Shown here one piece after another: positions 1 through 64,000 of a DNA stretch of 64,000 nt. Location: positions 1-64,000 of the forward strand of contig NZ_FXTH01000013.1 in assembly GCF_900182555.1 (NCBI RefSeq). Direction: 5' to 3'. Under the pieces are notes generated by a model. That model ran no database searches. It was not told where the DNA came from and saw only the letters and a program-made list of their open reading frames with translations. The stretch comes from Fodinibius sediminis (lineage in GTDB: Bacteria; Bacteroidota; Rhodothermia; Balneolales; Balneolaceae). The translations under genes and the position numbers were made by a program. The number at the start of each line of letters is the position of its first letter. The stretch's first letter is position 1.

Positions 1-392
1 GCAATTTTTTTGAATAACCACCGTGGCGCCCCGCTGTGCTGGGGAAGGACCTAAAAGAAGCAACCCACAAAACAAGCCGGAACCGACGGGTTACTAAAAA
101 TCTTTGGAAAAGCAGCCACCCCGAACATCCGTTTGACAGAATGCTACGCGCCTGCCGGGCCTTAACTTATAATTGAGCGGCATGCACTCCGCCTGCTAAG
201 TTCCTGATAATATCCATTTTTGTCCAATGATTTATCCTGAGGCCGGGAAGGGCGATATTATCCGGAATACTTTGTGACTTAAATCCTGATAACACCTCCT
301 GATAATATTATTTCAAATATATATGTAAGGATGGGCCGGGTAAAGACTCTTACTGGTAGATGAATGATCATAAAAGGAGAGTGGAGGTTAAG
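1..392. other. non-coding region upstream of the integron integrase
   Basis: No convincing gene is seen here. The stretch holds three exact copies of TCCTGATAA (202-210, 284-292, 297-305) and a shorter relative, TCCTGAGG, near 235. A hairpin with ends AACTTA (164-169) and TAAGTT (197-202) and an inner GCGG/CCGC stem is also present. In classical integrons the attI site lies on this side of intI, and IntI1 binds direct repeats there. No core of the GTTRRRY type was found, so an attI site cannot be placed. Confidence 0.5.
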
Positions 393-1352
393 ATGAAGAA
401 TGCAAGAGCACTGAGCATGCTCAGTACCGAGCTGAGGCGGCGCAACTACAGCTATCGTACGGAAAAATCGTATGTGCAGTGGGTTAAACGGTTTTTGCTG
501 TATATTCAGAGGCATAAGGGGAATATCATCAATGAACAAAGTATTACGGCCTATCTTAATTACTTGGCTGTGGAGCGGAGGGTGGCAGGATCTACACAGA
601 ACCAGGCCTTGTGTGCGATTATCTTTTATCTTGAAAAAGTACTGCATAAGCAGGTCCCTGAGCTTGTTAATCTGAAGAGAGCCAAAAAGTCTGATCATTT
701 ACCGGTCGTCCTCACAAAGGCTGAAGTCAGGCGGGTTTTGGAACTACTGCAAGGGGTAAAACAGCTGGTAGTGCAGTTGCTCTACGGGTCGGGACTCAGA
801 ATATCTGAAGCCCTTCGGCTGAGAGTGCAGGACCTGGATTTTTCCTACCGGCAACTATTTGTACGCAATACGAAGGGGCGTAAAGACCGTACCACGATAC
901 TGCCGGACCGATTGGTAATGCCCCTGAAAAGACATCTCCGTAAGGTTAAGCGTCTGCATGACAGAGACCTGGACCGGGGATGGGGCGAGGTTATTCTTCC
1001 GAAGGCCCTGGACAAAAAGTATCCGAGTGCAAACAGGGAACTGAAATGGCAGTATGTCTTCCCATCCAGGAAGAGGCGCAAGGATCCACGGTCAGGCCGA
1101 TACCAGCGCTATCACCTTTCTACATCCACGGTGCAGAAGGCGGTACGCAAGGCCGTCCGCAGGGCAAATATACAAAAGCATGCAACATGTCACACCTTCA
1201 GGCACAGCTTCGCTACTCATCTATTGGAAAATGGCTATGACATAAGAACGGTTCAGGAATTATTGGGACATAAAAGTGTAAAAACCACGCAGGTGTATAC
1301 CCATGTCCTCAAGAGGGGAGGGCAGGGGGTCAAAAGTCCCCTGGATGGCTGA
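393..1352 (+). CDS. intI: integron integrase IntI (tyrosine recombinase)
   Basis: This site-specific recombinase would insert and excise gene cassettes at attI and attC sites. The C-terminal catalytic domain has the tyrosine recombinase set: R136 (GSGLRISEA), K161, H267xxR270 (HTFRH), H293 and the nucleophile Y302 (VYTHVL). Residues about 193-228 form the extra segment that separates IntI from XerC/D, including [10 protein letters not shown] and WQYVFPS. The upstream ATG at 360 has no ribosome site, whereas GGAGG at 383-387 precedes the ATG at 393, so that start was chosen (319 residues, normal for IntI). The gene appears intact. No cassette array or attC site is recognisable next to it in the window, although cassettes could lie left of position 1. 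Confidence 0.92.
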
Positions 1353-1903
1353 GGTACCAAGATGCGGGGAGTACGGTTCGGAATGTTGACTCGTTACATG
1401 TTCTGTTGCCTCTATACTTCCGGCAGTTCTTTTTGAGCGTCCTTGAACGCTTTGCGAGGCGTAAGACCCGGGATCTCGACTATCTCTATATCCTCAATGA
1501 GGATGCCCAGGGGACAGCACACCTTTATATTTATGACGGTAATTGTTAGGACCATATCAAGTACGTGTAAAATCATTGGCCGTACGGGCACAGCTTCAGG
1601 CAGCGTCTGTCAAAAACGGGTGCTGCCGGTGAACCGTGGCGGCCTGGTAGATAAGCTCCTTAAGCGGGCGGTGATAACTACCGGAAATTCCGGCGTTGGT
1701 CCAGTCGTTTCGTATTTTTGCCATCACCCATTTTCGTAAGGATCGGTATGGCACAACGCGGTTAAAGCCAGGGGGTGATGAACTGATACTGCAATGCCCA
1801 TTCCGGGGGCAGGATGGGGCTGGGCGGTATCGGCTGTCTGAAATGTGCTGCGTCTCGCCCAGACTATTGTCAGTCTTGAGCCTTTTTGATTATATTCGAA
1901 GGC
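1353..1903. other. non-coding region after intI, with a possible gene remnant
   Basis: About 550 bases without a credible complete gene. One plus-strand frame, open from inside the end of intI to the TAG at 1547-1549, reads like the C-terminus of a protein (it contains LERFARRKTRDLDYLYILNE and then LYIYDGN) but has no start of its own. It may be the tail of a decayed gene. The remaining sequence to the potassium transporter shows nothing I recognise. Confidence 0.4.
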
Positions 1904-3763
1904 ATGAAACTATTCAGGTATTTAAAAAAATACTATATCAAAGGCGTTGTGCGGGGGCGCCAGCTGTATAAGATTTACCGCAACCGCTTTAAAGGGGTAG
2001 AGGTAGAGCTATATGACCTGAATAAAAAACTTCATCCCTACTTCAAGGGGCTCAGCATCTCCCTGATGCTGCTGGCGCTGCTCAGCCTGGTGGCATCGTT
2101 TGGGTTTGAGCTTCCGGAGGAATATTTCAGGCTGAACGAATACCTCGAAATTGTGATCATCCTGGGCTTCTTCACACTGTTCCTGAGCCGCATCATCTTT
2201 ACCTCCCGGCGCGGTGAACTGGTCAGGAGCCATTTCCTGGAAGCCCTGCTCTTCCTGTTGTTGTCGGTGGGCATGGTGCTCTACCTGCTGGGTCTTGAAA
2301 GTGTGTTTCGGGTATGGGGCTCCCTGCTGGGCATTGAGGATACGTTCCCGCTGCTGGTGCTGCTCACCAAGGTCTACCTGGTGCTGCTGGTGGTGGCGAA
2401 GACCATCCAGGCGGCCCCGCTGCTAATCTCCCTGCAGCGTCACCCTGCACGGATGATTGTGGGCAGCTTCGCCCTGCTCATCCTGTTTGGGGCCCTGCTG
2501 CTGATGATGCCCCGTACCACGGTCGACGGGCAGGGTCTGGATTTTGTTAACGCTCTCTTTACCTCCACCAGCGCGGTCTGTGTGACGGGGCTGATCGTGG
2601 TGGATACGGCCACCCATTTTACCACCCTGGGGCAGTCGATTATCCTGGTGCTCATTCAGCTGGGGGGACTAGGCATCATCACCTTTGCCACGCTTTTTGC
2701 CCTGCTGGTCAGCGACCGCCTGGGGATCGGACAGATGGTCTTTCTGAAGGATGTACTCAGTCAAGACCGGGCCCAGGAAACCTTCCGGACAGTCAAGCGT
2801 ATCATCGCCCTGACCTTTTCGGTGGAGGCGCTGGGCGTAGCGGGCTACTACCTGAGCTGGACGGGCCTCTTCCCGGATGCCGGCACCCGCCTGTACCACT
2901 CGCTGTTTCATGCCATATCCGCTTTTTGCAATGCGGGCTTCTCAACGTTCACCAACAGCCTGGCTGATTCGGGCAACGCCCTGAACAGCGGGGTCAACAT
3001 TACAACCATGTTGATGATTGTCCTGGGCGGGCTGGGCTTTACCACCCTCTGGGAGCTGGTGCGGGGAAATCCGAGGCGTAAAATACGCAACCGGAAGCTC
3101 TCGGTGCATACCCGACTGGTGCTTATTACCACGGCCCTGCTGATCGTGGGCGGCACCATCGCCATTACCGCGCTGGAATGGAACCATACGCTGCAGGGCT
3201 TTGCCGCCTCTGACAAGTGGATGATGGGGCTGTTCCAGAGCGTGACCACGCGTACGGCGGGTTTCAATACCATTGATATCGGAGCACTCAGTTCCAGCAC
3301 AACGGTACTGTTCCTGGTGCTCATGGCGATTGGCGCTTCGCCGGCGTCCACGGGAGGGGGCATCAAGACGACAACCATCGCGGTGCTGCTGCTGACGGTA
3401 TATGCAACGGTGCGGGGCCACGACCGCGTGGAGTTTTCCCGGAAGACCATCCCACAGGTCACGATCTATACAGCGATAACGGCCTTCACACTGGCAGCCA
3501 CGAGCCTGTTCGTGTTCACGCTGCTGCTGACCTTCACCGAGGACCTGCCATTTGTGGACCTGCTGTTTGAGGAGTTTTCAGCTTTTGCCACAGTGGGACT
3601 GTCGCGGGGTATAACGGCGGATCTCTCAACGGCCGGCAGGATCATTGTCACCGTCTCCATGTTTATCGGCCGGGTGGGGAGTGTAACAATGGCGCTGGCC
3701 TTCGCCAAACGCATCCACAAGCGCCAGTACCAGTATCCCAAGGAGAGTGTGATTGTTGCCTGA
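1904..3763 (+). CDS. KtrB/TrkH-family potassium uptake membrane subunit
   Basis: This is the channel-like membrane subunit of a Ktr/Trk K+ (possibly Na+-coupled) uptake system in the inner membrane. The last two thirds show the four-fold membrane-pore-membrane plan, with pore loops TSTSAVCVTGL, AISAFCNAGFS, TTRTAGFNT and FATVGLSRG, each carrying the selectivity-filter glycine. About 190 N-terminal residues form an extra hydrophobic extension with several membrane spans. At about 619 residues it is longer than the typical 450-residue KtrB. Start: ATG 1904 is preferred over an in-frame TTG at 1886, and neither has a clear ribosome site. The partner RCK subunit follows 80 bases downstream, which supports a two-gene KtrAB-like unit. 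Confidence 0.9.
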   Translation: MKLFRYLKKYYIKGVVRGRQLYKIYRNRFKGVEVELYDLNKKLHPYFKGLSISLMLLALLSLVASFGFELPEEYFRLNEYLEIVIILGFFTLFLSRIIFTSRRGELVRSHFLEALLFLLLSVGMVLYLLGLESVFRVWGSLLGIEDTFPLLVLLTKVYLVLLVVAKTIQAAPLLISLQRHPARMIVGSFALLILFGALLLMMPRTTVDGQGLDFVNALFTSTSAVCVTGLIVVDTATHFTTLGQSIILVLIQLGGLGIITFATLFALLVSDRLGIGQMVFLKDVLSQDRAQETFRTVKRIIALTFSVEALGVAGYYLSWTGLFPDAGTRLYHSLFHAISAFCNAGFSTFTNSLADSGNALNSGVNITTMLMIVLGGLGFTTLWELVRGNPRRKIRNRKLSVHTRLVLITTALLIVGGTIAITALEWNHTLQGFAASDKWMMGLFQSVTTRTAGFNTIDIGALSSSTTVLFLVLMAIGASPASTGGGIKTTTIAVLLLTVYATVRGHDRVEFSRKTIPQVTIYTAITAFTLAATSLFVFTLLLTFTEDLPFVDLLFEEFSAFATVGLSRGITADLSTAGRIIVTVSMFIGRVGSVTMALAFAKRIHKRQYQYPKESVIVA

Positions 3764-3843
3764 GTAGCAGGATCTTCATAGACTGAACCTATATTTTAGA
3801 ATAAAGCGGGTTAACGTTATCCTTAGAAAAAGAGATTAGACTT

Positions 3844-4557
3844 ATGGCCAAGAATGGAAAGGAGCAATTTTGTGTAATCGGACTCGGAAGCTATGGAACC
3901 TCGCTGGCCAAATCCCTGTCGGAGCTGGGAGCGTATGTCATGGCGGTGGATCATAATATTGAGCGGGTGGAGGAGGTCCAGCAGTTCGTCTCGGAGGCTA
4001 TCATGTTTGACGCCACGGACCCGGCGATGCTGGCCGAACACGGGGTCTACGGAGCGGATGTGGTAATCGTGGGTATCGGTGAGGCCTTTGAGCCGGTGGT
4101 CCTGATCTGCATGGAGCTGTTGAAGGCGGGGGTGCCGCGCATCATCGCGCGGGCGGGCAGCGACACCCAGCAGTCGATTCTCAACCGTATTGGCATCAAG
4201 GAGGTGATCCACCCGGAGCGGGATGAAGGGGCCCGCATGGCAACACAGCTGATGCACTCGTCGGTGAGCAACTATTTTGAGCTCAGCGAGGATATTGCCA
4301 TCTATGAAATCGATGCGCCCAAGAGCATGCATGATTTTACCCTGGCCGAACTGAAGCTGCGGGAGCGCTACGAGGTAAACCTGTTGACCATAAAACGGCC
4401 CCGAAAAAGGAAGGTGACCCTGGAAGAGGGAGTGGAACACGAGGAGCTGGAAGTGCTGGGCGTACTGGACGGGCAGGCGGTAATCCGTCCCAACGACCGG
4501 CTGGTTGTCATGGGGCGCCATGAGAATATCAAGAAACTGATGGACACCAACCAGTGA
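3844..4557 (+). CDS. KtrA/TrkA-family regulatory (RCK) subunit of K+ uptake
   Basis: A cytoplasmic gating ring protein for the adjacent K+ transporter. Residues about 9-130 form an RCK_N Rossmann domain with the nucleotide motif GLGSYG (13-18) and an acidic residue at the end of strand 2 (MAVDHN). Residues about 145-232 form an RCK_C domain ending in RPNDRLVVMG. The length of 237 residues is slightly above KtrA's usual 220. The extra residues are a basic insert (KRPRKRK) in RCK_C. In this family ADP/ATP or NAD(H) binding to RCK_N controls transport; that regulation is inferred here. Its stop overlaps the start of the downstream hydrolase. Confidence 0.92.
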   Translation: MAKNGKEQFCVIGLGSYGTSLAKSLSELGAYVMAVDHNIERVEEVQQFVSEAIMFDATDPAMLAEHGVYGADVVIVGIGEAFEPVVLICMELLKAGVPRIIARAGSDTQQSILNRIGIKEVIHPERDEGARMATQLMHSSVSNYFELSEDIAIYEIDAPKSMHDFTLAELKLRERYEVNLLTIKRPRKRKVTLEEGVEHEELEVLGVLDGQAVIRPNDRLVVMGRHENIKKLMDTNQ

Positions 4558-5249
4558 TGGGGGAGATGGAACACACGGGAACAGCTTCATTCGAGATCGA
4601 TGTGCCGTACCGGCTCTTGGAAAGAGGGGCAGGGAGGGAGAAACCGCTGATTATCTACCTCCATGGGTTTGGTCAGCATATGAACAGTTTCCAGAGCCAG
4701 GTGGCGCCCCTGACAACACTGTCGGCCTACCATCTTTTTGTTTCCGGACCCTATCCGATCTACGACCGCCGGCGGAAGAAAAAGGTGGATGAATGGGGTC
4801 GGGCCTGGTATCTCTACGACGGGGAGCAGGAGCAGTTCGAGCGTTCACTGGAACAAAGTGCAGCCTTCATCGAGGGGGTGCTGGACCAGATCGGGGATGA
4901 TATTGCGGCGACCCGGATGGCAGTGATGGGCTATTCCATGGGCGGCTACCTGGCAGGCTATTTTGCTCTGTCACGCCCCGGCAGCGTCGATGAGCTGGTT
5001 GTGATGGGCAGCCGGATAAAGACGGAGCTGTTTGAAGACCGGCCGGGCAGCTATTCACATCTTAGTGTACTGGCCCTGCATGGACGGAAAGACCGGCGTG
5101 TAAAAAGCAATCCTCAGCGTCTGAGCTGCGAGAAGTTGTCCAAATGGGGTGCCACGGTCACATTCAAAACACTGGCCGCGGGTCATAAACTGGATCCACC
5201 CTACATTTCAGCCGCTAAAGAGTGGCTGATGGACCACGGCTACGGCTGA
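4557..5249 (+). CDS. alpha/beta hydrolase, phospholipase/carboxylesterase type
   Basis: A serine hydrolase of the esterase/dienelactone-hydrolase-like group, predicted cytoplasmic as no signal peptide is seen. The oxyanion motif is YLHGFGQ (about 34-40). The nucleophile is S127 in GYSMGG, the acid is D179 in HGRKDRRV, and the base is H210 in AAGHKLD, so the triad is complete. Substrate is unknown. The ATG at 4557 shares its A with the TGA stop of the RCK gene, a TGATG overlap that implies translational coupling; GTG 4554 and ATG 4566 are alternatives. Why a hydrolase is coupled to K+ uptake is not evident. Confidence 0.85.
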   Translation: MGEMEHTGTASFEIDVPYRLLERGAGREKPLIIYLHGFGQHMNSFQSQVAPLTTLSAYHLFVSGPYPIYDRRRKKKVDEWGRAWYLYDGEQEQFERSLEQSAAFIEGVLDQIGDDIAATRMAVMGYSMGGYLAGYFALSRPGSVDELVVMGSRIKTELFEDRPGSYSHLSVLALHGRKDRRVKSNPQRLSCEKLSKWGATVTFKTLAAGHKLDPPYISAAKEWLMDHGYG

Positions 5250-5269
5250 GCAGAATACCGACAGGGTCC

Positions 5270-5710
5270 CTATGCCGGATATTGGCCGCCCTGGATGTAT
5301 TGCCGGAGGTTGGAAATTTCGCCGCGCTGCCTGGAGATGATCGCCTTGACCAGGTCGCCGATGGAGATCACGCCCACCACTGTGTCGTTCTCCATTACCG
5401 GCAGGTGACGAATCTTTTTATTGGTCATGATCGACATGCAGGAATCCACCGTGTCGTCGGGAGATACATTATAGACCTTTCCGGTCATGATGGTGCTTAC
5501 TTTTGTTTCTTTGGAAGTTCGTCCTTTTAGGATAACTTTGCTGCGGTAGTCGCGCTCACTTAAGATGCCCAGCAGCTGTTCGCCATCCATAACGACCAGG
5601 GCCCCGATGTCCAATTCATCCATCTTGGCTATGGCTTCAAATACGGTTTGATTGGCGGAGATGCTGTATACGTCGTATCCCTTGGTTTTTAATATGTCCC
5701 TAACGAGCAT
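5270..5710 (-). CDS. CBS-domain pair protein
   Basis: A small soluble protein built from two CBS domains (about residues 8-60 and 72-125), with the typical LLGILSERDYRSK and VVGVISIGDLVKA segments that end each domain. CBS pairs bind adenosine nucleotides and often act as energy sensors or as regulators of an unidentified partner. No catalytic domain is attached. The start has a strong AGGAGGT ribosome site a few bases upstream on the minus strand, unusual in this window. The gene converges with the hydrolase gene (20-base gap) and diverges from the trmH gene. Confidence 0.9.
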   Translation of the reverse strand: MLVRDILKTKGYDVYSISANQTVFEAIAKMDELDIGALVVMDGEQLLGILSERDYRSKVILKGRTSKETKVSTIMTGKVYNVSPDDTVDSCMSIMTNKKIRHLPVMENDTVVGVISIGDLVKAIISRQRGEISNLRQYIQGGQYPA

Positions 5711-5799
5711 ATTTACCTCCTTTTTTTTATGGAAAAATGAAATGACAAAAAGTATTATAACATTTATCTAAGATTAATACACATTAGCAGATTATTTTT

Positions 5800-6501
5800 A
5801 TGGATAATGCCCTCAAAGGAGCAGTGACCGGTCATTTACTGCAATTCATCACCGAAGATCGCCGCCGGCGCATCAATGAGGTGCTTGATCAGCGAAGCCG
5901 TTTTCTGTCGGTGGTCCTGGAAGACCTCTATCAGCCGCACAATGCCAGTGCAGTACTTCGCAGCTGCGACTGCTTTGGCGTACAGGATGTTCATATTATT
6001 GAAAATGAGAATCGGTTTAATCCCAGCAAAGGGGTCACGATTGGCTCGGATCAGTGGCTTTCGCTGCACAAATACAATGCTTCCGGAGATGGGGAAAACA
6101 CGCGGCGGTGTTATCGGCAGCTTCGGGAACAGGGGTACCGGCTTGTCGCGACAACTCCCCACGAGGATGATGTGACCATCGACCAAGTGCCGCTGGATCA
6201 AAAGACGGCCCTGGTGTTTGGATCAGAGCTGACGGGCCTTTCGGATGTGGCCCTGGAGGAGGCGGATGCCTATGCCCGGATTCCGATGGTGGGATTCAGC
6301 GAAAGTTTCAACATATCGGTAAGTGCAGCCCTCTGCCTGTATGAGCTTTCGACCCGGCTGCGCAGGGAGGGCACGGGCTGGGAATTGACGGAGGATGAAA
6401 AACGGGACTTGCGGCTGGAATGGGTCCGCAAGTCGGTGCGTGCAGCCGACAAGATTGAAGAGCGGTTCCTGGCTGAAAGGCAGTCATCAGTTGATAACTG
6501 A
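5800..6501 (+). CDS. trmH: TrmH-family tRNA 2'-O-ribose methyltransferase
   Basis: A SPOUT methyltransferase, most like TrmH, which methylates the ribose of G18 in tRNA using S-adenosylmethionine. Motif 1 is NASAVLRSCDCFG (N48, catalytic R54), motif 2 is LVFGSELTGLS, and motif 3 is the knotted segment IPMVGFSESFNISVSAALCL. The C-terminal extension rich in charged residues is typical of TrmH and helps dimer and tRNA binding. Length 233 is normal. The exact target nucleotide is inferred from family resemblance; other SpoU-type rRNA or tRNA targets cannot be excluded. Confidence 0.88.
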   Translation: MDNALKGAVTGHLLQFITEDRRRRINEVLDQRSRFLSVVLEDLYQPHNASAVLRSCDCFGVQDVHIIENENRFNPSKGVTIGSDQWLSLHKYNASGDGENTRRCYRQLREQGYRLVATTPHEDDVTIDQVPLDQKTALVFGSELTGLSDVALEEADAYARIPMVGFSESFNISVSAALCLYELSTRLRREGTGWELTEDEKRDLRLEWVRKSVRAADKIEERFLAERQSSVDN

Positions 6502-6526
6502 AAGAAAGGGCCGCGAAACCGGCCTT
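6501..6526 (-). terminator. stem-loop terminator between trmH and the M28 peptidase gene
   Basis: A GC-rich stem (AAGGGCCG with CGGCCTT, one bulge) lies between the convergent genes. Read on the minus strand it is followed by a T-rich stretch (TTTCTTTC), so it most likely ends M28 peptidase transcripts. Confidence 0.5.
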
Positions 6527-6563
6527 CTGTCTGCGAGCCATAGAGCGTATCTCCGGGTTCGGG

Positions 6564-7946
6564 TCAGCGCGGCAGTCGTTCCGGCATATCAGCGACCACA
6601 TACGCCATAACAGCCATGGCGGCAATGCATTTTTTGTATTCCTCGGGGTCCAGCTTGTCGATGGTGTCGGCGGCTGTATGGTGATACCAGAAATAGCGCG
6701 AGGAGTCGACCAGAAGGCCCATGCCGGGCACGCCTTCGCGCATGATGGGGCCGATGTCAGCTCCGCCGCCTCCACGGGATATGTTGTCGGCATCGATGGG
6801 CTGCAGTAGTTCTCCCACGGCTGAGATCATGGCATAAGCCTCGTCGGAACCGCTGAAACCGAACCCCTGCGGATCAAAAACCCCGGCATCCGACTCAATG
6901 GCAAGTACATGGTCGTCGATGGATCCGTCAGCCTGGACGGAATCGCGATAGGCTGTTGCGCCGCGGAGGCCATTTTCTTCATTGGTCCACATGACCACGC
7001 GTACAGTGCGCCTGGGCTGAAGTCCCAGTTCTTTCATCAACAGCAGGGCTTCCCACGCCGCGAACGAACCGCCGGCATCATCCATCACGCCCTGGCCAAC
7101 ATCCCAGGAGTCAATATGTCCGCCCATAACCACGATCTCCCCGGGTTTTTCAGAGCCTTTGATTTCAGCTATAACGTTTCGGGAGCGGGCGTCAGGCAGG
7201 GTCCGGGCGTTCATCTCCAGGTGCAGGCGGATCGTTTCTCCCCGCTCCTGCATGCGCTGGAGCATGGCGGCGTGTTCGGTAGTGATGGCGGCATGCGGGA
7301 TCTTCGGAGTGTCTTCCTGGTAGTTGGAGGTGCCGGTATGCGGGGTCTTCATGGAATAGGGGCCGACTGAGCGTATCAGGCTGGCAACCGCCCCTGCCTT
7401 GGCTGCTTCGATTGCTCCGTTCATACGGTACTGCACGGTTTCCCCGTAGGTGACGAACGGGACATTATAGAGTACAATTTTGCCGCGTGCCCGGTCCGCT
7501 TGGGACTTGAGCTCTTCAAAACTGTTGACGACCAGCACTTCGGCCTGGAGCCCGCCATCCGGCGTGCTGATGCTACCCCCCAGCCCCAGCATCGGCAGAT
7601 CCATGCGTCGGGGGCGTATAAGGGTGGCCGATTCTTCACCGCGCACCCAGTGGGGCACCATGACGGGATGGGTTGTCACCCGGTCCAGGGGCTGCTCCTG
7701 CATGCGTTCCACAATCCAGTCTATTGAATGCTCCAGGCTTTGGGAACCGCTGAGGCGGTGACCAAAAGTATCAGCAAAATAGGTAAGCGTTTGAAATGCT
7801 TCGTCATCCTGCAGGGCTGCGTCGATAAGGGTCTCGGCTTCTTCCCGGTATTCCGAGAAATCGTAGGAAGTCGACTGGCCCCTTGCTGTGACGGAGAGTA
7901 GAAAAGGTAAGGCAAAACAGAGAATGGGAAATCGTAGGTTGAGCAT
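6564..7946 (-). CDS. secreted M28-family zinc aminopeptidase/carboxypeptidase with PA-like insert
   Basis: An exported di-zinc exopeptidase resembling carboxypeptidase Q. Residues 1-23 are a signal peptide ending near ARGQ. A protease-associated insert spans about 130-250. The M28 metal set is present: H277 in GGHIDSWD, bridging Asp in GVMDDAGG (289/290), catalytic E323 and ligand E324 in TNEENG, D353 in ESDAG, and a His of YHHTAADT (422/423). Length 460 fits the family. It would trim peptides in the periplasm or outside the cell. It is transcribed alone, facing trmH, with a likely terminator between them. Confidence 0.92.
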   Translation of the reverse strand: MLNLRFPILCFALPFLLSVTARGQSTSYDFSEYREEAETLIDAALQDDEAFQTLTYFADTFGHRLSGSQSLEHSIDWIVERMQEQPLDRVTTHPVMVPHWVRGEESATLIRPRRMDLPMLGLGGSISTPDGGLQAEVLVVNSFEELKSQADRARGKIVLYNVPFVTYGETVQYRMNGAIEAAKAGAVASLIRSVGPYSMKTPHTGTSNYQEDTPKIPHAAITTEHAAMLQRMQERGETIRLHLEMNARTLPDARSRNVIAEIKGSEKPGEIVVMGGHIDSWDVGQGVMDDAGGSFAAWEALLLMKELGLQPRRTVRVVMWTNEENGLRGATAYRDSVQADGSIDDHVLAIESDAGVFDPQGFGFSGSDEAYAMISAVGELLQPIDADNISRGGGGADIGPIMREGVPGMGLLVDSSRYFWYHHTAADTIDKLDPEEYKKCIAAMAVMAYVVADMPERLPR

Positions 7947-8117
7947 AAGTGCATAGTTAGAGAACTGGCCATTTTGTGAGGTGGTAGATAGAAAATTATT
8001 CTATAAAATAACAGGCCAAATACGGACGGCAGGCAGCAAATGGAAGGAAAGCGGCAGGCTTGTGGGATATGGCGTTACCCCTTGGACCAGCTGCGGAACG
8101 GACTGGTGGAGAGTCTG

Positions 8118-9092
8118 CTAATCCATTGATCTATCACTGGACTCGGCAGCAGCCTTGTACATTTCGTACTCCTCGGGCGAAACATCCACGAAAAGATAGT
8201 GCAGGGGATCAACGGCCTCTCCGTCCAGATGGACCTCGTAATGCAGGTGGGGCCCGGAAGACAAGCCGGTGTTGCCGGAATAGCCGATCAGCTGGCCCCG
8301 TTTTACCCGTGTTCCGGGCCGGATGTCTTTGGCAAAAGAGGAGAGGTGTGCATAATAGGTTTCATAGCCAAAATCGTGATCGACAATCAGCAGCCGGCCA
8401 AAGGTTCCCTTTCGGGCGGCGTGCTTGACGACACCGTCGCCGGTGACGAATACCTTGCTACCCACACTTGCACTGAAATCGAGTCCGTCGTGCTGACGCC
8501 GGTACTTCAGGATAGGATGGTACCGCTTGCCAAAACCGCTCACGATACCGCCGCCGGTGGGCTTGATAGCGGGCAGGTGAGCCATTTTTTTCTGGTTTTC
8601 ATTATATGCCGACTTGATGTCTTCAAAGCTCGACTTCTGGATATCTATACTGCGCTCCAGTCCCTCGAGGTTCTGGGCTGTCTGCTTCAGAATTTCAGCC
8701 GTCCCTTCGCTGTACATGTCAAATTCGCTGTATACATCGGCACCACCGGCACCTCCCTGGCGTTCATCCATGGAGATGGTTTCCATGCCCAGGAGCGATC
8801 GATACATTTCGTTGTCAACCTCGGCGAGCTCGTCAACCTGCTGGTCAAGATTCTTGATGCTGGTCTGGGTAAGCCGCAGCTGTTCCTTGAGGGCCTTGTT
8901 TTCTGCTTTCAGGGCAATTTCGGCAGGTGTCCCAATGGAAAAAGAGAGAATGGAAATGCCAATTCCTGCTAAAACCACACCGCATAACAGCCAGACGGAG
9001 GCGGTGTAGACAATGCGCTCTAGCTTATTGTACTTGACGGGTACGAACTCGCAATTCTGCTCGTCGTAGAAATAGTAGTTTTTTAAAGACAT
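8118..9092 (-). CDS. membrane-anchored M23 peptidase (LytM type)
   Basis: A cell-wall endopeptidase or an activator of one. A short basic cytoplasmic N-terminus precedes one membrane segment (about 28-52). A periplasmic coiled coil (about 56-100 and 125-170) is followed by an M23 domain (about 180-300). Zinc ligands are H201 and D205 (QHDGLDF) and H284 of PHLHYEV, with H249 and H282 as catalytic partners, so the enzyme should be active. The architecture matches the MepM-like proteins common in Bacteroidota. It lies 116 bases downstream of the HPr kinase gene on the same strand. Confidence 0.92.
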   Translation of the reverse strand: MSLKNYYFYDEQNCEFVPVKYNKLERIVYTASVWLLCGVVLAGIGISILSFSIGTPAEIALKAENKALKEQLRLTQTSIKNLDQQVDELAEVDNEMYRSLLGMETISMDERQGGAGGADVYSEFDMYSEGTAEILKQTAQNLEGLERSIDIQKSSFEDIKSAYNENQKKMAHLPAIKPTGGGIVSGFGKRYHPILKYRRQHDGLDFSASVGSKVFVTGDGVVKHAARKGTFGRLLIVDHDFGYETYYAHLSSFAKDIRPGTRVKRGQLIGYSGNTGLSSGPHLHYEVHLDGEAVDPLHYLFVDVSPEEYEMYKAAAESSDRSMD

Positions 9093-9207
9093 GTTAAATG
9101 TGCTGGTATCGGAAATCTCTCCGAGGTAACGCTGTGAATATCAGTCTTACGGTAATTAAATGGGCTAATAATACCTATTAAATGGGTGAAATCAAAATAA
9201 ATCGTTC

Positions 9208-10242
9208 TTATTCTACATCTCCTTCAAAGTAATCGATGGCCCTGCGCGGCGCCGAGGATCTTCTTTTCTTCTTTTCGGCAATGTGCTTCTTCACCTTGCC
9301 CTGGAATGCTTCGGCAGCATCATAGCCGTAGTGGCGCAACAGGTAATTCATGGCAATGACTTCCGCAATGACGGTAATGTTCTTGCCCGGTGTGATGGGC
9401 AGGTTGATAAAAGGGATATCGATATCCATGACGGAAGTCGTGTCGCGGTTCAGACCGGTGCGTTCGATATTCTGTGATTCCTCGTCCCACAGGGAGAGTT
9501 CGAGTACGACTTCGAGCCGTTTCTGATAGCGAATGGCCCGTACACCGAACATCGACATGATATCGATGATACCGAGTCCCCGTATCTCCATAAAATGCTT
9601 GTTCATTTCTGTGGCGGAGGTCATCAACACATTATTCTTCTTGGTGAGAATGACGGCATCATCGGATACAAGCCGGTGACCACGTTCCACCAGGTCAAGG
9701 GCCACTTCGCTCTTGCCAATGCCCGATTTTCCCACAATGAGAATGCCCACGCCGTAAACGTCAACCATCGAACCGTGCACAATGGTCTGCAGGGCAAACT
9801 GGTCTTCAAGGAATTCGCGCAGCAGCTGCAGAAAGCGCGTGCTTGCATAAGGGGTTCCGTAAACTGGTATGCCTGCCTCTTTGGCCATTTCAAGCAGATG
9901 GTTCGGCAGGCCGTTGTTGTTGGTTACAAACAGTACGGGTATCTCAAACTGGACGAGATTCTTAAAGGCTTCTTTCTGCTCGGCAACGGAAAGGTTTTTG
10001 AGATAGCGGCTCTCGGTATTGCCGATGATCTGTATGCGCTGGTGCGTAAAAAGCTTGACAAAACCAGCCAACGCCAGACCGGGGCGGTGGAGATCCGCCT
10101 CGGTGACGTATCGCTGGGTGTTATCGCATTCGGCCACGAGGACGTTAAGTTCCACATTAACGCGTTCGCGCAGCTTTTCTATAATATAGGCTACGCTTAT
10201 CTTTTCTTTTTTTGGTATGGATTTATGTGGTCCGAATGACAT
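9208..10242 (-). CDS. hprK: HPr kinase/phosphorylase
   Basis: A bifunctional enzyme that phosphorylates and dephosphorylates the seryl site of HPr. Residues about 12-140 are the HPrK N-terminal domain. The C-terminal kinase domain has the catalytic H156 (HGSMVDVYG), Walker A GKSGIGKS (171-178), acidic pair D194/D195, and the family signature EIRGLGIIDI (219-228). Length 344 exceeds the usual 310-320 because of a basic C-terminal tail. No PTS genes are visible, so the partner and its role here are unknown. The next gene upstream in the same direction is hpf (11-base gap), and then a Xer recombinase gene, making a likely three-gene operon. Confidence 0.93.
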   Translation of the reverse strand: MSFGPHKSIPKKEKISVAYIIEKLRERVNVELNVLVAECDNTQRYVTEADLHRPGLALAGFVKLFTHQRIQIIGNTESRYLKNLSVAEQKEAFKNLVQFEIPVLFVTNNNGLPNHLLEMAKEAGIPVYGTPYASTRFLQLLREFLEDQFALQTIVHGSMVDVYGVGILIVGKSGIGKSEVALDLVERGHRLVSDDAVILTKKNNVLMTSATEMNKHFMEIRGLGIIDIMSMFGVRAIRYQKRLEVVLELSLWDEESQNIERTGLNRDTTSVMDIDIPFINLPITPGKNITVIAEVIAMNYLLRHYGYDAAEAFQGKVKKHIAEKKKRRSSAPRRAIDYFEGDVE

Positions 10243-10253
10243 GAGTCAGTGTG

Positions 10254-10553
10254 TTACCGCTGATGGAGAGTTATTTTTTTATATTTTTTCAGTTGACGGA
10301 TAATATTGTCGATAACCATGTTGATGGCTTGTTCATAAGAGGAAGCTTGTTCCTTGGCGTTCAATAATTTCTGAGGTACTTTTACATTCAGCTCAGCCTG
10401 CTGGGGGGTGTCATCACTGGCTACCGGCTGCAGGATGATGTCACAGGTAATAATACGATCATAAAATTGATCCAGTTTCTGTACGGCATCTTCAGCGTAG
10501 GCATGAAGTTCCGATGATGGATCAAAATGGCGTGCTGTGAATGTAGTTTTCAT
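10254..10553 (-). CDS. hpf: short ribosome hibernation-promoting factor (HPF/RaiA family)
   Basis: A 99-residue ribosome-associated protein of the HPF/YfiA family. It starts MKTTFTARHFDPSSEL, has the beta-alpha-beta-beta-beta-alpha pattern, and ends in a basic helix (RQLKKYKKITLHQR). These proteins bind the decoding centre of the 30S subunit and silence ribosomes in starvation. The long-form C-terminal dimerisation domain is absent. The neighbours hprK and xer are the frequent companions of this gene in Bacteroidota and Chlorobi (family knowledge). Confidence 0.88.
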   Translation of the reverse strand: MKTTFTARHFDPSSELHAYAEDAVQKLDQFYDRIITCDIILQPVASDDTPQQAELNVKVPQKLLNAKEQASSYEQAINMVIDNIIRQLKKYKKITLHQR

Positions 10554-10575
10554 AATGAGTCCTCTTAGTTAAAGT

Positions 10576-11487
10576 TTAGGTTTTAGCTCTTGGATGTGCT
10601 AACTCGTAAACATTTTTCAAACGTTCAACGGATGTATGAGTATAAACTTGTGTTGCCGAAAGATCCGCATGTCCCAATAATTCCTTAATTACACGGATAT
10701 CCGCACCATTGTCAAGCAGGTGGGTGGCAAAGCTGTGCCTCAGCACGTGCGGGCTTTTCTGGGTGACTTCGCTGGCACGCTGCAGAAAATCCTTGACCAT
10801 ACGCTGCACAGCCCGGGCATAGATCCGCTGTCCGCCGGCTGCCAGAAATACGGCGCTGCGGGCATCCGCGTCAGTTTTTGGTCCGTAGAGTTCGGCCACG
10901 GTGTCCAGGTGCCGTTTCAGGGCTTCCCGGGCCCGGCTGCCGAGGGGCACGATACGCTGCTTGGCCCCTTTTCCCAGCACTTTGATCTGGTTAAGCTTGA
11001 TATTGACATCCTCCCTGTTGAGCTGCACCAGTTCACTGAGGCGTATGCCGGTACCGTAGAACAACTCCAGTATCGCCCGGTTCTGGGCCGAACGCGGCGT
11101 ATTGCCGGGAGCAAGCTCCATCAGTCGCTCGATGTCGGCCGGAGAAACCGTTTTGGGCAGTGGGCGATCTTTTTTGGGTATCACGAGCAAGTGTGCCGGG
11201 TTTCGTTCTGTAAGTCCTCGTTTATAGCAGTATTTAAAAAAAGAACGTACGGCAGCCACTTTTCGTGCAATTGAACTTTTGGCAAGATCCCGTGCGGATA
11301 GCTCACCCAGCCAGAGCCGGATCGTTATGCGCTCAATACGGTTGATATCCGGATCCTCTTCTTCAAAATGGGCCTGGCAGAAGGTAGAAAACTGTCTCAG
11401 GTCATTTTCATACGAAGTAACAGTATGCGGGGAGGCATTACGCTCAATCTTCAAGTAGCGGAGATATTTATCTACAGCATTCTTCAT
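10576..11487 (-). CDS. XerC/XerD-type tyrosine recombinase
   Basis: Probably one of the two chromosome-dimer resolution recombinases acting at dif. The N-terminal SAM-like core-binding domain covers about 1-90. The catalytic domain carries R149 (GTGIRLSEL), K173 (LGKGAKQR), H247xxR250 (HVLRHSFATH), H273 (LLGHADLS) and nucleophile Y282 (TQVYTH). It lacks the IntI-specific insert seen in the integrase at 0.4-1.35 kb. Length 303 is typical. XerC versus XerD cannot be decided by eye. First gene of the xer-hpf-hprK unit. Confidence 0.9.
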   Translation of the reverse strand: MKNAVDKYLRYLKIERNASPHTVTSYENDLRQFSTFCQAHFEEEDPDINRIERITIRLWLGELSARDLAKSSIARKVAAVRSFFKYCYKRGLTERNPAHLLVIPKKDRPLPKTVSPADIERLMELAPGNTPRSAQNRAILELFYGTGIRLSELVQLNREDVNIKLNQIKVLGKGAKQRIVPLGSRAREALKRHLDTVAELYGPKTDADARSAVFLAAGGQRIYARAVQRMVKDFLQRASEVTQKSPHVLRHSFATHLLDNGADIRVIKELLGHADLSATQVYTHTSVERLKNVYELAHPRAKT

Positions 11488-11632
11488 CTACCGCAATATG
11501 GATACTTTCCGGGTAAAAATAAACACCAAGTTGCAGGGAATCGAGTTTGGAATCCGGCAGCGGCAGCCGTATTGCTGTTGCATAGCCGAGCAGGGAGTCA
11601 TGAAAAGTCTCAGGTACTACATCGTAAACCTT

Positions 11633-12793
11633 TCAGAGGGGGCGTCCTTTCCACTCGGGGGCTTCCCGGCTCAAATGATCCCGTAGGACCTGAATACCCA
11701 GAAGTTGAAACCAGCCGACCCCCAGTGGGTGGAGCAGTGCATAGTACATCGGCCAGTCAAACCAGCGGTTGATAATCATGCGCTGGAGGAGCATCAGCAG
11801 TACCGCCGCAGAAAATAGGAGCAGGAGCTGATCCCGGTCATAGAGGAGGGGAATGGAAAGCACGGGAAGCAGGAAGACGACGGCATGCAGCAGGGCCATG
11901 AACATAAAGGAAGGGATATGATGGCTGAAACCGGCCAGGAAATTTTTACGGAGCCCCTGCCAGAGCTCCTGGGCCGTCCGGTACATCCGACAGCTGACAA
12001 CCCTGCTGCCGTGGTACATGTTCATAGCGAGCCCGGATCGCTTTATATTCTTTGCCAGCGCCACATCTTCCACAATCTCATCCTTGACTGAGCGGTGGCC
12101 GCCGACCTGTTCATAGCTCTCTCGTTTGAAGGCCATAAATTGGCCACAGGCTGCTGCAAAGAGAGGTGCCACGGTTTTTCTGAGAAAAGGGGGGATCCAC
12201 CTGGGCGCCCGGCGTACGTAGCGAACAGGCAGCAGGGTCAACAGGGCCATGTAGATCAGCGGGATGACGTTCTTCTCCCAGAAAGTACCCAGCTCCTGGG
12301 AGGGCCAGAGCGTGATAAAATCCAGCACATCCTGTCCCATGGTGCGGACGGTTTTGGACAGTGCCGAGGGCTCCAGCCAGGTGTCGGCATCGATAAAGAG
12401 CAGGATCTCTTCGCGGGAAGCTTCGGCCAGTTGATGACAGGCCCACGGTTTGCCCAGCCAGCCATCGGGTTTGGGACGCCCCCGTAGAACCGTCAGCCTG
12501 TTTGGAAATTGGTCTTTCAGTCTGGCCAGGATGGTCCCCGTAGCATCGGTGGAGCCGTCATCGAGCACATATACCTGGAAGTCGGGGTACTGCTGGCTGA
12601 CGGCCGAGCGCACGCAACGCTCCACAGAGGCCTCTTCGTTCCGGGCGGGGATGCAGATACTTGCACTGGGGGCCTGGCGGGCAAAATAGGAGGGAGGCAC
12701 GGATTCCAGCGGCTTGAAATCACGCCGGTTCATCAGCAGGACGGCGGAGGTTATCAACAGGTATCCCAGGGCTATGTAGGCGACTGTCAGCAT
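11633..12793 (-). CDS. family 2 glycosyltransferase, candidate carotenoid glycosyltransferase
   Basis: A membrane-bound GT2 enzyme. One N-terminal membrane segment (1-20) precedes the GT-A domain with IPARNEE (48-54), LDDGSTD (77-83) and the metal-binding FIDADTW (134-139), then an acidic DEIVEDVALAK segment. Three hydrophobic segments follow near the C-terminus. This layout is shared by the CrtQ/CruC-type carotenoid glycosyltransferases and by some lipid glycosyltransferases. The divergent neighbour encodes a CrtC-type hydratase and the next gene a PlsC acyltransferase, which favours glycosylation of a hydroxylated carotenoid. That substrate is inferred; the fold is clear. Confidence 0.8.
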   Translation of the reverse strand: MLTVAYIALGYLLITSAVLLMNRRDFKPLESVPPSYFARQAPSASICIPARNEEASVERCVRSAVSQQYPDFQVYVLDDGSTDATGTILARLKDQFPNRLTVLRGRPKPDGWLGKPWACHQLAEASREEILLFIDADTWLEPSALSKTVRTMGQDVLDFITLWPSQELGTFWEKNVIPLIYMALLTLLPVRYVRRAPRWIPPFLRKTVAPLFAAACGQFMAFKRESYEQVGGHRSVKDEIVEDVALAKNIKRSGLAMNMYHGSRVVSCRMYRTAQELWQGLRKNFLAGFSHHIPSFMFMALLHAVVFLLPVLSIPLLYDRDQLLLLFSAAVLLMLLQRMIINRWFDWPMYYALLHPLGVGWFQLLGIQVLRDHLSREAPEWKGRPL

Positions 12794-12991
12794 GGCTGAA
12801 AGTTAGCAGGGAAAAGAGGAAGATCAAACTGATCCGCAAAAGGGATGGCCGCCTACTTTCCAGAGGGGGGAGGGGTACGGTGTGTTTCAAAAAGGCAATG
12901 ATAAGTTGTGAGATGACCCCCACCGTTGGTAATTTCCGGAAGTCAGGTTCAGAGTTGCAAAACATCCTGTAAAGCTATTTATTAGCGGTCT

Positions 12992-14089
12992 ATGAATATC
13001 TTATCGGATCCCAGCCACGATGTCCGAACCCCCGGCCAGCCTTCCGGGGGATATGAATGGTGGTATTTTGATGCCATTTCTACCGACGGCAGACATAGTT
13101 TTGTGATCATTTTCTACGAGGGAAATCCTTTTTCAGGGCGTTACATCGATGCGCTCGAGGACGAAACGCACCCTTCGCCGGCCCCTTCGCAGTACCCGGC
13201 GGTAAGCATCTCCGTGTACGAGGAGGGGGAACCCGTATACTACAGCTTTACGGAGTTTGATGAAGAAGAGTGTCACTTCGGGGAAAGCGACCCCTCGGTG
13301 CAGGCAGGCCCCCACCGGATGGAGAGAAAAGGGGATGGCGGGCTGCAGTACTTGCTTGAAATGAATGAACAACTGCCCAGCGGCGATTGGCTGAAGGCGG
13401 AAGTAACATTTGCAAGCGATGACATGACCGGCTCCCTTTTTGAGGAGGAGCATGCGGCATCGGCAGCGGGGCACGACTGGAATCTCGTACAGCCCCGGGC
13501 CGAGGTGGAGGGTACGATTGCCATAGGAGTGAGGGGGGAGGCCATGCAGACGATCGCTTTCCGGGGTGTGGGATATCATGATCACAATACCGGCCGTGAA
13601 CCCATGCGCAATGAGTTTACCGACTGGTACTGGGGGCGTTTCCATTTCGACCATGCGACGCTGGTCTACTACGTGATGAACCGGAAGAACCAGAACCGGA
13701 AGCACCGGGCCTGGTTGATTGACCGGTCAAACAGCCGGCTCCTCAGATCATTCGATACCATCGAAACAACTGACAAGAGTTGGTCGATTTTCGGGCTCCG
13801 CTCAGCCCGTCAATTGACGTTTCAGGCCGACGGTACTGAAGTACGGGTACAGCAGTCCAATCTCGTGGATAACGGGCCGTTCTATCAGCGTTTTCTGAGT
13901 GATGGCTTCCTTCGGATGGCGGGGGAACGGCCCGCTGTTGAGTCGGCGCGGGGAGTAACGGAATATATTTATCCCGCTCGCATTTACAGTCGCCTTTTCT
14001 GGCCGCTGGTTCGAATGCGTGTGCGGCAGTCGGGCGGGCGCCCGCACTGGGTGCAGCGTTCCGGGAGGCTGTACCGGTGGACGTGGTGA
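12992..14089 (+). CDS. crtC: CrtC-family carotenoid 1,2-hydratase-like protein
   Basis: Resembles hydroxyneurosporene synthase, which adds water across the C1-C2 double bond of acyclic carotenoid ends. The family hallmark is near the start: GGYEWWYFDA (about 24-33), followed by FYEGNPFS. A second conserved stretch, GYHDHNTG with the nearby DWYWGRFHFD, lies near residues 190-216. No signal peptide is evident. Length 365 is within the CrtC range. The gene diverges from the glycosyltransferase (about 200 bases apart) and converges with an acyltransferase gene. Some members of the superfamily act on other lipids, so the carotenoid substrate is likely but not certain. Confidence 0.82.
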   Translation: MNILSDPSHDVRTPGQPSGGYEWWYFDAISTDGRHSFVIIFYEGNPFSGRYIDALEDETHPSPAPSQYPAVSISVYEEGEPVYYSFTEFDEEECHFGESDPSVQAGPHRMERKGDGGLQYLLEMNEQLPSGDWLKAEVTFASDDMTGSLFEEEHAASAAGHDWNLVQPRAEVEGTIAIGVRGEAMQTIAFRGVGYHDHNTGREPMRNEFTDWYWGRFHFDHATLVYYVMNRKNQNRKHRAWLIDRSNSRLLRSFDTIETTDKSWSIFGLRSARQLTFQADGTEVRVQQSNLVDNGPFYQRFLSDGFLRMAGERPAVESARGVTEYIYPARIYSRLFWPLVRMRVRQSGGRPHWVQRSGRLYRWTW

Positions 14090-14128
14090 GGCCCAGCCTG
14101 CAAGGAGCGGGTCCGAACAAAGATGGGA

Positions 14129-14791
14129 CTATAGAAAGCGCTCATATATGGAATCATTGAAGCCGGCATGCTGCCTGAGATCAGCAATGATGGTTTCCAG
14201 TTCCTGTTCAAAACGATGAGTCCGTTCCTGGGTTGAGAGGGTGGGGGGCGGCTCTACGGGAGATCCTACCTGCAGGTGCAGTTCGGGTTTGTCGCGGCGG
14301 ATGGTGTGCATATAGATACCGATGGGCACAACATCCACTTGTGGAAGCTGCTGGCTGAGCCAGGCCAGCCCCCCTTCAAATTCAAGCGCAGATCCGGCCG
14401 GGGTGATGGTTCCTTCCGGGTAGATAAAAAGACTGGCGCGGGGACGCTCGAAAGAGGCCACGGCATAGCGAAGGGAGCGTATGGCCGACCGCCGGTCGGC
14501 ACGGTTGATGGAAAAGGCCCCTATTTTCTGGAAGAACCTGTATGCTCGCATCTGTTTGTCTTCCATCAGGGCCCTTGCCTGTTGATGAAAACGGTATTCA
14601 TTAAGCAGAAAGGGAATAAGTCCGTCCCACCAGGAATGATGGTTCAGGTAGTAAATGGCTTTGGAGCGCCTGCCCGGGGAGTAGCCCTGTTTAAGCCATA
14701 CGCGGCTGAACCGGCGCTTGAAGAGAAAGCGGGTATAGTACCGGAAGAGGGTAATGAAAAAAGGAGACTCTTTTGCAGGGATGAAATCCAC
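14129..14791 (-). CDS. PlsC-type lysophospholipid/carotenoid-glycoside acyltransferase
   Basis: An acyl-CoA or acyl-ACP-dependent acyltransferase of the PlsC family. The catalytic HxxxxD appears as NHHSWWDG near residue 50, and the acceptor-binding block as YPEGTITPAG near residue 125. Length 220 matches this family. Next to a CrtC hydratase and a GT2 enzyme it could be a CruD-like enzyme esterifying the sugar of a carotenoid glycoside. Phosphatidic acid synthesis is the alternative. It overlaps nothing and converges with crtC with a 39-base gap. Confidence 0.8.
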   Translation of the reverse strand: MDFIPAKESPFFITLFRYYTRFLFKRRFSRVWLKQGYSPGRRSKAIYYLNHHSWWDGLIPFLLNEYRFHQQARALMEDKQMRAYRFFQKIGAFSINRADRRSAIRSLRYAVASFERPRASLFIYPEGTITPAGSALEFEGGLAWLSQQLPQVDVVPIGIYMHTIRRDKPELHLQVGSPVEPPPTLSTQERTHRFEQELETIIADLRQHAGFNDSIYERFL

Positions 14792-14950
14792 GGATAAAAT
14801 ATTTGTTCGGCATTCGCTACCTGAATATCTTCAAGCTCTGTTAAAGTTCCCAATTTAATATGGTTCTCACGGCCTTGTCGTCCGTGACTGGGGCATGGGA
14901 AACAGAATAGAACGACAGCAGAATCATACCCATTCAAAAATTTGTTGCTT

Positions 14951-15577
14951 ATGATAGACAAGTCTGCAGAGGAATATGCCATGGCGCATACCACCGAAGA
15001 CTCATCCCTCGTCAAGGCCCTTATCAGAGCTTCAGAAGAGGAGCTGGAGTACACCGACATGCTGAGCGGCCGACTGGTGGGGCGGTTGCTGGCGATGCTG
15101 ATCAAGGTATCCGGGGCCCGTCGGGTACTGGAGGTGGGTACATTTACGGGCTACTCGGCACTGACTATGGCAGAGGCGCTTCCCGACGACGGCATCCTGT
15201 TTACCTGTGAATATAATGAGCGGTACGAGGAGCTTGCCCGGAAATTTTTCGAGCAGAGTGAACAGTCGTCCAAGATCAACCTGCTGATGGGCAAGGCGCT
15301 GGATACCATTCCCACCATTTCCGGCAGCTTTGATTTCATTTTCCTGGATGCTGACAAGATAAACTACCCGCAATATTATGACCTGCTGCTACCGCGGCTT
15401 GTGCCCGGAGGACTCATGCTGATCGACAACGTGCTGTGGGGTGGGGCAGTTACCGATCCACAAACGGACAAGGCGCATGCGATCGACCGGATGAACAAAC
15501 AGATTGCCGACGATGATGCGGTAGAACAGGTACTGGCGACGGTGCGGGATGGGGTGGTACTGATCCGTAAAAAATAA
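14951..15577 (+). CDS. SAM-dependent O-methyltransferase (caffeoyl-CoA OMT-like, COG4122)
   Basis: A soluble class I methyltransferase. The glycine motif I is VLEVGTFTGYSAL (about 60-72), a motif binding the adenosyl ribose is LFTCEYNERY, and the metal site is FIFLDADKINY with the later MLIDNVLWGG. These residues are those of the Mg2+-dependent catechol/caffeoyl-CoA O-methyltransferase group. The ATG at 14951 was chosen over the in-frame TTG at 14942. The substrate is unknown; homologues methylate phenolic hydroxyls or, rarely, tRNA (TrmR). It ends just before a strong stem-loop. Confidence 0.88.
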   Translation: MIDKSAEEYAMAHTTEDSSLVKALIRASEEELEYTDMLSGRLVGRLLAMLIKVSGARRVLEVGTFTGYSALTMAEALPDDGILFTCEYNERYEELARKFFEQSEQSSKINLLMGKALDTIPTISGSFDFIFLDADKINYPQYYDLLLPRLVPGGLMLIDNVLWGGAVTDPQTDKAHAIDRMNKQIADDDAVEQVLATVRDGVVLIRKK

Positions 15578-15609
15578 AAAAGCCTGAACCCGGATCCGGA
15601 TTCAGGCCT
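15572..15609 (-). terminator. intrinsic terminator downstream of the FKBP gene
   Basis: A near-perfect hairpin pairs GCCTGAA (15582-15588) with TTCAGGC (15601-15607) around a CCGGATCCGG core. On the minus strand it is followed by a T-rich run (complement of 15568-15580), giving a clear terminator for the FKBP gene. It may also slow transcripts from the methyltransferase side. Confidence 0.8.
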
Positions 15610-15628
15610 GGTAAAATTCGATTGAGGC

Positions 15629-16063
15629 TTAGCCTTGCAGCTCAACAAGCTCAATGTCGAAGGTCAAGTCTTTGCCCGCCAGCGGATGGTTGGCATCAAG
15701 CTTAACGTAATCATCTTCCACAGCAGTAATCTGGACAGGAATAGCTTGTCCATTTTCCTGTTGCATCTGCAGTTGCATGCCTTCCTCTGGATCGATGTTG
15801 TCGGGCAGATCACTTTTTGAAACTTCAAGTTCCAGATCTTCGCGACGCTCGCCATAGGCATCTTCAGAGGTGATATCGATAGTTGTATCGTCACCTTCTT
15901 CCATACCGATCACTGCTTCTTCAAAACCGGGGATCAATTGCCCTTCCCCCAGCGTAAACTCAAGCGGTTCACGATCGCGAGAACTGTCAAAAACAGTTCC
16001 GTCTTCAGTTAGTTTTCCAGTGTAATGAACTTTTACGGTGTCACCGTCTTTTACTTTTGGCAA
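15629..16063 (-). CDS. FKBP-type peptidyl-prolyl cis-trans isomerase (SlyD-like)
   Basis: A cytoplasmic prolyl isomerase and chaperone. It opens with VKDGDTVKVHYTGKL, then FDSSRDREPLEFTLGEGQLIPGFE split by the long insert-in-flap domain (about 65-120) typical of SlyD, and ends DLTFDIELVEL. The C-terminal His/Cys-rich metal tail of E. coli SlyD is missing. The frame has no ATG: a TTG at 16063 gives the usual start close to the FKBP domain, and a TTG at 16102 would add 13 residues. The 5' end is therefore uncertain. Confidence 0.85.
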   Translation of the reverse strand: MPKVKDGDTVKVHYTGKLTEDGTVFDSSRDREPLEFTLGEGQLIPGFEEAVIGMEEGDDTTIDITSEDAYGERREDLELEVSKSDLPDNIDPEEGMQLQMQQENGQAIPVQITAVEDDYVKLDANHPLAGKDLTFDIELVELQG

Positions 16064-16138
16064 AATACTATCAGTTTTTCTTGTTCTTAGAATGTAGGTC
16101 AATATAAGGATTTTTGAGGAGAAGTGAGACTTTGATTG

Positions 16139-17236
16139 CTAATTAAATGATCGGGTGATCAATTGTGACTTGTCAAAGGTGGTGTCATGGACAACTTCAA
16201 AGTCAATTTCGCCCAGCACGAGCCCCTCGATGGTGGTTACATTCACCCGCCAGTGGCCCGGTCGTATGTTGGTTTTATAAGTATAGCCCCGGAATCCTCC
16301 CCGGCGTCCCCCGATAACCTCGTAACGTATAACATCGCTGGTTTTCCAGCTTTTGCTCTCAGGGTCCAGCCACTGCCACACATGCTGTACAGACTTTTTA
16401 AGGTCGGTGGGAGCAAAAATGGAGGTATAGACAAAAACGCTGTCGCCCGGGCTGTAGTTGAAGGTCTGGTTATGCGTCTCCCAGATGCGGTAGAAATTCC
16501 GGGGTTTTTCGTAGGTGACCTCAAACGTATGATCCATCTTGCGAACATCGTAGGCCGGGATCCCCGATTGCAGCGACATGGGAACGGGCGGGATAAGGTT
16601 AAAATAGTAGCAGCCGTTGATAAAAAGATAGATGGTGATGATAAGGACCGAAATTTTCCATCCTGTAATTTCGGCGCGGGTGGAAGGACTTTTGAAATAC
16701 AGGTACGAAACGAGTATGATGGTGGAGCTTAGCCCCAGCAGCCCTGAAATGATAAAAATGGTGGTGCTCATCTCGCCGATGACGATAGGGAGAAAAAAGG
16801 TGAAAAAGGTAAAGGTGACGAAGAAATAGGCCCCGAACTGTAAGTATTTGTTGGATATCCGGTGTTTCAGCAGCTCGTTGGACAGCAGGAGGACCACCAG
16901 GATAAGAAAGAAAATCATGGTCTTGGTCAGGCTGACACTCTGAAAAAAGAAAATCACATAGGCGCTCGAGAGCCCCCCCAGAAAGAATTGAATGGCCAGG
17001 GGGGCATACTCTTCATATGGCTTGATGAAGGTATTGTCCCAGTAGTTGTCATCCGCCAGGTTAAAGATAAAGAGGCAGACAGTAAGTCCGATCAAATAGG
17101 TGAACAGGACGGTATTGCTGTACCAGCCGTCAATGCGCCCGAGTGTGAGGCTGTCCCAGATAAATCCACCGATAAAAAAAAGAACAGGAGCATATTTTCT
17201 GTGACGAAGAAGAAAGGATTTGACTCGTGAGACCAT
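16139..17236 (-). CDS. multi-span membrane protein with C-terminal DUF2914 domain
   Basis: The N-terminal 200 residues hold about six or seven hydrophobic segments, followed by a soluble domain of about 130 residues outside the membrane. The last part (VWQWLDPESKSW ... RPGHWRVNVTT ... VLGEIDFEV) matches the DUF2914 pattern as I know it. Function is unknown; DUF2914 is found on exported or membrane proteins of Proteobacteria and Bacteroidota. It is transcribed alone, tail-to-head with the FKBP gene 37 bases further on. Confidence 0.75.
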   Translation of the reverse strand: MVSRVKSFLLRHRKYAPVLFFIGGFIWDSLTLGRIDGWYSNTVLFTYLIGLTVCLFIFNLADDNYWDNTFIKPYEEYAPLAIQFFLGGLSSAYVIFFFQSVSLTKTMIFFLILVVLLLSNELLKHRISNKYLQFGAYFFVTFTFFTFFLPIVIGEMSTTIFIISGLLGLSSTIILVSYLYFKSPSTRAEITGWKISVLIITIYLFINGCYYFNLIPPVPMSLQSGIPAYDVRKMDHTFEVTYEKPRNFYRIWETHNQTFNYSPGDSVFVYTSIFAPTDLKKSVQHVWQWLDPESKSWKTSDVIRYEVIGGRRGGFRGYTYKTNIRPGHWRVNVTTIEGLVLGEIDFEVVHDTTFDKSQLITRSFN

Positions 17237-17510
17237 CTACGAAATATTTTTTTAAGGGTGTTCCTGTTCGGGAACGGGATCGGGGAATCCAGAAGATTGT
17301 GATATCAGTTGCAGTTAACGGTTGCTGGCCGGCAGTAGTATCGAAGCCTAAAATAAATCAAACCATTTAATTTTCTTAATGATAATACTTCGGATGACAG
17401 GAAAGAACTTCTTTTGCAGTTCTCCCCAAGGCTGTTAAATTGTGGCATTGGTCTATGCATCAAACTGAAGCAGGCTGTTAAACAGGAAACAAACGGTTGA
17501 ATATAAGGTG

Positions 17511-18218
17511 ATGACAAAAAGGATTGGTATTTTGATATGGACGGCGCTGTGGATGGGGACGGTGGCCTGCAGCAGCAAGAAGGCCCCGAAACAACTTTTT
17601 AACGGTTCAACCTTGGAGGGCTGGCATATGGATGTTCCAGCCATGGACGAGGATTCCACCCTCGCAGATCCGTTTATCGTCCGGGATGGCATGCTCGTCA
17701 GCCTTGGCGAGCCACGGGGACATCTTATAACAGACGAGGTTTACAGGAATTATCGACTGGAAGTTGAATATCGGTTCCCGGGGGAGCCCGGCAACTGCGG
17801 AGTGCTGGTGCATGCCTCAACGCCGCGTGCCCTTTACGATATGTTTCCCCAGTCAATTGAGGTGCAGATGATGCATGAACATGCGGGTGACTTCTGGTGT
17901 ATTGTGGAGGATATCAGTGTTCCGGATATGGAAGAGCGAAGGGGGCCCCGGGACGAATGGGGCATCAGGGAAGGTGAGAAACGCAGGATCCTGAACTTGA
18001 CGGACGGCTCGGAAAAGCCCCTGGGCGAATGGAACAGGATGGTTGTCGAAGCGGTTGATGATGAAGTCAAGGTTTGGGTAAACGGAGATATGGTCAACCA
18101 CGGTTATGATGCTACGGCGACCGAGGGACAGATTGCCGTACAGGCGGAAGGGGCGGAAGTGGAGTTTCGGAAGCTGCAGCTGACCCCCATTTCTTCGCTG
18201 AGTGAAGGAAATCCATGA
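17511..18218 (+). CDS. DUF1080 lipoprotein (3-keto-disaccharide hydrolase family)
   Basis: A predicted lipoprotein: signal peptide MTKRIGILIWTALWMG with lipobox TVAC (cysteine about residue 20). The rest is a concanavalin-like sandwich of the DUF1080 family, opening LFNGSTLEGWH and containing NCGVLVHAS and QSIEVQMMHEHAGDFWC. Some family members cleave 3-keto-glycosides or bind sugars; the precise substrate here is unknown. The ATG at 17511 follows AAGG; a GTG at 17508 is in frame. The gene stands alone between two unrelated genes. Confidence 0.85.
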   Translation: MTKRIGILIWTALWMGTVACSSKKAPKQLFNGSTLEGWHMDVPAMDEDSTLADPFIVRDGMLVSLGEPRGHLITDEVYRNYRLEVEYRFPGEPGNCGVLVHASTPRALYDMFPQSIEVQMMHEHAGDFWCIVEDISVPDMEERRGPRDEWGIREGEKRRILNLTDGSEKPLGEWNRMVVEAVDDEVKVWVNGDMVNHGYDATATEGQIAVQAEGAEVEFRKLQLTPISSLSEGNP

Positions 18219-18328
18219 TTGGGAAAATGCATAAAATTTGAAAATCTGAATGGAATCCGGCCGCGCAGCCGGGGTGCAAAAGAACAGGTGTTACTGGGCA
18301 TAAATCAGCAAACAGACAAAGATATATT

Positions 18329-18745
18329 ATGGTTACGAATTATTCGGACATTCTCTCAACGGCAAAAACCATAGCTATTATTGGATGCTCTGCAAATAAG
18401 TACCGCACCAGCTATCATATTGCCAGCTACCTTAAAGAAAATGGTTATCGTATTATTCCGGTCAATCCGAAATATGAGGAAGTGCTGGGCATACCATGCT
18501 ACGACGAGATGACCGATATCCCGGAAAAATATACGGTGGATATTGTCAATATATTCCGCAATTCAACGCATACGGCGGATATGGTACGCCAAATTATTGA
18601 CTGGACCCAGAAAACGGGGCAGGAGCCGGTGATCTGGACCCAGCTGGATGTCTCTTCGGCCGAAGCCGAGGAACTGGCGGAGAAGGCCGGACTTGCCTAC
18701 GTGAAGAACGAGTGCATGATGGTTCAGCACGAAAGGATAAGCTGA
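18329..18745 (+). CDS. CoA-binding domain protein (YccU-like)
   Basis: A 138-residue single-domain Rossmann protein of the CoA_binding_2 family. Nucleotide-binding features are AIIGCSANKYRTSYH near residues 16-30, the strand IIPVNPKYEEVLGIPCYDEM, and VIWTQLDVSSAEAE. The C-terminus, YVKNECMMVQH, is conserved in this family. It is thought to bind coenzyme A and may act in redox or acyl metabolism, but no catalytic activity is assigned. It converges with the next gene with only 7 bases between stops. Confidence 0.88.
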   Translation: MVTNYSDILSTAKTIAIIGCSANKYRTSYHIASYLKENGYRIIPVNPKYEEVLGIPCYDEMTDIPEKYTVDIVNIFRNSTHTADMVRQIIDWTQKTGQEPVIWTQLDVSSAEAEELAEKAGLAYVKNECMMVQHERIS

Positions 18746-18752
18746 GGTGAGC

Positions 18753-19469
18753 TCAGGAGGCCTTGTTTATTTTTGCCAGCTTCTCTTTGCGTTCCTCTTC
18801 GTGCTCTTTCAGCTTTTTGCCCAGCAGCCGTTCAATGAAAAGGTGATCCTCTTCCGGCACAGCGGTGACAAAGTCGGTCAGGTTGCCCTTGGGCGTCAGG
18901 TAATCGATCTGGATCGCCTGCTCATCGTACCAGCGATAGGCCACCACTTCTTGCCAGGGCACCTGTTGGTCAAGGATGAGGATGCCCTTTTGCCGGAATT
19001 CCGGAACCACTCTTATGGTCAGTCCCATAATGCCGAAGGCCAGCAGCGACAGTCCGGAGGTGAGGCCGATGCCGGTGAAGGGCCCAAGGGTAAAGAGATG
19101 CATGCGATATAGGCCGAAAGCTATGAGCAGGATGCTGATCAGGTTGGGAATAGCTTCGGTCCAGAACGAGCGGTGAGCATATTCCATGGCTCCGCTTTGA
19201 CGCCGGAGGATGAACTGCTTGAGAGCATAGCCGAAGAAGAAACCGGCGACAGCCGTATATAATCCCATCGTAACGTTTGCAGCTATCTTCTGTGGAAAGT
19301 ATCCCAGCCGGTGAGCTGCTGTCATAAGGGTGAGGAGGATCATGGCGGCAAGGAGACCGTAAAGCAGTCGCTGCTGGTTTAAATGCTGCAGGCGAAGCAG
19401 CCGCTGATATCCCATCCAGAAGGTAACAAGAAAAACAACGGCGAGAAGCAGAACTACCAACAGGTACAT
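18753..19469 (-). CDS. multi-span membrane protein of unknown function
   Basis: I do not recognise a family. The 238-residue product has five or so hydrophobic segments in the first 165 residues (for example MYLLVVLLLAVVFLVTFWMG at the start) and a cytoplasmic C-terminal region. That region reads like a PH-domain-type module (ILILDQQVPWQEVVAYRWYD, IQIDYLTPKGN) and ends in a charged helix (KKLKEHEEERKEKLAKIN). This is the look of bacterial PH-like membrane proteins, but the assignment is a guess. Monocistronic. Confidence 0.65.
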   Translation of the reverse strand: MYLLVVLLLAVVFLVTFWMGYQRLLRLQHLNQQRLLYGLLAAMILLTLMTAAHRLGYFPQKIAANVTMGLYTAVAGFFFGYALKQFILRRQSGAMEYAHRSFWTEAIPNLISILLIAFGLYRMHLFTLGPFTGIGLTSGLSLLAFGIMGLTIRVVPEFRQKGILILDQQVPWQEVVAYRWYDEQAIQIDYLTPKGNLTDFVTAVPEEDHLFIERLLGKKLKEHEEERKEKLAKINKAS

Positions 19470-19561
19470 GAAGCTGAATTTGGTCTGTTAAAGTGAATAT
19501 GCAAAGCTACGGAATTATCGGTAAAGTGTTGAGGTATATAATATCTTGGCTTTTGGGGTTC

Positions 19562-19575
19562 GGGGCGGACGCCCC
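19562..19575. repeat. GC-rich palindrome GGGGCGGACGCCCC, copy 1
   Basis: A 14-base palindromic element upstream of the DUF971 gene. An identical 14-mer lies at 20016-20029, downstream of the same gene. It may be a stem-loop of a small dispersed intergenic repeat. Confidence 0.5.
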
Positions 19576-19624
19576 TTAATTCCGATGTTTTAATGCCTTA
19601 TATTTAAGTAATATTAACAAATAT

Positions 19625-19972
19625 ATGGTTATGAACAACGATTTACGTCCCACAAGTATAGAGGTATCGAACAGCGAAGGGGTTCTGGCTATCGACTGGA
19701 ATGACGGGCATCATTCAGAATATACCCTGTTTGGCCTTCGCAAAAATTGTCCCTGCGTGATGTGCCGGGGGGGGCATGGCAATATGAACACCTTTGACCG
19801 CTCCTATTTCTTTGTTGAACCGCCCCGCCATATTGAAATTGAGGATATCAGGCAGGTGGGAAATCACGCAATTAAAATATTCTGGAACGACGGGCACAAC
19901 AATGGGATGTACCAGTGGCAGACGCTGCGCGATATGTGTCCCTGCGAGGCATGCTGCCCTCAGCAGGAATGA
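19625..19972 (+). CDS. DUF971 / gamma-butyrobetaine hydroxylase N-terminal-like protein
   Basis: A 115-residue protein consisting of one GBBH-like N-terminal (DUF971) domain. It has the paired strands VLAIDWNDGHHSEY and AIKIFWNDGHNNGMY and the cysteine cluster CPCVMCRGG, then CPCEACCPQ at the end. The Cys positions suggest a bound metal, as the zinc in GBBH. Stand-alone members often sit near Fe-S assembly genes, but none are nearby here. Start ATG 19625 has an alternative Met two codons later (19631). Confidence 0.88.
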   Translation: MVMNNDLRPTSIEVSNSEGVLAIDWNDGHHSEYTLFGLRKNCPCVMCRGGHGNMNTFDRSYFFVEPPRHIEIEDIRQVGNHAIKIFWNDGHNNGMYQWQTLRDMCPCEACCPQQE

Positions 19973-20010
19973 CCCGATAGCGGGGGAGGGCAGGTCCGGC
20001 AGCCCCTGCT

Positions 20011-20034
20011 GAAGAGGGGCGGACGCCCCGCTTC
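20011..20034. terminator. stem-loop between DUF971 and SDR genes, containing repeat copy 2
   Basis: GAAG and CTTC flank the palindrome GGGGCGGACGCCCC (20016-20029), giving a long GC-rich hairpin between two convergent genes. There is no T-run, so a termination role is only likely by position. Confidence 0.45.
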
Positions 20035-20042
20035 TGGGCATC

Positions 20043-20747
20043 TTATTTTGGGTTGGTGGCCCAGACACTGGTTTCGGTAATGAAGCCACGGTCAGCCAGG
20101 GAAAGCATGCTGCAGATGGTCTGTGCAATATCCTCGGCAATGAGTTTTGTCTCGTTAAACGGTCGTTCAGCCCGCCCCGCATTCTGAGAGAACCGGGTCT
20201 GCACTTCGCTGGGATTGATCTGCATCACGCGTATGTTGTGGGGACGAAGTTCAGCTCTCCAGCACTCGGTCATGCCACTTAGCGCAAATTTGCTGGCTAC
20301 ATAGGCCGTCCCGCCTTCAAAGCCCCGTTTCCCGGCCGAAGATGATACATTGATGATGTTTCCATAGTCCTGTTTGATGAAATGTTTGGCCGATTCACGG
20401 GCCACCATCATTGCACCGATGGTATTGGTTTTCAGCTGGCTTTCAATGTCCGAGGCCGAGAGATTGACCAGCTTGGAAAATTCGCCGTAGCCCGCATTGT
20501 TGATGAGGACATTGTAGTCGTCAAATTCTTCAACGGTCTGTTCAACCAGGTCAATGACTTCATTTTCGTGGCGCACGTCGCAGGTGACGGGGATGGCGCC
20601 AACTTCTTCGGCTGCCGAATGAAGCCGTTCTTTATTGCGGGCTGCGATGATGGCCCGGCCGCCGGCCTCCACAATGGCCTTGGCCGTGGCTTTCCCAATT
20701 CCAGAACTTCCGCCGGTGATTAATGCATTGATATCAGAAAGGTCCAT
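20043..20747 (-). CDS. short-chain dehydrogenase/reductase
   Basis: A classical SDR of 234 residues. The cofactor motif is TGGSSGIG (11-18), NNAG is at 83-86, the catalytic Ser is near 136 (NVSSSAGK), and Y149 with K153 form the YVASK motif. The sequence AARNKER after the second strand suggests NADPH preference. No pathway partner is evident. It is read in the same direction as the decarboxylase gene upstream, 130 bases away, and converges with the DUF971 gene. Confidence 0.9.
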   Translation of the reverse strand: MDLSDINALITGGSSGIGKATAKAIVEAGGRAIIAARNKERLHSAAEEVGAIPVTCDVRHENEVIDLVEQTVEEFDDYNVLINNAGYGEFSKLVNLSASDIESQLKTNTIGAMMVARESAKHFIKQDYGNIINVSSSAGKRGFEGGTAYVASKFALSGMTECWRAELRPHNIRVMQINPSEVQTRFSQNAGRAERPFNETKLIAEDIAQTICSMLSLADRGFITETSVWATNPK

Positions 20748-20877
20748 AGGTAGATCGTATTTAAATTAAACAGAAAGTAAATTCGACTTGTATGTATTCA
20801 AGGTGTTTGAGGACAAATAAGTTTCCTAGTCCGGGCATGAATTCTGGGATATCCCCGGCAGTGCTGGGAACAGGAAA

Positions 20878-22296
20878 TCAGATTAAGTCGCCGGCCGTTT
20901 CTTTGATAAGTGTCCAGGCCTGGTCGATATGGCGCTGTTCCAGATTTGTGTTGCCCGGGACGATCCGAATGGTGTATCGGTCCTGCAGCCTGGTATGCGT
21001 CAGAAACAGTTTTCCACTTTCCTGGATCCTGCTAAGCAGCATCTCATTGAGTTCGTCAAGCTTTTCTTCGTCATCAATATGATCGGGGTGAAAACGAAAA
21101 CAGATGGTATTCAGGGGTATCGGGGCGAGCATTTCAAAGTCGCGGTGCTGCTTTATGGTTTCAGCAAGCTGTCGGGCCATTGCGATGTGCCGGCGGATTT
21201 TTTGCTGCAGGCCTTCTATGCCAAAGCTCCGCAGTACGAACCAGAGTTTAAGGGCCCGGAAGCGCCGTCCCAGCGGGATCCCCCAATCCCGGTAGTTTTT
21301 AACCCGTTGATCTTCGGGCGTCTTCAGGTATTCCGGGGTGATCTCGAAGGTGCGCACCAGCAGGGCTTCATCCTGCACATAAAATGCCGAGCAGTCAAAG
21401 TTGGTAAACATCCATTTGTGGGGATTGAATACGAAGGAGTTGGCCTGCTCGATCCCCCGGCTCATCCAGCGCATTTCGGGCAGCAGCAGCGCCGTGCCGG
21501 CGTAGGCAGCATCCACATGTAGAAAAATATCGTAGCGGGTACAGATGTTGCCGATCTGCTGCAGTGGATCAATGGCTGTAGAGCCGGTCGTTCCGATGGT
21601 TGCCACCACGGCGGCGGGCTTGTATCCGTGTTCAAGGTCTTCCCGGATCGCCTGTTCCAGGGCTTCAGGCTGCATTGCATAGTCATCATCTACCGGAACC
21701 TTGCGCAGATGTTGCCGGCCGAAGCCGGCGATCTTTACATCCTTTTCGATGGAAGAGTGCGTCTCGGACGAGCAGTAGACGGTAAAGGTCTCCTCCTTGG
21801 GGAAGCCGGACTCATTGACGCCAAAACCGGTGATACGCTCGCGGGCCATCAGCAGGGCACAGAGGGTTGAGGTGGAGGCAGTGCCCTGGATGACACCGGT
21901 GAAAAGCTCCGGCAGCCCGATGGCCTTGCGCAGCCATATCATCACTTGTTCCTCAAGCTCGGTGGCCGCGGGAGAGGTCAGCCAGCTCATGCACTGGGCC
22001 CCGAGTGTGGCTGTCAGCATTTCGGCCAGTACCGAGGGATAGCTCTTGTTGGCGGGGAAGTACCCCATGAAGTTGGGGCTCTCCCAGTGCGTGATGCCCG
22101 GCATGATCACGGTTTTAAAATCTTCGAAAAGCGCCTCGAAAGATTCTGCCTGGTCCGGGGCTTTATCCGGCAGCTGCCTGAGTATGTCACCGGGCTGAAC
22201 GTCCGGTTTTACGGGGTAGTCTTCCACCTCTTCAAAGTAGTCGGCCATCCAGTCGATGAGCCGATGGGCGTGTTTGCGGAATTCATGAACATCCAT
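20878..22296 (-). CDS. PLP-dependent aromatic L-amino acid decarboxylase family
   Basis: A group II pyridoxal-phosphate decarboxylase. It opens with HRLIDWMADYFEEVEDYPV, the family pattern, and has H180 in SETHSSIEK (ring-stacking His), D262 in HVDAAYAG, and the Schiff-base lysine K294 in NPHKWMFTNFDCSAF. Length 472 is normal. Likely substrates are tryptophan, tyrosine, phenylalanine or DOPA, which cannot be separated by eye. It begins 9 bases after the end of the purine permease gene, so the two are probably co-transcribed. Confidence 0.9.
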   Translation of the reverse strand: MDVHEFRKHAHRLIDWMADYFEEVEDYPVKPDVQPGDILRQLPDKAPDQAESFEALFEDFKTVIMPGITHWESPNFMGYFPANKSYPSVLAEMLTATLGAQCMSWLTSPAATELEEQVMIWLRKAIGLPELFTGVIQGTASTSTLCALLMARERITGFGVNESGFPKEETFTVYCSSETHSSIEKDVKIAGFGRQHLRKVPVDDDYAMQPEALEQAIREDLEHGYKPAAVVATIGTTGSTAIDPLQQIGNICTRYDIFLHVDAAYAGTALLLPEMRWMSRGIEQANSFVFNPHKWMFTNFDCSAFYVQDEALLVRTFEITPEYLKTPEDQRVKNYRDWGIPLGRRFRALKLWFVLRSFGIEGLQQKIRRHIAMARQLAETIKQHRDFEMLAPIPLNTICFRFHPDHIDDEEKLDELNEMLLSRIQESGKLFLTHTRLQDRYTIRIVPGNTNLEQRHIDQAWTLIKETAGDLI

Positions 22297-22305
22297 AGGA
22301 GTTGA

Positions 22306-23598
22306 TTACATTGTCAATATGAGGTTAAGTCCCGAAAGCAATCCGATGCTCCACATGAGGTACGATATGTCCTGCAGGTGGCCGGTTGCCAGTTTTATGA
22401 GGATAAAAGAGAGAAACCCAAAGGTAAGACCCATGCTGATGCTGTAGGTCAGCGGCATCAGGATGATGGTCAGAAAAGCCGGAACGGCATCCTCAAGGTT
22501 TTTGAGATCTATATTACGCAGATTTTGAAACATGAAAAGGCCCACAATGATAAGAGCGGGGGCGGTGGCGTAGCCGGGTATTATGTTAATGACGGGAGTA
22601 AAGACAAGGGCCACCAGAAAGAGCAGAGCCACCACTACAGCCGTAAGTCCCGTACGACCACCCTGTTCAATACCGGAAGCCGATTCAATGTAGGTTGTAG
22701 TTGTGCTGGTACCGAGCAGGGCTCCACAGGTGGTGGCGATGGCATCACTGCCGAGCATCTTGCTGATGTTATGGATGGATCCGTCCTCCTCGACCAGCTC
22801 TGCTTCGTAGGAACAGGCGATAATGGTTCCCACTGAGTCAAATAAATCCACAAACATGAAAGAGAAGATAGCGCCCACGAGACCCCATTGCAGTGCTGAG
22901 AGGATGTCGAGCTGAAAGGCAACGGGTGCTATGGAGGGAGGGGGGGATACGAGGGACCGGGGAAGATCCACATCTCCCAGGAGAATACCCAGTCCCGTGG
23001 TAAAAAGGATGCCGATAAGGATAGCTCCCTTCCATTCCCGGACCTCCAGTATAACCATCACGGCCAGGCCCAGCAGTCCCAGTACCACCGGTAGTCCAAC
23101 GGAGCCCAGGCCCACCAGGGTGGCCTCATTATAAACAACAAGTCCCATATTCTGCATGCCGATGAATGTAATGAAGAGCCCTATGCCACCGGGAATGGCG
23201 ATGCGCAGCGAACGGGGGATGGCAGATACGATTTTACGTCGAAAGCCGAAAAAGGAAAGGATCAGGAAACAAAGGCCGGAGATAAAGACCACGCCCAGTG
23301 CCGTTTGCCAGCTTATGCCCTGACCGATAACCAGGGTATAGGCAAAAAAAGCATTGAGTCCCATGCCGGGAGCCATGGCAAGAGGCACATTGATCCAGAG
23401 CCCCATCAGCAGGGTGCCGAATACCGCCTTAAGGGCGGTAACGGTAATCAACGCTCCTTTATCCATCCCGGTTTCGGCCAGAATATTGGGATGGACCGCG
23501 ATGATATAGGCCATGGTCAGGAAGGTGGTGAGGCCGGCAATAAGCTCCCGGCGGACGGTAGTGTCATGGTCACCCAGTTTGAAAAATTGATCGAGCAT
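22306..23598 (-). CDS. NCS2-family purine/nucleobase permease (AzgA-like)
   Basis: An inner membrane transporter of the AzgA branch of the NCS2 family, with about twelve or more membrane segments. Typical stretches are ELIAGLTTFLTMAYIIAVHPNI at the start (split here by the counting limit: the motif spans about residues 19-40), GMGLNAFFAY, and GTSTTTTYIESASGIEQGGR near residues 300-320. Homologues import adenine, guanine or hypoxanthine. Length 430 fits. First gene of a likely two-gene unit with the decarboxylase. Confidence 0.9.
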   Translation of the reverse strand: MLDQFFKLGDHDTTVRRELIAGLTTFLTMAYIIAVHPNILAETGMDKGALITVTALKAVFGTLLMGLWINVPLAMAPGMGLNAFFAYTLVIGQGISWQTALGVVFISGLCFLILSFFGFRRKIVSAIPRSLRIAIPGGIGLFITFIGMQNMGLVVYNEATLVGLGSVGLPVVLGLLGLAVMVILEVREWKGAILIGILFTTGLGILLGDVDLPRSLVSPPPSIAPVAFQLDILSALQWGLVGAIFSFMFVDLFDSVGTIIACSYEAELVEEDGSIHNISKMLGSDAIATTCGALLGTSTTTTYIESASGIEQGGRTGLTAVVVALLFLVALVFTPVINIIPGYATAPALIIVGLFMFQNLRNIDLKNLEDAVPAFLTIILMPLTYSISMGLTFGFLSFILIKLATGHLQDISYLMWSIGLLSGLNLILTM

Positions 23599-23684
23599 GG
23601 AAACAGATGATTTTGTAATTCATGGCAAGATGTGTAATCTGGGGAACAACAACAATATCATTACCAGACTGCTTTTACCGTTTT

Positions 23685-24377
23685 ATGAGGATCGAGGATT
23701 ATAAGACCATTGCACCGGAGGATGCCGTACAGCTTCAGCGTTCACTCAGAGCCTGCATTTCAATAACGGCACTTGGCCGGGAGGTAGCAACAGTGGGCGG
23801 GGCCGATATCTCCTACAACCGGGGGTCGGGCCTGATGCATGCCGCCATGGTAGTGCTGGAGCTGCCCGGCCTTCGGCCGGTGGCGTATTCACTGGCATCG
23901 GATGAGACGTCCTTCCCCTACATCCCGGGACTGCTGGCGTTCAGGGAGATGCCGGCACTGATGAAGGCATGGAGCCAGCTCCGGGCCAAACCTGATGTAT
24001 TGATGCTGGACGGGCATGGACTGGCGCACCCCCGGAGAATGGGCATTGCCACGCATTTCGGGATTGAAGCCGATCAGCCCACCATCGGCTGTGCCAAGAA
24101 CATACTGACCGGTACCCACGGGGAACTGGGGGTCCGTAAAGGCGAACAAGCCGACCTGATGGATGGGGAGGAGAAAGTGGGCATTGCATTGCGTAGCCGT
24201 ACGAATGTAAACCCGGTTTATGTGTCGCCGGGGCACCGCTGCTCCTTTGAGGATGCCTACCGTATCGTGATGCAGTCACTCACAAAATATAAACTGCCGA
24301 GGACCACACGGCTGGCACACCGGTGGGCCAATATGCTGCGCAGGGGCGAGGCTGAGCCGGGGTATACGGAGGTATAG
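23685..24377 (+). CDS. nfi: endonuclease V (deoxyinosine 3' endonuclease)
   Basis: A DNA/RNA repair nuclease that cuts one phosphodiester 3' of deoxyinosine. Catalytic acids are D41 (GGADISY), E88 (LLAFRE) and D109 (LMLDGHG), matching the E. coli D43, E89 and D110. The wedge and product-recognition region SFPYIPG and the GIATHFGI segment are present. The ATG at 23685 gives the usual 230-residue protein; an ATG at 23622 would add 21 residues with no family match. It diverges from the purine permease gene, and inosine arises from purine deamination, though a functional link is only a suggestion. Confidence 0.92.
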   Translation: MRIEDYKTIAPEDAVQLQRSLRACISITALGREVATVGGADISYNRGSGLMHAAMVVLELPGLRPVAYSLASDETSFPYIPGLLAFREMPALMKAWSQLRAKPDVLMLDGHGLAHPRRMGIATHFGIEADQPTIGCAKNILTGTHGELGVRKGEQADLMDGEEKVGIALRSRTNVNPVYVSPGHRCSFEDAYRIVMQSLTKYKLPRTTRLAHRWANMLRRGEAEPGYTEV

Positions 24378-24402
24378 CCGTTCCCAGAACTGACAGCCTC
24401 TG

Positions 24403-25815
24403 CTAAAAATCACGGCGTAATACAGACTCAGCCGCATGATAGCCGCACATGCCGTGCACCCCGCCGCCGGGAGGCGTGGATGAGGAGGCGATATACATAT
24501 TGCTTTTGGGAATGTGATAGGGATCAAAAAGTCCCGCCGGACGCGTGAACAGCTGGCTGATGTCTGCCCGCCCGCCATTGATATCACCGCCGATATAATT
24601 CGGATTGTAGGCCTGCATCTCCTGCGCATTCGTGCGGTGCATATTGATGATACAGTCCCGGAATCCGGGGGCAAAACGCTCAATCTGGGTTATGATGGGT
24701 TCGGTCATGTCTTCAGCAGCCCCATTGGGTACGTGACAGTAGGCCCAGCCGGTATGGTTGCCGGAGGGCGCACGACTCTTATCGCCCAGGCTCTGCTGGG
24801 CTACCAGCACATAGGGCTTCTCTGGAAGTTGCCCGCTGGCGGACTGCTTTTCTGATCGGGCGATTTCCTCCAGCGTGCCGCCGACATGCACGGTTCCCGC
24901 TTTGCGGCACAGCTTGTCGCTCCATGGAATGGGGTCGCTGAGGGCGAAGTCGAGCTTGAAAACGCCCTGACCGTATTGGTATTTGCGCAGCTTCTGGATG
25001 TAGGACAAGGGAAGCTTGTTACCGGTGATATCCAAGATCTGCCGGGGGGTCGTATTGAACAGAATGACACCGGCATGCCCAAAATCATCAACGGAGGTGA
25101 TTGTAACGCCGGTTTCTATGGTTCCGCCCAGTGATTTGAAATAGGTCCCCATCGCCTGGGTAATGGCGTGGGATCCGCCTTTGGGATAGGGCCAGCCGAC
25201 CGTGTGGGCCGCTATGCCGAGCACCAGTCCGATGGCGGCAGTGGCCGGGGCATCAAAGGGCATGATGCCGTGGGCCGCGATACCGGCAAATACGGCACGT
25301 GCTTTTTCGGTTTGATAGCGCTTGGCGAAGCCGCCGGCCGACCGCAGGGCCTTGAGTCCGAAGCGTGCCATCAGCACCGGATTATAGGGAATAGGCGAAA
25401 AGGGGGCCAGGATATCCTTGAGCAACTCATCCCAGCTGTCAATAAAAGGGCTGACCCATCGCCGGTAGGTGTGGCCGTCTTTTCCAAAACGATCTACGGT
25501 CCTGTCCAGCGATCGGAAGAGGGCCCCGGCCGGCTGGTCGTCCAGGGGATGGGCAACGGGCACCTCCGGGTGAATCCATTCAAGTCCGTATTCTTCGAGC
25601 GGAAGGCGGCTCAGAAAAGGTGAGGCCTTGGCCATCGGGTGAATGGCCGAGCAGATATCGTGACGAAAGCCCGGGGCTGTTAGTTCCAGGGTACGCGTGC
25701 CCCCGCCGATGGTTGGCTCTTTTTCAAAAATTTTGACGGATAGTCCTTCCTCCGCCAGGCGAATGCCGGCGGCGAGGCCATTGGGTCCGGAACCGATGAT
25801 AATAGCGTCGGGCAT
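24403..25815 (-). CDS. FAD-dependent oxidoreductase, COG1233 (phytoene desaturase-like/PYROXD2-like)
   Basis: A flavoprotein with the dinucleotide motif IIIGSGPNGLAAG (6-18) and the FEKEPTIGGGTRT segment (35-47), typical of the CrtI/PYROXD2 superfamily. The C-terminal FAD motif reads SSSTPPGGGVHGMCGYHAAE. Length 470. The sequence fits the PYROXD2-like group better than true phytoene desaturases, so a carotenoid role is not claimed. It diverges from the AtuA-like gene and converges with nfi. Substrate unknown. Confidence 0.82.
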   Translation of the reverse strand: MPDAIIIGSGPNGLAAGIRLAEEGLSVKIFEKEPTIGGGTRTLELTAPGFRHDICSAIHPMAKASPFLSRLPLEEYGLEWIHPEVPVAHPLDDQPAGALFRSLDRTVDRFGKDGHTYRRWVSPFIDSWDELLKDILAPFSPIPYNPVLMARFGLKALRSAGGFAKRYQTEKARAVFAGIAAHGIMPFDAPATAAIGLVLGIAAHTVGWPYPKGGSHAITQAMGTYFKSLGGTIETGVTITSVDDFGHAGVILFNTTPRQILDITGNKLPLSYIQKLRKYQYGQGVFKLDFALSDPIPWSDKLCRKAGTVHVGGTLEEIARSEKQSASGQLPEKPYVLVAQQSLGDKSRAPSGNHTGWAYCHVPNGAAEDMTEPIITQIERFAPGFRDCIINMHRTNAQEMQAYNPNYIGGDINGGRADISQLFTRPAGLFDPYHIPKSNMYIASSSTPPGGGVHGMCGYHAAESVLRRDF

Positions 25816-25996
25816 GTAACAATTTATTCAAAATTAATGGTGATGATTGGATAGCGCATCAGCGATTCTTATGACAACATTCCAATAAGAGAATGATACA
25901 AGTTAATATCCCCCGGATGAAACAAAAAAACCAAGCATTTTTTGATAGTGTATGGGATCCCGTATCTTAGGGAAAACAACAACAAAATAGGACGTT

Positions 25997-27376
25997 GTGG
26001 ATAAAACTGTTCGTATCGCCTCCGGCCAGGGATTCTGGGGAGATTTGCCAAACGCACCCGTCAAGCTGGTCCGCCAGGGACCAATAGACTATTTGGTGAT
26101 GGATTATCTTGCCGAGGTCACCATGTCGATCATGCAGAAATTGAAGATGCGCGATGAAAATCACGGCTATGCCCGTGACTTTGTGGAAGTCGTTCGTGAA
26201 ATATTACCCGATATCTCCCAGAAGGGGATCAGGGTGGTCTCCAATGCCGGGGGAATCAATCCCGAGGCATGCAAGGACCGGATTTTGGAAGTGATGGAGG
26301 AAGAGGAGATTGATGATCTCACAGTAGCGGTTGTTGACGGAGATGATATTCTCGGGCAGATGGATGAACTTATAGCCAGAGGCCATCGACTGGAGAACAT
26401 GGATACCGGCCGCCCGATTACCGATATAAAAGATCGTCTGCTCAGTGCCAATGCCTACCTGGGATGCCAGCCGATTGTCGAGGCCCTGGAAAAGGGGGCG
26501 GATATCGTCATCACCGGGAGGGTTATTGACGCCGGTTTGACCCTGGCTCCCCTGGTGCATGAATTTGGCTGGTCGTTTGAGGACTATGACAGGATGGCGA
26601 CCGGGATCATCGCGGGTCATCTCATCGAATGCGGGGCCCAGGTGTCGGGAGGCAATTTTACGGATTGGCACAAAGTGGAAGATTTTGTGAATATCGGCTT
26701 TCCCATTGTCGAGGCGCATGCGGATGGCAGCTTTTATGTCACCAAGCACGCAGGCACCGGGGGACTGGTTAGTGAACAGACTGTTAAAGAACAGCTTGTC
26801 TACGAGATTGGCGACCCCTCGGCCTATCTCACCCCCGACTGTATAGCTGATTTTACCTCGGTTAATATCGAAAAGGCGGGTCCCGACCGGGTGCGTGTTT
26901 CCGGCATAGCGGGACGTCCTCCCACCTCGACATATAAAGTATCCGCCAGTTACAAGGATGGATACAAGCTTTCCTCCACACTGGTTTATTCATGGCCGCA
27001 GGCACTGGAAAAGGCCCGGAAAGCCGGCGCGATACTCCGGGGCCGGGCGGAGGCGCTGAATCTGAACTATGACCGTTTCCGGGTGGAGTATATCGGGGTC
27101 AACGGCTGCAGCGAAGAGCCGGTGACAGAAAAGATGCTGGCGGGCGATCATAATGAAGTTCAGCTGCGCGTGGCGCTTGCGGGCCAGTCCAGGGAGGATC
27201 TTAATCGCTTTGGCCGGGAGGTGGTACCGCTCATCCTCACCGGTCCCGGCGGGGTCACTGCTTATGCCGGGGGACGTCCGAAGGCCAGTGCGGTTGCCGC
27301 CTACTGGCCGGCCCTGATCCAGAAAGAGGCTGTTAGGCCCCGTGTGCGTATGTTCCCGGGCAAAAGAGGAGGATAA
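25997..27376 (+). CDS. AtuA/DUF1446 family acyclic-terpene-utilisation-like protein
   Basis: A 459-residue protein matching the AtuA (DUF1446) family: start RIASGQGFWGDLPNAPVKL, then DYLAEVTMS, VSNAGGINPEAC, the GRVIDAGLTLAPL and GHLIECGAQVSGGNFTDW stretches, and THAGTGG-like KHAGTGGLVS. In Pseudomonas atuA lies with genes for citronellol/geraniol breakdown and geranyl-CoA carboxylase, but its own reaction is not known. No carboxylase or CoA ligase genes are adjacent. The start is GTG. The C-terminus lacks the extra domain of longer family members. Confidence 0.85.
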   Translation: MDKTVRIASGQGFWGDLPNAPVKLVRQGPIDYLVMDYLAEVTMSIMQKLKMRDENHGYARDFVEVVREILPDISQKGIRVVSNAGGINPEACKDRILEVMEEEEIDDLTVAVVDGDDILGQMDELIARGHRLENMDTGRPITDIKDRLLSANAYLGCQPIVEALEKGADIVITGRVIDAGLTLAPLVHEFGWSFEDYDRMATGIIAGHLIECGAQVSGGNFTDWHKVEDFVNIGFPIVEAHADGSFYVTKHAGTGGLVSEQTVKEQLVYEIGDPSAYLTPDCIADFTSVNIEKAGPDRVRVSGIAGRPPTSTYKVSASYKDGYKLSSTLVYSWPQALEKARKAGAILRGRAEALNLNYDRFRVEYIGVNGCSEEPVTEKMLAGDHNEVQLRVALAGQSREDLNRFGREVVPLILTGPGGVTAYAGGRPKASAVAAYWPALIQKEAVRPRVRMFPGKRGG

Positions 27377-27488
27377 GTACGGGCCGGGGAGCCGGCTTTT
27401 AAAGAATAGAATTGATCTTAGAAATTTGGCAGAAAATTTCGGATTTTCCGTAACAAAATATTAACGACTTAATTTTACCACTTCAGAA

Positions 27489-28526
27489 ATGGTTATAGGA
27501 ATAATTGGGGCAAGCTTTTCAGGACTCATCGCAGGTTCACGGTTGGCAAAGGCCGGTCATGATGTAACAATAATTGAGCGGAACCGCTCCGTGGGCGGAC
27601 GTCTGGCATCGGTTGAACTGGATGATATGATACTGGATTACGGCGTATCCCATTTTTCGGCGCAGACCAGTACTTTCAGGGCATTCCTGGAAGAGCTGAG
27701 TCAAAAAGAAGAAGTACGTGAATGGGCCGAAGAATTCAGCATGTTTGACGGCGATCAGTTTCACGTCGAGGATCCCAATGCATCGCCGCTGACGAAGTAC
27801 GCGCTAACCAACGGCATGCGGGCCATTGCAAAGTATTTGAGCCGCTGGGTGGATATAAAATCCCAGGAAAAGGCGGGAGGGCTCACCTATATAGGACCGG
27901 ATCGCAGCAAGAAACGATCCTGGATGATCAATCTGACGGATATTAATGTCTTCGAATGTGACGCCGTTCTCATTGCTGCCCCGGCTCCGGAGGCTTATGG
28001 GGTCCTTCAGACGGCCCAGGATGAAACGGCCGCTCGGAAAATTATCCGCGTCATTGATGAGGTGTATTATGATGATTGCATCTCCCTGGCTGCGACCTAT
28101 AACCGGGAAGCACCCAACTGGAAAGGAATTGAATGCGAGCGAAGCGCACTCAAATGGATAGGCAACGAATCGTCAAAAAGGGGCATCCGGGATCAAACCG
28201 GTTTGGCCCTTCATTCCTCGCATCCTTTTGCCCGGGAAAATGAAAGAAAGGATGACGAGGAGGTGACACGACAGCTGCTGGAGGAAGCATCCACCATCAC
28301 GGGATCGTGGGTACTGCAGCCTGCGTCCACTTATCTGCACCGGTGGAAATTCTTCAGGGCACGAAATCCCATCGATGAATATTTCATGGAATTGGAAATG
28401 ATTGATGCTCCGCTTGCGTTAATAGGGAACTACTTCGGTGGTCAATCTCTTGAGAATGCCTTTCTGTCAGGCTATAACCTGGCCGAATATTGGATCAATA
28501 AATATAGCGACGTCACCGTAACATAA
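27489..28526 (+). CDS. FAD/NAD(P)-dependent amine-oxidase/renalase-like protein
   Basis: A flavoprotein of 345 residues with IGIIGASFSGLIAGSRL (3-19) as the ADP-binding fold, followed by IIERNRSVGGRLAS (30-43), the GG motif of the renalase/amine oxidase group. The C-terminal region contains YFGGQSLENAFLSGYNLAE, which closes the FAD site. No signal peptide. The substrate is unknown. It is followed at 44 bases by the ABC exporter gene on the same strand, so the two may share a transcript. Confidence 0.82.
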   Translation: MVIGIIGASFSGLIAGSRLAKAGHDVTIIERNRSVGGRLASVELDDMILDYGVSHFSAQTSTFRAFLEELSQKEEVREWAEEFSMFDGDQFHVEDPNASPLTKYALTNGMRAIAKYLSRWVDIKSQEKAGGLTYIGPDRSKKRSWMINLTDINVFECDAVLIAAPAPEAYGVLQTAQDETAARKIIRVIDEVYYDDCISLAATYNREAPNWKGIECERSALKWIGNESSKRGIRDQTGLALHSSHPFARENERKDDEEVTRQLLEEASTITGSWVLQPASTYLHRWKFFRARNPIDEYFMELEMIDAPLALIGNYFGGQSLENAFLSGYNLAEYWINKYSDVTVT

Positions 28527-28570
28527 CGTACTTCCGGAAGACGAAAAGGTAACCCTTAAATCCTGGATCA

Positions 28571-30373
28571 TTGGGTTCGCTGCGTAAATTAAATAGTTAT
28601 TTTAAAAAATATAAAGGTACGATTGTTCTGGGGTCCTTGTTTTTGACGGCTTCGAACTTTTTCCTGGTCTGGATTCCCGTATACCTGCGGCGAACGGTGG
28701 ACCAAGTGTCGGCCATCGAGCTCGACCGATCTCCCGACAGTTTCAGCAGTATTCTGGAGGTTCTCTTCGGCAGCGATGCCAGCTGGGCTCTGGCAAAGAA
28801 TGCCTTGTTGCTGGTGGGGGCTGTGCTATTGTCAGGTATCCTTCTCTTTGCTACACGGCAGACCCTTATCGTAGCCTCGCGCAAAATTGAATTTGACCTG
28901 CGCAACGATATTTTTGACAAGCTTCTGAAACTGCCGCAGCGCTTTTACAGCAAATATAAATCCGGCGAGATTTATGTGCGGGCAACAGAAGATGTTTCCA
29001 AGGTGAGGGAATACTTCGGCCCGGCCTACATGTATACGATCAATACCTTCACCCGGGCGGGTTTCATCATCACGATGATGGTGATTGTGAGTCCGGAGCT
29101 GACCTTCTGGGCCCTGCTGCCCCTGCCGTTCCTGTCGGCCTTTGCCTACTGGGTGAGCGGCTATATCAATGATTATTCACGTATCATCCAGGAGCAGTAT
29201 TCCACCATCGCCGGCCGTGCCCAGGAATCTTTTACAAGCATCAGGCTTATCAAGGCCTATAACCGGGAAGGCTATGAGCGCAAACAGTTTGAACATGAGA
29301 GCGAGCGCTACCGGAAAAAGAAATTGCGACTGGATCTGGTTGAATCCCTTTTTCACCCAACACTGAATTTGCTGATCGGACTCTCGGTAGTGATTGTAGT
29401 CTGGAAAGCCGGGCAGCTGGTTATTGAAGGCACGCTCACGGTGGGTAATATCATGGAATATATTATCTACGTTGCCTACCTGACCTGGCCGGTAGCCTCG
29501 CTGGGATATACCGTGAACCGGTTCCAGCAGGCGATGGCCTCGTGGAAACGCATTGATGAGATGCTGACCGAAGAAGTGGGCATTGCCGATAAAGCGGGCA
29601 CCAACTACGAAATTGACAGCATCAAGGGGGATATCGAATTCAAGAACGTCTCCTTCAAATACCCCGGTGCCAAAGAATATGCGCTCCGGGATATCAACCT
29701 GAAGATCAAAGCCGGGCAGAATGCGGCGATTGTCGGCCGTACCGGCAGTGGGAAAACGACCCTTGTGGAGCTGATTCCCCGGCTGTTCGAAGTGACGGAG
29801 GGAGAAATTCTTATTGATGGAACGAATATTCAGTCAATTCCCTTGGAGCTATTAAGGCAGCATATCGGTCTTGTTCCCCAAGATACGTTTCTCTTCTCTG
29901 ATACCATCGGTGAAAATATTGCCTTTGGCACGGAAGGTGCTACTCAGCAGGATATTGAAGATGCTGCGGAGAAAGCGCAGGTGCGGGATAATATTTTGGA
30001 TTTTGAGAAGAAATTTGAGACTATATTAGGAGAACGGGGAATAACACTTTCCGGTGGACAAAAGCAGCGTACGGCCATTGCACGGGCCCTGATTCGTGAT
30101 CCAGAAATTATTATATTGGATGATTCATTGAGTGCTGTCGATACCAAAACGGAAGAATCCATTCTTCGACATCTTAGGCAGGAGCTGAAGGGAAGAACAA
30201 CCGTGATGATCAGTCATCGGATTTCCACCATAAAAGATGCAGATATTATATACTATATCGAAGATGGAACAGTTGTAGAAAAGGGCACGCACGAAACATT
30301 GTTAGAAGCAGAAGGTCGTTATTCAGTGATGTATAATAAACAACTCATAGAAGAAGAGTTGGCAGAAATATAA
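28571..30373 (+). CDS. ABC exporter half-transporter with degenerate catalytic site (subunit 1)
   Basis: A fused type IV ABC exporter: six membrane segments (about 1-310) then an ATPase domain (about 345-590). Walker A is GRTGSGKTT, the Q-loop LVPQDTF, the signature LSGGQKQR, and Walker B ends ILDDSLS. The glutamate after Walker B is therefore Asp, the known sign of the degenerate subunit in heterodimers such as TM287/288 or BmrCD. The second half-transporter at 31.7 kb has a normal DEATS. The start is TTG. From about 29.8 kb to the end the codons turn visibly AT-richer. Substrate unknown; lipids, peptides or drugs are all possible. Confidence 0.9.
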   Translation: MGSLRKLNSYFKKYKGTIVLGSLFLTASNFFLVWIPVYLRRTVDQVSAIELDRSPDSFSSILEVLFGSDASWALAKNALLLVGAVLLSGILLFATRQTLIVASRKIEFDLRNDIFDKLLKLPQRFYSKYKSGEIYVRATEDVSKVREYFGPAYMYTINTFTRAGFIITMMVIVSPELTFWALLPLPFLSAFAYWVSGYINDYSRIIQEQYSTIAGRAQESFTSIRLIKAYNREGYERKQFEHESERYRKKKLRLDLVESLFHPTLNLLIGLSVVIVVWKAGQLVIEGTLTVGNIMEYIIYVAYLTWPVASLGYTVNRFQQAMASWKRIDEMLTEEVGIADKAGTNYEIDSIKGDIEFKNVSFKYPGAKEYALRDINLKIKAGQNAAIVGRTGSGKTTLVELIPRLFEVTEGEILIDGTNIQSIPLELLRQHIGLVPQDTFLFSDTIGENIAFGTEGATQQDIEDAAEKAQVRDNILDFEKKFETILGERGITLSGGQKQRTAIARALIRDPEIIILDDSLSAVDTKTEESILRHLRQELKGRTTVMISHRISTIKDADIIYYIEDGTVVEKGTHETLLEAEGRYSVMYNKQLIEEELAEI

Positions 30374-30448
30374 TTACTAATAGTAATATTCAATTTACAA
30401 GATCAGTTGCTTGACCGCAGCATGATTTAAAAAAAATAGGAATAGATC

Positions 30449-31672
30449 ATGATTATTGTACCATTAGGTGTTGCATCTGCAACGCCAACAGCTACCCGGC
30501 ATTTATCATCTGTAGCCGTTTGGAGGGAAGGGAGTGTCTTTCTGTTCGACTGTGGAGAAAATGCGCAGATGCGTATGTTGCAGGGCGGACTTAAGCGTTC
30601 TCAAATAGACTATATCTTTATCTCTCATTTTGATACCGATCATTATGCAGGGTTAATTGGATTACTTTCGACCCTGCAGCTGCAGCGGCGCGATCGGAAA
30701 ATCACGCTTGTAGGTCCCGAGGGGCTAAGTGAGTTCATAGAATGGAACTTTGAGTTTTCAAACATCAAGCTAAACTATGAGATTGAGTATGTAGAGCTTT
30801 CCGACGATTTTGAACATGAGCGGGTGGTAGATACCGACGACTATTATGTGGAAGCGCGTCCCCTGAACCATTCCAAGTTTTGTATTGGCTACCGTCTGCA
30901 GGAGAAAGATCTGCCCGGCAAGGTAGATGCCGAAAAGGCCCAGGAACAGGGAATCAGCGAAGACTGGCAGTACAAGGATCTGAAGGCCGGCAAGGATGTG
31001 GAGCTGGACGATGGAACCGTGGTAAAATCGGCGGATATTGTCGGGCACCCGCGTCCGGGCGACAGCTTCGCCTATATTACCGATACCAAATATTGTCCCA
31101 ACTCGGTAAAGCTGGCTAAAAATACAAACGTTCTCCTGCACGAGGCTACGTTCAGCGAAAGCCTGTCCGACAAGGCCGAGGAAACCGGTCATTCCACTGC
31201 CAAGGATGCAGCACGGGTAGCCAACGAAGCCAAGACCAAGCTCTTGGTGATCACCCATTTCTCCGCACGCTATACCAATGAGTATGTATTGCTGCGCGAA
31301 GCGCGAGACGATTTCTTCCCAACCTGGGTTGCTACAGAGCTGCGACCCATCTTTACCGACCCGGCTCATGAAAAAGGTATTATCAAGCCGAAGGTTTATA
31401 TGAAAGAAATCAACCGGGACAACAATAACAAGGGCGGCAAGAACAAGAAGAACTCAAAGCGCAAAAAACGGGTGAAGAGCAAGAAGAAGCGCCGGATGCG
31501 CAAACGCAAGAATTCGCCCGGCAAAAAACGTCGCAGCAGGAAAAGTCGCAGCAGCAGCCAGTCCCGGGGATCAAACGGGAATAAGAGCAGGGGAGGAGAC
31601 AACGGGGGCAGTGAACGAAAACCCAAACAGATCACTCCACGCACCCCCTTCGACGATTTCGATCGATTCTAA
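30449..31672 (+). CDS. RNase Z-like metallo-beta-lactamase-fold protein with basic tail
   Basis: A tRNA 3'-end processing nuclease homologue. Family features are MIIVPLGVASATPTATRH, LFDCGENAQMRM, YRLQEKDLPGKVD, LLHEATFSESLSD, GHSTAKDAARVANEA and ITHFSARY. The normal HxHxDH metal motif is HFDTDH (60-65) here, with Asp62 in place of the second His. The other ligands, in GHST and THFSARY, are in place. Residues about 320-407 form a Lys/Arg/Ser/Gly-rich tail, likely to bind nucleic acid, that ordinary RNase Z lacks. It lies between the two halves of an ABC exporter. Processing of tRNA is likely, but activity with the altered motif is not assured. Confidence 0.85.
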   Translation: MIIVPLGVASATPTATRHLSSVAVWREGSVFLFDCGENAQMRMLQGGLKRSQIDYIFISHFDTDHYAGLIGLLSTLQLQRRDRKITLVGPEGLSEFIEWNFEFSNIKLNYEIEYVELSDDFEHERVVDTDDYYVEARPLNHSKFCIGYRLQEKDLPGKVDAEKAQEQGISEDWQYKDLKAGKDVELDDGTVVKSADIVGHPRPGDSFAYITDTKYCPNSVKLAKNTNVLLHEATFSESLSDKAEETGHSTAKDAARVANEAKTKLLVITHFSARYTNEYVLLREARDDFFPTWVATELRPIFTDPAHEKGIIKPKVYMKEINRDNNNKGGKNKKNSKRKKRVKSKKKRRMRKRKNSPGKKRRSRKSRSSSQSRGSNGNKSRGGDNGGSERKPKQITPRTPFDDFDRF

Positions 31673-31684
31673 ACCATTCTCAGC

Positions 31685-33469
31685 GTGAGCAACAAGCAGA
31701 ACGATAATGCCGTCGATACCCATTTACTTCGGCGGCTTTATCAATTTATAAAACCGTACCGCTGGTATGTCGCTCTGGGCATAGCCCTTACGCTTGCCGC
31801 TTCCTTTTTGGGCACGATCCGCCCGAAGCTGACCCAGGTTGCGGTCGACGATTATATCCGCAATAACGATTTCGAGGGGTTACTGTGGATTGTTGTTCTG
31901 TTGATTGGTGCGCTGGTGGGAGAATTCATCCTGCTGGTTATCAATACCTACCTGACGCGCTGGTTCGGACAGGGTACGCTCTTCAATATGCGGAATGCGG
32001 TCTTCAAGAAGATCCAGTCGCTGCATGTGCAGTTCTTTGACAAGAATCCCATCGGCCGCCTGATAACGCGTACCACCAGTGATATTGAAGCGCTTAGCGA
32101 CTTGCTCAGTGATGGTGTCGTTAATATAATCGGCGATATGTTCCGGATTTTCTTTATCCTGTATTTCATGTTCAGCATGAGCTGGGAACTCTCGCTGGTA
32201 GCCATATCGGTACTGCCGCTGTTATTTTATGCGACTTTTTTATTCAAGGCGAAGGTCCGCGTCTCCTTCCTGAACGTGCGCGACCAGATTGCCCGACTGA
32301 ATTCTTTTGTCCAGGAGCTTATCAACGGAATGGCTGTTGTACAGCTGTTCAACAAGGAAGATCGCCAGCGCGGCAAGTTCCGCGCTATCAACGACAGCTA
32401 TAAGGGGGCCTACCTCGACACTATCTTCTATTTCGCCATCTTCTGGCCTGCTGTTGAGATTATTGCAAGTCTGGCCATGGCGCTGGTGATCTGGTACGGC
32501 GGTGGCCGGGCCATCATGGATCAGGTGACCTTCGGGATACTGCTGGCCTTTGTACAGTATGTACGCGATTTTTTCCGTCCCATCCGGGGACTTTCGGAGA
32601 AGTTTAATACGCTGCAGTCGGCGCTGGCATCATCAGAACGTATTTTTGATGTGCTGGATACGCCCAACGAAGTTACCGACCCTGAAACGCCCCGGCACAT
32701 CGATCAGCCCCGGGGACATATTCGCTTTGATGAAGTGTCGTTTGGCTATAACGAGCAGGAGACGGTGCTTGACGATGTCTCCTTCGAGGCCCAACCGGGC
32801 GAAACCATAGCTATTGTGGGAGCGACGGGGGCGGGTAAATCGACGATTATCAACCTGCTGATGCGATTTTATGATATTGACAAGGGCAAAATTTTCCTGG
32901 ACGGGGTCGACATCCGGGAGCTCACCCTGGAAGAGCTGCGATCCAATTTTGCACTTGTTCTACAGGAAAATGCGCTTTTTTCGGGCACAATCATGGATAA
33001 CATTACCCTTGGCAATCCGGAGATATCGGAGGAGAAAGTCATAAAGACCGCACGGAGTGTGGAGGCCGATCGTTTCATCAACAAGCTGCCCGGCGGATTC
33101 AATTTTGAGCTGAGCGAGCGCGGCGCCTCCCTGTCAATGGGACAGCGGCAGCTGATCTGTTTTATCCGGGCCATGGTTTATGATCCGACCATCCTGGTGC
33201 TGGATGAAGCGACTTCAAACATCGATTCGGAGACCGAGGATATTGTCAACAGGGTTTGTGACCAGCTGATGGAGGATCGCACGTCCATCGTCATTGCCCA
33301 CCGGCTCTCCACCATACATGAAGCTGATCAGATTCTGGTGATGCACAAAGGAAAGATTCGTGAAAAAGGCACCCATGGAGAGCTGCTGCAGAAGGAGAAG
33401 GGCATCTACCGGAAGCTCTACGAACTGCAGTACAAAGAAGAGCTTATCCCAACCTCGAAATCGGCCTGA
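31685..33469 (+). CDS. ABC exporter half-transporter with intact catalytic site (subunit 2)
   Basis: The second fused membrane/ATPase subunit, 594 residues. Six membrane segments occupy about 20-320 and the ATPase about 345-585. Walker A is GATGAGKST, the Q-loop VLQENAL, the signature LSMGQRQL, and Walker B LVLDEATSNID with the catalytic Glu. It would pair with the subunit at 28.6 kb, whose Walker B Glu is Asp, as in asymmetric heterodimeric exporters. The start is GTG 12 bases after the RNase Z stop, so the three genes are likely one transcript. It ends at a terminator. Confidence 0.92.
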   Translation: MSNKQNDNAVDTHLLRRLYQFIKPYRWYVALGIALTLAASFLGTIRPKLTQVAVDDYIRNNDFEGLLWIVVLLIGALVGEFILLVINTYLTRWFGQGTLFNMRNAVFKKIQSLHVQFFDKNPIGRLITRTTSDIEALSDLLSDGVVNIIGDMFRIFFILYFMFSMSWELSLVAISVLPLLFYATFLFKAKVRVSFLNVRDQIARLNSFVQELINGMAVVQLFNKEDRQRGKFRAINDSYKGAYLDTIFYFAIFWPAVEIIASLAMALVIWYGGGRAIMDQVTFGILLAFVQYVRDFFRPIRGLSEKFNTLQSALASSERIFDVLDTPNEVTDPETPRHIDQPRGHIRFDEVSFGYNEQETVLDDVSFEAQPGETIAIVGATGAGKSTIINLLMRFYDIDKGKIFLDGVDIRELTLEELRSNFALVLQENALFSGTIMDNITLGNPEISEEKVIKTARSVEADRFINKLPGGFNFELSERGASLSMGQRQLICFIRAMVYDPTILVLDEATSNIDSETEDIVNRVCDQLMEDRTSIVIAHRLSTIHEADQILVMHKGKIREKGTHGELLQKEKGIYRKLYELQYKEELIPTSKSA

Positions 33470-33495
33470 CCGTGAATGAATACGGTTCTTTTTTT
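33470..33495 (+). terminator. intrinsic terminator after the ABC exporter operon
   Basis: A short hairpin CCGT-loop-ACGG (33470-33473 with 33482-33485) is followed directly by TTCTTTTTTT. It lies immediately after the stop of the second half-transporter gene. Confidence 0.75.
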
Positions 33496-33502
33496 CAGTG
33501 CC

Positions 33503-33545
33503 CAACCAAGGAAGGATTGGCAGGTTAGGCCAATCCTTCCGGTTG
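33503..33545. other. long stem-loop between convergent genes
   Basis: GGAAGGATTGG (33510-33520) pairs perfectly with CCAATCCTTCC (33530-33540), and outer CAACC/GGTTG extend the stem. It has no T-run on either strand, so it may protect mRNA 3' ends or back up the terminator just before it. Confidence 0.6.
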
Positions 33546-33637
33546 AACATCTGTGCTGCTCTCTCTTATTGAATAGTCCGTAACAGGACTTAGGTATTGT
33601 CTCTTTTTCTCTCTTCTCTCTCTTAAGCCTCCCCCAG

Positions 33638-34099
33638 TTAGTTGCTTACGCCTTGACTGCGTCTCCAGCCCTTCCACAGGGGATATCCTTCCCGGTTTCT
33701 GAGCTGAAGCGTCATCTGGTTGCGCACTATTTGTGAAGCAATGATGGCCTGATCGTTGTTAAAGGTAATCCTGGAGCCGGTTACTGTTATGGTATCGCCC
33801 TTGTTAAATGGCTCCTGACGGTCGATGAACCAGGCGGGACCAAGGTGAACAGGGACGGTTTCCTCCCCGGTTTGCAGCAGGAGGTGAACCCCCGTTGTAA
33901 TGGCTTTTCTGTTCTTTGCGGTATAGGTGACCTCCATAACCTCTCCGCTGATCGTTTCAACGGTGGTCGTATCGAAGGGGCGCGTATAGGATTGCATGGC
34001 GTCCTGGCCCCGTCCCATACCCCGCTGCGCCCACAGGGTGGGTACGGTTATCAGGCAAATTATAAGCGTCAAACTGAAAGAGGTAAATAATGGTTTCAT
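33638..34099 (-). CDS. small exported protein, possible MamS/OB-fold-like domain
   Basis: A 153-residue exported protein: signal peptide MKPLFTSFSLTLIICLITVP cut near LWAQ. The mature part has an OB-fold-like run of strands (VETISGEVMEV, HLLLQTGEETVPVHLGPAWF, GDTITVTGSRI, AIIASQIVRNQMTLQLRN) and a final GYPLWKGW. This layout reminds me of the periplasmic MamS/YgiW-type small domains, but the match is weak. Third gene of a minus-strand group with a beta-barrel-like protein and a Gln/Met-rich protein. Function unknown. Confidence 0.6.
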   Translation of the reverse strand: MKPLFTSFSLTLIICLITVPTLWAQRGMGRGQDAMQSYTRPFDTTTVETISGEVMEVTYTAKNRKAITTGVHLLLQTGEETVPVHLGPAWFIDRQEPFNKGDTITVTGSRITFNNDQAIIASQIVRNQMTLQLRNREGYPLWKGWRRSQGVSN

Positions 34100-34138
34100 G
34101 GCAAGTGATTGTAAATGGGTTCATGAAGAATGTATCTG

Positions 34139-35092
34139 CTAAAATCTGATGTTCCAGCCAAGTCCCATGGAGAAGTCGGAGGATGATTCACTTAATCCCC
34201 AGCTGAGGGTGCTGTTAAGCGACACATGCTGGGAAGCAAAATAGCCGATGCCCAGGTTGAGATTTCGGGGAGGATCATAGGTATCGATAACCTCCGTATA
34301 TCCCGTGAACGTGCCGTTGATAAGCCAGCTTCCGCCCCCCAGTGACCGACCGATTCCAAAGCTGTAGGTCAACGGATTCTGAAGTTCCAGATCCGGCAGA
34401 TCGCCGAACCACCATTTCATGATGTTTGCCATGAAATAATAGCTGCTGATGCTCCGGGAGGCCGACACGCCGATCCCGTAATCCCATTCGCCGGTACCGA
34501 AACCGCTGCTGGGATCGGCCAGTGGAAATTTGAGAGCCGAATTTAGCCGGATGGCTGTTGCGCCCGAAAGGGAGGAATACAGCTTCAGGTTGGCATAGAG
34601 TGTAGGATCACCGAAACTGCTTTGGGTATAGGAACTGGTATCCGGAAGTACCACATCAGTCCCACTTTCGGCCTGGTAGCCGATGTCGCTGCCTGTAGCA
34701 TTCATTATATGCTTTCCTCCGCCTCCACCACTTCCATCGCCGTCTTTCCCCCCATTACCGCCTGGACCGGGCCCCCGACCTGAAGAGTCACGGACCACTT
34801 TGTGTTCCGGACCGCCGGTCGGGATATACCCGGCTCCTCCATAGGAAATCCAGGGAGAATTCTGCACGATAAAAGGGACGGAAAAGGAAACCGACAGGTT
34901 CTCGCCCGCTATCCCAAATCCATTGGAGAAGGAAAAGCTAGCAGTGCTTTCATCAAAGAAATAGGAACCGGTTGAAAACTGAAGACTTCCCGAATAGGAA
35001 AGATCCTGTGCCCGGGACCGGCCGGCTGTGAGCATAAAGCCGGCACTCATCATCAGTATGAACCAACCCCGCTTGGAATGTAAAAGATCCAT
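34139..35092 (-). CDS. outer-membrane beta-barrel-like protein with glycine-rich loop
   Basis: Residues 1-28 are a signal peptide (SRAQ). The rest alternates polar and apolar residues in 10-residue strands and ends with GLGWNIRF, a terminal aromatic typical of outer membrane barrels. Between about residues 100 and 130 lies a Gly/Asp/Lys loop (GPGPGGNGGKDGDGSGGGGG) that should be exposed. I recognise no named family; it resembles transporter-like barrel proteins of the meta-pathway type. It lies between two other exported proteins of the same transcription unit. Confidence 0.65.
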   Translation of the reverse strand: MDLLHSKRGWFILMMSAGFMLTAGRSRAQDLSYSGSLQFSTGSYFFDESTASFSFSNGFGIAGENLSVSFSVPFIVQNSPWISYGGAGYIPTGGPEHKVVRDSSGRGPGPGGNGGKDGDGSGGGGGKHIMNATGSDIGYQAESGTDVVLPDTSSYTQSSFGDPTLYANLKLYSSLSGATAIRLNSALKFPLADPSSGFGTGEWDYGIGVSASRSISSYYFMANIMKWWFGDLPDLELQNPLTYSFGIGRSLGGGSWLINGTFTGYTEVIDTYDPPRNLNLGIGYFASQHVSLNSTLSWGLSESSSDFSMGLGWNIRF

Positions 35093-35130
35093 GTTACGGC
35101 CCCCTTCATTAGTTACCAGTCAGTGATCCG

Positions 35131-35697
35131 TTAGTTGTTGATTTGATCGCGGTCCTGGAGTTGGTCGCGGTCCTGATCCTGATCAGGGTCCTGCATTTGA
35201 TCCTGGTCGTGGAGCCGCAGCCGGATGCGATCCATCGTCTCCACCGCATCTTCAGCCTGGTCAGTCATCTCATGGAGGCGCTGGCGAAGCTGATCCATAT
35301 CGCGCTGCATATCCTGGTCGCGAACCATGTCGCGGTTCTGTAACATCTGGTCACACCGTTCGGCGGCATTTTTCATATTGCCGAGGGTGAGTCCCAGCTG
35401 TTCGCCGAAGCGATGCATATTCTGATACTGGTTCCGCATCTGCTCGTTCTGAGCCTGCTCCATGCTTTGATTCATTTGCTGATTCATCGTGTGCGTTCGC
35501 TCCTGGAGCTGGTTCATTCGCTGCATCATTTGCTGCATCTGCTGGTGATGCTGCTGCATTTGCTGCTGCATCTGTTGTTGCTGTTGCATCTGCTGTTGCT
35601 GCTGCTGTTGTTGGCCTTTTTGCTGGGCAAAAGCGGCTGTGGTAAGCATTAGAAACATCAAAAATGCAGAGCTGATTACGTTGATTGTCCTTTTCAT
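35131..35697 (-). CDS. exported Gln/Met-rich coiled-coil protein
   Basis: A 188-residue protein with a signal peptide (MKRTINVISSAFLMFLMLTT, cut near AFAQ). Residues about 26-75 are almost only Gln, Met and His (runs of QQQQ and MQQ). The middle is a charged coiled coil with one Cys (ERCDQML), and the C-terminus repeats DQD/DRD units. Met/His/Gln-rich segments can bind copper or stick to surfaces; neither is shown. First gene of the minus-strand trio, divergent from two lipoprotein genes. Confidence 0.65.
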   Translation of the reverse strand: MKRTINVISSAFLMFLMLTTAAFAQQKGQQQQQQQQMQQQQQMQQQMQQHHQQMQQMMQRMNQLQERTHTMNQQMNQSMEQAQNEQMRNQYQNMHRFGEQLGLTLGNMKNAAERCDQMLQNRDMVRDQDMQRDMDQLRQRLHEMTDQAEDAVETMDRIRLRLHDQDQMQDPDQDQDRDQLQDRDQINN

Positions 35698-36214
35698 AAT
35701 AGTCTCCTCAATAAGTATCTGTTAGGTAATTATAGATTCTGGTACTCTTGTACAGGGATAGTATATACATCGCCCTGACAGGGGAATGAGTAGGTATTCC
35801 CGAATGGCATGTAGTTTATTGGCCCGGCCGCCTATAGGATAAAATACTACAACATGGAGCGGTTACGGCGCTTCGTGCAGTATCTGCCAATGCACTTAAA
35901 CAATGCACTTAAAGTACCGGGCGTTTTCAGTGCATGGGAACAAGGAGGGTGCCTGCGTCGGCTTTGCATGCCTGAAGTTGTAAGTGACTGCACGGTAATA
36001 AACTGCTGCAATGGAATTCCACGGCATCATTATATACCCACAGTATGGTGCTCTAAAGCCCTACAGCTTCGATCATAATAACCCGCATGGGGTTACAGTA
36101 TTTACAGCACAGTGCAGGTGTGGCCGGGGGCAGTACCTTATGTATGAAGAAGCAGGAGGTGCTTTTTTAGCACACCTAATAAAAATAAAAACTTAGTAAT
36201 TAAGAGGTATAGGG
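35698..36214. other. divergent intergenic region with 13-base tandem repeat
   Basis: About 500 bases between the Gln/Met-rich gene and the first lipoprotein gene. It must hold promoters for both directions. The only structure I see is a perfect tandem duplication of CAATGCACTTAAA (35888-35900 and 35901-35913). Short open frames here show no codon bias or family match. Confidence 0.5.
35888..35913. repeat. two tandem copies of CAATGCACTTAAA
   Basis: Two exact adjacent 13-base copies in the divergent promoter region. They could be paired binding sites for a regulator or a simple duplication. Confidence 0.7.
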
Positions 36215-37333
36215 ATGAAAAAACACAGGATTCATCTATCGGTAATATTAATTTCGATGCTGGTTTTCTGGTCGTGTGAGGATCAACTCACGACCTCCAG
36301 CGAGGAAGCCGGTTTGACGATTGACCCCGTCGAAATGGCAAAGCCCGGGGATACGGGAGAACAATACGGCAATAACCTGTCCTTCCCAGTTATCTGGTCA
36401 GACGGAGTACAAAAGACATTGAGAGGTACAGAATTAACGAGCCAATTTGGCGGAGAGTTTTTTACTGCTGATGGGTTTGACTGGCATGTACAGAATGATC
36501 CGGTTAACGAATGGCAGGCCGAAAATGTGAATGCGGTGACGGAAGGTGGCTTTGAAACACCTCTTGTGGTTTCCAGTATTGACTGGGGCGACAACCTGGA
36601 AGCCCGGGCCTGGCCGTTCGGGGCCCAGGTACGTGTAGAAACCGTGTTGTTTAAAACATTGAGTACCCCCCTTAGCGGCTATACGATGCAGATTGAAGAT
36701 CCAACCCAGTCGGGCCTCAGTGAAGTATGGGGAACCAATGGGGTGATTTATCCCAGCAGTGAAGCTACGGTCTATTCGGGTACGGCCAAACTGGTGATAC
36801 AGCAGCTGCTGAAAGACCGGGATGATCCCACGCTGAGTACGACCTGGGATCCGGTTAATGCCAAGTGGACAGGAGATGTGGGCGAACCGCTCTTTGAAGG
36901 CGGTGTCTGGGATGCCGTTGACGGCCCCGGGGGCTATTCGGCCGAAATTAACGTTCAGGGCAAGGTTATTTACGGATATAACTGGGTAACCCGGAAAACG
37001 GCTGCGGGTCCCGGCGACTACCGTATTACATTTGTACTGGACTCAAACAGCCCGGTAACCTACAATACTGATTTTACCAGTGGCACCAGCATTGTACCTC
37101 GCGAAGAAGAGGAAGAAGTAGTGGTGGCTGAAGAGCCAGAATTAGGCGGTGGCGTAGCGCATGTAGTTGCCGATAACAACCTGACCTATATTGATGTTCG
37201 CCTTACTCTTAAAAATGGCAACAGCAAGCCAGGTGGCGGCCAGGGTGGGGGCCAAGGCGGCGGCGGTGGCGGAGGAAAGCCCGACAACGCCGGTAGCGGT
37301 GGCGGACAGGGACAAGGTCCCGGCGGACGCTAA
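36215..37333 (+). CDS. lipoprotein of unknown function with glycine-rich tail
   Basis: A 372-residue predicted lipoprotein; the lipobox LVFWSC puts the lipidated Cys at about residue 21. A domain of about 280 residues rich in strands follows, with no family I can name. An acidic stretch (EEEEEVVVAEEPE) is near 295. The last 40 residues are almost pure Gly/Gln (GGGQGGGQGGGGGGG). The tail resembles the Gly-rich loop of the barrel protein encoded on the other side of the divergent promoter. Downstream, after a strong stem-loop, is a second lipoprotein gene, probably in the same transcript. Confidence 0.7.
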   Translation: MKKHRIHLSVILISMLVFWSCEDQLTTSSEEAGLTIDPVEMAKPGDTGEQYGNNLSFPVIWSDGVQKTLRGTELTSQFGGEFFTADGFDWHVQNDPVNEWQAENVNAVTEGGFETPLVVSSIDWGDNLEARAWPFGAQVRVETVLFKTLSTPLSGYTMQIEDPTQSGLSEVWGTNGVIYPSSEATVYSGTAKLVIQQLLKDRDDPTLSTTWDPVNAKWTGDVGEPLFEGGVWDAVDGPGGYSAEINVQGKVIYGYNWVTRKTAAGPGDYRITFVLDSNSPVTYNTDFTSGTSIVPREEEEEVVVAEEPELGGGVAHVVADNNLTYIDVRLTLKNGNSKPGGGQGGGQGGGGGGGKPDNAGSGGGQGQGPGGR

Positions 37334-37363
37334 AACCGTTTGAATTTATTTAAAATAAAATCT

Positions 37364-37397
37364 CCTGTCGGCCGGTCTTTGTACATCGGCCGACAGG
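37364..37397. other. perfect 11-bp stem-loop between two lipoprotein genes
   Basis: CCTGTCGGCCG (37364-37374) and CGGCCGACAGG (37387-37397) form a perfect stem with a 12-base loop. No T-run follows, so it may be a processing or stability element that lowers expression of the second gene. Confidence 0.65.
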
Positions 37398-37418
37398 CTA
37401 TAAATCTGAGGTGTTACC

Positions 37419-38141
37419 ATGAAATGGGCGATGATTTTAAGTATTGTACTGGCTGCTGGAATGCTGGCAGGATGTGATTCTCCCCTGGATTACGAAGATT
37501 CCGCTTCGGAGCAGAGCCTGCTCCTTGAACTGGAAAAGGAAAGGGAACGCCCCTGGTCCGGCCTTATGGCGACCGGCGAATTTTCGGCAATCTGGCAGGG
37601 ATGTGAGGACGGAGAACACGAAGAACCGGGAGACCACGAAGAAGGGGACTGCGGGGGCGACCATGAGACTCACGACGGCGAGGTGGAGACAGATGACAGT
37701 TGTAGCGATGATCATGTTGATGACGGCCATAACGACGACGAGCACACCGGCGGCGAGGGCTGCAGCGGCAATCGGCCCGCCCGCGATTTTTATGTCCAGT
37801 TTAATGCTCAGGCCAAAAAGATGACCCGGGGCGACGTTACCTTTGCCGGGCTGGGAACCTACGAAGGCATTGATTTCAATGGTTCCGTCACATGGGTGGA
37901 GCCCGGAAGGGAACCCCATGAGTTGTTCTTCGGCGGCGAGGTAACCGGCGGCACCGTTGACCGCGGATGCTTCCTGTTTTCCATACAAGACAACGGGGAA
38001 GGCAACAATGCCGAGGCCGATCGCCTGCAGTACCGGCTATATGGCTCGGGCATGGCGCCGTGCCACATTCCGGACCATTTCCCCAAAGGCTATCCCATCG
38101 CTGTCTATGAAGGAAACCTGCAGGTCCATCAGGCAAAATAA
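37419..38141 (+). CDS. lipoprotein with Asp/Glu/His/Cys-rich segment (possible metal binder)
   Basis: A 240-residue predicted lipoprotein (lipobox MLAGC, Cys at about 19). Residues about 62-118 are extremely rich in Asp, Glu and Gly and hold seven His and four Cys, for example GDHEEGDCGGDHETHDG and DDHVDDGHNDDEH. After that a compact domain of about 120 residues has strands such as DFYVQFNAQAKKMTRGDVTF and two more Cys. The biased segment could bind Zn, Cu, Ni or Ca, or be a flexible spacer. I know no family. It ends just before a strong terminator. Confidence 0.7.
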   Translation: MKWAMILSIVLAAGMLAGCDSPLDYEDSASEQSLLLELEKERERPWSGLMATGEFSAIWQGCEDGEHEEPGDHEEGDCGGDHETHDGEVETDDSCSDDHVDDGHNDDEHTGGEGCSGNRPARDFYVQFNAQAKKMTRGDVTFAGLGTYEGIDFNGSVTWVEPGREPHELFFGGEVTGGTVDRGCFLFSIQDNGEGNNAEADRLQYRLYGSGMAPCHIPDHFPKGYPIAVYEGNLQVHQAK

Positions 38142-38173
38142 TCGGCTGCCTGCCGGGTACATTGGTATAAAGA

Positions 38174-38211
38174 AAGCCTGTCTTCTATCTATAGGATAAG
38201 ACAGGCTTTTT
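38174..38211. terminator. bidirectional intrinsic terminator
   Basis: AAGCCTGTCTT (38174-38184) pairs perfectly with AAGACAGGCTT (38198-38208), followed by more T on the plus strand. It ends the lipoprotein transcript and sits in front of the convergent CBM9-like gene. Confidence 0.85.
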
Positions 38212-38270
38212 GATTTGACATTTCCCGTTTGTGTTTGCCGGAATAATGAATGGTCAGGCGCCGATGGTAC

Positions 38271-39230
38271 TTACAGAGATGTACGGGAAAAGGTAATAAA
38301 GGGAAAACATTCGGGGATATGGGAATCCCACACGCCGTGGGAGCTCCAGGTCCATCCGCCCGAGTCGCTGGCAGGCGGGGCTTCCTTGTAGGGGTTGAAC
38401 CTGGAAAAATCAATGCGCCATGTGTCGCCGTCTTCGGGCGGCAGCGCCCGCTGATCCGCTTTGGCCAGCCATTTCATGCCGTGCCAGGGGAAGGCCAGTT
38501 CCACCGTCCAGCCCCGGTCCCGGTCGCTGTTGTCATTCAGTGTACCGTCGACGAAGACGCCGCTTTTCAGTCCCGGAAAGTGGAAATCCCAGGACCCCAG
38601 CCGCATTCCGCGGGGATGGCTGTTGAAGCCCACCCCGTTAAATTCTCTGACCAGGGGATTGGATCGCCGGAAGGACGGATGAGCATCGAACCCCCCGCTT
38701 TCGTAGGCTTCCTCCCATATGAAGAACGCCTCGTAGCGGGTGCCCAGTGCATTAATTTCAAATTCGTAGTATGCATCCCGCCCGGCAATAAACACTTCCG
38801 AGTTGTTCTCGTTGTACAGGGGGGCATTCCGTTCAGTCAGGGAGCCCTGCACAAAGGGCTCTTCGTGCCAGAACGCCACGTAGAGGTTCTTATCGTCCCA
38901 GAGTACCGCCGCGCGGGTATCATGGATGGTTTGGCCGCCGGTAATGAGATCCACGAATTTGGGCGATCGGTCGGTTTGCTGCCATACCTTTTCGTCCAGC
39001 CGCCCGTCAATCTCCGGGGCCGCAGAGATATGGCGGGCCGTGTACCGCTTAATGGAATCACGGGGACACGGGAAAGGCCAGTCGCCGGCGACGTTGCTTG
39101 TGTCGGCTACGGGAAAAACGAGAGCCCGAGGAGGATGCTCCGGGTCTTCCTTGCTGAGGCTGCCTTCCGGGGACAGGGAGATCCCCATCAACAACAGCAG
39201 GAGCAGGGGAAAAAGCTGAAAATAGTTCAT
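38271..39230 (-). CDS. exported CBM9-like carbohydrate-binding protein
   Basis: A secreted protein of 319 residues with a signal peptide (MNYFQLFPLLLLLLMGISLS). The mature part is a CBM9-like domain: it opens EIDGRLDEKVWQQTDRSPKF, then TRAAVLWDDKNLYVAFWHEE, NSEVFIAGRDAYYEFEINALG and WTVELAFPWHGM. These are conserved in the DOMON/CBM9 group found on xylanases and in stand-alone Bacteroidota proteins. It probably binds sugar ends, or a metal or heme ligand in other members. No catalytic domain is attached. Same strand as, and 154 bases after, an SMP-30-like lipoprotein gene. Confidence 0.85.
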   Translation of the reverse strand: MNYFQLFPLLLLLLMGISLSPEGSLSKEDPEHPPRALVFPVADTSNVAGDWPFPCPRDSIKRYTARHISAAPEIDGRLDEKVWQQTDRSPKFVDLITGGQTIHDTRAAVLWDDKNLYVAFWHEEPFVQGSLTERNAPLYNENNSEVFIAGRDAYYEFEINALGTRYEAFFIWEEAYESGGFDAHPSFRRSNPLVREFNGVGFNSHPRGMRLGSWDFHFPGLKSGVFVDGTLNDNSDRDRGWTVELAFPWHGMKWLAKADQRALPPEDGDTWRIDFSRFNPYKEAPPASDSGGWTWSSHGVWDSHIPECFPFITFSRTSL

Positions 39231-39384
39231 CTCAGATATTGAAATGTGTATTTGCAGTGAACGGATTGGGCTAGCCTGCAGGCAGCTACGGTTAAAAGCC
39301 GGGATTATTTCCGCAGCCGTGCACCTGCAGATGACTGGAATTTGCCGTGCGGGAAGCCCCGGTCAAAGCTTAGTAATCCAGCTT

Positions 39385-40281
39385 TTAGCCTACCAGCCGG
39401 TTATCATAAAAGGTCGGAACCACCAGCAGGCTGTCGCGGGGAATATAGCCAATGTCAGCGGCATTGATGCTGTCGGCACTGGTATCGAGGAGGGGCTGTG
39501 TTTGCTGCATATCGCTGTTGATGAAATAGACTTCGCCCGACCAGCTGGATACGAGAAAATGTCCTCCCTCCAGGGCTATAATGCCATCCGCCTGCCCCAG
39601 GCCTTCCGGCACAAGGGTCGAAAGGGTACTGGTTTTGAGGTCGAGGGAGAGCAGGCTGCCGCTGCCGGACGAGGCGATGAGGAGCTGGTTGCCCTGCACG
39701 TGAACCCCGTTGGGCGTATTGAGTTTTTCGTCTTCCAGTATGAGTTCCGCTTCGCCCTCCGGAGTTACCCTGAAGATTTTATTGCCGTCAGAATCAGCGG
39801 TGTAGATGGTTCCATCGCCGGCAATATCGATACCATTCAGGTCAGAAGCCCCTTCAATTGTGATCCGGTTGCTTACCGCTCCGGTTTTCCTGTCAATTTG
39901 AACAATTTGTCCGTTGTCACTGACATACAGGTAGTCGCCATGGAAATCATTGCCCAGCGGGGAACCCAGCCCATCGGTCCAGTGTGCGTTTTCTATGGTT
40001 CCGTCAGCATTGACGATCGAAATATAGCCGTCATCCTCGGTATTGTTGTCCCGGTTCAGGTTGGAGATATAGAATACATTTTGCTCAGGATCAAAGGTGG
40101 CACATTCCGGGGTGATGAGCTCCGTCCGTCCGGTGGTCCAGACCTCGCTGAGTGAAGCGGTGATGCCTTTCGCTTCGGCAGACTGCCCGGGCCTTTCCTC
40201 CTGTTGTTCGTCCTGCCCTGAACTGCATGCGCTGATGACAAGTAACGGTGCTGCGAGTATGATAAATAGAATCTGTTTCAT
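39385..40281 (-). CDS. SMP-30/gluconolactonase-like beta-propeller lipoprotein
   Basis: A 298-residue predicted lipoprotein (lipobox VISAC, Cys at about 19). The mature region is a repeated six-bladed propeller with blades such as NVFYISNLNRD, YLYVSDNGQIVQIDRK, GTIYTADSDGNKIFRV and HFLVSSWSGEVYFI. This pattern is that of the SMP-30/gluconolaconase/LRE family, whose enzymes hydrolyse sugar lactones; many family members have no tested activity. Ligand residues cannot be fixed by eye. Long antisense frames over this gene are shadows. Confidence 0.78.
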   Translation of the reverse strand: MKQILFIILAAPLLVISACSSGQDEQQEERPGQSAEAKGITASLSEVWTTGRTELITPECATFDPEQNVFYISNLNRDNNTEDDGYISIVNADGTIENAHWTDGLGSPLGNDFHGDYLYVSDNGQIVQIDRKTGAVSNRITIEGASDLNGIDIAGDGTIYTADSDGNKIFRVTPEGEAELILEDEKLNTPNGVHVQGNQLLIASSGSGSLLSLDLKTSTLSTLVPEGLGQADGIIALEGGHFLVSSWSGEVYFINSDMQQTQPLLDTSADSINAADIGYIPRDSLLVVPTFYDNRLVG

Positions 40282-40612
40282 AATATTGAATTGATTGCCC
40301 TGTGGTTATTTTTGGTATCCCTGTTATCTAACAGGAAGTAAATTACTTTAGACAATTAAAGCAAAAAGAGACTTCGCGACGGGAAATATACAACAGAGTG
40401 ATCCGCGAAGCCGAAACATTGCCGATCAGGGGCATTTTTCTCATAACTGAAGGAAAGAGTGATTTTTCATTTAATTTATTTTAAATATATGGGTTGTTCG
40501 CATTACCTTAATTTTAAGTACATTCTGTTGAGCGAGCCGCTGCCGGAATTTTTGATCGGTGATCGTTATCAGCTTTAAAAAAGATTCCGTAACCACAGAC
40601 GAATATATATTC
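40282..40612. other. divergent intergenic region without recognised features
   Basis: About 330 bases between the SMP-30-like gene and the SLC13 transporter gene, which point away from each other. It is AT-rich near 40460-40510 and should hold both promoters. No repeat, RNA or operator was recognised. Confidence 0.5.
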
Positions 40613-42430
40613 ATGGGATTTGATCAGTTGTTAATTTTTGGGGTATTGTTGTTTGCCTTTGTGGGACTGGCCGTGGATCTGTGGAGTCCGGATGCCGTTT
40701 TGCTTACGGCACTGGCTGTAGTGACCGTTAGTGGCGTCATAAGCCTGGAGCAGGCGGCGGAGGGCTTTGGTAATACCACCCTTATAGCACTGGGCAGCCT
40801 GTATGTGGTGGCCGCGGCCCTGAGAGAGAGCGGGGCACTCGACCGGGCCAGCGAGTTTATACTCGGCAAGAAGACCCGGAATATTCAGAAGATTTTGCTC
40901 CGTCTCTGCCCGAGTGTCGCCACCTACTCGGCCTTCCTGAACAACACCCCCATTGTAGCCATGGGGATTCCGGCTATTCGAAGCTGGGCCCAGAAAAATC
41001 AGATCCCGGTATCCAAATTGCTGATGCCGCTGTCGTTTGCAGCCATTCTGGGAGGACTCTGCACCCTCATCGGAACCAGTACGAACCTGATTACCCATGG
41101 CATGCTGCAGAATCATGGCTATGAGGGGTTTGCATTTTTTGAGCTGGCTTGGCTGGGGATCCCGTGTGCCGCGGTGGGCCTGACCTACCTGATTTTTATT
41201 TCTCCCAGCATGACACCGGCCCGGCGTGATATCCGTTATGAAGAAGAACGCAAGCGCGAACTGCTGGTAGAGATTGAAATAGAAGAAGGGGCCGGGGTGG
41301 CGGGTAAAACCGTGGAGGAGGTGGGGCTGGACCTGTTTCCCGGTTTTTATCTTTCGCGTATCAATCGCAATGGCCGTGAGATTGCCCCTGTGCCGGAAGG
41401 AGAACGCTTGCGGGCCGGAGACCATCTTTTCTATGCGGCCCAGGGCGGCATAGCAGCCCAAATGCCGTCGCTGACCGACTATCCGGGTCTCCGTCTTGCC
41501 CTGCAACCGCCACGGGAGATTCGGCAGGAACAGCGAAAGGACCGGGAGCTCCACCAGGTGGTAATTAAGGAGGGGTCGCGGCTCGTAGGTTCTACAATTG
41601 AGGAAGCACACCTGCTGGAACGGTTCGGGGCCGCGGTAACAGGCGTTCGCCGCCGCGGAAAACGTATTGATCAGCCCCTGGGAGAGTTTGTCTTGCATCC
41701 CGGGGATGTATTGCTGCTGGATACCGGGCGGGGCTTCCACGGCGCTTATGAAGATGCGGAAGATTTCTTCCTGACCAGCGAGGCGGGGGGCGAGGGACCG
41801 GGGGAAACGGCCGATATCAAGGAGCAGCGGCCGGGTGGAAGGGATCTTTACGTCTCGGTCGGGGTGCTGGTGGGAATCGTGGGGCTGGTAGCAGCTGGTA
41901 TCCTGCATATTGCATTGGCGGGGATTCTGGGTGTGGCGGTATTGTTGACTTTTAATGTTATTGAAGCCGGTGAAGCCCGTAAATCGGTTGACTGGACGGT
42001 GTTGATCGTTATCGGGGCGGCCCTGGGCCTCGGCAGGGCGATGGAGGTCAGCGGCGCAGCACAGATGATCGGCGGCTGGATGGTCGACCTCACCAGTGCC
42101 TATGGTCCGAGGGCGGTACTGGCGGGCATGGTGATTGTAACAGCCATTTTGACGGAGATCATTACCAACAACGGGGCTGTGGCCCTCATGTTTCCGATTG
42201 TGTTATCGGTGGCCGAAAGCCAAGGGTTTGAAGCCCGCGGGCTGTTCATCGGCATTACCCTCGTTGCTTCGATGTCACTGCTGACGCCCATCGGCTACCA
42301 GACCAACCTGATGGTGTATGGGCCCGGGAATTACCGGTTTACTGATTTTTTCAAGGTGGGTTTTCCGTTGCAGCTTGTACTGTGGACGGTCATTATTATT
42401 CTGACCCCGATCATCTGGCCGATGCAATAA
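40613..42430 (+). CDS. SLC13/DASS-type permease with two RCK_C (TrkA_C) domains
   Basis: A 605-residue inner membrane transporter with about ten or eleven segments split by a large cytoplasmic part. The first half has the substrate signature LNNTPIVAMGIP (about 102-113) and GTSTNLITHGML. The second repeat has ITNNGAVALMFPI and TPIGYQTNLMVYGPG. Between them, about residues 210-380, are two RCK_C domains (EGAGVAGKTVEEVGL and EGSRLVGSTIEEAHL). This type (SdcS/CitT-like with TrkA_C) moves dicarboxylates or sulfate with Na+. The substrate is not shown. ATG 40613 is preferred over an upstream in-frame start because the first membrane span begins there. Confidence 0.88.
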   Translation: MGFDQLLIFGVLLFAFVGLAVDLWSPDAVLLTALAVVTVSGVISLEQAAEGFGNTTLIALGSLYVVAAALRESGALDRASEFILGKKTRNIQKILLRLCPSVATYSAFLNNTPIVAMGIPAIRSWAQKNQIPVSKLLMPLSFAAILGGLCTLIGTSTNLITHGMLQNHGYEGFAFFELAWLGIPCAAVGLTYLIFISPSMTPARRDIRYEEERKRELLVEIEIEEGAGVAGKTVEEVGLDLFPGFYLSRINRNGREIAPVPEGERLRAGDHLFYAAQGGIAAQMPSLTDYPGLRLALQPPREIRQEQRKDRELHQVVIKEGSRLVGSTIEEAHLLERFGAAVTGVRRRGKRIDQPLGEFVLHPGDVLLLDTGRGFHGAYEDAEDFFLTSEAGGEGPGETADIKEQRPGGRDLYVSVGVLVGIVGLVAAGILHIALAGILGVAVLLTFNVIEAGEARKSVDWTVLIVIGAALGLGRAMEVSGAAQMIGGWMVDLTSAYGPRAVLAGMVIVTAILTEIITNNGAVALMFPIVLSVAESQGFEARGLFIGITLVASMSLLTPIGYQTNLMVYGPGNYRFTDFFKVGFPLQLVLWTVIIILTPIIWPMQ

Positions 42431-42648
42431 CTGCTGGGGCAGAGGGAGGGTGGCCGTTAGTCTTCCGTGGCTCTGGAAACCATTCTGCCGGCTGTCGGGA
42501 TATCGACTACGGGTACATTGGGAATAGTCTGTGGATGCTTCCGCGAATGGTTGCTTATTTTTGCTATAACCAGACTGGAAAGACCCGGTTACCAAATCCA
42601 GCGGGCTGAAATGTAATTTGCGGTGAGAAAATCGGAGCGAGGACAACT

Positions 42649-43851
42649 ATGCGGCAGCCCTCCACCAAAGCTACATCGGAAAAGTTAGAACAAACCCTTG
42701 GCATCGACGCCCGGGGAAACAGAAGCACCTCAAGAGGGCGCAAGCTATTTTATGTATTATTAACAGCCGGCCTGTTGCTTGCGGTGTGGTGGGGGTGGAT
42801 GTATCTGTCAGAGCCCGGGCAGCCTCCGTATGTTATGGATGAAGCAAGTCGCGGGGAGCTGACGCTGGTAGTTTCAGCTACCGGGGATTTGCAGACTGTA
42901 AATACGGTGGAGGTTGGCAGTGAAATATCGGGCCTGATCGAATCGGTGTATGTGGATTATAACGACCGGGTAACAGCCGGACAGCTGTTGGCAAAAATTG
43001 ACACCGACCGACTGGAAGCCGAAGTGGCCCAGGGAGAGGCGGGATTGCAGGCTTCGGAAGCGTCGCTGGCGCAGGCACGGGCCAGCCTGGAAGAACAGCA
43101 AAGCAAGACCGAACGGGCGGAACGTCTGGCTGGACAGGCACTGCTATCCGAGCAGGAACTGGAGACGGCCCGGGCGGCACTGACCCGGGCAGAGGCAGCA
43201 GTATCCAGTGCCGATGCCCAGATTGTCGTAAACCGTGCTGCGCTGAATATGGCCCGGACCAACCTTTCAAAGGCATCCATCCGATCGCCGGTCAACGGCG
43301 TGGTATTGACCAGCGATATTAAGCCGGGACAGGCGGTGGCCGCTTCCTTCCAGACGCCCGTCCTGTTTACACTGGCTGAGGATCTGAGGCGGATGGAACT
43401 GCATGTGGATGTGGATGAGGCCGATATCAGCCGGGTGCGGGAAGGCCAGGAAGCAACGTTTACAGTGGATGCCTACCCAGACACTACCTTTCCCGCCGCA
43501 ATTACAAAAGTGTATTTCGCGCCACAGACAGCGTCAGGAGTGGTTACCTATGAGGCGATCCTGGATGTGGATAACACCGATATGCTGCTGCGTCCGGGGA
43601 TGACAGCTACGACAGAAATCGTTACCCGCCGGCTGGAAGGAGCACTGCTGGTCCCCAACAGCGCTCTCCGGTTCACGCCGCCGGGAAAAAGCAGGGATCC
43701 GGCTCAAACCGTTGTATGGACCCTCAGGAACGACACACTCGAGGCGATTCCGATAGCGCCGGGGATCAGTGACGGTCGGCATACCCAGGTCCTGGCGGGG
43801 GAGGTAGAGCCGGGGCAGTCTCTTCTGGTCAACATCAGGAGCGGGGAATAA
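42649..43851 (+). CDS. MacA-like periplasmic adaptor of an ABC efflux system
   Basis: A membrane-fusion protein of 400 residues. One N-terminal membrane segment (about 32-50) is followed by a split biotinyl-lipoyl domain (GDLQTVNTVEVGSEISGLI ... SPVNGVVLTSDIKPGQ), a long coiled-coil hairpin rich in Ala/Glu (about 120-200), a beta-barrel domain and a membrane-proximal domain ending LVPNSALRFTP. In MacAB-type pumps it couples a MacB transporter to an outer membrane duct. The stop overlaps the ATG of the ATPase gene by one base. No TolC-like gene is nearby. Confidence 0.88.
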   Translation: MRQPSTKATSEKLEQTLGIDARGNRSTSRGRKLFYVLLTAGLLLAVWWGWMYLSEPGQPPYVMDEASRGELTLVVSATGDLQTVNTVEVGSEISGLIESVYVDYNDRVTAGQLLAKIDTDRLEAEVAQGEAGLQASEASLAQARASLEEQQSKTERAERLAGQALLSEQELETARAALTRAEAAVSSADAQIVVNRAALNMARTNLSKASIRSPVNGVVLTSDIKPGQAVAASFQTPVLFTLAEDLRRMELHVDVDEADISRVREGQEATFTVDAYPDTTFPAAITKVYFAPQTASGVVTYEAILDVDNTDMLLRPGMTATTEIVTRRLEGALLVPNSALRFTPPGKSRDPAQTVVWTLRNDTLEAIPIAPGISDGRHTQVLAGEVEPGQSLLVNIRSGE

Positions 43852-44618
43852 TGGACAGGAACGCGGCATCGGCACCCGACGGCATTATAAAAAAATACCC
43901 TTCCCGGAACAACGGCAGGCTGCCATTGGTATCTTTTTCCGGTATAACAAAAATCTACGGGGAGGGCCCCGCCCGGGTGTGGGCCCTGCGTGAAGTAAGC
44001 CTGCGGATCTACCAGGGGGAGTTTGTGGCCATCATGGGTCCCAGCGGGTCGGGTAAATCAACCTGTCTGAATATGATCGGCTGCCTGGATACTCCCACTG
44101 CTGGATCCTACCGGTTCCGGGAGGTAGAGGTAGGTCATCTAGACCGTAACCAGCGGGCCCTGCTGAGGCGTCACTACTTCGGTTTTGTCTTCCAGGGGTA
44201 CAACCTGCTAAAACGGACCACCGCCCTGGAAAATGTGGAGATGCCGTTGATCTACCGCGGCTTCAGTAAGTCCTCCAGGATGGACCGCGCCATGCAGGCG
44301 CTGGCAGCAGTTAGCCTGAAAGGGCGTGAGCATCACACACCTGCCGAGCTTTCCGGGGGCGAGCAGCAACGGGTGGCTATTGCACGGGCCCTCGTTACCG
44401 ACCCGGAGCTGCTGCTTGCCGACGAACCGACCGGCAACCTGGACTCACGGTCAGCAGTGGAAATCATGGAACTTCTGCTGCAGCTGAATCGCGATGAGGG
44501 GCTGACGATTGCGATGGTTACCCATGAACCGGATATGGCCGCCTATGCTGATCGCACTATTCACTTCCTGGATGGACAAATCCTGAATGACCAGCAAAGG
44601 GAGGGGGCAAAGCGATGA
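43851..44618 (+). CDS. MacB/LolD-type ABC ATPase
   Basis: The ATP-binding subunit of a mechanotransmission ABC system, 255 residues. Walker A is GPSGSGKST, the Q-loop FVFQGYNLL, the signature ELSGGEQQR, Walker [13 protein letters not shown], and the H-loop His is in AMVTHEPD. About 25 extra residues precede the core. In canonical MacB this ATPase is fused to its permease; here it is a separate polypeptide, as in LolD or BceA-like systems. It overlaps the permease start by four bases (ATGA). Confidence 0.92.
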
Positions 44619-45822
44619 TTTGGAATACCATAAAGCTCGCCATCACTGCCATCGGGCGGAATCTTCTGCGGTCGACTCTGACCATCCTGGGTATCGTGAT
44701 AGGGGTAACAGCGGTTATCAGCATGGTGACCCTCGGCGGGGGTGCAACATCGCAGATTACGCGTGAAATTACCAGTTTGGGCAGCGACCTGCTTATTTTA
44801 CGTCCCGGAATCCGGGGCAGGCACGGGGGGATCCCGAGGGATGCCGAACCTTTTAAACGTGCGGATGCAAAGGCTATCAACGAGGAGGTTGGCGGCATTG
44901 CGGGTGCCACACCGGTATCGTCCAGTGCAACTACAGCAGTATATGGCAATGAAAACTGGTCAACGAGCATCATGGGTTCCGACAATAGCTACCTGTCTGC
45001 ACGATCGTGGGAGCTTGAATCGGGACGGGAATTTACGGAAGCCGAACTGGTGGGGGGACGGCTTTCCTGCATACTGGGAGCCACTGTCAAGGAGAAGCTG
45101 TTCGGCTACCAGGATCCGCTCGATGCCAGGATCAGGGTGGGAACCGCAAGCTGTACCGTCATCGGGGTACTGAAAAGCAAAGGGGGTCAACATTCGGAAT
45201 GGACCAGGATGATTTTATCCTGATGCCCATCAAGGCGCTTCAGCGGCGGATACTGGGCAATACAGATGTGGGTACCATCTATATATCCCTGCAGAGCGGG
45301 GCGAACTCACAGCAGATACAGACGGAAGTTACAGAACTTATGCGTCAGCGCAGGCGTATCAGGGCAGGGGAGGAAGATGACTTTGAGTTGGATGACATGG
45401 CCCAGATAGCCAGCACGGTGGCCAGTACCACCGGTACATTGACGGCCTTCCTGGGGGCTATTGCGGCCATCAGCCTGCTGGTGGGCGGCATAGGGATCAT
45501 GAATATCATGCTGGTATCGGTTACCGAGCGAACCCGTGAAATCGGTATCCGCCTGGCCATTGGGGCCCTCGGGCGCGAGGTCCTGCTCCAGTTTTTGATT
45601 GAGGCGATCATACTGTCGCTGTTCGGGGGAATTATCGGCATCGTGCTGGGTCTGGGCCTGGCGGCTTTCGTAGCACCTGTGCTGGGCGTACCTTTTGTCT
45701 TTAATCTGAATATTGTTGTTATCGCCTTTCTTTTTTCCGGCATTGTCGGGGTGGTCTTCGGTTTTTTTCCGGCACGGCGGGCCGCTCTCATGGATCCAAT
45801 TGATGCCCTGCGCTACGAATAG
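44615..45822 (+). pseudogene. MacB-type permease split by a one-base frameshift
   Basis: The permease half of the efflux system is broken. The first frame (44615-45223) covers the first membrane helix and the periplasmic MacB_PCD domain up to VIGVLKSKGGQHS. The second frame (45199-45822) restarts at DQDDFILMPIKALQRRILG and carries the last three helices (FtsX domain) through DPIDALRYE. In intact relatives the two segments are contiguous around residue 195. Adding one G near 45190-45197 would rejoin the frames. It could be a true mutation, a programmed shift or a sequencing error. The adaptor and ATPase genes upstream are intact. Confidence 0.85.
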
Positions 45823-45888
45823 CCTGCCCCCTTTGCCTGATGGAAATACCGCTTTCATAAATTTGACTTGAATTTAATATTGACGGAT

Positions 45889-45904
45889 AGTATCATTTTA
45901 TATA
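45889..45904 (+). promoter_or_regulatory. candidate LexA-like operator, box 1 (AGTATCATTTTATATA)
   Basis: Lies 20 bases before the start codon of the LexA-like gene and matches 15 of 16 bases of the element before the Y-family polymerase gene (46941-46956). Autoregulation of a LexA-type repressor would be expected. The region is AT-rich, so chance similarity is possible. Confidence 0.5.
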
Positions 45905-45924
45905 ATTAGTAATAAATATTATAT

Positions 45925-46572
45925 ATGGAATATCCATCACTGACGACGAAGCAACAGGATTTTTTTAATTTTCTGGTTGAGTATGCCCGGGAGTATGACC
46001 AGTGGCCTTCGCATCAGGAGCTGATGGATGCGTTTGGGTTTAAGTCGCCCCGGAGTGTGACCCAGCTGTATGAAGCGCTGATAAAAAAACACTACCTGGT
46101 CAAGGCAGAATGGGGGGAGTACGATTTTCATCCGGTCCAGAAGTTTAACCTGCTGGAAGATGAGGATAGCGAGGAATACGGGATTCCCATCGTTGGGCTG
46201 ATTACGGCCGGCGGGATGCAGGAAGCCGTTGAAGAGGACCTGGGGCGGGTTACGCTTAAATCAATCCTTCCGAATTACAGGAAGATGAAAGCTGTGGTTG
46301 TTTCGGGACAGAGCATGAAGGAGGCGGGTATCAACAACGGGGACATTGTATTGCTTGCCCAGACGGATATTTTTGACGGAGACATTGGCGCCGTCCGCTA
46401 CCGCGGGGAAACCAGCCTGAAACGTATTTACAGTACCCCCACCGGGATGAAACTAAAACCCGCCAATGAGGATTTTGAGCCCATCATGATTGAGCCCGGT
46501 GAATTTGAAGAGGTCAATATTATCGGAAAGTATGTGGGACACATCAATGAAAAGGGATTGCACAAAGTATAG
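45925..46572 (+). CDS. LexA-like SOS repressor (winged helix plus S24 peptidase)
   Basis: A 215-residue self-cleaving repressor. The N-terminus (about 5-65) fits the LexA winged helix: TTKQQDFFNFLVEY, WPSHQELMDAFGFKSPRSV, then LIKKHYLV. The C-terminus is an S24 peptidase with a cleavage site A95-G96 (LITAGGM), nucleophile S130 (SGQSMKEAG) and K166 (ETSLKRI). The spacing matches LexA (Ser119, Lys156 in E. coli). It starts a cluster with an unknown 113-residue gene, a Y-family polymerase and a Cho-like nuclease. It could be the main LexA or a local paralogue. Confidence 0.88.
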   Translation: MEYPSLTTKQQDFFNFLVEYAREYDQWPSHQELMDAFGFKSPRSVTQLYEALIKKHYLVKAEWGEYDFHPVQKFNLLEDEDSEEYGIPIVGLITAGGMQEAVEEDLGRVTLKSILPNYRKMKAVVVSGQSMKEAGINNGDIVLLAQTDIFDGDIGAVRYRGETSLKRIYSTPTGMKLKPANEDFEPIMIEPGEFEEVNIIGKYVGHINEKGLHKV

Positions 46573-46914
46573 CTATCCCGGTTTTTCAATCATCATCTGA
46601 TCATCCAGCTCATACAGGACCCGCCATTCCACCGACCTTACATCGTACATGAGGTCAAAGTACCGGTCTTCGGTCGTCCGAACGACATAGTGGATCTGGG
46701 TGGTACCCTCGGGGCCTGTTCCTTTCCGGTGGGGACGGGTGGCCCGCAACTCCGCAATTTGGTGTTCCCTGCCTTTTTTGCGCCAGAAACGAAGAGGCAT
46801 CATTTTGCGCTGCCCGACCAGTGAACGGATCCCGAATGTTCGTTCGTCCGCAAAGCTTTTGTAGGCCACCTGCACGTTAATACGTTCATTGATAGGGGTT
46901 TTGTTGTCACTCAT
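46573..46914 (-). CDS. 113-residue protein of unknown function in the DNA-damage cluster
   Basis: I recognise no family. The protein is soluble and basic in the middle (RFWRKKGREHQ and RPHRKGTG), with strands at the end (HYVVRTTEDRYFDLMYD, VEWRVLYELDDQM). Its start is 70 bases from that of the Y-family polymerase gene, so both diverge from one short promoter holding the candidate operator. Its stop abuts the stop of the LexA-like gene (adjacent coordinates 46572/46573). A role as an accessory of the polymerase or of the repressor is plausible by position only. Confidence 0.7.
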   Translation of the reverse strand: MSDNKTPINERINVQVAYKSFADERTFGIRSLVGQRKMMPLRFWRKKGREHQIAELRATRPHRKGTGPEGTTQIHYVVRTTEDRYFDLMYDVRSVEWRVLYELDDQMMIEKPG

Positions 46915-46940
46915 AACACTCCTGTAAATTATATATTTTT

Positions 46941-46956
46941 AGTATTATTTTATATA
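46941..46956 (+). promoter_or_regulatory. candidate LexA-like operator, box 2 (AGTATTATTTTATATA)
   Basis: In the 70-base divergent promoter between the unknown 113-residue gene and the polymerase gene. It is the best copy of the element also found before the LexA-like gene, and is followed by TAGTGGTATA, an echo of the TAGTAATA that follows box 1. Confidence 0.5.
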
Positions 46957-46984
46957 TAAATAGTGGTATAAGTCAAGCCCTAAT

Positions 46985-48316
46985 ATGATGATTGGAATTG
47001 AGCCCGGCACCTATGATGTTCACGAAGATGTTCACAAGATTACGGATTACCGGTGTGTCAGCCGTGACATGCAGCACACCTCCATGGAGCCGAGATTATA
47101 CCTTCATGTGGACATGAATTGTTTCTATGCCCAGGTTGAACAGCTGTGCTATAACCTGTACGGGATGCCGCTGTATGTGGGAGGATGGTACAAACCGGAC
47201 GGAACGCCCCGGGGCATCGTCGCCACTTCCAGCTACGAGGCCCGGGCTTTTGGGGTGAAGACCGGCATGAGTGCCTATGAGGCCGAAAAGATATGTCCTT
47301 ACCTGGTAGGGGTGCAGGCCGACTACAAGAAATACGAGGGGATGAGCCGCCTGGTCCGGGAGGTACTCCAGGGGTTTGCCATGGATGTTGAAAAATACAG
47401 CATGGATGAATATTTCATTGACATCAACTTTCTGAAGGATGCATCGCGGGCAGTGCTGGAAGATTATGCCCATCGGCTTAAGCATAAGCTCTATGATGAG
47501 CTGCACCTGGTTTGTTCCATAGGCATTGCCCGCTCCAAGACGTATGCCAAACTGGCCAGTGATCTCCGAAAGCCCAGGGGAATTACCATTGTGTATGATG
47601 AAGAAGATGCAGCAGAGCTGATTTACCCGCTGCCGCTGGATGAGGTCTGGGGGATCGGGAACAGGCGGTATGCGAAGCTCAGGAAGGAGGGGCTCATTAC
47701 CATCGCCGACGGGCTGGAGCGCGGCTATCCCCTGTTCCAGAAACAGTTCGGGGAATATTTTGGAAAAATCGTCTATGAGATGATTGCCGGCAAAGATCGG
47801 GCAAGAGTGCTTACCGAGGAATCGCCGCCTCCTGAACTGCTGAATTACATGCACACCTTCAGCGACTGGACGAAGAATCCGGACAAGGTGGAGGGAGAGA
47901 TTATGAAGGGCATACAGCAGCTGTGCTACCGCATGCGGGGATACGGGGTGAAAGCGGACAAGTATTTTTGTTATCTGCGGGTGCAGGATCAAAAATGGTC
48001 AGGCGATAAATTTCGGTTTAATACCGCCGGCAGGACCAACTTGGATGATTATATCTACCGGGCGTGCATGAAGCAGGCCCGCCCGAGGATGGCCCGTCTG
48101 CTGGCCAATGGGTTTGCCCTGCGGGGGGTCGGACTCGGGACGCTGGAGCTGGACCGCTCCCATCAGCAGGAACTGTTTTTCAGCGAGAATAAGAAGATGC
48201 GGCAGTTCTACCTGGCTCAAGATGCAATCAATAATGAATACGGCAAGGGAACCATCCAGAAAGCCAGCATGAAGTATGGGGTGGAAGGGAAGACCCACTT
48301 TTTAGAAAGGAGCTGA
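46985..48316 (+). CDS. Y-family DNA polymerase (DinB/UmuC type)
   Basis: A lesion-bypass polymerase of 443 residues. Active-site acids are D43 (HVDMNCFYAQVE) and D141/E142 (YSMDEYFIDI); Y48 is the likely steric gate against ribonucleotides. Finger and thumb parts are seen in TSSYEARAFGVKTGM, GIARSKTYAKLASD and VWGIGNRRYAKL. Toward the C-terminus HQQELFF could bind the sliding clamp. The N-terminal 33 residues are unlike the family, and M34 (ATG at 47084) is an alternative start. The neighbouring LexA-like and Cho-like genes suggest induction on DNA damage. DinB versus UmuC subtype is not settled. Confidence 0.9.
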   Translation: MMIGIEPGTYDVHEDVHKITDYRCVSRDMQHTSMEPRLYLHVDMNCFYAQVEQLCYNLYGMPLYVGGWYKPDGTPRGIVATSSYEARAFGVKTGMSAYEAEKICPYLVGVQADYKKYEGMSRLVREVLQGFAMDVEKYSMDEYFIDINFLKDASRAVLEDYAHRLKHKLYDELHLVCSIGIARSKTYAKLASDLRKPRGITIVYDEEDAAELIYPLPLDEVWGIGNRRYAKLRKEGLITIADGLERGYPLFQKQFGEYFGKIVYEMIAGKDRARVLTEESPPPELLNYMHTFSDWTKNPDKVEGEIMKGIQQLCYRMRGYGVKADKYFCYLRVQDQKWSGDKFRFNTAGRTNLDDYIYRACMKQARPRMARLLANGFALRGVGLGTLELDRSHQQELFFSENKKMRQFYLAQDAINNEYGKGTIQKASMKYGVEGKTHFLERS

Positions 48317-48388
48317 TTCGAAACCGGGCGGAAATCGATCGGCTGTGGAGTGGATGGGATAAAGAAGGTGCAGAGAGATCCTTGTTGC

Positions 48389-48407
48389 TATTTATAAATA
48401 ATAACCG
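48389..48407 (-). promoter_or_regulatory. AT-rich element related to the candidate operator
   Basis: On the minus strand it reads CGGTTATTATTTATAAATA, sharing TATTATTT with the other boxes and CGG plus ATTATTTATA with the copy at 48478-48494. A weak member of the set. Confidence 0.3.
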
Positions 48408-48477
48408 AAATAGTTAGCTTCAGCTGATAATGGTGGGTGCTGTTCGCATGCCCCCCCCGGTTGCGGGAAGAGATCAT

Positions 48478-48494
48478 TACTATAAATAATACCG
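48478..48494 (-). promoter_or_regulatory. candidate LexA-like operator, box 3 (CGGTATTATTTATAGTA)
   Basis: Immediately before the ATG of the GIY-YIG nuclease gene, in reverse orientation. It shares the nine bases GTATTATTT with box 2. Position fits repression of that gene. Confidence 0.4.
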
Positions 48495-48498
48495 TCCT

Positions 48499-49344
48499 AT
48501 GACATCCTTTTTTGAGGCAGAAAATCCACTGGAGGAACGGCTGGGCAAAGCCTTTTTTGAAAAGCTTCCGACCGCGCCGGGGATCTACAAGATGTTTGGG
48601 CGGGGAGACCATCTCCTGTACATAGGCAAGGCTAAAAACCTGCGCAGCCGCCTGTTCACCTATCGGCGGGCCAGCGGTGCCAACTGCAGCCGAAAGGTCT
48701 GGAAACTTGTACGCATGGTGCAGCATATCACCCTCGAGCAACTCTCCTCGGAAGAGGAGGCCCTGCTGAGGGAGAATGAACTGATTCGCAGGCACCGGCC
48801 GCCTTTCAACCATGCAAAGAAGGCCCCGGAAACCTATTACTATATATCGGCGGTGCCGGAGCGGGAGGAAATCGTTTTTGACCTGAACATGGATCTACGC
48901 GAGAAAGCGCGCGGGCATACCTACGGGGCCTTCAAGGGGCACCGTCGGGTTCGTCGTGCGCTGGGTGCACTGCTGAGGCAGCTGTATATCATGGAACGGC
49001 TTGTTGGTACTCCTTTTGACCTTCCGGTGCAGCTGACCCGCAGCCTCACGCCCGTCCACTACCGCCTGGAGGTGGCACGGCCCCGGCACCCCCTGCTTCA
49101 TGATTATTTTTACGGGAGCTCTGATCGGCTTTTATACCGGATCATTGAGGATCACCTGGATAACAGCCGGCTGGAAAAATTTATTGGTAAACTTATTTTA
49201 AAGGATATGGAAGCCCTGCGGTGGTTTTATGACCGAGCCGCCCGGCGAAATTTTAAAATAAGGGAGATGCTGGGACTGGGCAATAGCCTGATTCCACAGG
49301 AGAAACTTGATGATTACCTGGTGATGCTGGCCTTTGAAGACTAA
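48499..49344 (+). CDS. Cho/UvrC-like GIY-YIG endonuclease
   Basis: A 281-residue single-chain nuclease resembling the N-terminal half of UvrC and E. coli Cho. Motifs: GIY at 28-30 (APGIYKMF), YIG at 41-43 (LLYIGKAKNLRSRL), the catalytic Glu in LLRENELIRRHRPPFN (92 or 94), and N104. The C-terminal RNase H-like and HhH domains of full UvrC are absent. Cho makes the 3' cut in nucleotide excision repair and is SOS-regulated in E. coli. Here it is the last gene of the cluster and ends before a hairpin. Confidence 0.88.
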   Translation: MTSFFEAENPLEERLGKAFFEKLPTAPGIYKMFGRGDHLLYIGKAKNLRSRLFTYRRASGANCSRKVWKLVRMVQHITLEQLSSEEEALLRENELIRRHRPPFNHAKKAPETYYYISAVPEREEIVFDLNMDLREKARGHTYGAFKGHRRVRRALGALLRQLYIMERLVGTPFDLPVQLTRSLTPVHYRLEVARPRHPLLHDYFYGSSDRLLYRIIEDHLDNSRLEKFIGKLILKDMEALRWFYDRAARRNFKIREMLGLGNSLIPQEKLDDYLVMLAFED

Positions 49345-49856
49345 GTGGTACAGGGGCTTTCGAAATATAATAGCTGTTGCCCCCGGGCAACAGAATAATT
49401 TATATATCGATTCTGCATTCCGGTGGCAAAGGGCTGGATCCGGCGTTTTCTGGGAATAGATCTGGTTTTGGAATTGGAAAGAAACAACTGATTGTTATAT
49501 ATAAGGTATCCTCCGCATGTTATGATGAACTTGGGAACCTGCCATAGGATTCATGACAGGTTTGTGTGGTGGTACCACCGGTCTCAGACGTTAGTAGGGG
49601 TCCGAAGATGGATGAAAAGAAGGGGACGAATATCCTGGGGACAAGGTTTCAATGTCAGGGCCAAGTGAATCCCCTGCTGGCCGGATAGCGGGCCAGCGGT
49701 GTTGCGATATCCCGGCAATTACTTATTTGGAACCCGGGACAGGCGCCTGGTCAGAGAAACCGGGGATGTTCTTCGGCAAATGGGATTCACCGGAGACGAT
49801 GATCTGTATTGATTATTTTGATTTATATGAGAAAGATATTTTTAATGTGGGATATT
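49345..49856. other. intergenic region before the glycan-use locus
   Basis: About 510 bases. A stem-loop opens it (see next entry). A short open frame at 49652 shows no family or clear start signal and was not accepted. The element TTATATATAAGGTATCC near 49496 slightly recalls the AT-rich boxes of the DNA-damage cluster. Nothing else recognised. Confidence 0.45.
49374..49393. terminator. stem-loop after the GIY-YIG nuclease gene
   Basis: CTGTTGCCC pairs with GGGCAACAG in a 20-base hairpin, followed by an AT-rich stretch (AATAATTTAT). Likely end of the DNA-damage cluster. Confidence 0.6.
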
Positions 49857-52800
49857 ATGCGTTTGAACTTTTGCAGGGGCAGATCTTTTTTGGTGGTACA
49901 TAAAGAGAGTCTCATATTTTTGAGTTTCCTGGTGCTTCTGTTGACATGTTCGGGCTGCCGATCGCATAAAAATTCCGAACGTGCCCCCCTGTTTACAAGC
50001 CTTTCACCTGATTCCACGGGAATTAAATTTTCGAATGAGATAACGGTTGATGAAGCATTCAATTCCACCGACTTCTCCTATATCTACAACGGCGGGGGCG
50101 TAGCGGCTGGGGATATTAATAACGACGGCTTGCCGGATCTGTATTTTACCGGCAATATGGTGTCCAGTCGCCTGTATCTGAACAAGGGGGATTTTGAATT
50201 TGAGGATATCACCAGGTATTCCGGAACGGCTACGAATCAGTGGGCCGGCGGAGCATCGATGGTGGATATCAATCATGACGGATACCTGGATATCTACGTG
50301 TCAATGAGTGGCCCGGAATACTCCACTGCTGAGGAGCGGAAAAATCGGCTATTTATCAACAACGGAGACAACACCTTTACCGAATCCGCGGATCAATATG
50401 GCCTTGCGGATACAGGCTATACCACCCATACCGCTTTTTTTGATTACGACCTGGATGGAGACCTGGATGCTTTTGCAATGAATAATTTTGCAGGATCTTT
50501 TTCGCGGGACAGCCGCACCGGCCTGCGTTCGGAAGTGAATGACGGTACGTCCAGAAGCACGGATGCGCTTTACCGCAACAACGGTGACGGCACGTTCAGT
50601 GATGTTTCCCGGGAGGCTGGAATAAGGAAGGAGGGGTTTAGCCTGGGCATCGCTGTTGCTGACATCAACAAGGACGGCTTCCCGGATGTCTACATCTCTA
50701 ACGATATTCAAACAGACGATTTGCTGTATATCAACAATGGAGACGGAACATTTACGGACAAGTCGGCCGCCTATTTCAAGCATACCAGCTATGCCGGGAT
50801 GGGGGCGGATATTGCGGACTTCAATAACGACAGCTGGCCCGATATTCTACAGGTTGATATGTTGCCTCCCTCGCTGGAAGAACAACAGCAGGTTACAGGT
50901 GCAGTCAGCTACGATTATGTACAACGGTTAAAACAGAAAGGGTACCAGCGGCAGTACACCCTGAATACCCTGCAGTTGAGCAATGGCCGGGACAGGAAGG
51001 GCAACGTTGTGTTCAGTGACATCGGGCGCCTGGCCGGCATCCATGCTACTGACTGGAGTTGGTCAGGTCTTTTCGGGGATTATGATAATGATGGTTTTAA
51101 AGACATCATGATTACCAATGGTTATCCGAAAGCATTAAACAACTTTGACTATTTGATGGATTTAAACCGTACCTCCATGTTTGGCAGCGATAGTTCACGA
51201 AAGAGGCGGGCATACGAGATGATGGATCAGCTCAAAGGCTACAGGGCGCACAATTACTTTTATCGGAATGATGGGGATCTCACCTTTACCGATGTTTCTG
51301 AAGAATGGGGATTCCGGCAGCCGTCCTTTTCCTATGGCGCTGCACAGGCTGACCTTGATAATGATGGAGATATGGATGTTGCCGTTAACAATATGAATGC
51401 CAGGGCAGGGGTCTACCGTAATGAAACCGACAGCCTGCAGTCCAGCCACTCCCTGTCTATTCGATTTCGCGGCCACGATGCCAATACCTTTGGGATAGGG
51501 GCCCGGGCAATGCTATATGTTGAAGGGGAAACCCTCTATTCCAGGCTTTCCCCTTATCGGGGGTACCAGTCTTCGATGGCACCGGAGCTGCATTTTGGAC
51601 TGGGGAAGCGGGCCACTGTAGATTCACTTATGGTTTTCTGGCCTGATGGCCGCTGTCAGTTGTTGAAAAATATTGCAGCTGACCAGCTGCTGACAGTGAA
51701 CTACAGTGAGGCTGAATCAAACGTTGCACAAGAGCAAGATTCGGCGCCCCTGTTTACAGAAATGACTTCCTCCGGTATTGATTATGTTCACCGGGAGAAT
51801 GCCTATGTAGATTTTAAGAGGGAGCCGTTGCTCCCCCGCATGCTTTCGAGACTGGGACCGGCCGTCGCCACGGGAGATGTCAATGGGGATGGGCTTGACG
51901 ATGTTTACATGGGCGGGGCGTCCGGATATGAGGGAAAACTATTCATACAGGACGAAGACCGGACCTTTGCCGTGTCGGAACATATTCAGCCCTGGAAAAG
52001 TGACAAGGCCTACGAGGACACCGATGCGGTATTTTTTGATGCCAATGGAGACCGCCGGCCAGATTTATATGTGGTTAGCGGGGGCAGCAGCCACTCTCCT
52101 GCAGCAGCACAGTTTCAAGACCGCCTGTACTTGAATGCTGGAAAAGGGCAGTTTGTCAAGCTGGAAAATGCGTTGCCCCGAATGTACACGAGCGGTTCTG
52201 CTGTAAAGCCTGCGGACTTCGACCGGGATGGGGACATGGACCTGTTTGTAGCCGGGCGTCTTGTTCCGGGCCAGTATCCGCGCACTCCCAGAAGTTACCT
52301 CCTGCGCAATGAAGGAGACAGTTTTGAGGATGTAACCGCGACAGTGGCACCGGATTTGACCGATCCGGGGATGATAACCGATGCCGCGTGGGCCGACTTC
52401 AATAATGACGGTATTGCCGACCTGGTAACGACGGGAGTATGGATGCCTGTACGGTTTTTTGAAAATCGGGGAGGAAGGTTCACGGATGTAACCGCTTCCT
52501 CCGGCCTGGAGGATCAGCCGGGCTGGTGGCAAAGTATTGAAAAAGCAGATCTTGACGGGGATGGTGATATTGATTTTGTAGCCGGGAATGCCGGTATGAA
52601 TAATGGATATGGCAAGAATGCATTACATCTTCTTACAGGAGACTTCGATCATAATTCCCAGTTTGACGCTGTGTTGGCCCGGGAGAAATCCGGGCAGTTT
52701 TTCCCGATTCATGGCATGCGAAGCATGACCCTTCAGTTTCCTTCACTCAGAAGGATTCAGAGTTACCAGAAGTATGCCGAGGCCAGTATGCAGAGGCTGT

Positions 52801-53240
52801 TCCAGGAAGAACGGTCAACTGCGGCCAACCACCGGGTCGCCCATAACTTCGGAAGCTCGATAATCTTGAATAAAGAGGAGGAAGGGTTTGTCATGGAGCC
52901 TCTGCCCAATGAGGCTCAGATATCGTCTATTAATGATCTGGTGATTCTGGATGTCAATGGAGACCAGAATCCGGATCTGGTGGCAGCGGGTAATACCTAT
53001 CATACCAATCCCGGGATTCCCAGGAATGATGCTGGTAACGGACTGGTCTTGCTGGGGGATGGCAAGGGGGCATTCAGGCCGGTCTCGCCACGCAGAACCG
53101 GTTTTATTGTTCCCGGCAACGTGAAACGGTTATCAGCCCTTTCTATAGGCGGTGACCTGGCGATCCTGGTGGCCAATAATGATGATACGGTCCAGGTCTT
53201 TCAAGTGGCAGGCAACTTGCAAAAGAATAGGGACAGGTGA
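49857..53240 (+). CDS. FG-GAP/VCBS-repeat lipoprotein with ASPIC/UnbV domain (CRTAC1-like)
   Basis: A very large surface lipoprotein of about 1127 residues. From ATG 49857 the signal peptide ends LLLTCSGC (Cys about 34). FG-GAP/VCBS repeats follow, many with a calcium-binding DxNxDGxxD core (GDINNDGLPDLYF, ADINKDGFPDVYI, ADFNNDSWPDIL). An ASPIC/UnbV module lies near residues 530-610 (FGIGARAMLYV, SMAPELHFGLG), and a second set of repeats follows. Such proteins often accompany SusC/SusD and may bind glycan at the surface. TTG 49809 and ATG 49827 are other starts. It comes just before the SusC gene. Confidence 0.88.
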   Translation: MRLNFCRGRSFLVVHKESLIFLSFLVLLLTCSGCRSHKNSERAPLFTSLSPDSTGIKFSNEITVDEAFNSTDFSYIYNGGGVAAGDINNDGLPDLYFTGNMVSSRLYLNKGDFEFEDITRYSGTATNQWAGGASMVDINHDGYLDIYVSMSGPEYSTAEERKNRLFINNGDNTFTESADQYGLADTGYTTHTAFFDYDLDGDLDAFAMNNFAGSFSRDSRTGLRSEVNDGTSRSTDALYRNNGDGTFSDVSREAGIRKEGFSLGIAVADINKDGFPDVYISNDIQTDDLLYINNGDGTFTDKSAAYFKHTSYAGMGADIADFNNDSWPDILQVDMLPPSLEEQQQVTGAVSYDYVQRLKQKGYQRQYTLNTLQLSNGRDRKGNVVFSDIGRLAGIHATDWSWSGLFGDYDNDGFKDIMITNGYPKALNNFDYLMDLNRTSMFGSDSSRKRRAYEMMDQLKGYRAHNYFYRNDGDLTFTDVSEEWGFRQPSFSYGAAQADLDNDGDMDVAVNNMNARAGVYRNETDSLQSSHSLSIRFRGHDANTFGIGARAMLYVEGETLYSRLSPYRGYQSSMAPELHFGLGKRATVDSLMVFWPDGRCQLLKNIAADQLLTVNYSEAESNVAQEQDSAPLFTEMTSSGIDYVHRENAYVDFKREPLLPRMLSRLGPAVATGDVNGDGLDDVYMGGASGYEGKLFIQDEDRTFAVSEHIQPWKSDKAYEDTDAVFFDANGDRRPDLYVVSGGSSHSPAAAQFQDRLYLNAGKGQFVKLENALPRMYTSGSAVKPADFDRDGDMDLFVAGRLVPGQYPRTPRSYLLRNEGDSFEDVTATVAPDLTDPGMITDAAWADFNNDGIADLVTTGVWMPVRFFENRGGRFTDVTASSGLEDQPGWWQSIEKADLDGDGDIDFVAGNAGMNNGYGKNALHLLTGDFDHNSQFDAVLAREKSGQFFPIHGMRSMTLQFPSLRRIQSYQKYAEASMQRLFQEERSTAANHRVAHNFGSSIILNKEEEGFVMEPLPNEAQISSINDLVILDVNGDQNPDLVAAGNTYHTNPGIPRNDAGNGLVLLGDGKGAFRPVSPRRTGFIVPGNVKRLSALSIGGDLAILVANNDDTVQVFQVAGNLQKNRDR

Positions 53241-53547
53241 TCGTTGATGGCACAGGAAACCACGGGGCCTTGGCATACCCTCAAGGGGCTTCATCAATGC
53301 TGGTAAAAAGCTATTTAATAAAATAAAAAATATTCTTTTTCCTGTCGTGGAGTTCCGCATCACAAACGTATAGATAATAGAATATGGATAAGTCCATAGA
53401 ACAAAGGGGAAATCAACCATAGCAGTATCGTTGATACGGGTCTTGCGAGAAGGGCTTATTGCATCTGGTGTGAGGGGAAAGTTCGTAGCAAGCCTTTCGT
53501 AAAGATCTCATTGGAAGTTCACTTAATAAATAAATGGAGGGTGTATG
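53241..53547. other. leader region of the SusC gene, no recognised feature
   Basis: About 300 bases, AT-rich near 53305-53340. It should hold the promoter of the SusC/SusD unit, but no sigma or anti-sigma gene and no obvious regulatory RNA was seen. Confidence 0.4.
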
Positions 53548-56500
53548 ATGAGTAAATACAGATCTGTAACTGTATTGCTAATTTTTTGGGGTTTCATGTA
53601 TAGTTCCGGGGCCCTGGCACAACATTCTGTTTCATTTGCCGAATCCGGATATTTCAACCATAAGCCAGTGGAAACACAGCCGGCATATATGGAAGAAAAA
53701 ATAAACCTTGACGTTGACGGCAAACCGTTACGAACCGTGCTCAGTATGTTGGAGCATAAGCTGCCGGTACAGTTTTCGTATCAGGAACGGGTGATTGATA
53801 ACCAGCAGCGTTTTTCTGGAAATTTTGAAAGGTTGACGCTTGATCAGATCTTATCCGAAATTTTCAAAGAAACTGATATCACATACGTAGTTGTACCGGG
53901 GGGATATGTGGTTCTTAAAAAAAGACCCGTTAATGAGGGGATTGTACAAACTGTAATAACCGGTATCATAACCGATGGCAATACGGGAGAGCCGCTGCCG
54001 GGGGCGAATGTGTCTATTGCCGGTACCACTCGCGGCTCTTCGACTGATGCTGAGGGACGTTACAGAATTACGGGTATGGAACCGGGAACCCATACCCTGG
54101 TTGTAACCTTTATCGGCTATGAGGAAACGAGCCGGGAAATTACCATCAGCGAGGGACAGGAAACCATTACGGAGGACTTTACCCTTCAGCCGGCTGCAAC
54201 GGCGATGGAAGAGATGGTGGTAATTGGCTATGGTGAGCAGGAAAGATCGGAAATCACGGGTTCGATATCTTCCGTTGACGGAGAGCAGATTACCAGTGGA
54301 CAGAGTACAGATGGGGTTCAAAAAGCACTTCAGGGCCGTATAGCTGGTGTCAACGTGTCTCAAAAATCGGGGCAGCCGGGGAGTGCGGCTGATGTGAATA
54401 TTCGCGGTGTGGCATCCTTTGGCAATAATAATCCGCTGTACGTGATTGATGGTGTACCGGTATTTAGTGGAGACAACCCCAATCGAAATCCTCTTGCCAC
54501 GTTAAATCCCGGCAATATTGAATCTGTGGAGGTTTTGAAAGATGCGTCTGCGGCGGCCATATATGGTGCGCGTGCTGCAAATGGCGTGATCATCATAACT
54601 ACGAAATCCGGACGGGCGGGGGAAATTGACCTGCAGGTTGATCTGTCTGGAGGGGTATCGGTGGTCACGGATTATTTGTCGATGATGAATTCAGAACAGT
54701 ATGTGCAATATTCCAGTGAGGCATACGAGAATGCCGGGGTGGCACTTCCTCTTTCGCTAACAGAACCCCACCTGTCTGAGAACCTGAAAACAGATACGGA
54801 TTGGGGCAGGGAAGGATTCAAATCCGGATATAGCCAGGATTTTTCCCTGTCATTGTCCGGGGGTAATGAACAGGCTACCTATGCCTTCAGTACGGGCTAT
54901 CTGAATGAAAAAGGCAATATTCCTTCAAGTGGCTTCAGAAGGTATTCTGCCAGGATTAACAGCGATTTTAACATCGGAGACAATTTCAGAGTCGGAGAGT
55001 CTGTAGAGTTTAGCCGGGCAGAATGGACCGGGGTTGTTAGCCCGTCTTCCACCAACTTTAAGGAACTTCTGCAACAGGCACCCACGGTTCCCATTCGGTG
55101 CCCCGAAAACCTGGGCGGTTTTTGCGGTCCAACCGTCGAACGATCTCCGCAGGACAGAAACAATGCCATTGGCATATGGACACTGACAGACCAGGAGAAT
55201 ATCGATAACAGAATACTCGGGAACATCTATGCCGAATACGATATTCTTTCAACCCTCACCTATCGCGTAAATTTAAATGGGGATTTTACTTTTGGCCATG
55301 ACAATACCTTTACGCCCCAATATGAGATGGGGAACCGAAGCAATCCTACGGCCGACTTAAGCGTCGTTAAATCCAACACCGACAATTACATTGTGGAGAG
55401 CACGCTGACCTATCAAAATGTTTTTAATGACCTCCACGATGTGACCGCTCTTGTGGGTTATTCGCAGCAGAAATCCTGGTATGAATATATCAGCGGGAAT
55501 ACGACAGAGTTTCCCAATAACAATGTTCCCACCATTGCGGCTTCTTTCGGGCAGTCAAGTTTGAATGGAAGTGAGACCGGATGGGCTCTCCGTTCATTTA
55601 TCGGGCGGATGAATTACGGGTATGACGACAAGTACAATTTGATGGCGACCATCAGGCGGGATGGATCATCACGGTTTGGAGAAAATAATCGTTATGGCAT
55701 TTTCCCCTCTGTATCGGCGAACTGGGTAGTGACCAATGAATCTTTTATGGATGATACGGATGCTGTTTCCAATTTAACAGTCAGGGCCAGCTGGGGGCAG
55801 GTGGGAAGCCAGGAAATCGATAATTTTGCCTCCATTGCCACCATCTCACCGTATGCCAGGTATATATTTGGAGAAAGCCAGGCGGTTTCTCCCGGTGCGG
55901 TTTATTTGCAGCTGGGGAATAATAACCTGCAATGGGAGACAACGACACAGAAAAATATCGGACTGGATATCTCTTTTCTTGATCACAAGCTTTCGCTGGC
56001 TATGGATTACTATATAAAAGATACGGAGGGGGTCCTGCTGCGGGTGCCTATACCAACCACTTCCGGACTTCGAAGGGGCAACGGGGCTTTTCAAAATGCC
56101 GGAGGCTTACACAACGAAGGGCTGGAGTTCAGCGCCGACTACAATAATAACTGGGGTGAATTGCAGTATGCCATTTCCGGTAATATTTCAGCCAACAAGA
56201 ATGAAGTTACCTCGCTGGGTAACGGTGAACCCATTATATCAGAGATGACAAATGATCCCAACCAGGTGCTGACGATGACCCGCGAGGGCGATGAAATCGG
56301 GGCTTTTTACGGCTGGGTGATGGAGGGTGTCTTTGTTGATCAGGCTGATTTGGACAACCATGCCACCCAGCCGGGCGCGGCACCGGGCGATGTCAAGTTT
56401 AAAGATCTGGATGGGAATGGCGTTATCAATGCCGACGATCGAAAAGTCATTGGCAGTCCCTTTCCCGACTTCTCCTACGGCCTGAACTTCAATGTGCAAT

Positions 56501-56970
56501 ATAAAAGGTTCGACGCCTCGATTTTCCTGCAGGGAAAACAGGGCCATCAAATTTATAATTTGATCTGGGCAGGTTTGTCCCAGGGTAAGGGAAGTGGTGA
56601 TAATAATGCCTTGACCGTAATGCTCGATCGCTGGCAGCAGCCTGGCGATGTCACCAATGTGCCACGGGTCATCCGGGGCGATCCCAACCAGAATGTACGA
56701 CCTTCAACCCGTTTTATTGAAGATGGCTCATATCTGAGACTTCAGAACGTACAGATTGGGTATGACTTGGGCGAAGTGTTTCACCTGCCGGCTTTTCGCA
56801 TCTATGTATCAGGATCAAATCTCTTCACGCTGACAGGTTACCGGGGACTTAATCCTGAAGTCGGAACACTGACCTCGGGTAATCAAAGTTCACTGATACG
56901 GGGAGTGGATTTCGGGCAGTATCCCATTCCTAAAACGGTGAGAGCAGGTATTCAGGTTGATTTTAACTGA
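53548..56970 (+). CDS. SusC/RagA-type TonB-dependent outer membrane transporter with STN domain
   Basis: A TonB-linked outer membrane importer of 1140 residues. A signal peptide ends near GALAQ. The STN domain covers about 50-115 (INLDVDGKPLRTVLSMLEHK, YVVLKKRP), a carboxypeptidase-regulatory domain about 130-215 (GEPLPGANVSIAGTTRGSST), and the plug opens with VVIGYGEQERSEITG. The barrel ends with aromatic strand residues. The STN domain commonly signals to a FecR/ECF sigma pair, but none lies in the window. GGAGGG precedes ATG 53548 (ATG 53545 is also possible). It forms a pair with the SusD gene and probably imports a glycan fragment. Confidence 0.95.
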   Translation: MSKYRSVTVLLIFWGFMYSSGALAQHSVSFAESGYFNHKPVETQPAYMEEKINLDVDGKPLRTVLSMLEHKLPVQFSYQERVIDNQQRFSGNFERLTLDQILSEIFKETDITYVVVPGGYVVLKKRPVNEGIVQTVITGIITDGNTGEPLPGANVSIAGTTRGSSTDAEGRYRITGMEPGTHTLVVTFIGYEETSREITISEGQETITEDFTLQPAATAMEEMVVIGYGEQERSEITGSISSVDGEQITSGQSTDGVQKALQGRIAGVNVSQKSGQPGSAADVNIRGVASFGNNNPLYVIDGVPVFSGDNPNRNPLATLNPGNIESVEVLKDASAAAIYGARAANGVIIITTKSGRAGEIDLQVDLSGGVSVVTDYLSMMNSEQYVQYSSEAYENAGVALPLSLTEPHLSENLKTDTDWGREGFKSGYSQDFSLSLSGGNEQATYAFSTGYLNEKGNIPSSGFRRYSARINSDFNIGDNFRVGESVEFSRAEWTGVVSPSSTNFKELLQQAPTVPIRCPENLGGFCGPTVERSPQDRNNAIGIWTLTDQENIDNRILGNIYAEYDILSTLTYRVNLNGDFTFGHDNTFTPQYEMGNRSNPTADLSVVKSNTDNYIVESTLTYQNVFNDLHDVTALVGYSQQKSWYEYISGNTTEFPNNNVPTIAASFGQSSLNGSETGWALRSFIGRMNYGYDDKYNLMATIRRDGSSRFGENNRYGIFPSVSANWVVTNESFMDDTDAVSNLTVRASWGQVGSQEIDNFASIATISPYARYIFGESQAVSPGAVYLQLGNNNLQWETTTQKNIGLDISFLDHKLSLAMDYYIKDTEGVLLRVPIPTTSGLRRGNGAFQNAGGLHNEGLEFSADYNNNWGELQYAISGNISANKNEVTSLGNGEPIISEMTNDPNQVLTMTREGDEIGAFYGWVMEGVFVDQADLDNHATQPGAAPGDVKFKDLDGNGVINADDRKVIGSPFPDFSYGLNFNVQYKRFDASIFLQGKQGHQIYNLIWAGLSQGKGSGDNNALTVMLDRWQQPGDVTNVPRVIRGDPNQNVRPSTRFIEDGSYLRLQNVQIGYDLGEVFHLPAFRIYVSGSNLFTLTGYRGLNPEVGTLTSGNQSSLIRGVDFGQYPIPKTVRAGIQVDFN

Positions 56971-57013
56971 GTAAATAAATGTGAGGAATCTTAATACTAA
57001 GCGGGATAAGATT

Positions 57014-58501
57014 ATGAATAAAGGAAAAATAATAATTTTAGTATTGTTGGCAGCACTGGTGTACACGAGTTGTAAAGACGGGTTTTTGGATATAAAGCCA
57101 ACCAGCTCATTGACTACGGATACATTTTATGAATCGGCGGAGGATGCCCAGTCAGCAGTTAATGCCGCTTATGCCTCTTTACAATTAAATGACATGTACA
57201 GCGATGACTATCCGAAAATTGTCGATGGGCCTTCGGATGATGTAGAGGTAAATAATACCGGGGGGTTGGAATTCAATACCTGGAGCTTCAGTCCTTCGAT
57301 ACAATTTATAGATGATGTCTGGCAAGTTTGTTACGAAGGGGTCTTCCGGTCAAATCTTGTGCTTCAACATGTACCTGAGATTGATATGGACGAGTCACTG
57401 AAAGCTCGTTTTATCGCAGAAGCACAATTTCTGCGTGCTCTCTATTACTGGCATCTTACGTCCCTGTTTGGAGATGTCCCCTTAATAAAGGAGGCAAACC
57501 CCAATGATCTTTCCAATGCAACGGTTGGAAAAACATCAAAGGCAGATATCTATGATTTTATGATTTCTGATTTGCAGGCAGCGGTAGAGGTGTTGCCTGT
57601 AAAATCCGAATATAGCAGTGAGAACCTGGGAAGAGTTACAAAAGGAGCCGCTCAGGCCCTGCTGGGCAAGACCTATCTGTATGCTGGAAACTATGCCATG
57701 GCTGAAACAGCATTGGATAAAGTCATTAACTCCGGGGAATATTCGTTGGTCGATGATTACTCCCAGTTGTGGGTGGCCGACAATAATCCGGAGTCGATAT
57801 TTGAAGTTCAATATGCTGATATCGGTGGAAGCACATGGTCGGGTCAGGACGGACCTGGGGTCAACGAATCCAACCTTCGATTACGGTTGAATTTACCACA
57901 GGGCCGAGGGGGCTTCGCAAATCTGCTCCCTACGCAGGATCATGTAGATGAATACGAGGAGTATTCCGGACCGTCCGCAATCAACGGCAGGGATCCCCGC
58001 CTGTTTTATAATGTTTTCAGGGAAGGGGATCCATTTGGTGACACGCAATACAGTGAGAACTGGACGCCTTTGGGGTATACCATGAAAAAGGGCATGTTAC
58101 CCTATACGGGTCCCGAGGATGCCAACGATCGAAATATCCCCATTATTCGATTGGGAGATGTCATCCTTATGGCTGCAGAGGCAGCGAATCAAAATGATAA
58201 ACCCGGGAAAGCGATCGAGTATTTGAACCGGATACGGAACCGGCCAAGCGTGGATATGCCTGAGTATCCTACAGCAGAGTATCCCGTTAGCAATAAGCAG
58301 GAAATATTCGAAGCCATTGTTCATGAAAGAAGGGTGGAACTGGCTTTTGAATACCAGCGGCTGCACGATTTGAGGCGGTGGGGACTTGCTGAGGAGGAAC
58401 TGGGACCGCTGGGGTATCAGTCTCCCAAACATCGCTATTTCCCCATTCCACAGTCGGAAGTGGACATCAATTCAGAACTGGATCAAAATCCCGATTACTG
58501 A
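57014..58501 (+). CDS. SusD/RagB-family glycan-binding lipoprotein
   Basis: The surface partner of the SusC transporter, 495 residues from ATG 57014. The signal peptide ends VYTSC (lipobox). SusD features are FLDIKPTSSLTTDTFY, the TPR-like helices (AEAQFLRALYYWHL, GAAQALLGKTYLYAG), the C-terminal PIIRLGDVILMAAEAAN and the end HERRVELAFEYQRLHDLRRW. A GTG at 56981 is in frame but would spoil the signal peptide. It starts 43 bases after the SusC stop, clearly in the same transcript. Confidence 0.95.
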   Translation: MNKGKIIILVLLAALVYTSCKDGFLDIKPTSSLTTDTFYESAEDAQSAVNAAYASLQLNDMYSDDYPKIVDGPSDDVEVNNTGGLEFNTWSFSPSIQFIDDVWQVCYEGVFRSNLVLQHVPEIDMDESLKARFIAEAQFLRALYYWHLTSLFGDVPLIKEANPNDLSNATVGKTSKADIYDFMISDLQAAVEVLPVKSEYSSENLGRVTKGAAQALLGKTYLYAGNYAMAETALDKVINSGEYSLVDDYSQLWVADNNPESIFEVQYADIGGSTWSGQDGPGVNESNLRLRLNLPQGRGGFANLLPTQDHVDEYEEYSGPSAINGRDPRLFYNVFREGDPFGDTQYSENWTPLGYTMKKGMLPYTGPEDANDRNIPIIRLGDVILMAAEAANQNDKPGKAIEYLNRIRNRPSVDMPEYPTAEYPVSNKQEIFEAIVHERRVELAFEYQRLHDLRRWGLAEEELGPLGYQSPKHRYFPIPQSEVDINSELDQNPDY

Positions 58502-59481
58502 CCTCCTTTGCAATTTGCATTGGGGAAGAAAGGAGCGACAGATTAATGTCTTTTGCGTTGAACAACTGCGAGCTCCCTTTTTGGGACCACTCAAAGGCAG
58601 GGGATTTCGGTTAAGGTAACCGTTTACGGAGGGGGTACTCCGGAACTTTGTGAGATGGCCTGTGATTGTAACCGCATTTCCCCAGGTCAGCTTGTTGGTT
58701 GGTATTGCCCATAAATTAAGGTATGAAAGCGGGGCATAATACTGTGGGAGTGTCGTGTTGAGGGGGGCGATGCTTGCCCTGCGATGCACCTGCCTGTATG
58801 TAACTATGACTCAGCTGATGACAGAGGTTGCCGCTTTTTCCCACGGCACCTTGCAGGGTATTATGTACCGGGTTCAGCTATGCAAACAGGCGTTTGAGAC
58901 GGGCTCTTTCTGGCCGTGGGATTGGTTTAACCATGATGCCTAACTCCCTAAATCTGGCCAAACAATGAAAAGGAGAGGATATTTAACAGGTAAAGCTTGT
59001 GACATAACAAGCAGTTTGTTGGGGAATGACTGGTGTAAAGAGAATTCTAATGGACCATCATCTTCTTCCGTATCGGTATTAGGACATAAGCAGCATAACG
59101 TATCTATAACAAAATCAATCAATTGTATGGATGCGGCGTTTTTTTAATATTGACGCTACTGTTTTTTTTCGCTGGGGGGTTTGGGGTCAATTAAAGGTGA
59201 CTTCCGCTCAGGGAGATGCAGATATTTTAACTAATACTGGAGACAAGGCTCCTTTCGCGTTAAATAATGGGGGCTGCTGCGTGTGGGGAGAAAGGGTTGT
59301 CAAGGGTAGACCATATGGTTTATATCAAATGGCCCAAAGAATCCGCTCATTCCCAACAGTGCCATTGAGGTCTGCATAGCTTTCGTTAGAAGAGAAACAG
59401 CTTGCTGACTTAATTGGGAGTCTTGACTGCTGGTACGCTTGTAATACAAGTTGTGATACTTTTATTTATTAAAGCCAAAAT
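58502..59481. other. 980-base non-coding stretch
   Basis: Between the SusD and sulfatase genes. Three short open frames (up to 82 codons) exist on the plus strand, but their products show no family, no biased codon use and no convincing starts. No repeat, RNA or insertion sequence was recognised. It may be the wreck of a former gene. Confidence 0.4.
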
Positions 59482-61038
59482 ATGATGTTGTTACCCTTAG
59501 AAAAGGCTGGAGTACTGTTGGCAGTATTCCTTATTCAGACATTCAGCGTACAAGCACAAGCAAACCATAAGTCTTCTCCCAATATTGTGATCATCCTGGC
59601 TGATGATTTGGGATACGGAGACGTATCCTCCTATAATGAGAACGCTGCTTTTACCACTCCCCATATTGATCAACTGGCAGAGCAGGGGGTTCGGTTTACC
59701 GATGCCCACACCAGTTCTTCAGTCTGTACACCCACACGTTATGGATTGTTGACGGGCAGGTATAACTGGCGATCCGAATTGAAGCAAGGGGTGTTGAGCG
59801 GCTACTCCAGGTCTCTGTTAACGAAAAATAGGCTGACGCTGGCCGATCTGCTCCGCAAGGAAGATTACCGGACCGCGTTCATTGGAAAATGGCATCTGGG
59901 ATGGAACTGGCAACTGGAGAAGCAAAACAAGAATATTGACAAGCTAGATAGCAGACCGGAGGTGGACTTCAGTCAACCTATTTCAATGGGACCCGGGGAC
60001 CATGGGTTTATTTATTCGTACGGATTTTCGGGCTCCCTGGACATGCCCCCTTACGTGTATGTGGAAAACAGCCGGCCGACAACCATTCCGAAAGATACGA
60101 CCGTAAATTATGATGAAAAAGGATTTTGGCGAAAAGGGCTGACGGGATCAGATTTCAGTCATACCGATGTGCTGCCGCATCTAACGGAGAAATCCATGCA
60201 GTATATCCGGAAACAGGCGGATAATCAGCCTTTTCTGCTATATTTTGCTCTTCCCGCTCCGCATACCCCTATTTTACCGACCACGGAATTTATCGGGACC
60301 AGCAATGCCAACCTCTATGGCGATTTTGTCCTGCAAGTAGATGGTGTGGTGGGACAAATAACCCAGGCATTGGAAGAAGAAGGTATTTTGGAAGAAACAC
60401 TGATTATTTTTGCAAGCGATAACGGCGCCTCACCGCGCGCAGACTTCGAAGAACTTGCGAGAGCCGGTCATGACCCGAGCTATATTTACCGTGGCCATAA
60501 AGCCGACATCTATGAGGGCGGGCACCGGATCCCGTTTATCGCCCACTGGCCCGAGATGATAGAGGAAGGATTCATCACTGATGAGACGGTCAGTACAGTT
60601 GACATTATGGCTACTGTGGCAGATATAGCAGGAACTTCGCTGCCCGACGATGCGGGAGAGGATAGTTACAGCTTTTTGCCTGTTTTATTACATAAAAACT
60701 ATAGCAAACCGCTGCGGGAGGCGACGGTTTTTCATTCTATTTCCGGCCGTTTTGCCCTCCGGAAAGGACCGTGGAAGCTTATCCTGTGGCCGGGTTCCGG
60801 TGGCTGGAGCTTCCCGAGAACGAAAGAAGATCTCCAGGGACGACCGGATTTTCAGCTGTACAACTTAGAGGAAGACCCCGGCGAGGAGCACAACCTTGTT
60901 GACCAGTATCCCGGAAAAGTAAAGGAGCTAAAAGCGCTGATGGAAAAATATGTCAAGGAGGGACGAAGCACACCGGGCGATCCCCGGCCAAATGACGGGG
61001 ATCAACAGTGGCCCCAGCTTGAGTGGATGGATAAATAA
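59482..61038 (+). CDS. exported sulfatase (type I, formylglycine-dependent)
   Basis: A periplasmic or secreted sulfatase of 518 residues. The signal peptide ends near VQAQ. The metal-binding motif ADDLGYGD is at 40-47, and the sulfatase signature C82-T-P-T-R86 gives the cysteine that a maturase must convert to formylglycine. Further conserved parts are GKWHLGWN, PAPHTPI, and FASDNGAS with its metal-binding acid. No sulfatase-modifying enzyme is in the window. In this locus it probably removes sulfate from a marine polysaccharide; the position attacked is unknown. Met 1 and Met 2 are both possible starts. Confidence 0.93.
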   Translation: MMLLPLEKAGVLLAVFLIQTFSVQAQANHKSSPNIVIILADDLGYGDVSSYNENAAFTTPHIDQLAEQGVRFTDAHTSSSVCTPTRYGLLTGRYNWRSELKQGVLSGYSRSLLTKNRLTLADLLRKEDYRTAFIGKWHLGWNWQLEKQNKNIDKLDSRPEVDFSQPISMGPGDHGFIYSYGFSGSLDMPPYVYVENSRPTTIPKDTTVNYDEKGFWRKGLTGSDFSHTDVLPHLTEKSMQYIRKQADNQPFLLYFALPAPHTPILPTTEFIGTSNANLYGDFVLQVDGVVGQITQALEEEGILEETLIIFASDNGASPRADFEELARAGHDPSYIYRGHKADIYEGGHRIPFIAHWPEMIEEGFITDETVSTVDIMATVADIAGTSLPDDAGEDSYSFLPVLLHKNYSKPLREATVFHSISGRFALRKGPWKLILWPGSGGWSFPRTKEDLQGRPDFQLYNLEEDPGEEHNLVDQYPGKVKELKALMEKYVKEGRSTPGDPRPNDGDQQWPQLEWMDK

Positions 61039-62108
61039 ATCTTGCCAAGCTGAAGGTATTAGTTCAGGTTTTTCTTTTGTGATTTGGCCACTACCTGTTG
61101 ACAAGAGTTATGGTAACAGTTGATTTCCCCCAGTTTGTGAAGGAGGAGATCTGCTGCAGGGTTTTTAAATACAGCACATTAAAAAGTGAATCCTATGTAA
61201 TATTAAAGTCGTTCCTCTCTGTCACCGGCCCGCATGAGTTTGCCTGGTGAACACTGTGACTGAAAATAACCTATTGTATGAGACGGCCTTGTTGGTTGAT
61301 AAAAGATGTATTTTAGACCGAATGGGCTTTGTTTTTTAATTTTAAGTATCGTTATAATTAACAGGGATTTCTGTTTTTGAAGGAGATGATATTCCAAAGC
61401 CATCGGATGGCGAAATGAAATGTGTTATACGGGCAGTATTTTTTTGCTTCCATCGAGGTGTTAGTGCTGCTATATCTTCATTTTCGGTGGAACGGCATCT
61501 ATTGAACTAAAACAGGGATTGGTTAGTCCGAATATTTCGAATATAGTATTACTTCTAACCTACTGGTGAACAGGTAATTAAAGTATAACATGCATTATGA
61601 CGCCGATAAATACGCATGAATATAGAATGAGATGTATAAAGACAGTTTCCAGGGGTTTTTTGGGCAGGCCAGGAACCTCCTGTTTTATAAGTAAATAATA
61701 TGCTCATATTAAGATCAATTATAATTTATAGATTTAAGGGCATATATAATTATATATCAGATGAAATATTCAGAAAAACCTCGTTGGTACCTATGGATGA
61801 ATAAGTATTGGACTGGGACAAATCTTAAAAAGACATATTGTTCCATAAATATTTATATAATAGATAATCAGAATCGATGAATTATCATGCATTGATGCTA
61901 AAAGGGTTTCATATTTAATAGCCTTTTATGAGATGGGTTGATTTTTTTTGAAGGGTAGATTATTTGATTATATAGTGATTCTGTAATTATGAAATAGAGG
62001 CCTAAGCGGTAGTACAGTAACCCAACGGGAAATCAGTAATCGTCTGTAAAGATGGTTATATAGAGGAAAAGGGTAAGGGCTGTCAAACTTGATGCAATAC
62101 AATAAATT
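61039..62108. other. AT-rich non-coding stretch of about 1 kb
   Basis: No gene is recognisable on either strand. The sequence becomes markedly AT-rich around 61540-61970, unlike the flanking genes. A weak hairpin near 61050-61067 followed by TTTTTCTTTT may end the sulfatase transcript. A regulatory RNA or decayed insert would be invisible to me here. Confidence 0.4.
61050..61078 (+). terminator. weak terminator after the sulfatase gene
   Basis: CTGAA (61050-61054) pairs with TTCAG (61063-61067), followed by a T-rich run GTTTTTCTTTT. The stem is short, but the T-run is good. Confidence 0.45.
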
Positions 62109-64000
62109 ATGATAGGGATTCCGTCGGATCAAAAATATGGTATTTATCTTTTCCTGGGACTTGCTGTCTTATGCAGTGGGATTTATACGTTTGTCGGACC
62201 TGAAGAACAGGTTGATTACAACAGGGACATCAAGCCCATTTTCAATAAGAACTGCATTACCTGCCACGGAGGGGTAAAAAAATCGGGAGAATTCAGCCTG
62301 CTTTTCCAGGAGGAGGCCTATAGTAAAAATGAGTCGGGGAAACGGGCGATTATACCGGGAAATCCCGGGGAAAGTGAAATGATCCGTCGCATCACGCATC
62401 ATGATCCAGAGGTGCGTATGCCCCCGGAGGGGGATCCGCTGCCTGAAAAACAGGTTGCATTGCTGAATAGATGGATCGAACAGGGCGCACAATGGGGGGA
62501 CCATTGGGCCTATCAGAAGCCGGAGGCCGCAGAGCCGCCAAAGGTCGATGGTAACTGGCCCAAAAATGGGATCGATCGGTTTGTACTTCAAAAATTGAAC
62601 GAAAAAGAACTCGAACCATCTCCGCGTGCGGATAAACGAACCCTGCTGCGAAGGGTGACGCTTGATTTGACCGGGCTCCCGCCTACGCGGCAGGAAGTGG
62701 ATGATTTTTTGAATGACCATAGCCCGGATGCCTACGAGAAGGTGGTTGATCGACTCCTTGATTCACCGCATTATGGAGAGCGCTGGGCGGCTATGTGGAT
62801 GGATCTGGCTCGTTATGCTGATTCCAAGGGATACGAGAAGGATGGACATCGCAGCATCTGGCAATACCGTGACTGGCTGATCAAGGCCTTTAACGAGGAC
62901 AAACCGTTTGATGAGTTTACAATCGAGCAGCTGGCGGGCGACTTGCTTCCCGATCCCACTAAAAGTCAACGTATTGCGACGGCCTTTCATCGCAATACAG
63001 TGAATAATGATGAAGGGGGGACGAATGACGAAGAGTTTCGAGTGGCAGCCGTCATCGACCGGGTAAATACTACCTGGAACGTTTGGCAAGGGACGACAAT
63101 GGAGTGCGTGCAGTGCCATGCCCATCCGTATGATCCCATTCGTCATGAGGACTTCTATAAATCGTATGCCTATTTTAATAATTCTGCTGATGAGGATGTC
63201 CCCAGCGAAGCACCTAACCTCAAAACATTTGACCGGGAAGAGGATCAGCAGCGACTGGATGACATAAAGCAGTGGATTGACAAACAGATCAAAAATCCGG
63301 AGGAATCAACGAAAAAAGTTCAAGATTTTACGAACCTGATTCGCCTGATGGAACCAAAGATTCACGCTCACTCATTCGACCAGATCAAGAACGGAACCAT
63401 TACCTCTTCCAACAGTTATCTGGCCGTGGAGCATGGTGGACATGCCCGGATCGCGGATGTGGATTTGACCGGCAAGGATCGCATGTTTATCAGCTACCGG
63501 ACCAGCAGGACAACCGGCAATGTGAAGATTCATAAAGGGGGGCCAGAGGGAGAGATAATCGGTCGGTGGGATGTCCGGGAGGATGACGGACCACGGGATT
63601 TTGATATCACTTCTATTCCCATCACTCCACAAACAGGGAAGCATAACCTCTATTTTGTATTCACGGATCCCGGAAACAAGGGATATGTCAATAATATTGA
63701 ATGGGTGCTATTTCACCAGTCGCTTCCCGGCAAGAGTAAAGCGGGCTATGAAGAGACCCGGGAGAAATTTAGTTCACTGCTCAATACAAATGAGGTGATT
63801 GAGACACCGGTGATGGTTGAGCTTGAGGGTAATCATGCTCGAACAACCCGCATCTTTGAGCGGGGCAACTGGATGGTTCATGGAGATACGGTTCGTCCAG
63901 GGGTACCCGAGGTCTTGAATCCCATGCCGGACGAATATCCGGAAAATCGGCTGGGGCTGGCACGCTGGCTGGTGAGCGGGGAAAATCCACTTACGGCCCG
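62109..64000 (+). CDS. DUF1549/DUF1553 protein with planctomycete-type cytochrome c domain (partial, runs off the window)
   Basis: An exported protein, open from ATG 62109 to the window end (more than 630 residues shown). After a hydrophobic N-terminus comes a PSCyt1 domain with heme motif CITCH (about 56-60). DUF1549 follows (GIDRFVLQKLNEKELEPSP, LDLTGLPPTRQEVDDF, HYGERWAAMWMDLARYADS) and has a second heme-type motif CVQCHAHPYDP. The last residues (ENRLGLARWLVSGENPLTAR) begin DUF1553. The family is linked to sulfatases and glycan breakdown in Planctomycetes and Bacteroidota; its reaction is unknown. The likely partner, a DUF1501 gene, would lie beyond the window. Confidence 0.9.
   Translation, partial: MIGIPSDQKYGIYLFLGLAVLCSGIYTFVGPEEQVDYNRDIKPIFNKNCITCHGGVKKSGEFSLLFQEEAYSKNESGKRAIIPGNPGESEMIRRITHHDPEVRMPPEGDPLPEKQVALLNRWIEQGAQWGDHWAYQKPEAAEPPKVDGNWPKNGIDRFVLQKLNEKELEPSPRADKRTLLRRVTLDLTGLPPTRQEVDDFLNDHSPDAYEKVVDRLLDSPHYGERWAAMWMDLARYADSKGYEKDGHRSIWQYRDWLIKAFNEDKPFDEFTIEQLAGDLLPDPTKSQRIATAFHRNTVNNDEGGTNDEEFRVAAVIDRVNTTWNVWQGTTMECVQCHAHPYDPIRHEDFYKSYAYFNNSADEDVPSEAPNLKTFDREEDQQRLDDIKQWIDKQIKNPEESTKKVQDFTNLIRLMEPKIHAHSFDQIKNGTITSSNSYLAVEHGGHARIADVDLTGKDRMFISYRTSRTTGNVKIHKGGPEGEIIGRWDVREDDGPRDFDITSIPITPQTGKHNLYFVFTDPGNKGYVNNIEWVLFHQSLPGKSKAGYEETREKFSSLLNTNEVIETPVMVELEGNHARTTRIFERGNWMVHGDTVRPGVPEVLNPMPDEYPENRLGLARWLVSGENPLTA

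Follow-up and report, generated by a model that had tools for sequence, protein, structure and literature searches.

The closest described system to the locus reported here is the lexA-imuB-C-polY operon of Geobacter sulfurreducens, which is damage-induced and expressed as one transcript (GeoPolY-like group; PMC6511836). Neighbourhoods that combine a solo ImuB-C with DinB, LexA and SRAP have also been published (PMC3765255). In Balneolaeota, the LexA regulon includes recA, translesion polymerases and SRAP, and LexA recognizes the direct-repeat target TTACACATATTTTWTACATA (PMC7739468). LexA duplication with a change of the DNA target is an established model (PMC8565304). The intermediate stages of such a target change are rarely seen.

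We analysed a 64-kb stretch of DNA (hereafter, the window) from a 4.43-Mb draft genome of Fodinibius, a salt-loving bacterium whose genus also includes F. roseus and F. halophilus. A sequence-only reading of the window had described a LexA-like repressor, a 113-aa gene, a Y-family polymerase and a GIY-YIG nuclease lying together. The ORF list and the profile matches confirm all four genes at approximately that place. The same reading had called the combination a nonstandard set, which is contradicted by the damage-induced Geobacter operon (PMC6511836) and the ImuB-C/DinB/LexA/SRAP neighbourhoods (PMC3765255).

The window locus nevertheless differs from each precedent. Unlike the single Geobacter transcript, the small gene here diverges from the polymerase and converges on lexA. 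The polymerase belongs to a separate Balneolota subfamily, and the likeness of the small protein to ImuB-C is an analogy. The solo ImuB-C neighbourhoods share their partner set, including SRAP, with the sister cassettes of our locus, and solo ImuB-C resembles the 113-aa protein in its similar size, a conserved tryptophan near the C-terminus and a mostly beta character. However, the window copy has no SRAP, and the sequence match to DUF6504, which we take as solo ImuB-C-like, is marginal. The Bacillus YolD/YqjX proteins with YqjW/UvrX, and UmuD' with UmuC, likewise pair a small beta partner with a polymerase that has a clamp motif, a RecA-NT-like stretch and a conserved tail, but no relationship of the 113-aa family to YolD or UmuD is detectable by sequence. 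The Balneolaeota regulon comes from the same phylum, with a canonical LexA and with translesion polymerases and SRAP as targets, yet its TTACACATATTTTWTACATA element differs from the motif common to the two promoters here. New relative to these precedents are the divergent arrangement of the genes, the small family that has no classification and the presence, side by side, of cassettes whose promoter elements differ. We consider it likely that the locus is a self-contained, LexA-autoregulated translesion/SOS mutagenesis cassette, with the 113-aa protein as a predicted small beta subunit.

A canonical LexA and a Y-family polymerase are encoded with a small protein

The lexA gene (45925..46572, + strand) encodes a canonical LexA composed of a winged-helix DNA-binding domain (Pfam LexA_DNA_bind, 1.3e-8) and an S24 autopeptidase (Peptidase_S24, 5e-19). 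It also matches TIGR00498 with a score of 102.9 bits, just below the 110.95 cut-off. The Ala95-Gly96 cleavage site, Ser130 and Lys166 are kept and were invariant in a 16-sequence alignment.

The Y-family DNA polymerase gene (46985..48316, + strand) specifies an IMS fold (Pfam IMS, 2e-40) with intact catalytic carboxylates, Asp43, Asp141 and Glu142, and the enzyme looks active by itself from its residues. It carries a QQELFF clamp-type motif, a RecA-NT-like stretch and a conserved C-tail, GKTHFLER. Comparing 12 diverse members of the subfamily, we find that the carboxylates, the clamp-type motif (QxELFF), the RecA-NT-like stretch and the GKTHFLER tail are all kept, the tail being strongly conserved. 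The same motif layout is described for UmuC and YqjW/UvrX, whose tails bind the small beta partner or are expected to do so (PMC6511836).

The 113-aa gene (46573..46914, - strand) encodes a small, predicted all-beta protein. It lies tail-to-tail with lexA, the two stop codons abutting, and 70 bp separate it from the divergent polymerase gene. A LexA, an active-type PolY with a RecA-NT-like motif and a small partner are encoded together, as in the lexA-imuB-C-polY type. The locus is not of the ImuA-ImuB-DnaE2 type: the polymerase is active-type, and no ImuA or DnaE2 neighbours were found in the window or in the examined ORFs of the sister cassette.

LexA, the 113-aa gene and the polymerase form a conserved unit

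We checked co-occurrence in 59 genomes of the order, 49 of which are at least 90% complete. Of the 59 genomes, 41 have the polymerase subfamily and 42 have the 113-aa family, and the two are concordant in 56. Among the 41 genomes with the polymerase, 40 have the 113-aa family (Fisher p 2e-11 for the 59 genomes and 1e-9 for the subset of 49). We also inspected 56 named polymerase loci, each flanked by at least 1.5 kb (up to 6 kb) of sequence on either side. The 113-aa gene was close to the polymerase in 45 of these and divergent from it in 41; SRAP was near the polymerase in 21 and lexA in 6. Most Fodinibius cassettes include a linked lexA, and so do cassettes of two near genera (G021 and G024), often together with SRAP; elsewhere in the order, lexA is a single gene without this linkage. 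In summary, lexA, the 113-aa gene and the polymerase are a conserved unit, and their co-occurrence is well beyond chance. The dedicated LexA and Y-polymerase cassette that the sequence-only reading had proposed is thus conserved beyond this strain and probably self-regulated. That reading had suggested a search for conserved co-occurrence of all four genes; three of them do co-occur, while the nuclease gene is distributed independently, as described below.

The same genome contains a second cassette (C11:6999-9398), in which the polymerase is 66%, the 113-aa relative 38% and the LexA 40% identical to those of the window, followed by SRAP. In a LexA tree, cassette-linked LexAs are distributed over several lineages; some sit on long branches, the position of which is uncertain. 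A few Opitutales/Verrucomicrobia records (L183, L206, L208 and L214) also contain the polymerase/113-aa pair, which suggests horizontal transfer. In G005, an orphan lexA with 89% identity to the window LexA adjoins a remnant (22 codons) of the 113-aa gene (C3:378022-378739; L132 8023-8740), so cassettes also decay.

The 113-aa protein is a candidate polymerase subunit

The 113-aa protein has no significant match to any Pfam, NCBIfam, PHROGs or PADLOC family, and its match to DUF6504 is faint (E = 0.12). Neither a profile search of PDB sequences nor a peptide-pattern search of genome contigs turned up relatives of the 113-aa family. Using hhalign and an HMM cross-search, we obtained a colinear alignment of the 113-aa family with DUF6504 that stayed below significance. 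The AF2 model of the 113-aa protein (pLDDT 82.7) has six strands and no long helix, and the model of a DUF6504 protein (pLDDT 90.7) has six strands in the same order. The two models share 13 of their 50 best PDB neighbours. Foldseek gave no significant PDB fold for either model, and the best VIA Z of about 6 for both, against cystatin/monellin-like sheets, is within the usual noise. Homology to DUF6504 by sequence is suggestive only. We use "ImuB-C-like" as a working analogy and not as membership, because the sequence comparison with DUF6504 is not significant.

The best reading by analogy is that the 113-aa protein serves as a small beta subunit in an ImuB-C/UmuD'/YolD-like role. Alternatively, it could be an independent regulator or another kind of DNA-damage sensor. 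This would suit a protein that matches no known family and whose gene, in a few genomes, lies away from or without the polymerase (G022, G029 and G055; away from it in G022 and G029). However, the family accompanies the polymerase also where lexA lies elsewhere, and its strands are predicted in the order of those of DUF6504, which is encoded beside a Y-polymerase relative; we therefore regard a non-subunit role as unlikely. As a putative subunit, the family, which has no significant curated match, is a concrete candidate for the missing accessory subunit of a polymerase widespread in Balneolota.

We also noticed some variant arrangements. A double-length form of about 200 aa, in which each gene gives two or three profile matches, adjoins the polymerase in Balneola/Gracilimonas relatives (L143-L147 and L218-L243). 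In another family of the phylum, DUF6504 genes lie in operons composed of S24, Y-polymerase relative and DUF6504 genes (loci L276-L282). By eye, the polymerase relative in these operons is without catalytic motifs and is dead-looking.

The lexA and polymerase promoters share a motif found nowhere else in the genome

Inspecting the AT-rich promoters of the cassette, we found a 17-mer, TAGTATYATTTTATATA, that occurs exactly twice in the 4.43-Mb genome. One copy is a candidate private operator at lexA (TAGTATCATTTTATATA, 45888..45904, + strand), and the other (TAGTATTATTTTATATA, 46940..46956, + strand) is a second such candidate within the 70-bp bidirectional promoter between the 113-aa and polymerase genes. 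The genome contains no further copy with one mismatch. Since the motif was found post hoc by looking at these very promoters, the shuffle figures carry the weight: the 15/16 match between the lexA and polymerase promoters was equalled by none of 300 dinucleotide shuffles. By eye, no clear dyad or fixed-spacing direct repeat was apparent for the operator of the window LexA.

In the same shuffle test on 14 cassettes, 9 have a motif common to the lexA and polymerase promoters (p of about 0.05 or less), and the other 5 have no significant common motif. The common motif varies with the LexA lineage: CATAAATCGTTCAT is found in G005, TATGTACAAACGTACA-type elements in G003, G010 and G021, and TATGTGTgAAaCACACA-type elements in G001 and G010. 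TTTCATRT repeats are common to both promoters in the C11 cassette and in F. roseus. Allowing up to one mismatch, the C11-type box occurs in this genome only at the two promoters of the C11 cassette itself.

Another word, TATAAWTARTR, was considered as an operator. All four of its matches in the window fall within this cassette. We dropped it, because it shows no genome-wide excess (39 matches against 44 for the reversed control) and resembles a -10 promoter word found before many lexA genes.

The above observations bear on whether this lexA encodes no more than the genome's general SOS repressor, located by chance beside a polymerase and running no private circuit. The Balneolaeota LexA does control recA, polymerases and SRAP together (PMC7739468), and the window LexA shares 50-55% identity with the family's unlinked core LexA. 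On the other hand, the candidate operator is present only at this cassette, the genome has a second lexA with another box, linked lexA genes are spread over several lineages, and we found no candidate LexA boxes upstream of recA (own genome, L249). A general-repressor role is thus distinctly unlikely. The sequence-only reading had named another lexA controlling SOS as an argument against its proposal. That argument holds in part: a second lexA does exist, but it sits in its own sister cassette, and none of the candidate boxes was seen upstream of recA.

A model for an autoregulated cassette

In the self-contained cassette that we favour, LexA would repress its own gene, and a single short bidirectional promoter would place both the 113-aa gene and the polymerase under the same repression. 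On DNA damage, RecA filaments would trigger self-cleavage of LexA at Ala95-Gly96, and both promoters would be released. The polymerase would then be tethered to the sliding clamp through QQELFF and to RecA through the RecA-NT-like motif. The 113-aa beta protein would take the part played elsewhere by UmuD', YolD or ImuB-C, as a small accessory subunit that presumably docks on the conserved C-tail. The Cho-like nuclease would be an adjoining gene that may or may not be drawn into the circuit. LexA binding, damage induction and the subunit contacts are inferred parts of this model.

Because the candidate operator appears to be confined to this cassette, we expect the sister cassette in the same cell to be switched independently. 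Sister cassettes within the genus seem to use different LexA switches. Going further, Fodinibius may run several insulated SOS circuits at once, each cassette having its own LexA-operator pair without cross-talk and spreading or decaying as a unit, with the 113-aa family as a new class of translesion-polymerase partner; we offer this broader picture tentatively and rate it as somewhat doubtful. A single genus with several coexisting, promoter-matched LexA/operator candidates on the same polymerase module provides natural test cases for the splitting of regulatory specificity.

The Cho-like nuclease is probably a local addition

The fourth gene (48499..49344, + strand) encodes a GIY-YIG nuclease (9e-10) that corresponds to the UvrC N-terminal half only and keeps the GIY-YIG motifs intact. 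Like E. coli Cho, it is a stand-alone nuclease related to that half of UvrC. However, the protein scores 51 bits against the 367-bit cut-off of the Cho model and is below cut-off in all the UvrC, Cho and DEDD-exonuclease models, and unlike a cassette gene it is not conserved with the others; we call it "Cho-like" only.

The Cho-like gene is present in 30 of the 59 genomes, 21 of the 41 with the polymerase and 9 of the 18 without it (p = 1), and at none of the 56 named polymerase loci. Direct adjacency of the two genes was seen only in this genome, and a loose proximity (about 7 kb) only in F. roseus. The best relatives of the gene lie at other genomic sites, and the slot behind the polymerase is often taken by SRAP in relatives. 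The gene is therefore out as a conserved cassette member, and the sequence-only view of it as a regular part of the module is not supported; it is probably a local addition only.

A weak operator-like sequence (48385..48402, - strand) lies upstream of the Cho-like gene. It matches the lexA site at 14 of 18 positions, which is suggestive only; among the non-self matches in the window, it ties for best. A three-promoter shuffle including the Cho-like gene gave p of about 0.005-0.04 at most widths and 0.17-0.22 at two, and is weaker than the two-promoter form. The polymerase and Cho promoters are similar at p of about 0.01 for widths 14-16. The operator-like sequence makes co-regulation possible, though unproven. 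These similarities, the position of the gene 182 bp behind the polymerase on the same strand and the LexA control of cho in E. coli would fit a single inducible module in which Cho-type incision is coupled to translesion synthesis and this LexA governs all four genes, but the independent distribution, the absence of adjacency at the named loci and the lack of the specific 17-mer, TAGTATYATTTTATATA, in the Cho promoter make such a module very improbable.

An anti-phage defence role is out, as the PADLOC models gave no match for the cassette, and so is plasmid carriage of the polymerase, with no match at 1e-60. In G008, the Cho-like gene is broken into two frames (L170 4975-5849; C3:255992-256833). 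Upstream of the window lexA, a MacB-type permease gene (44615-45822) is split into two frames that overlap (44615-45223 and 45199-45822), apparently through a frameshift or a sequencing error.
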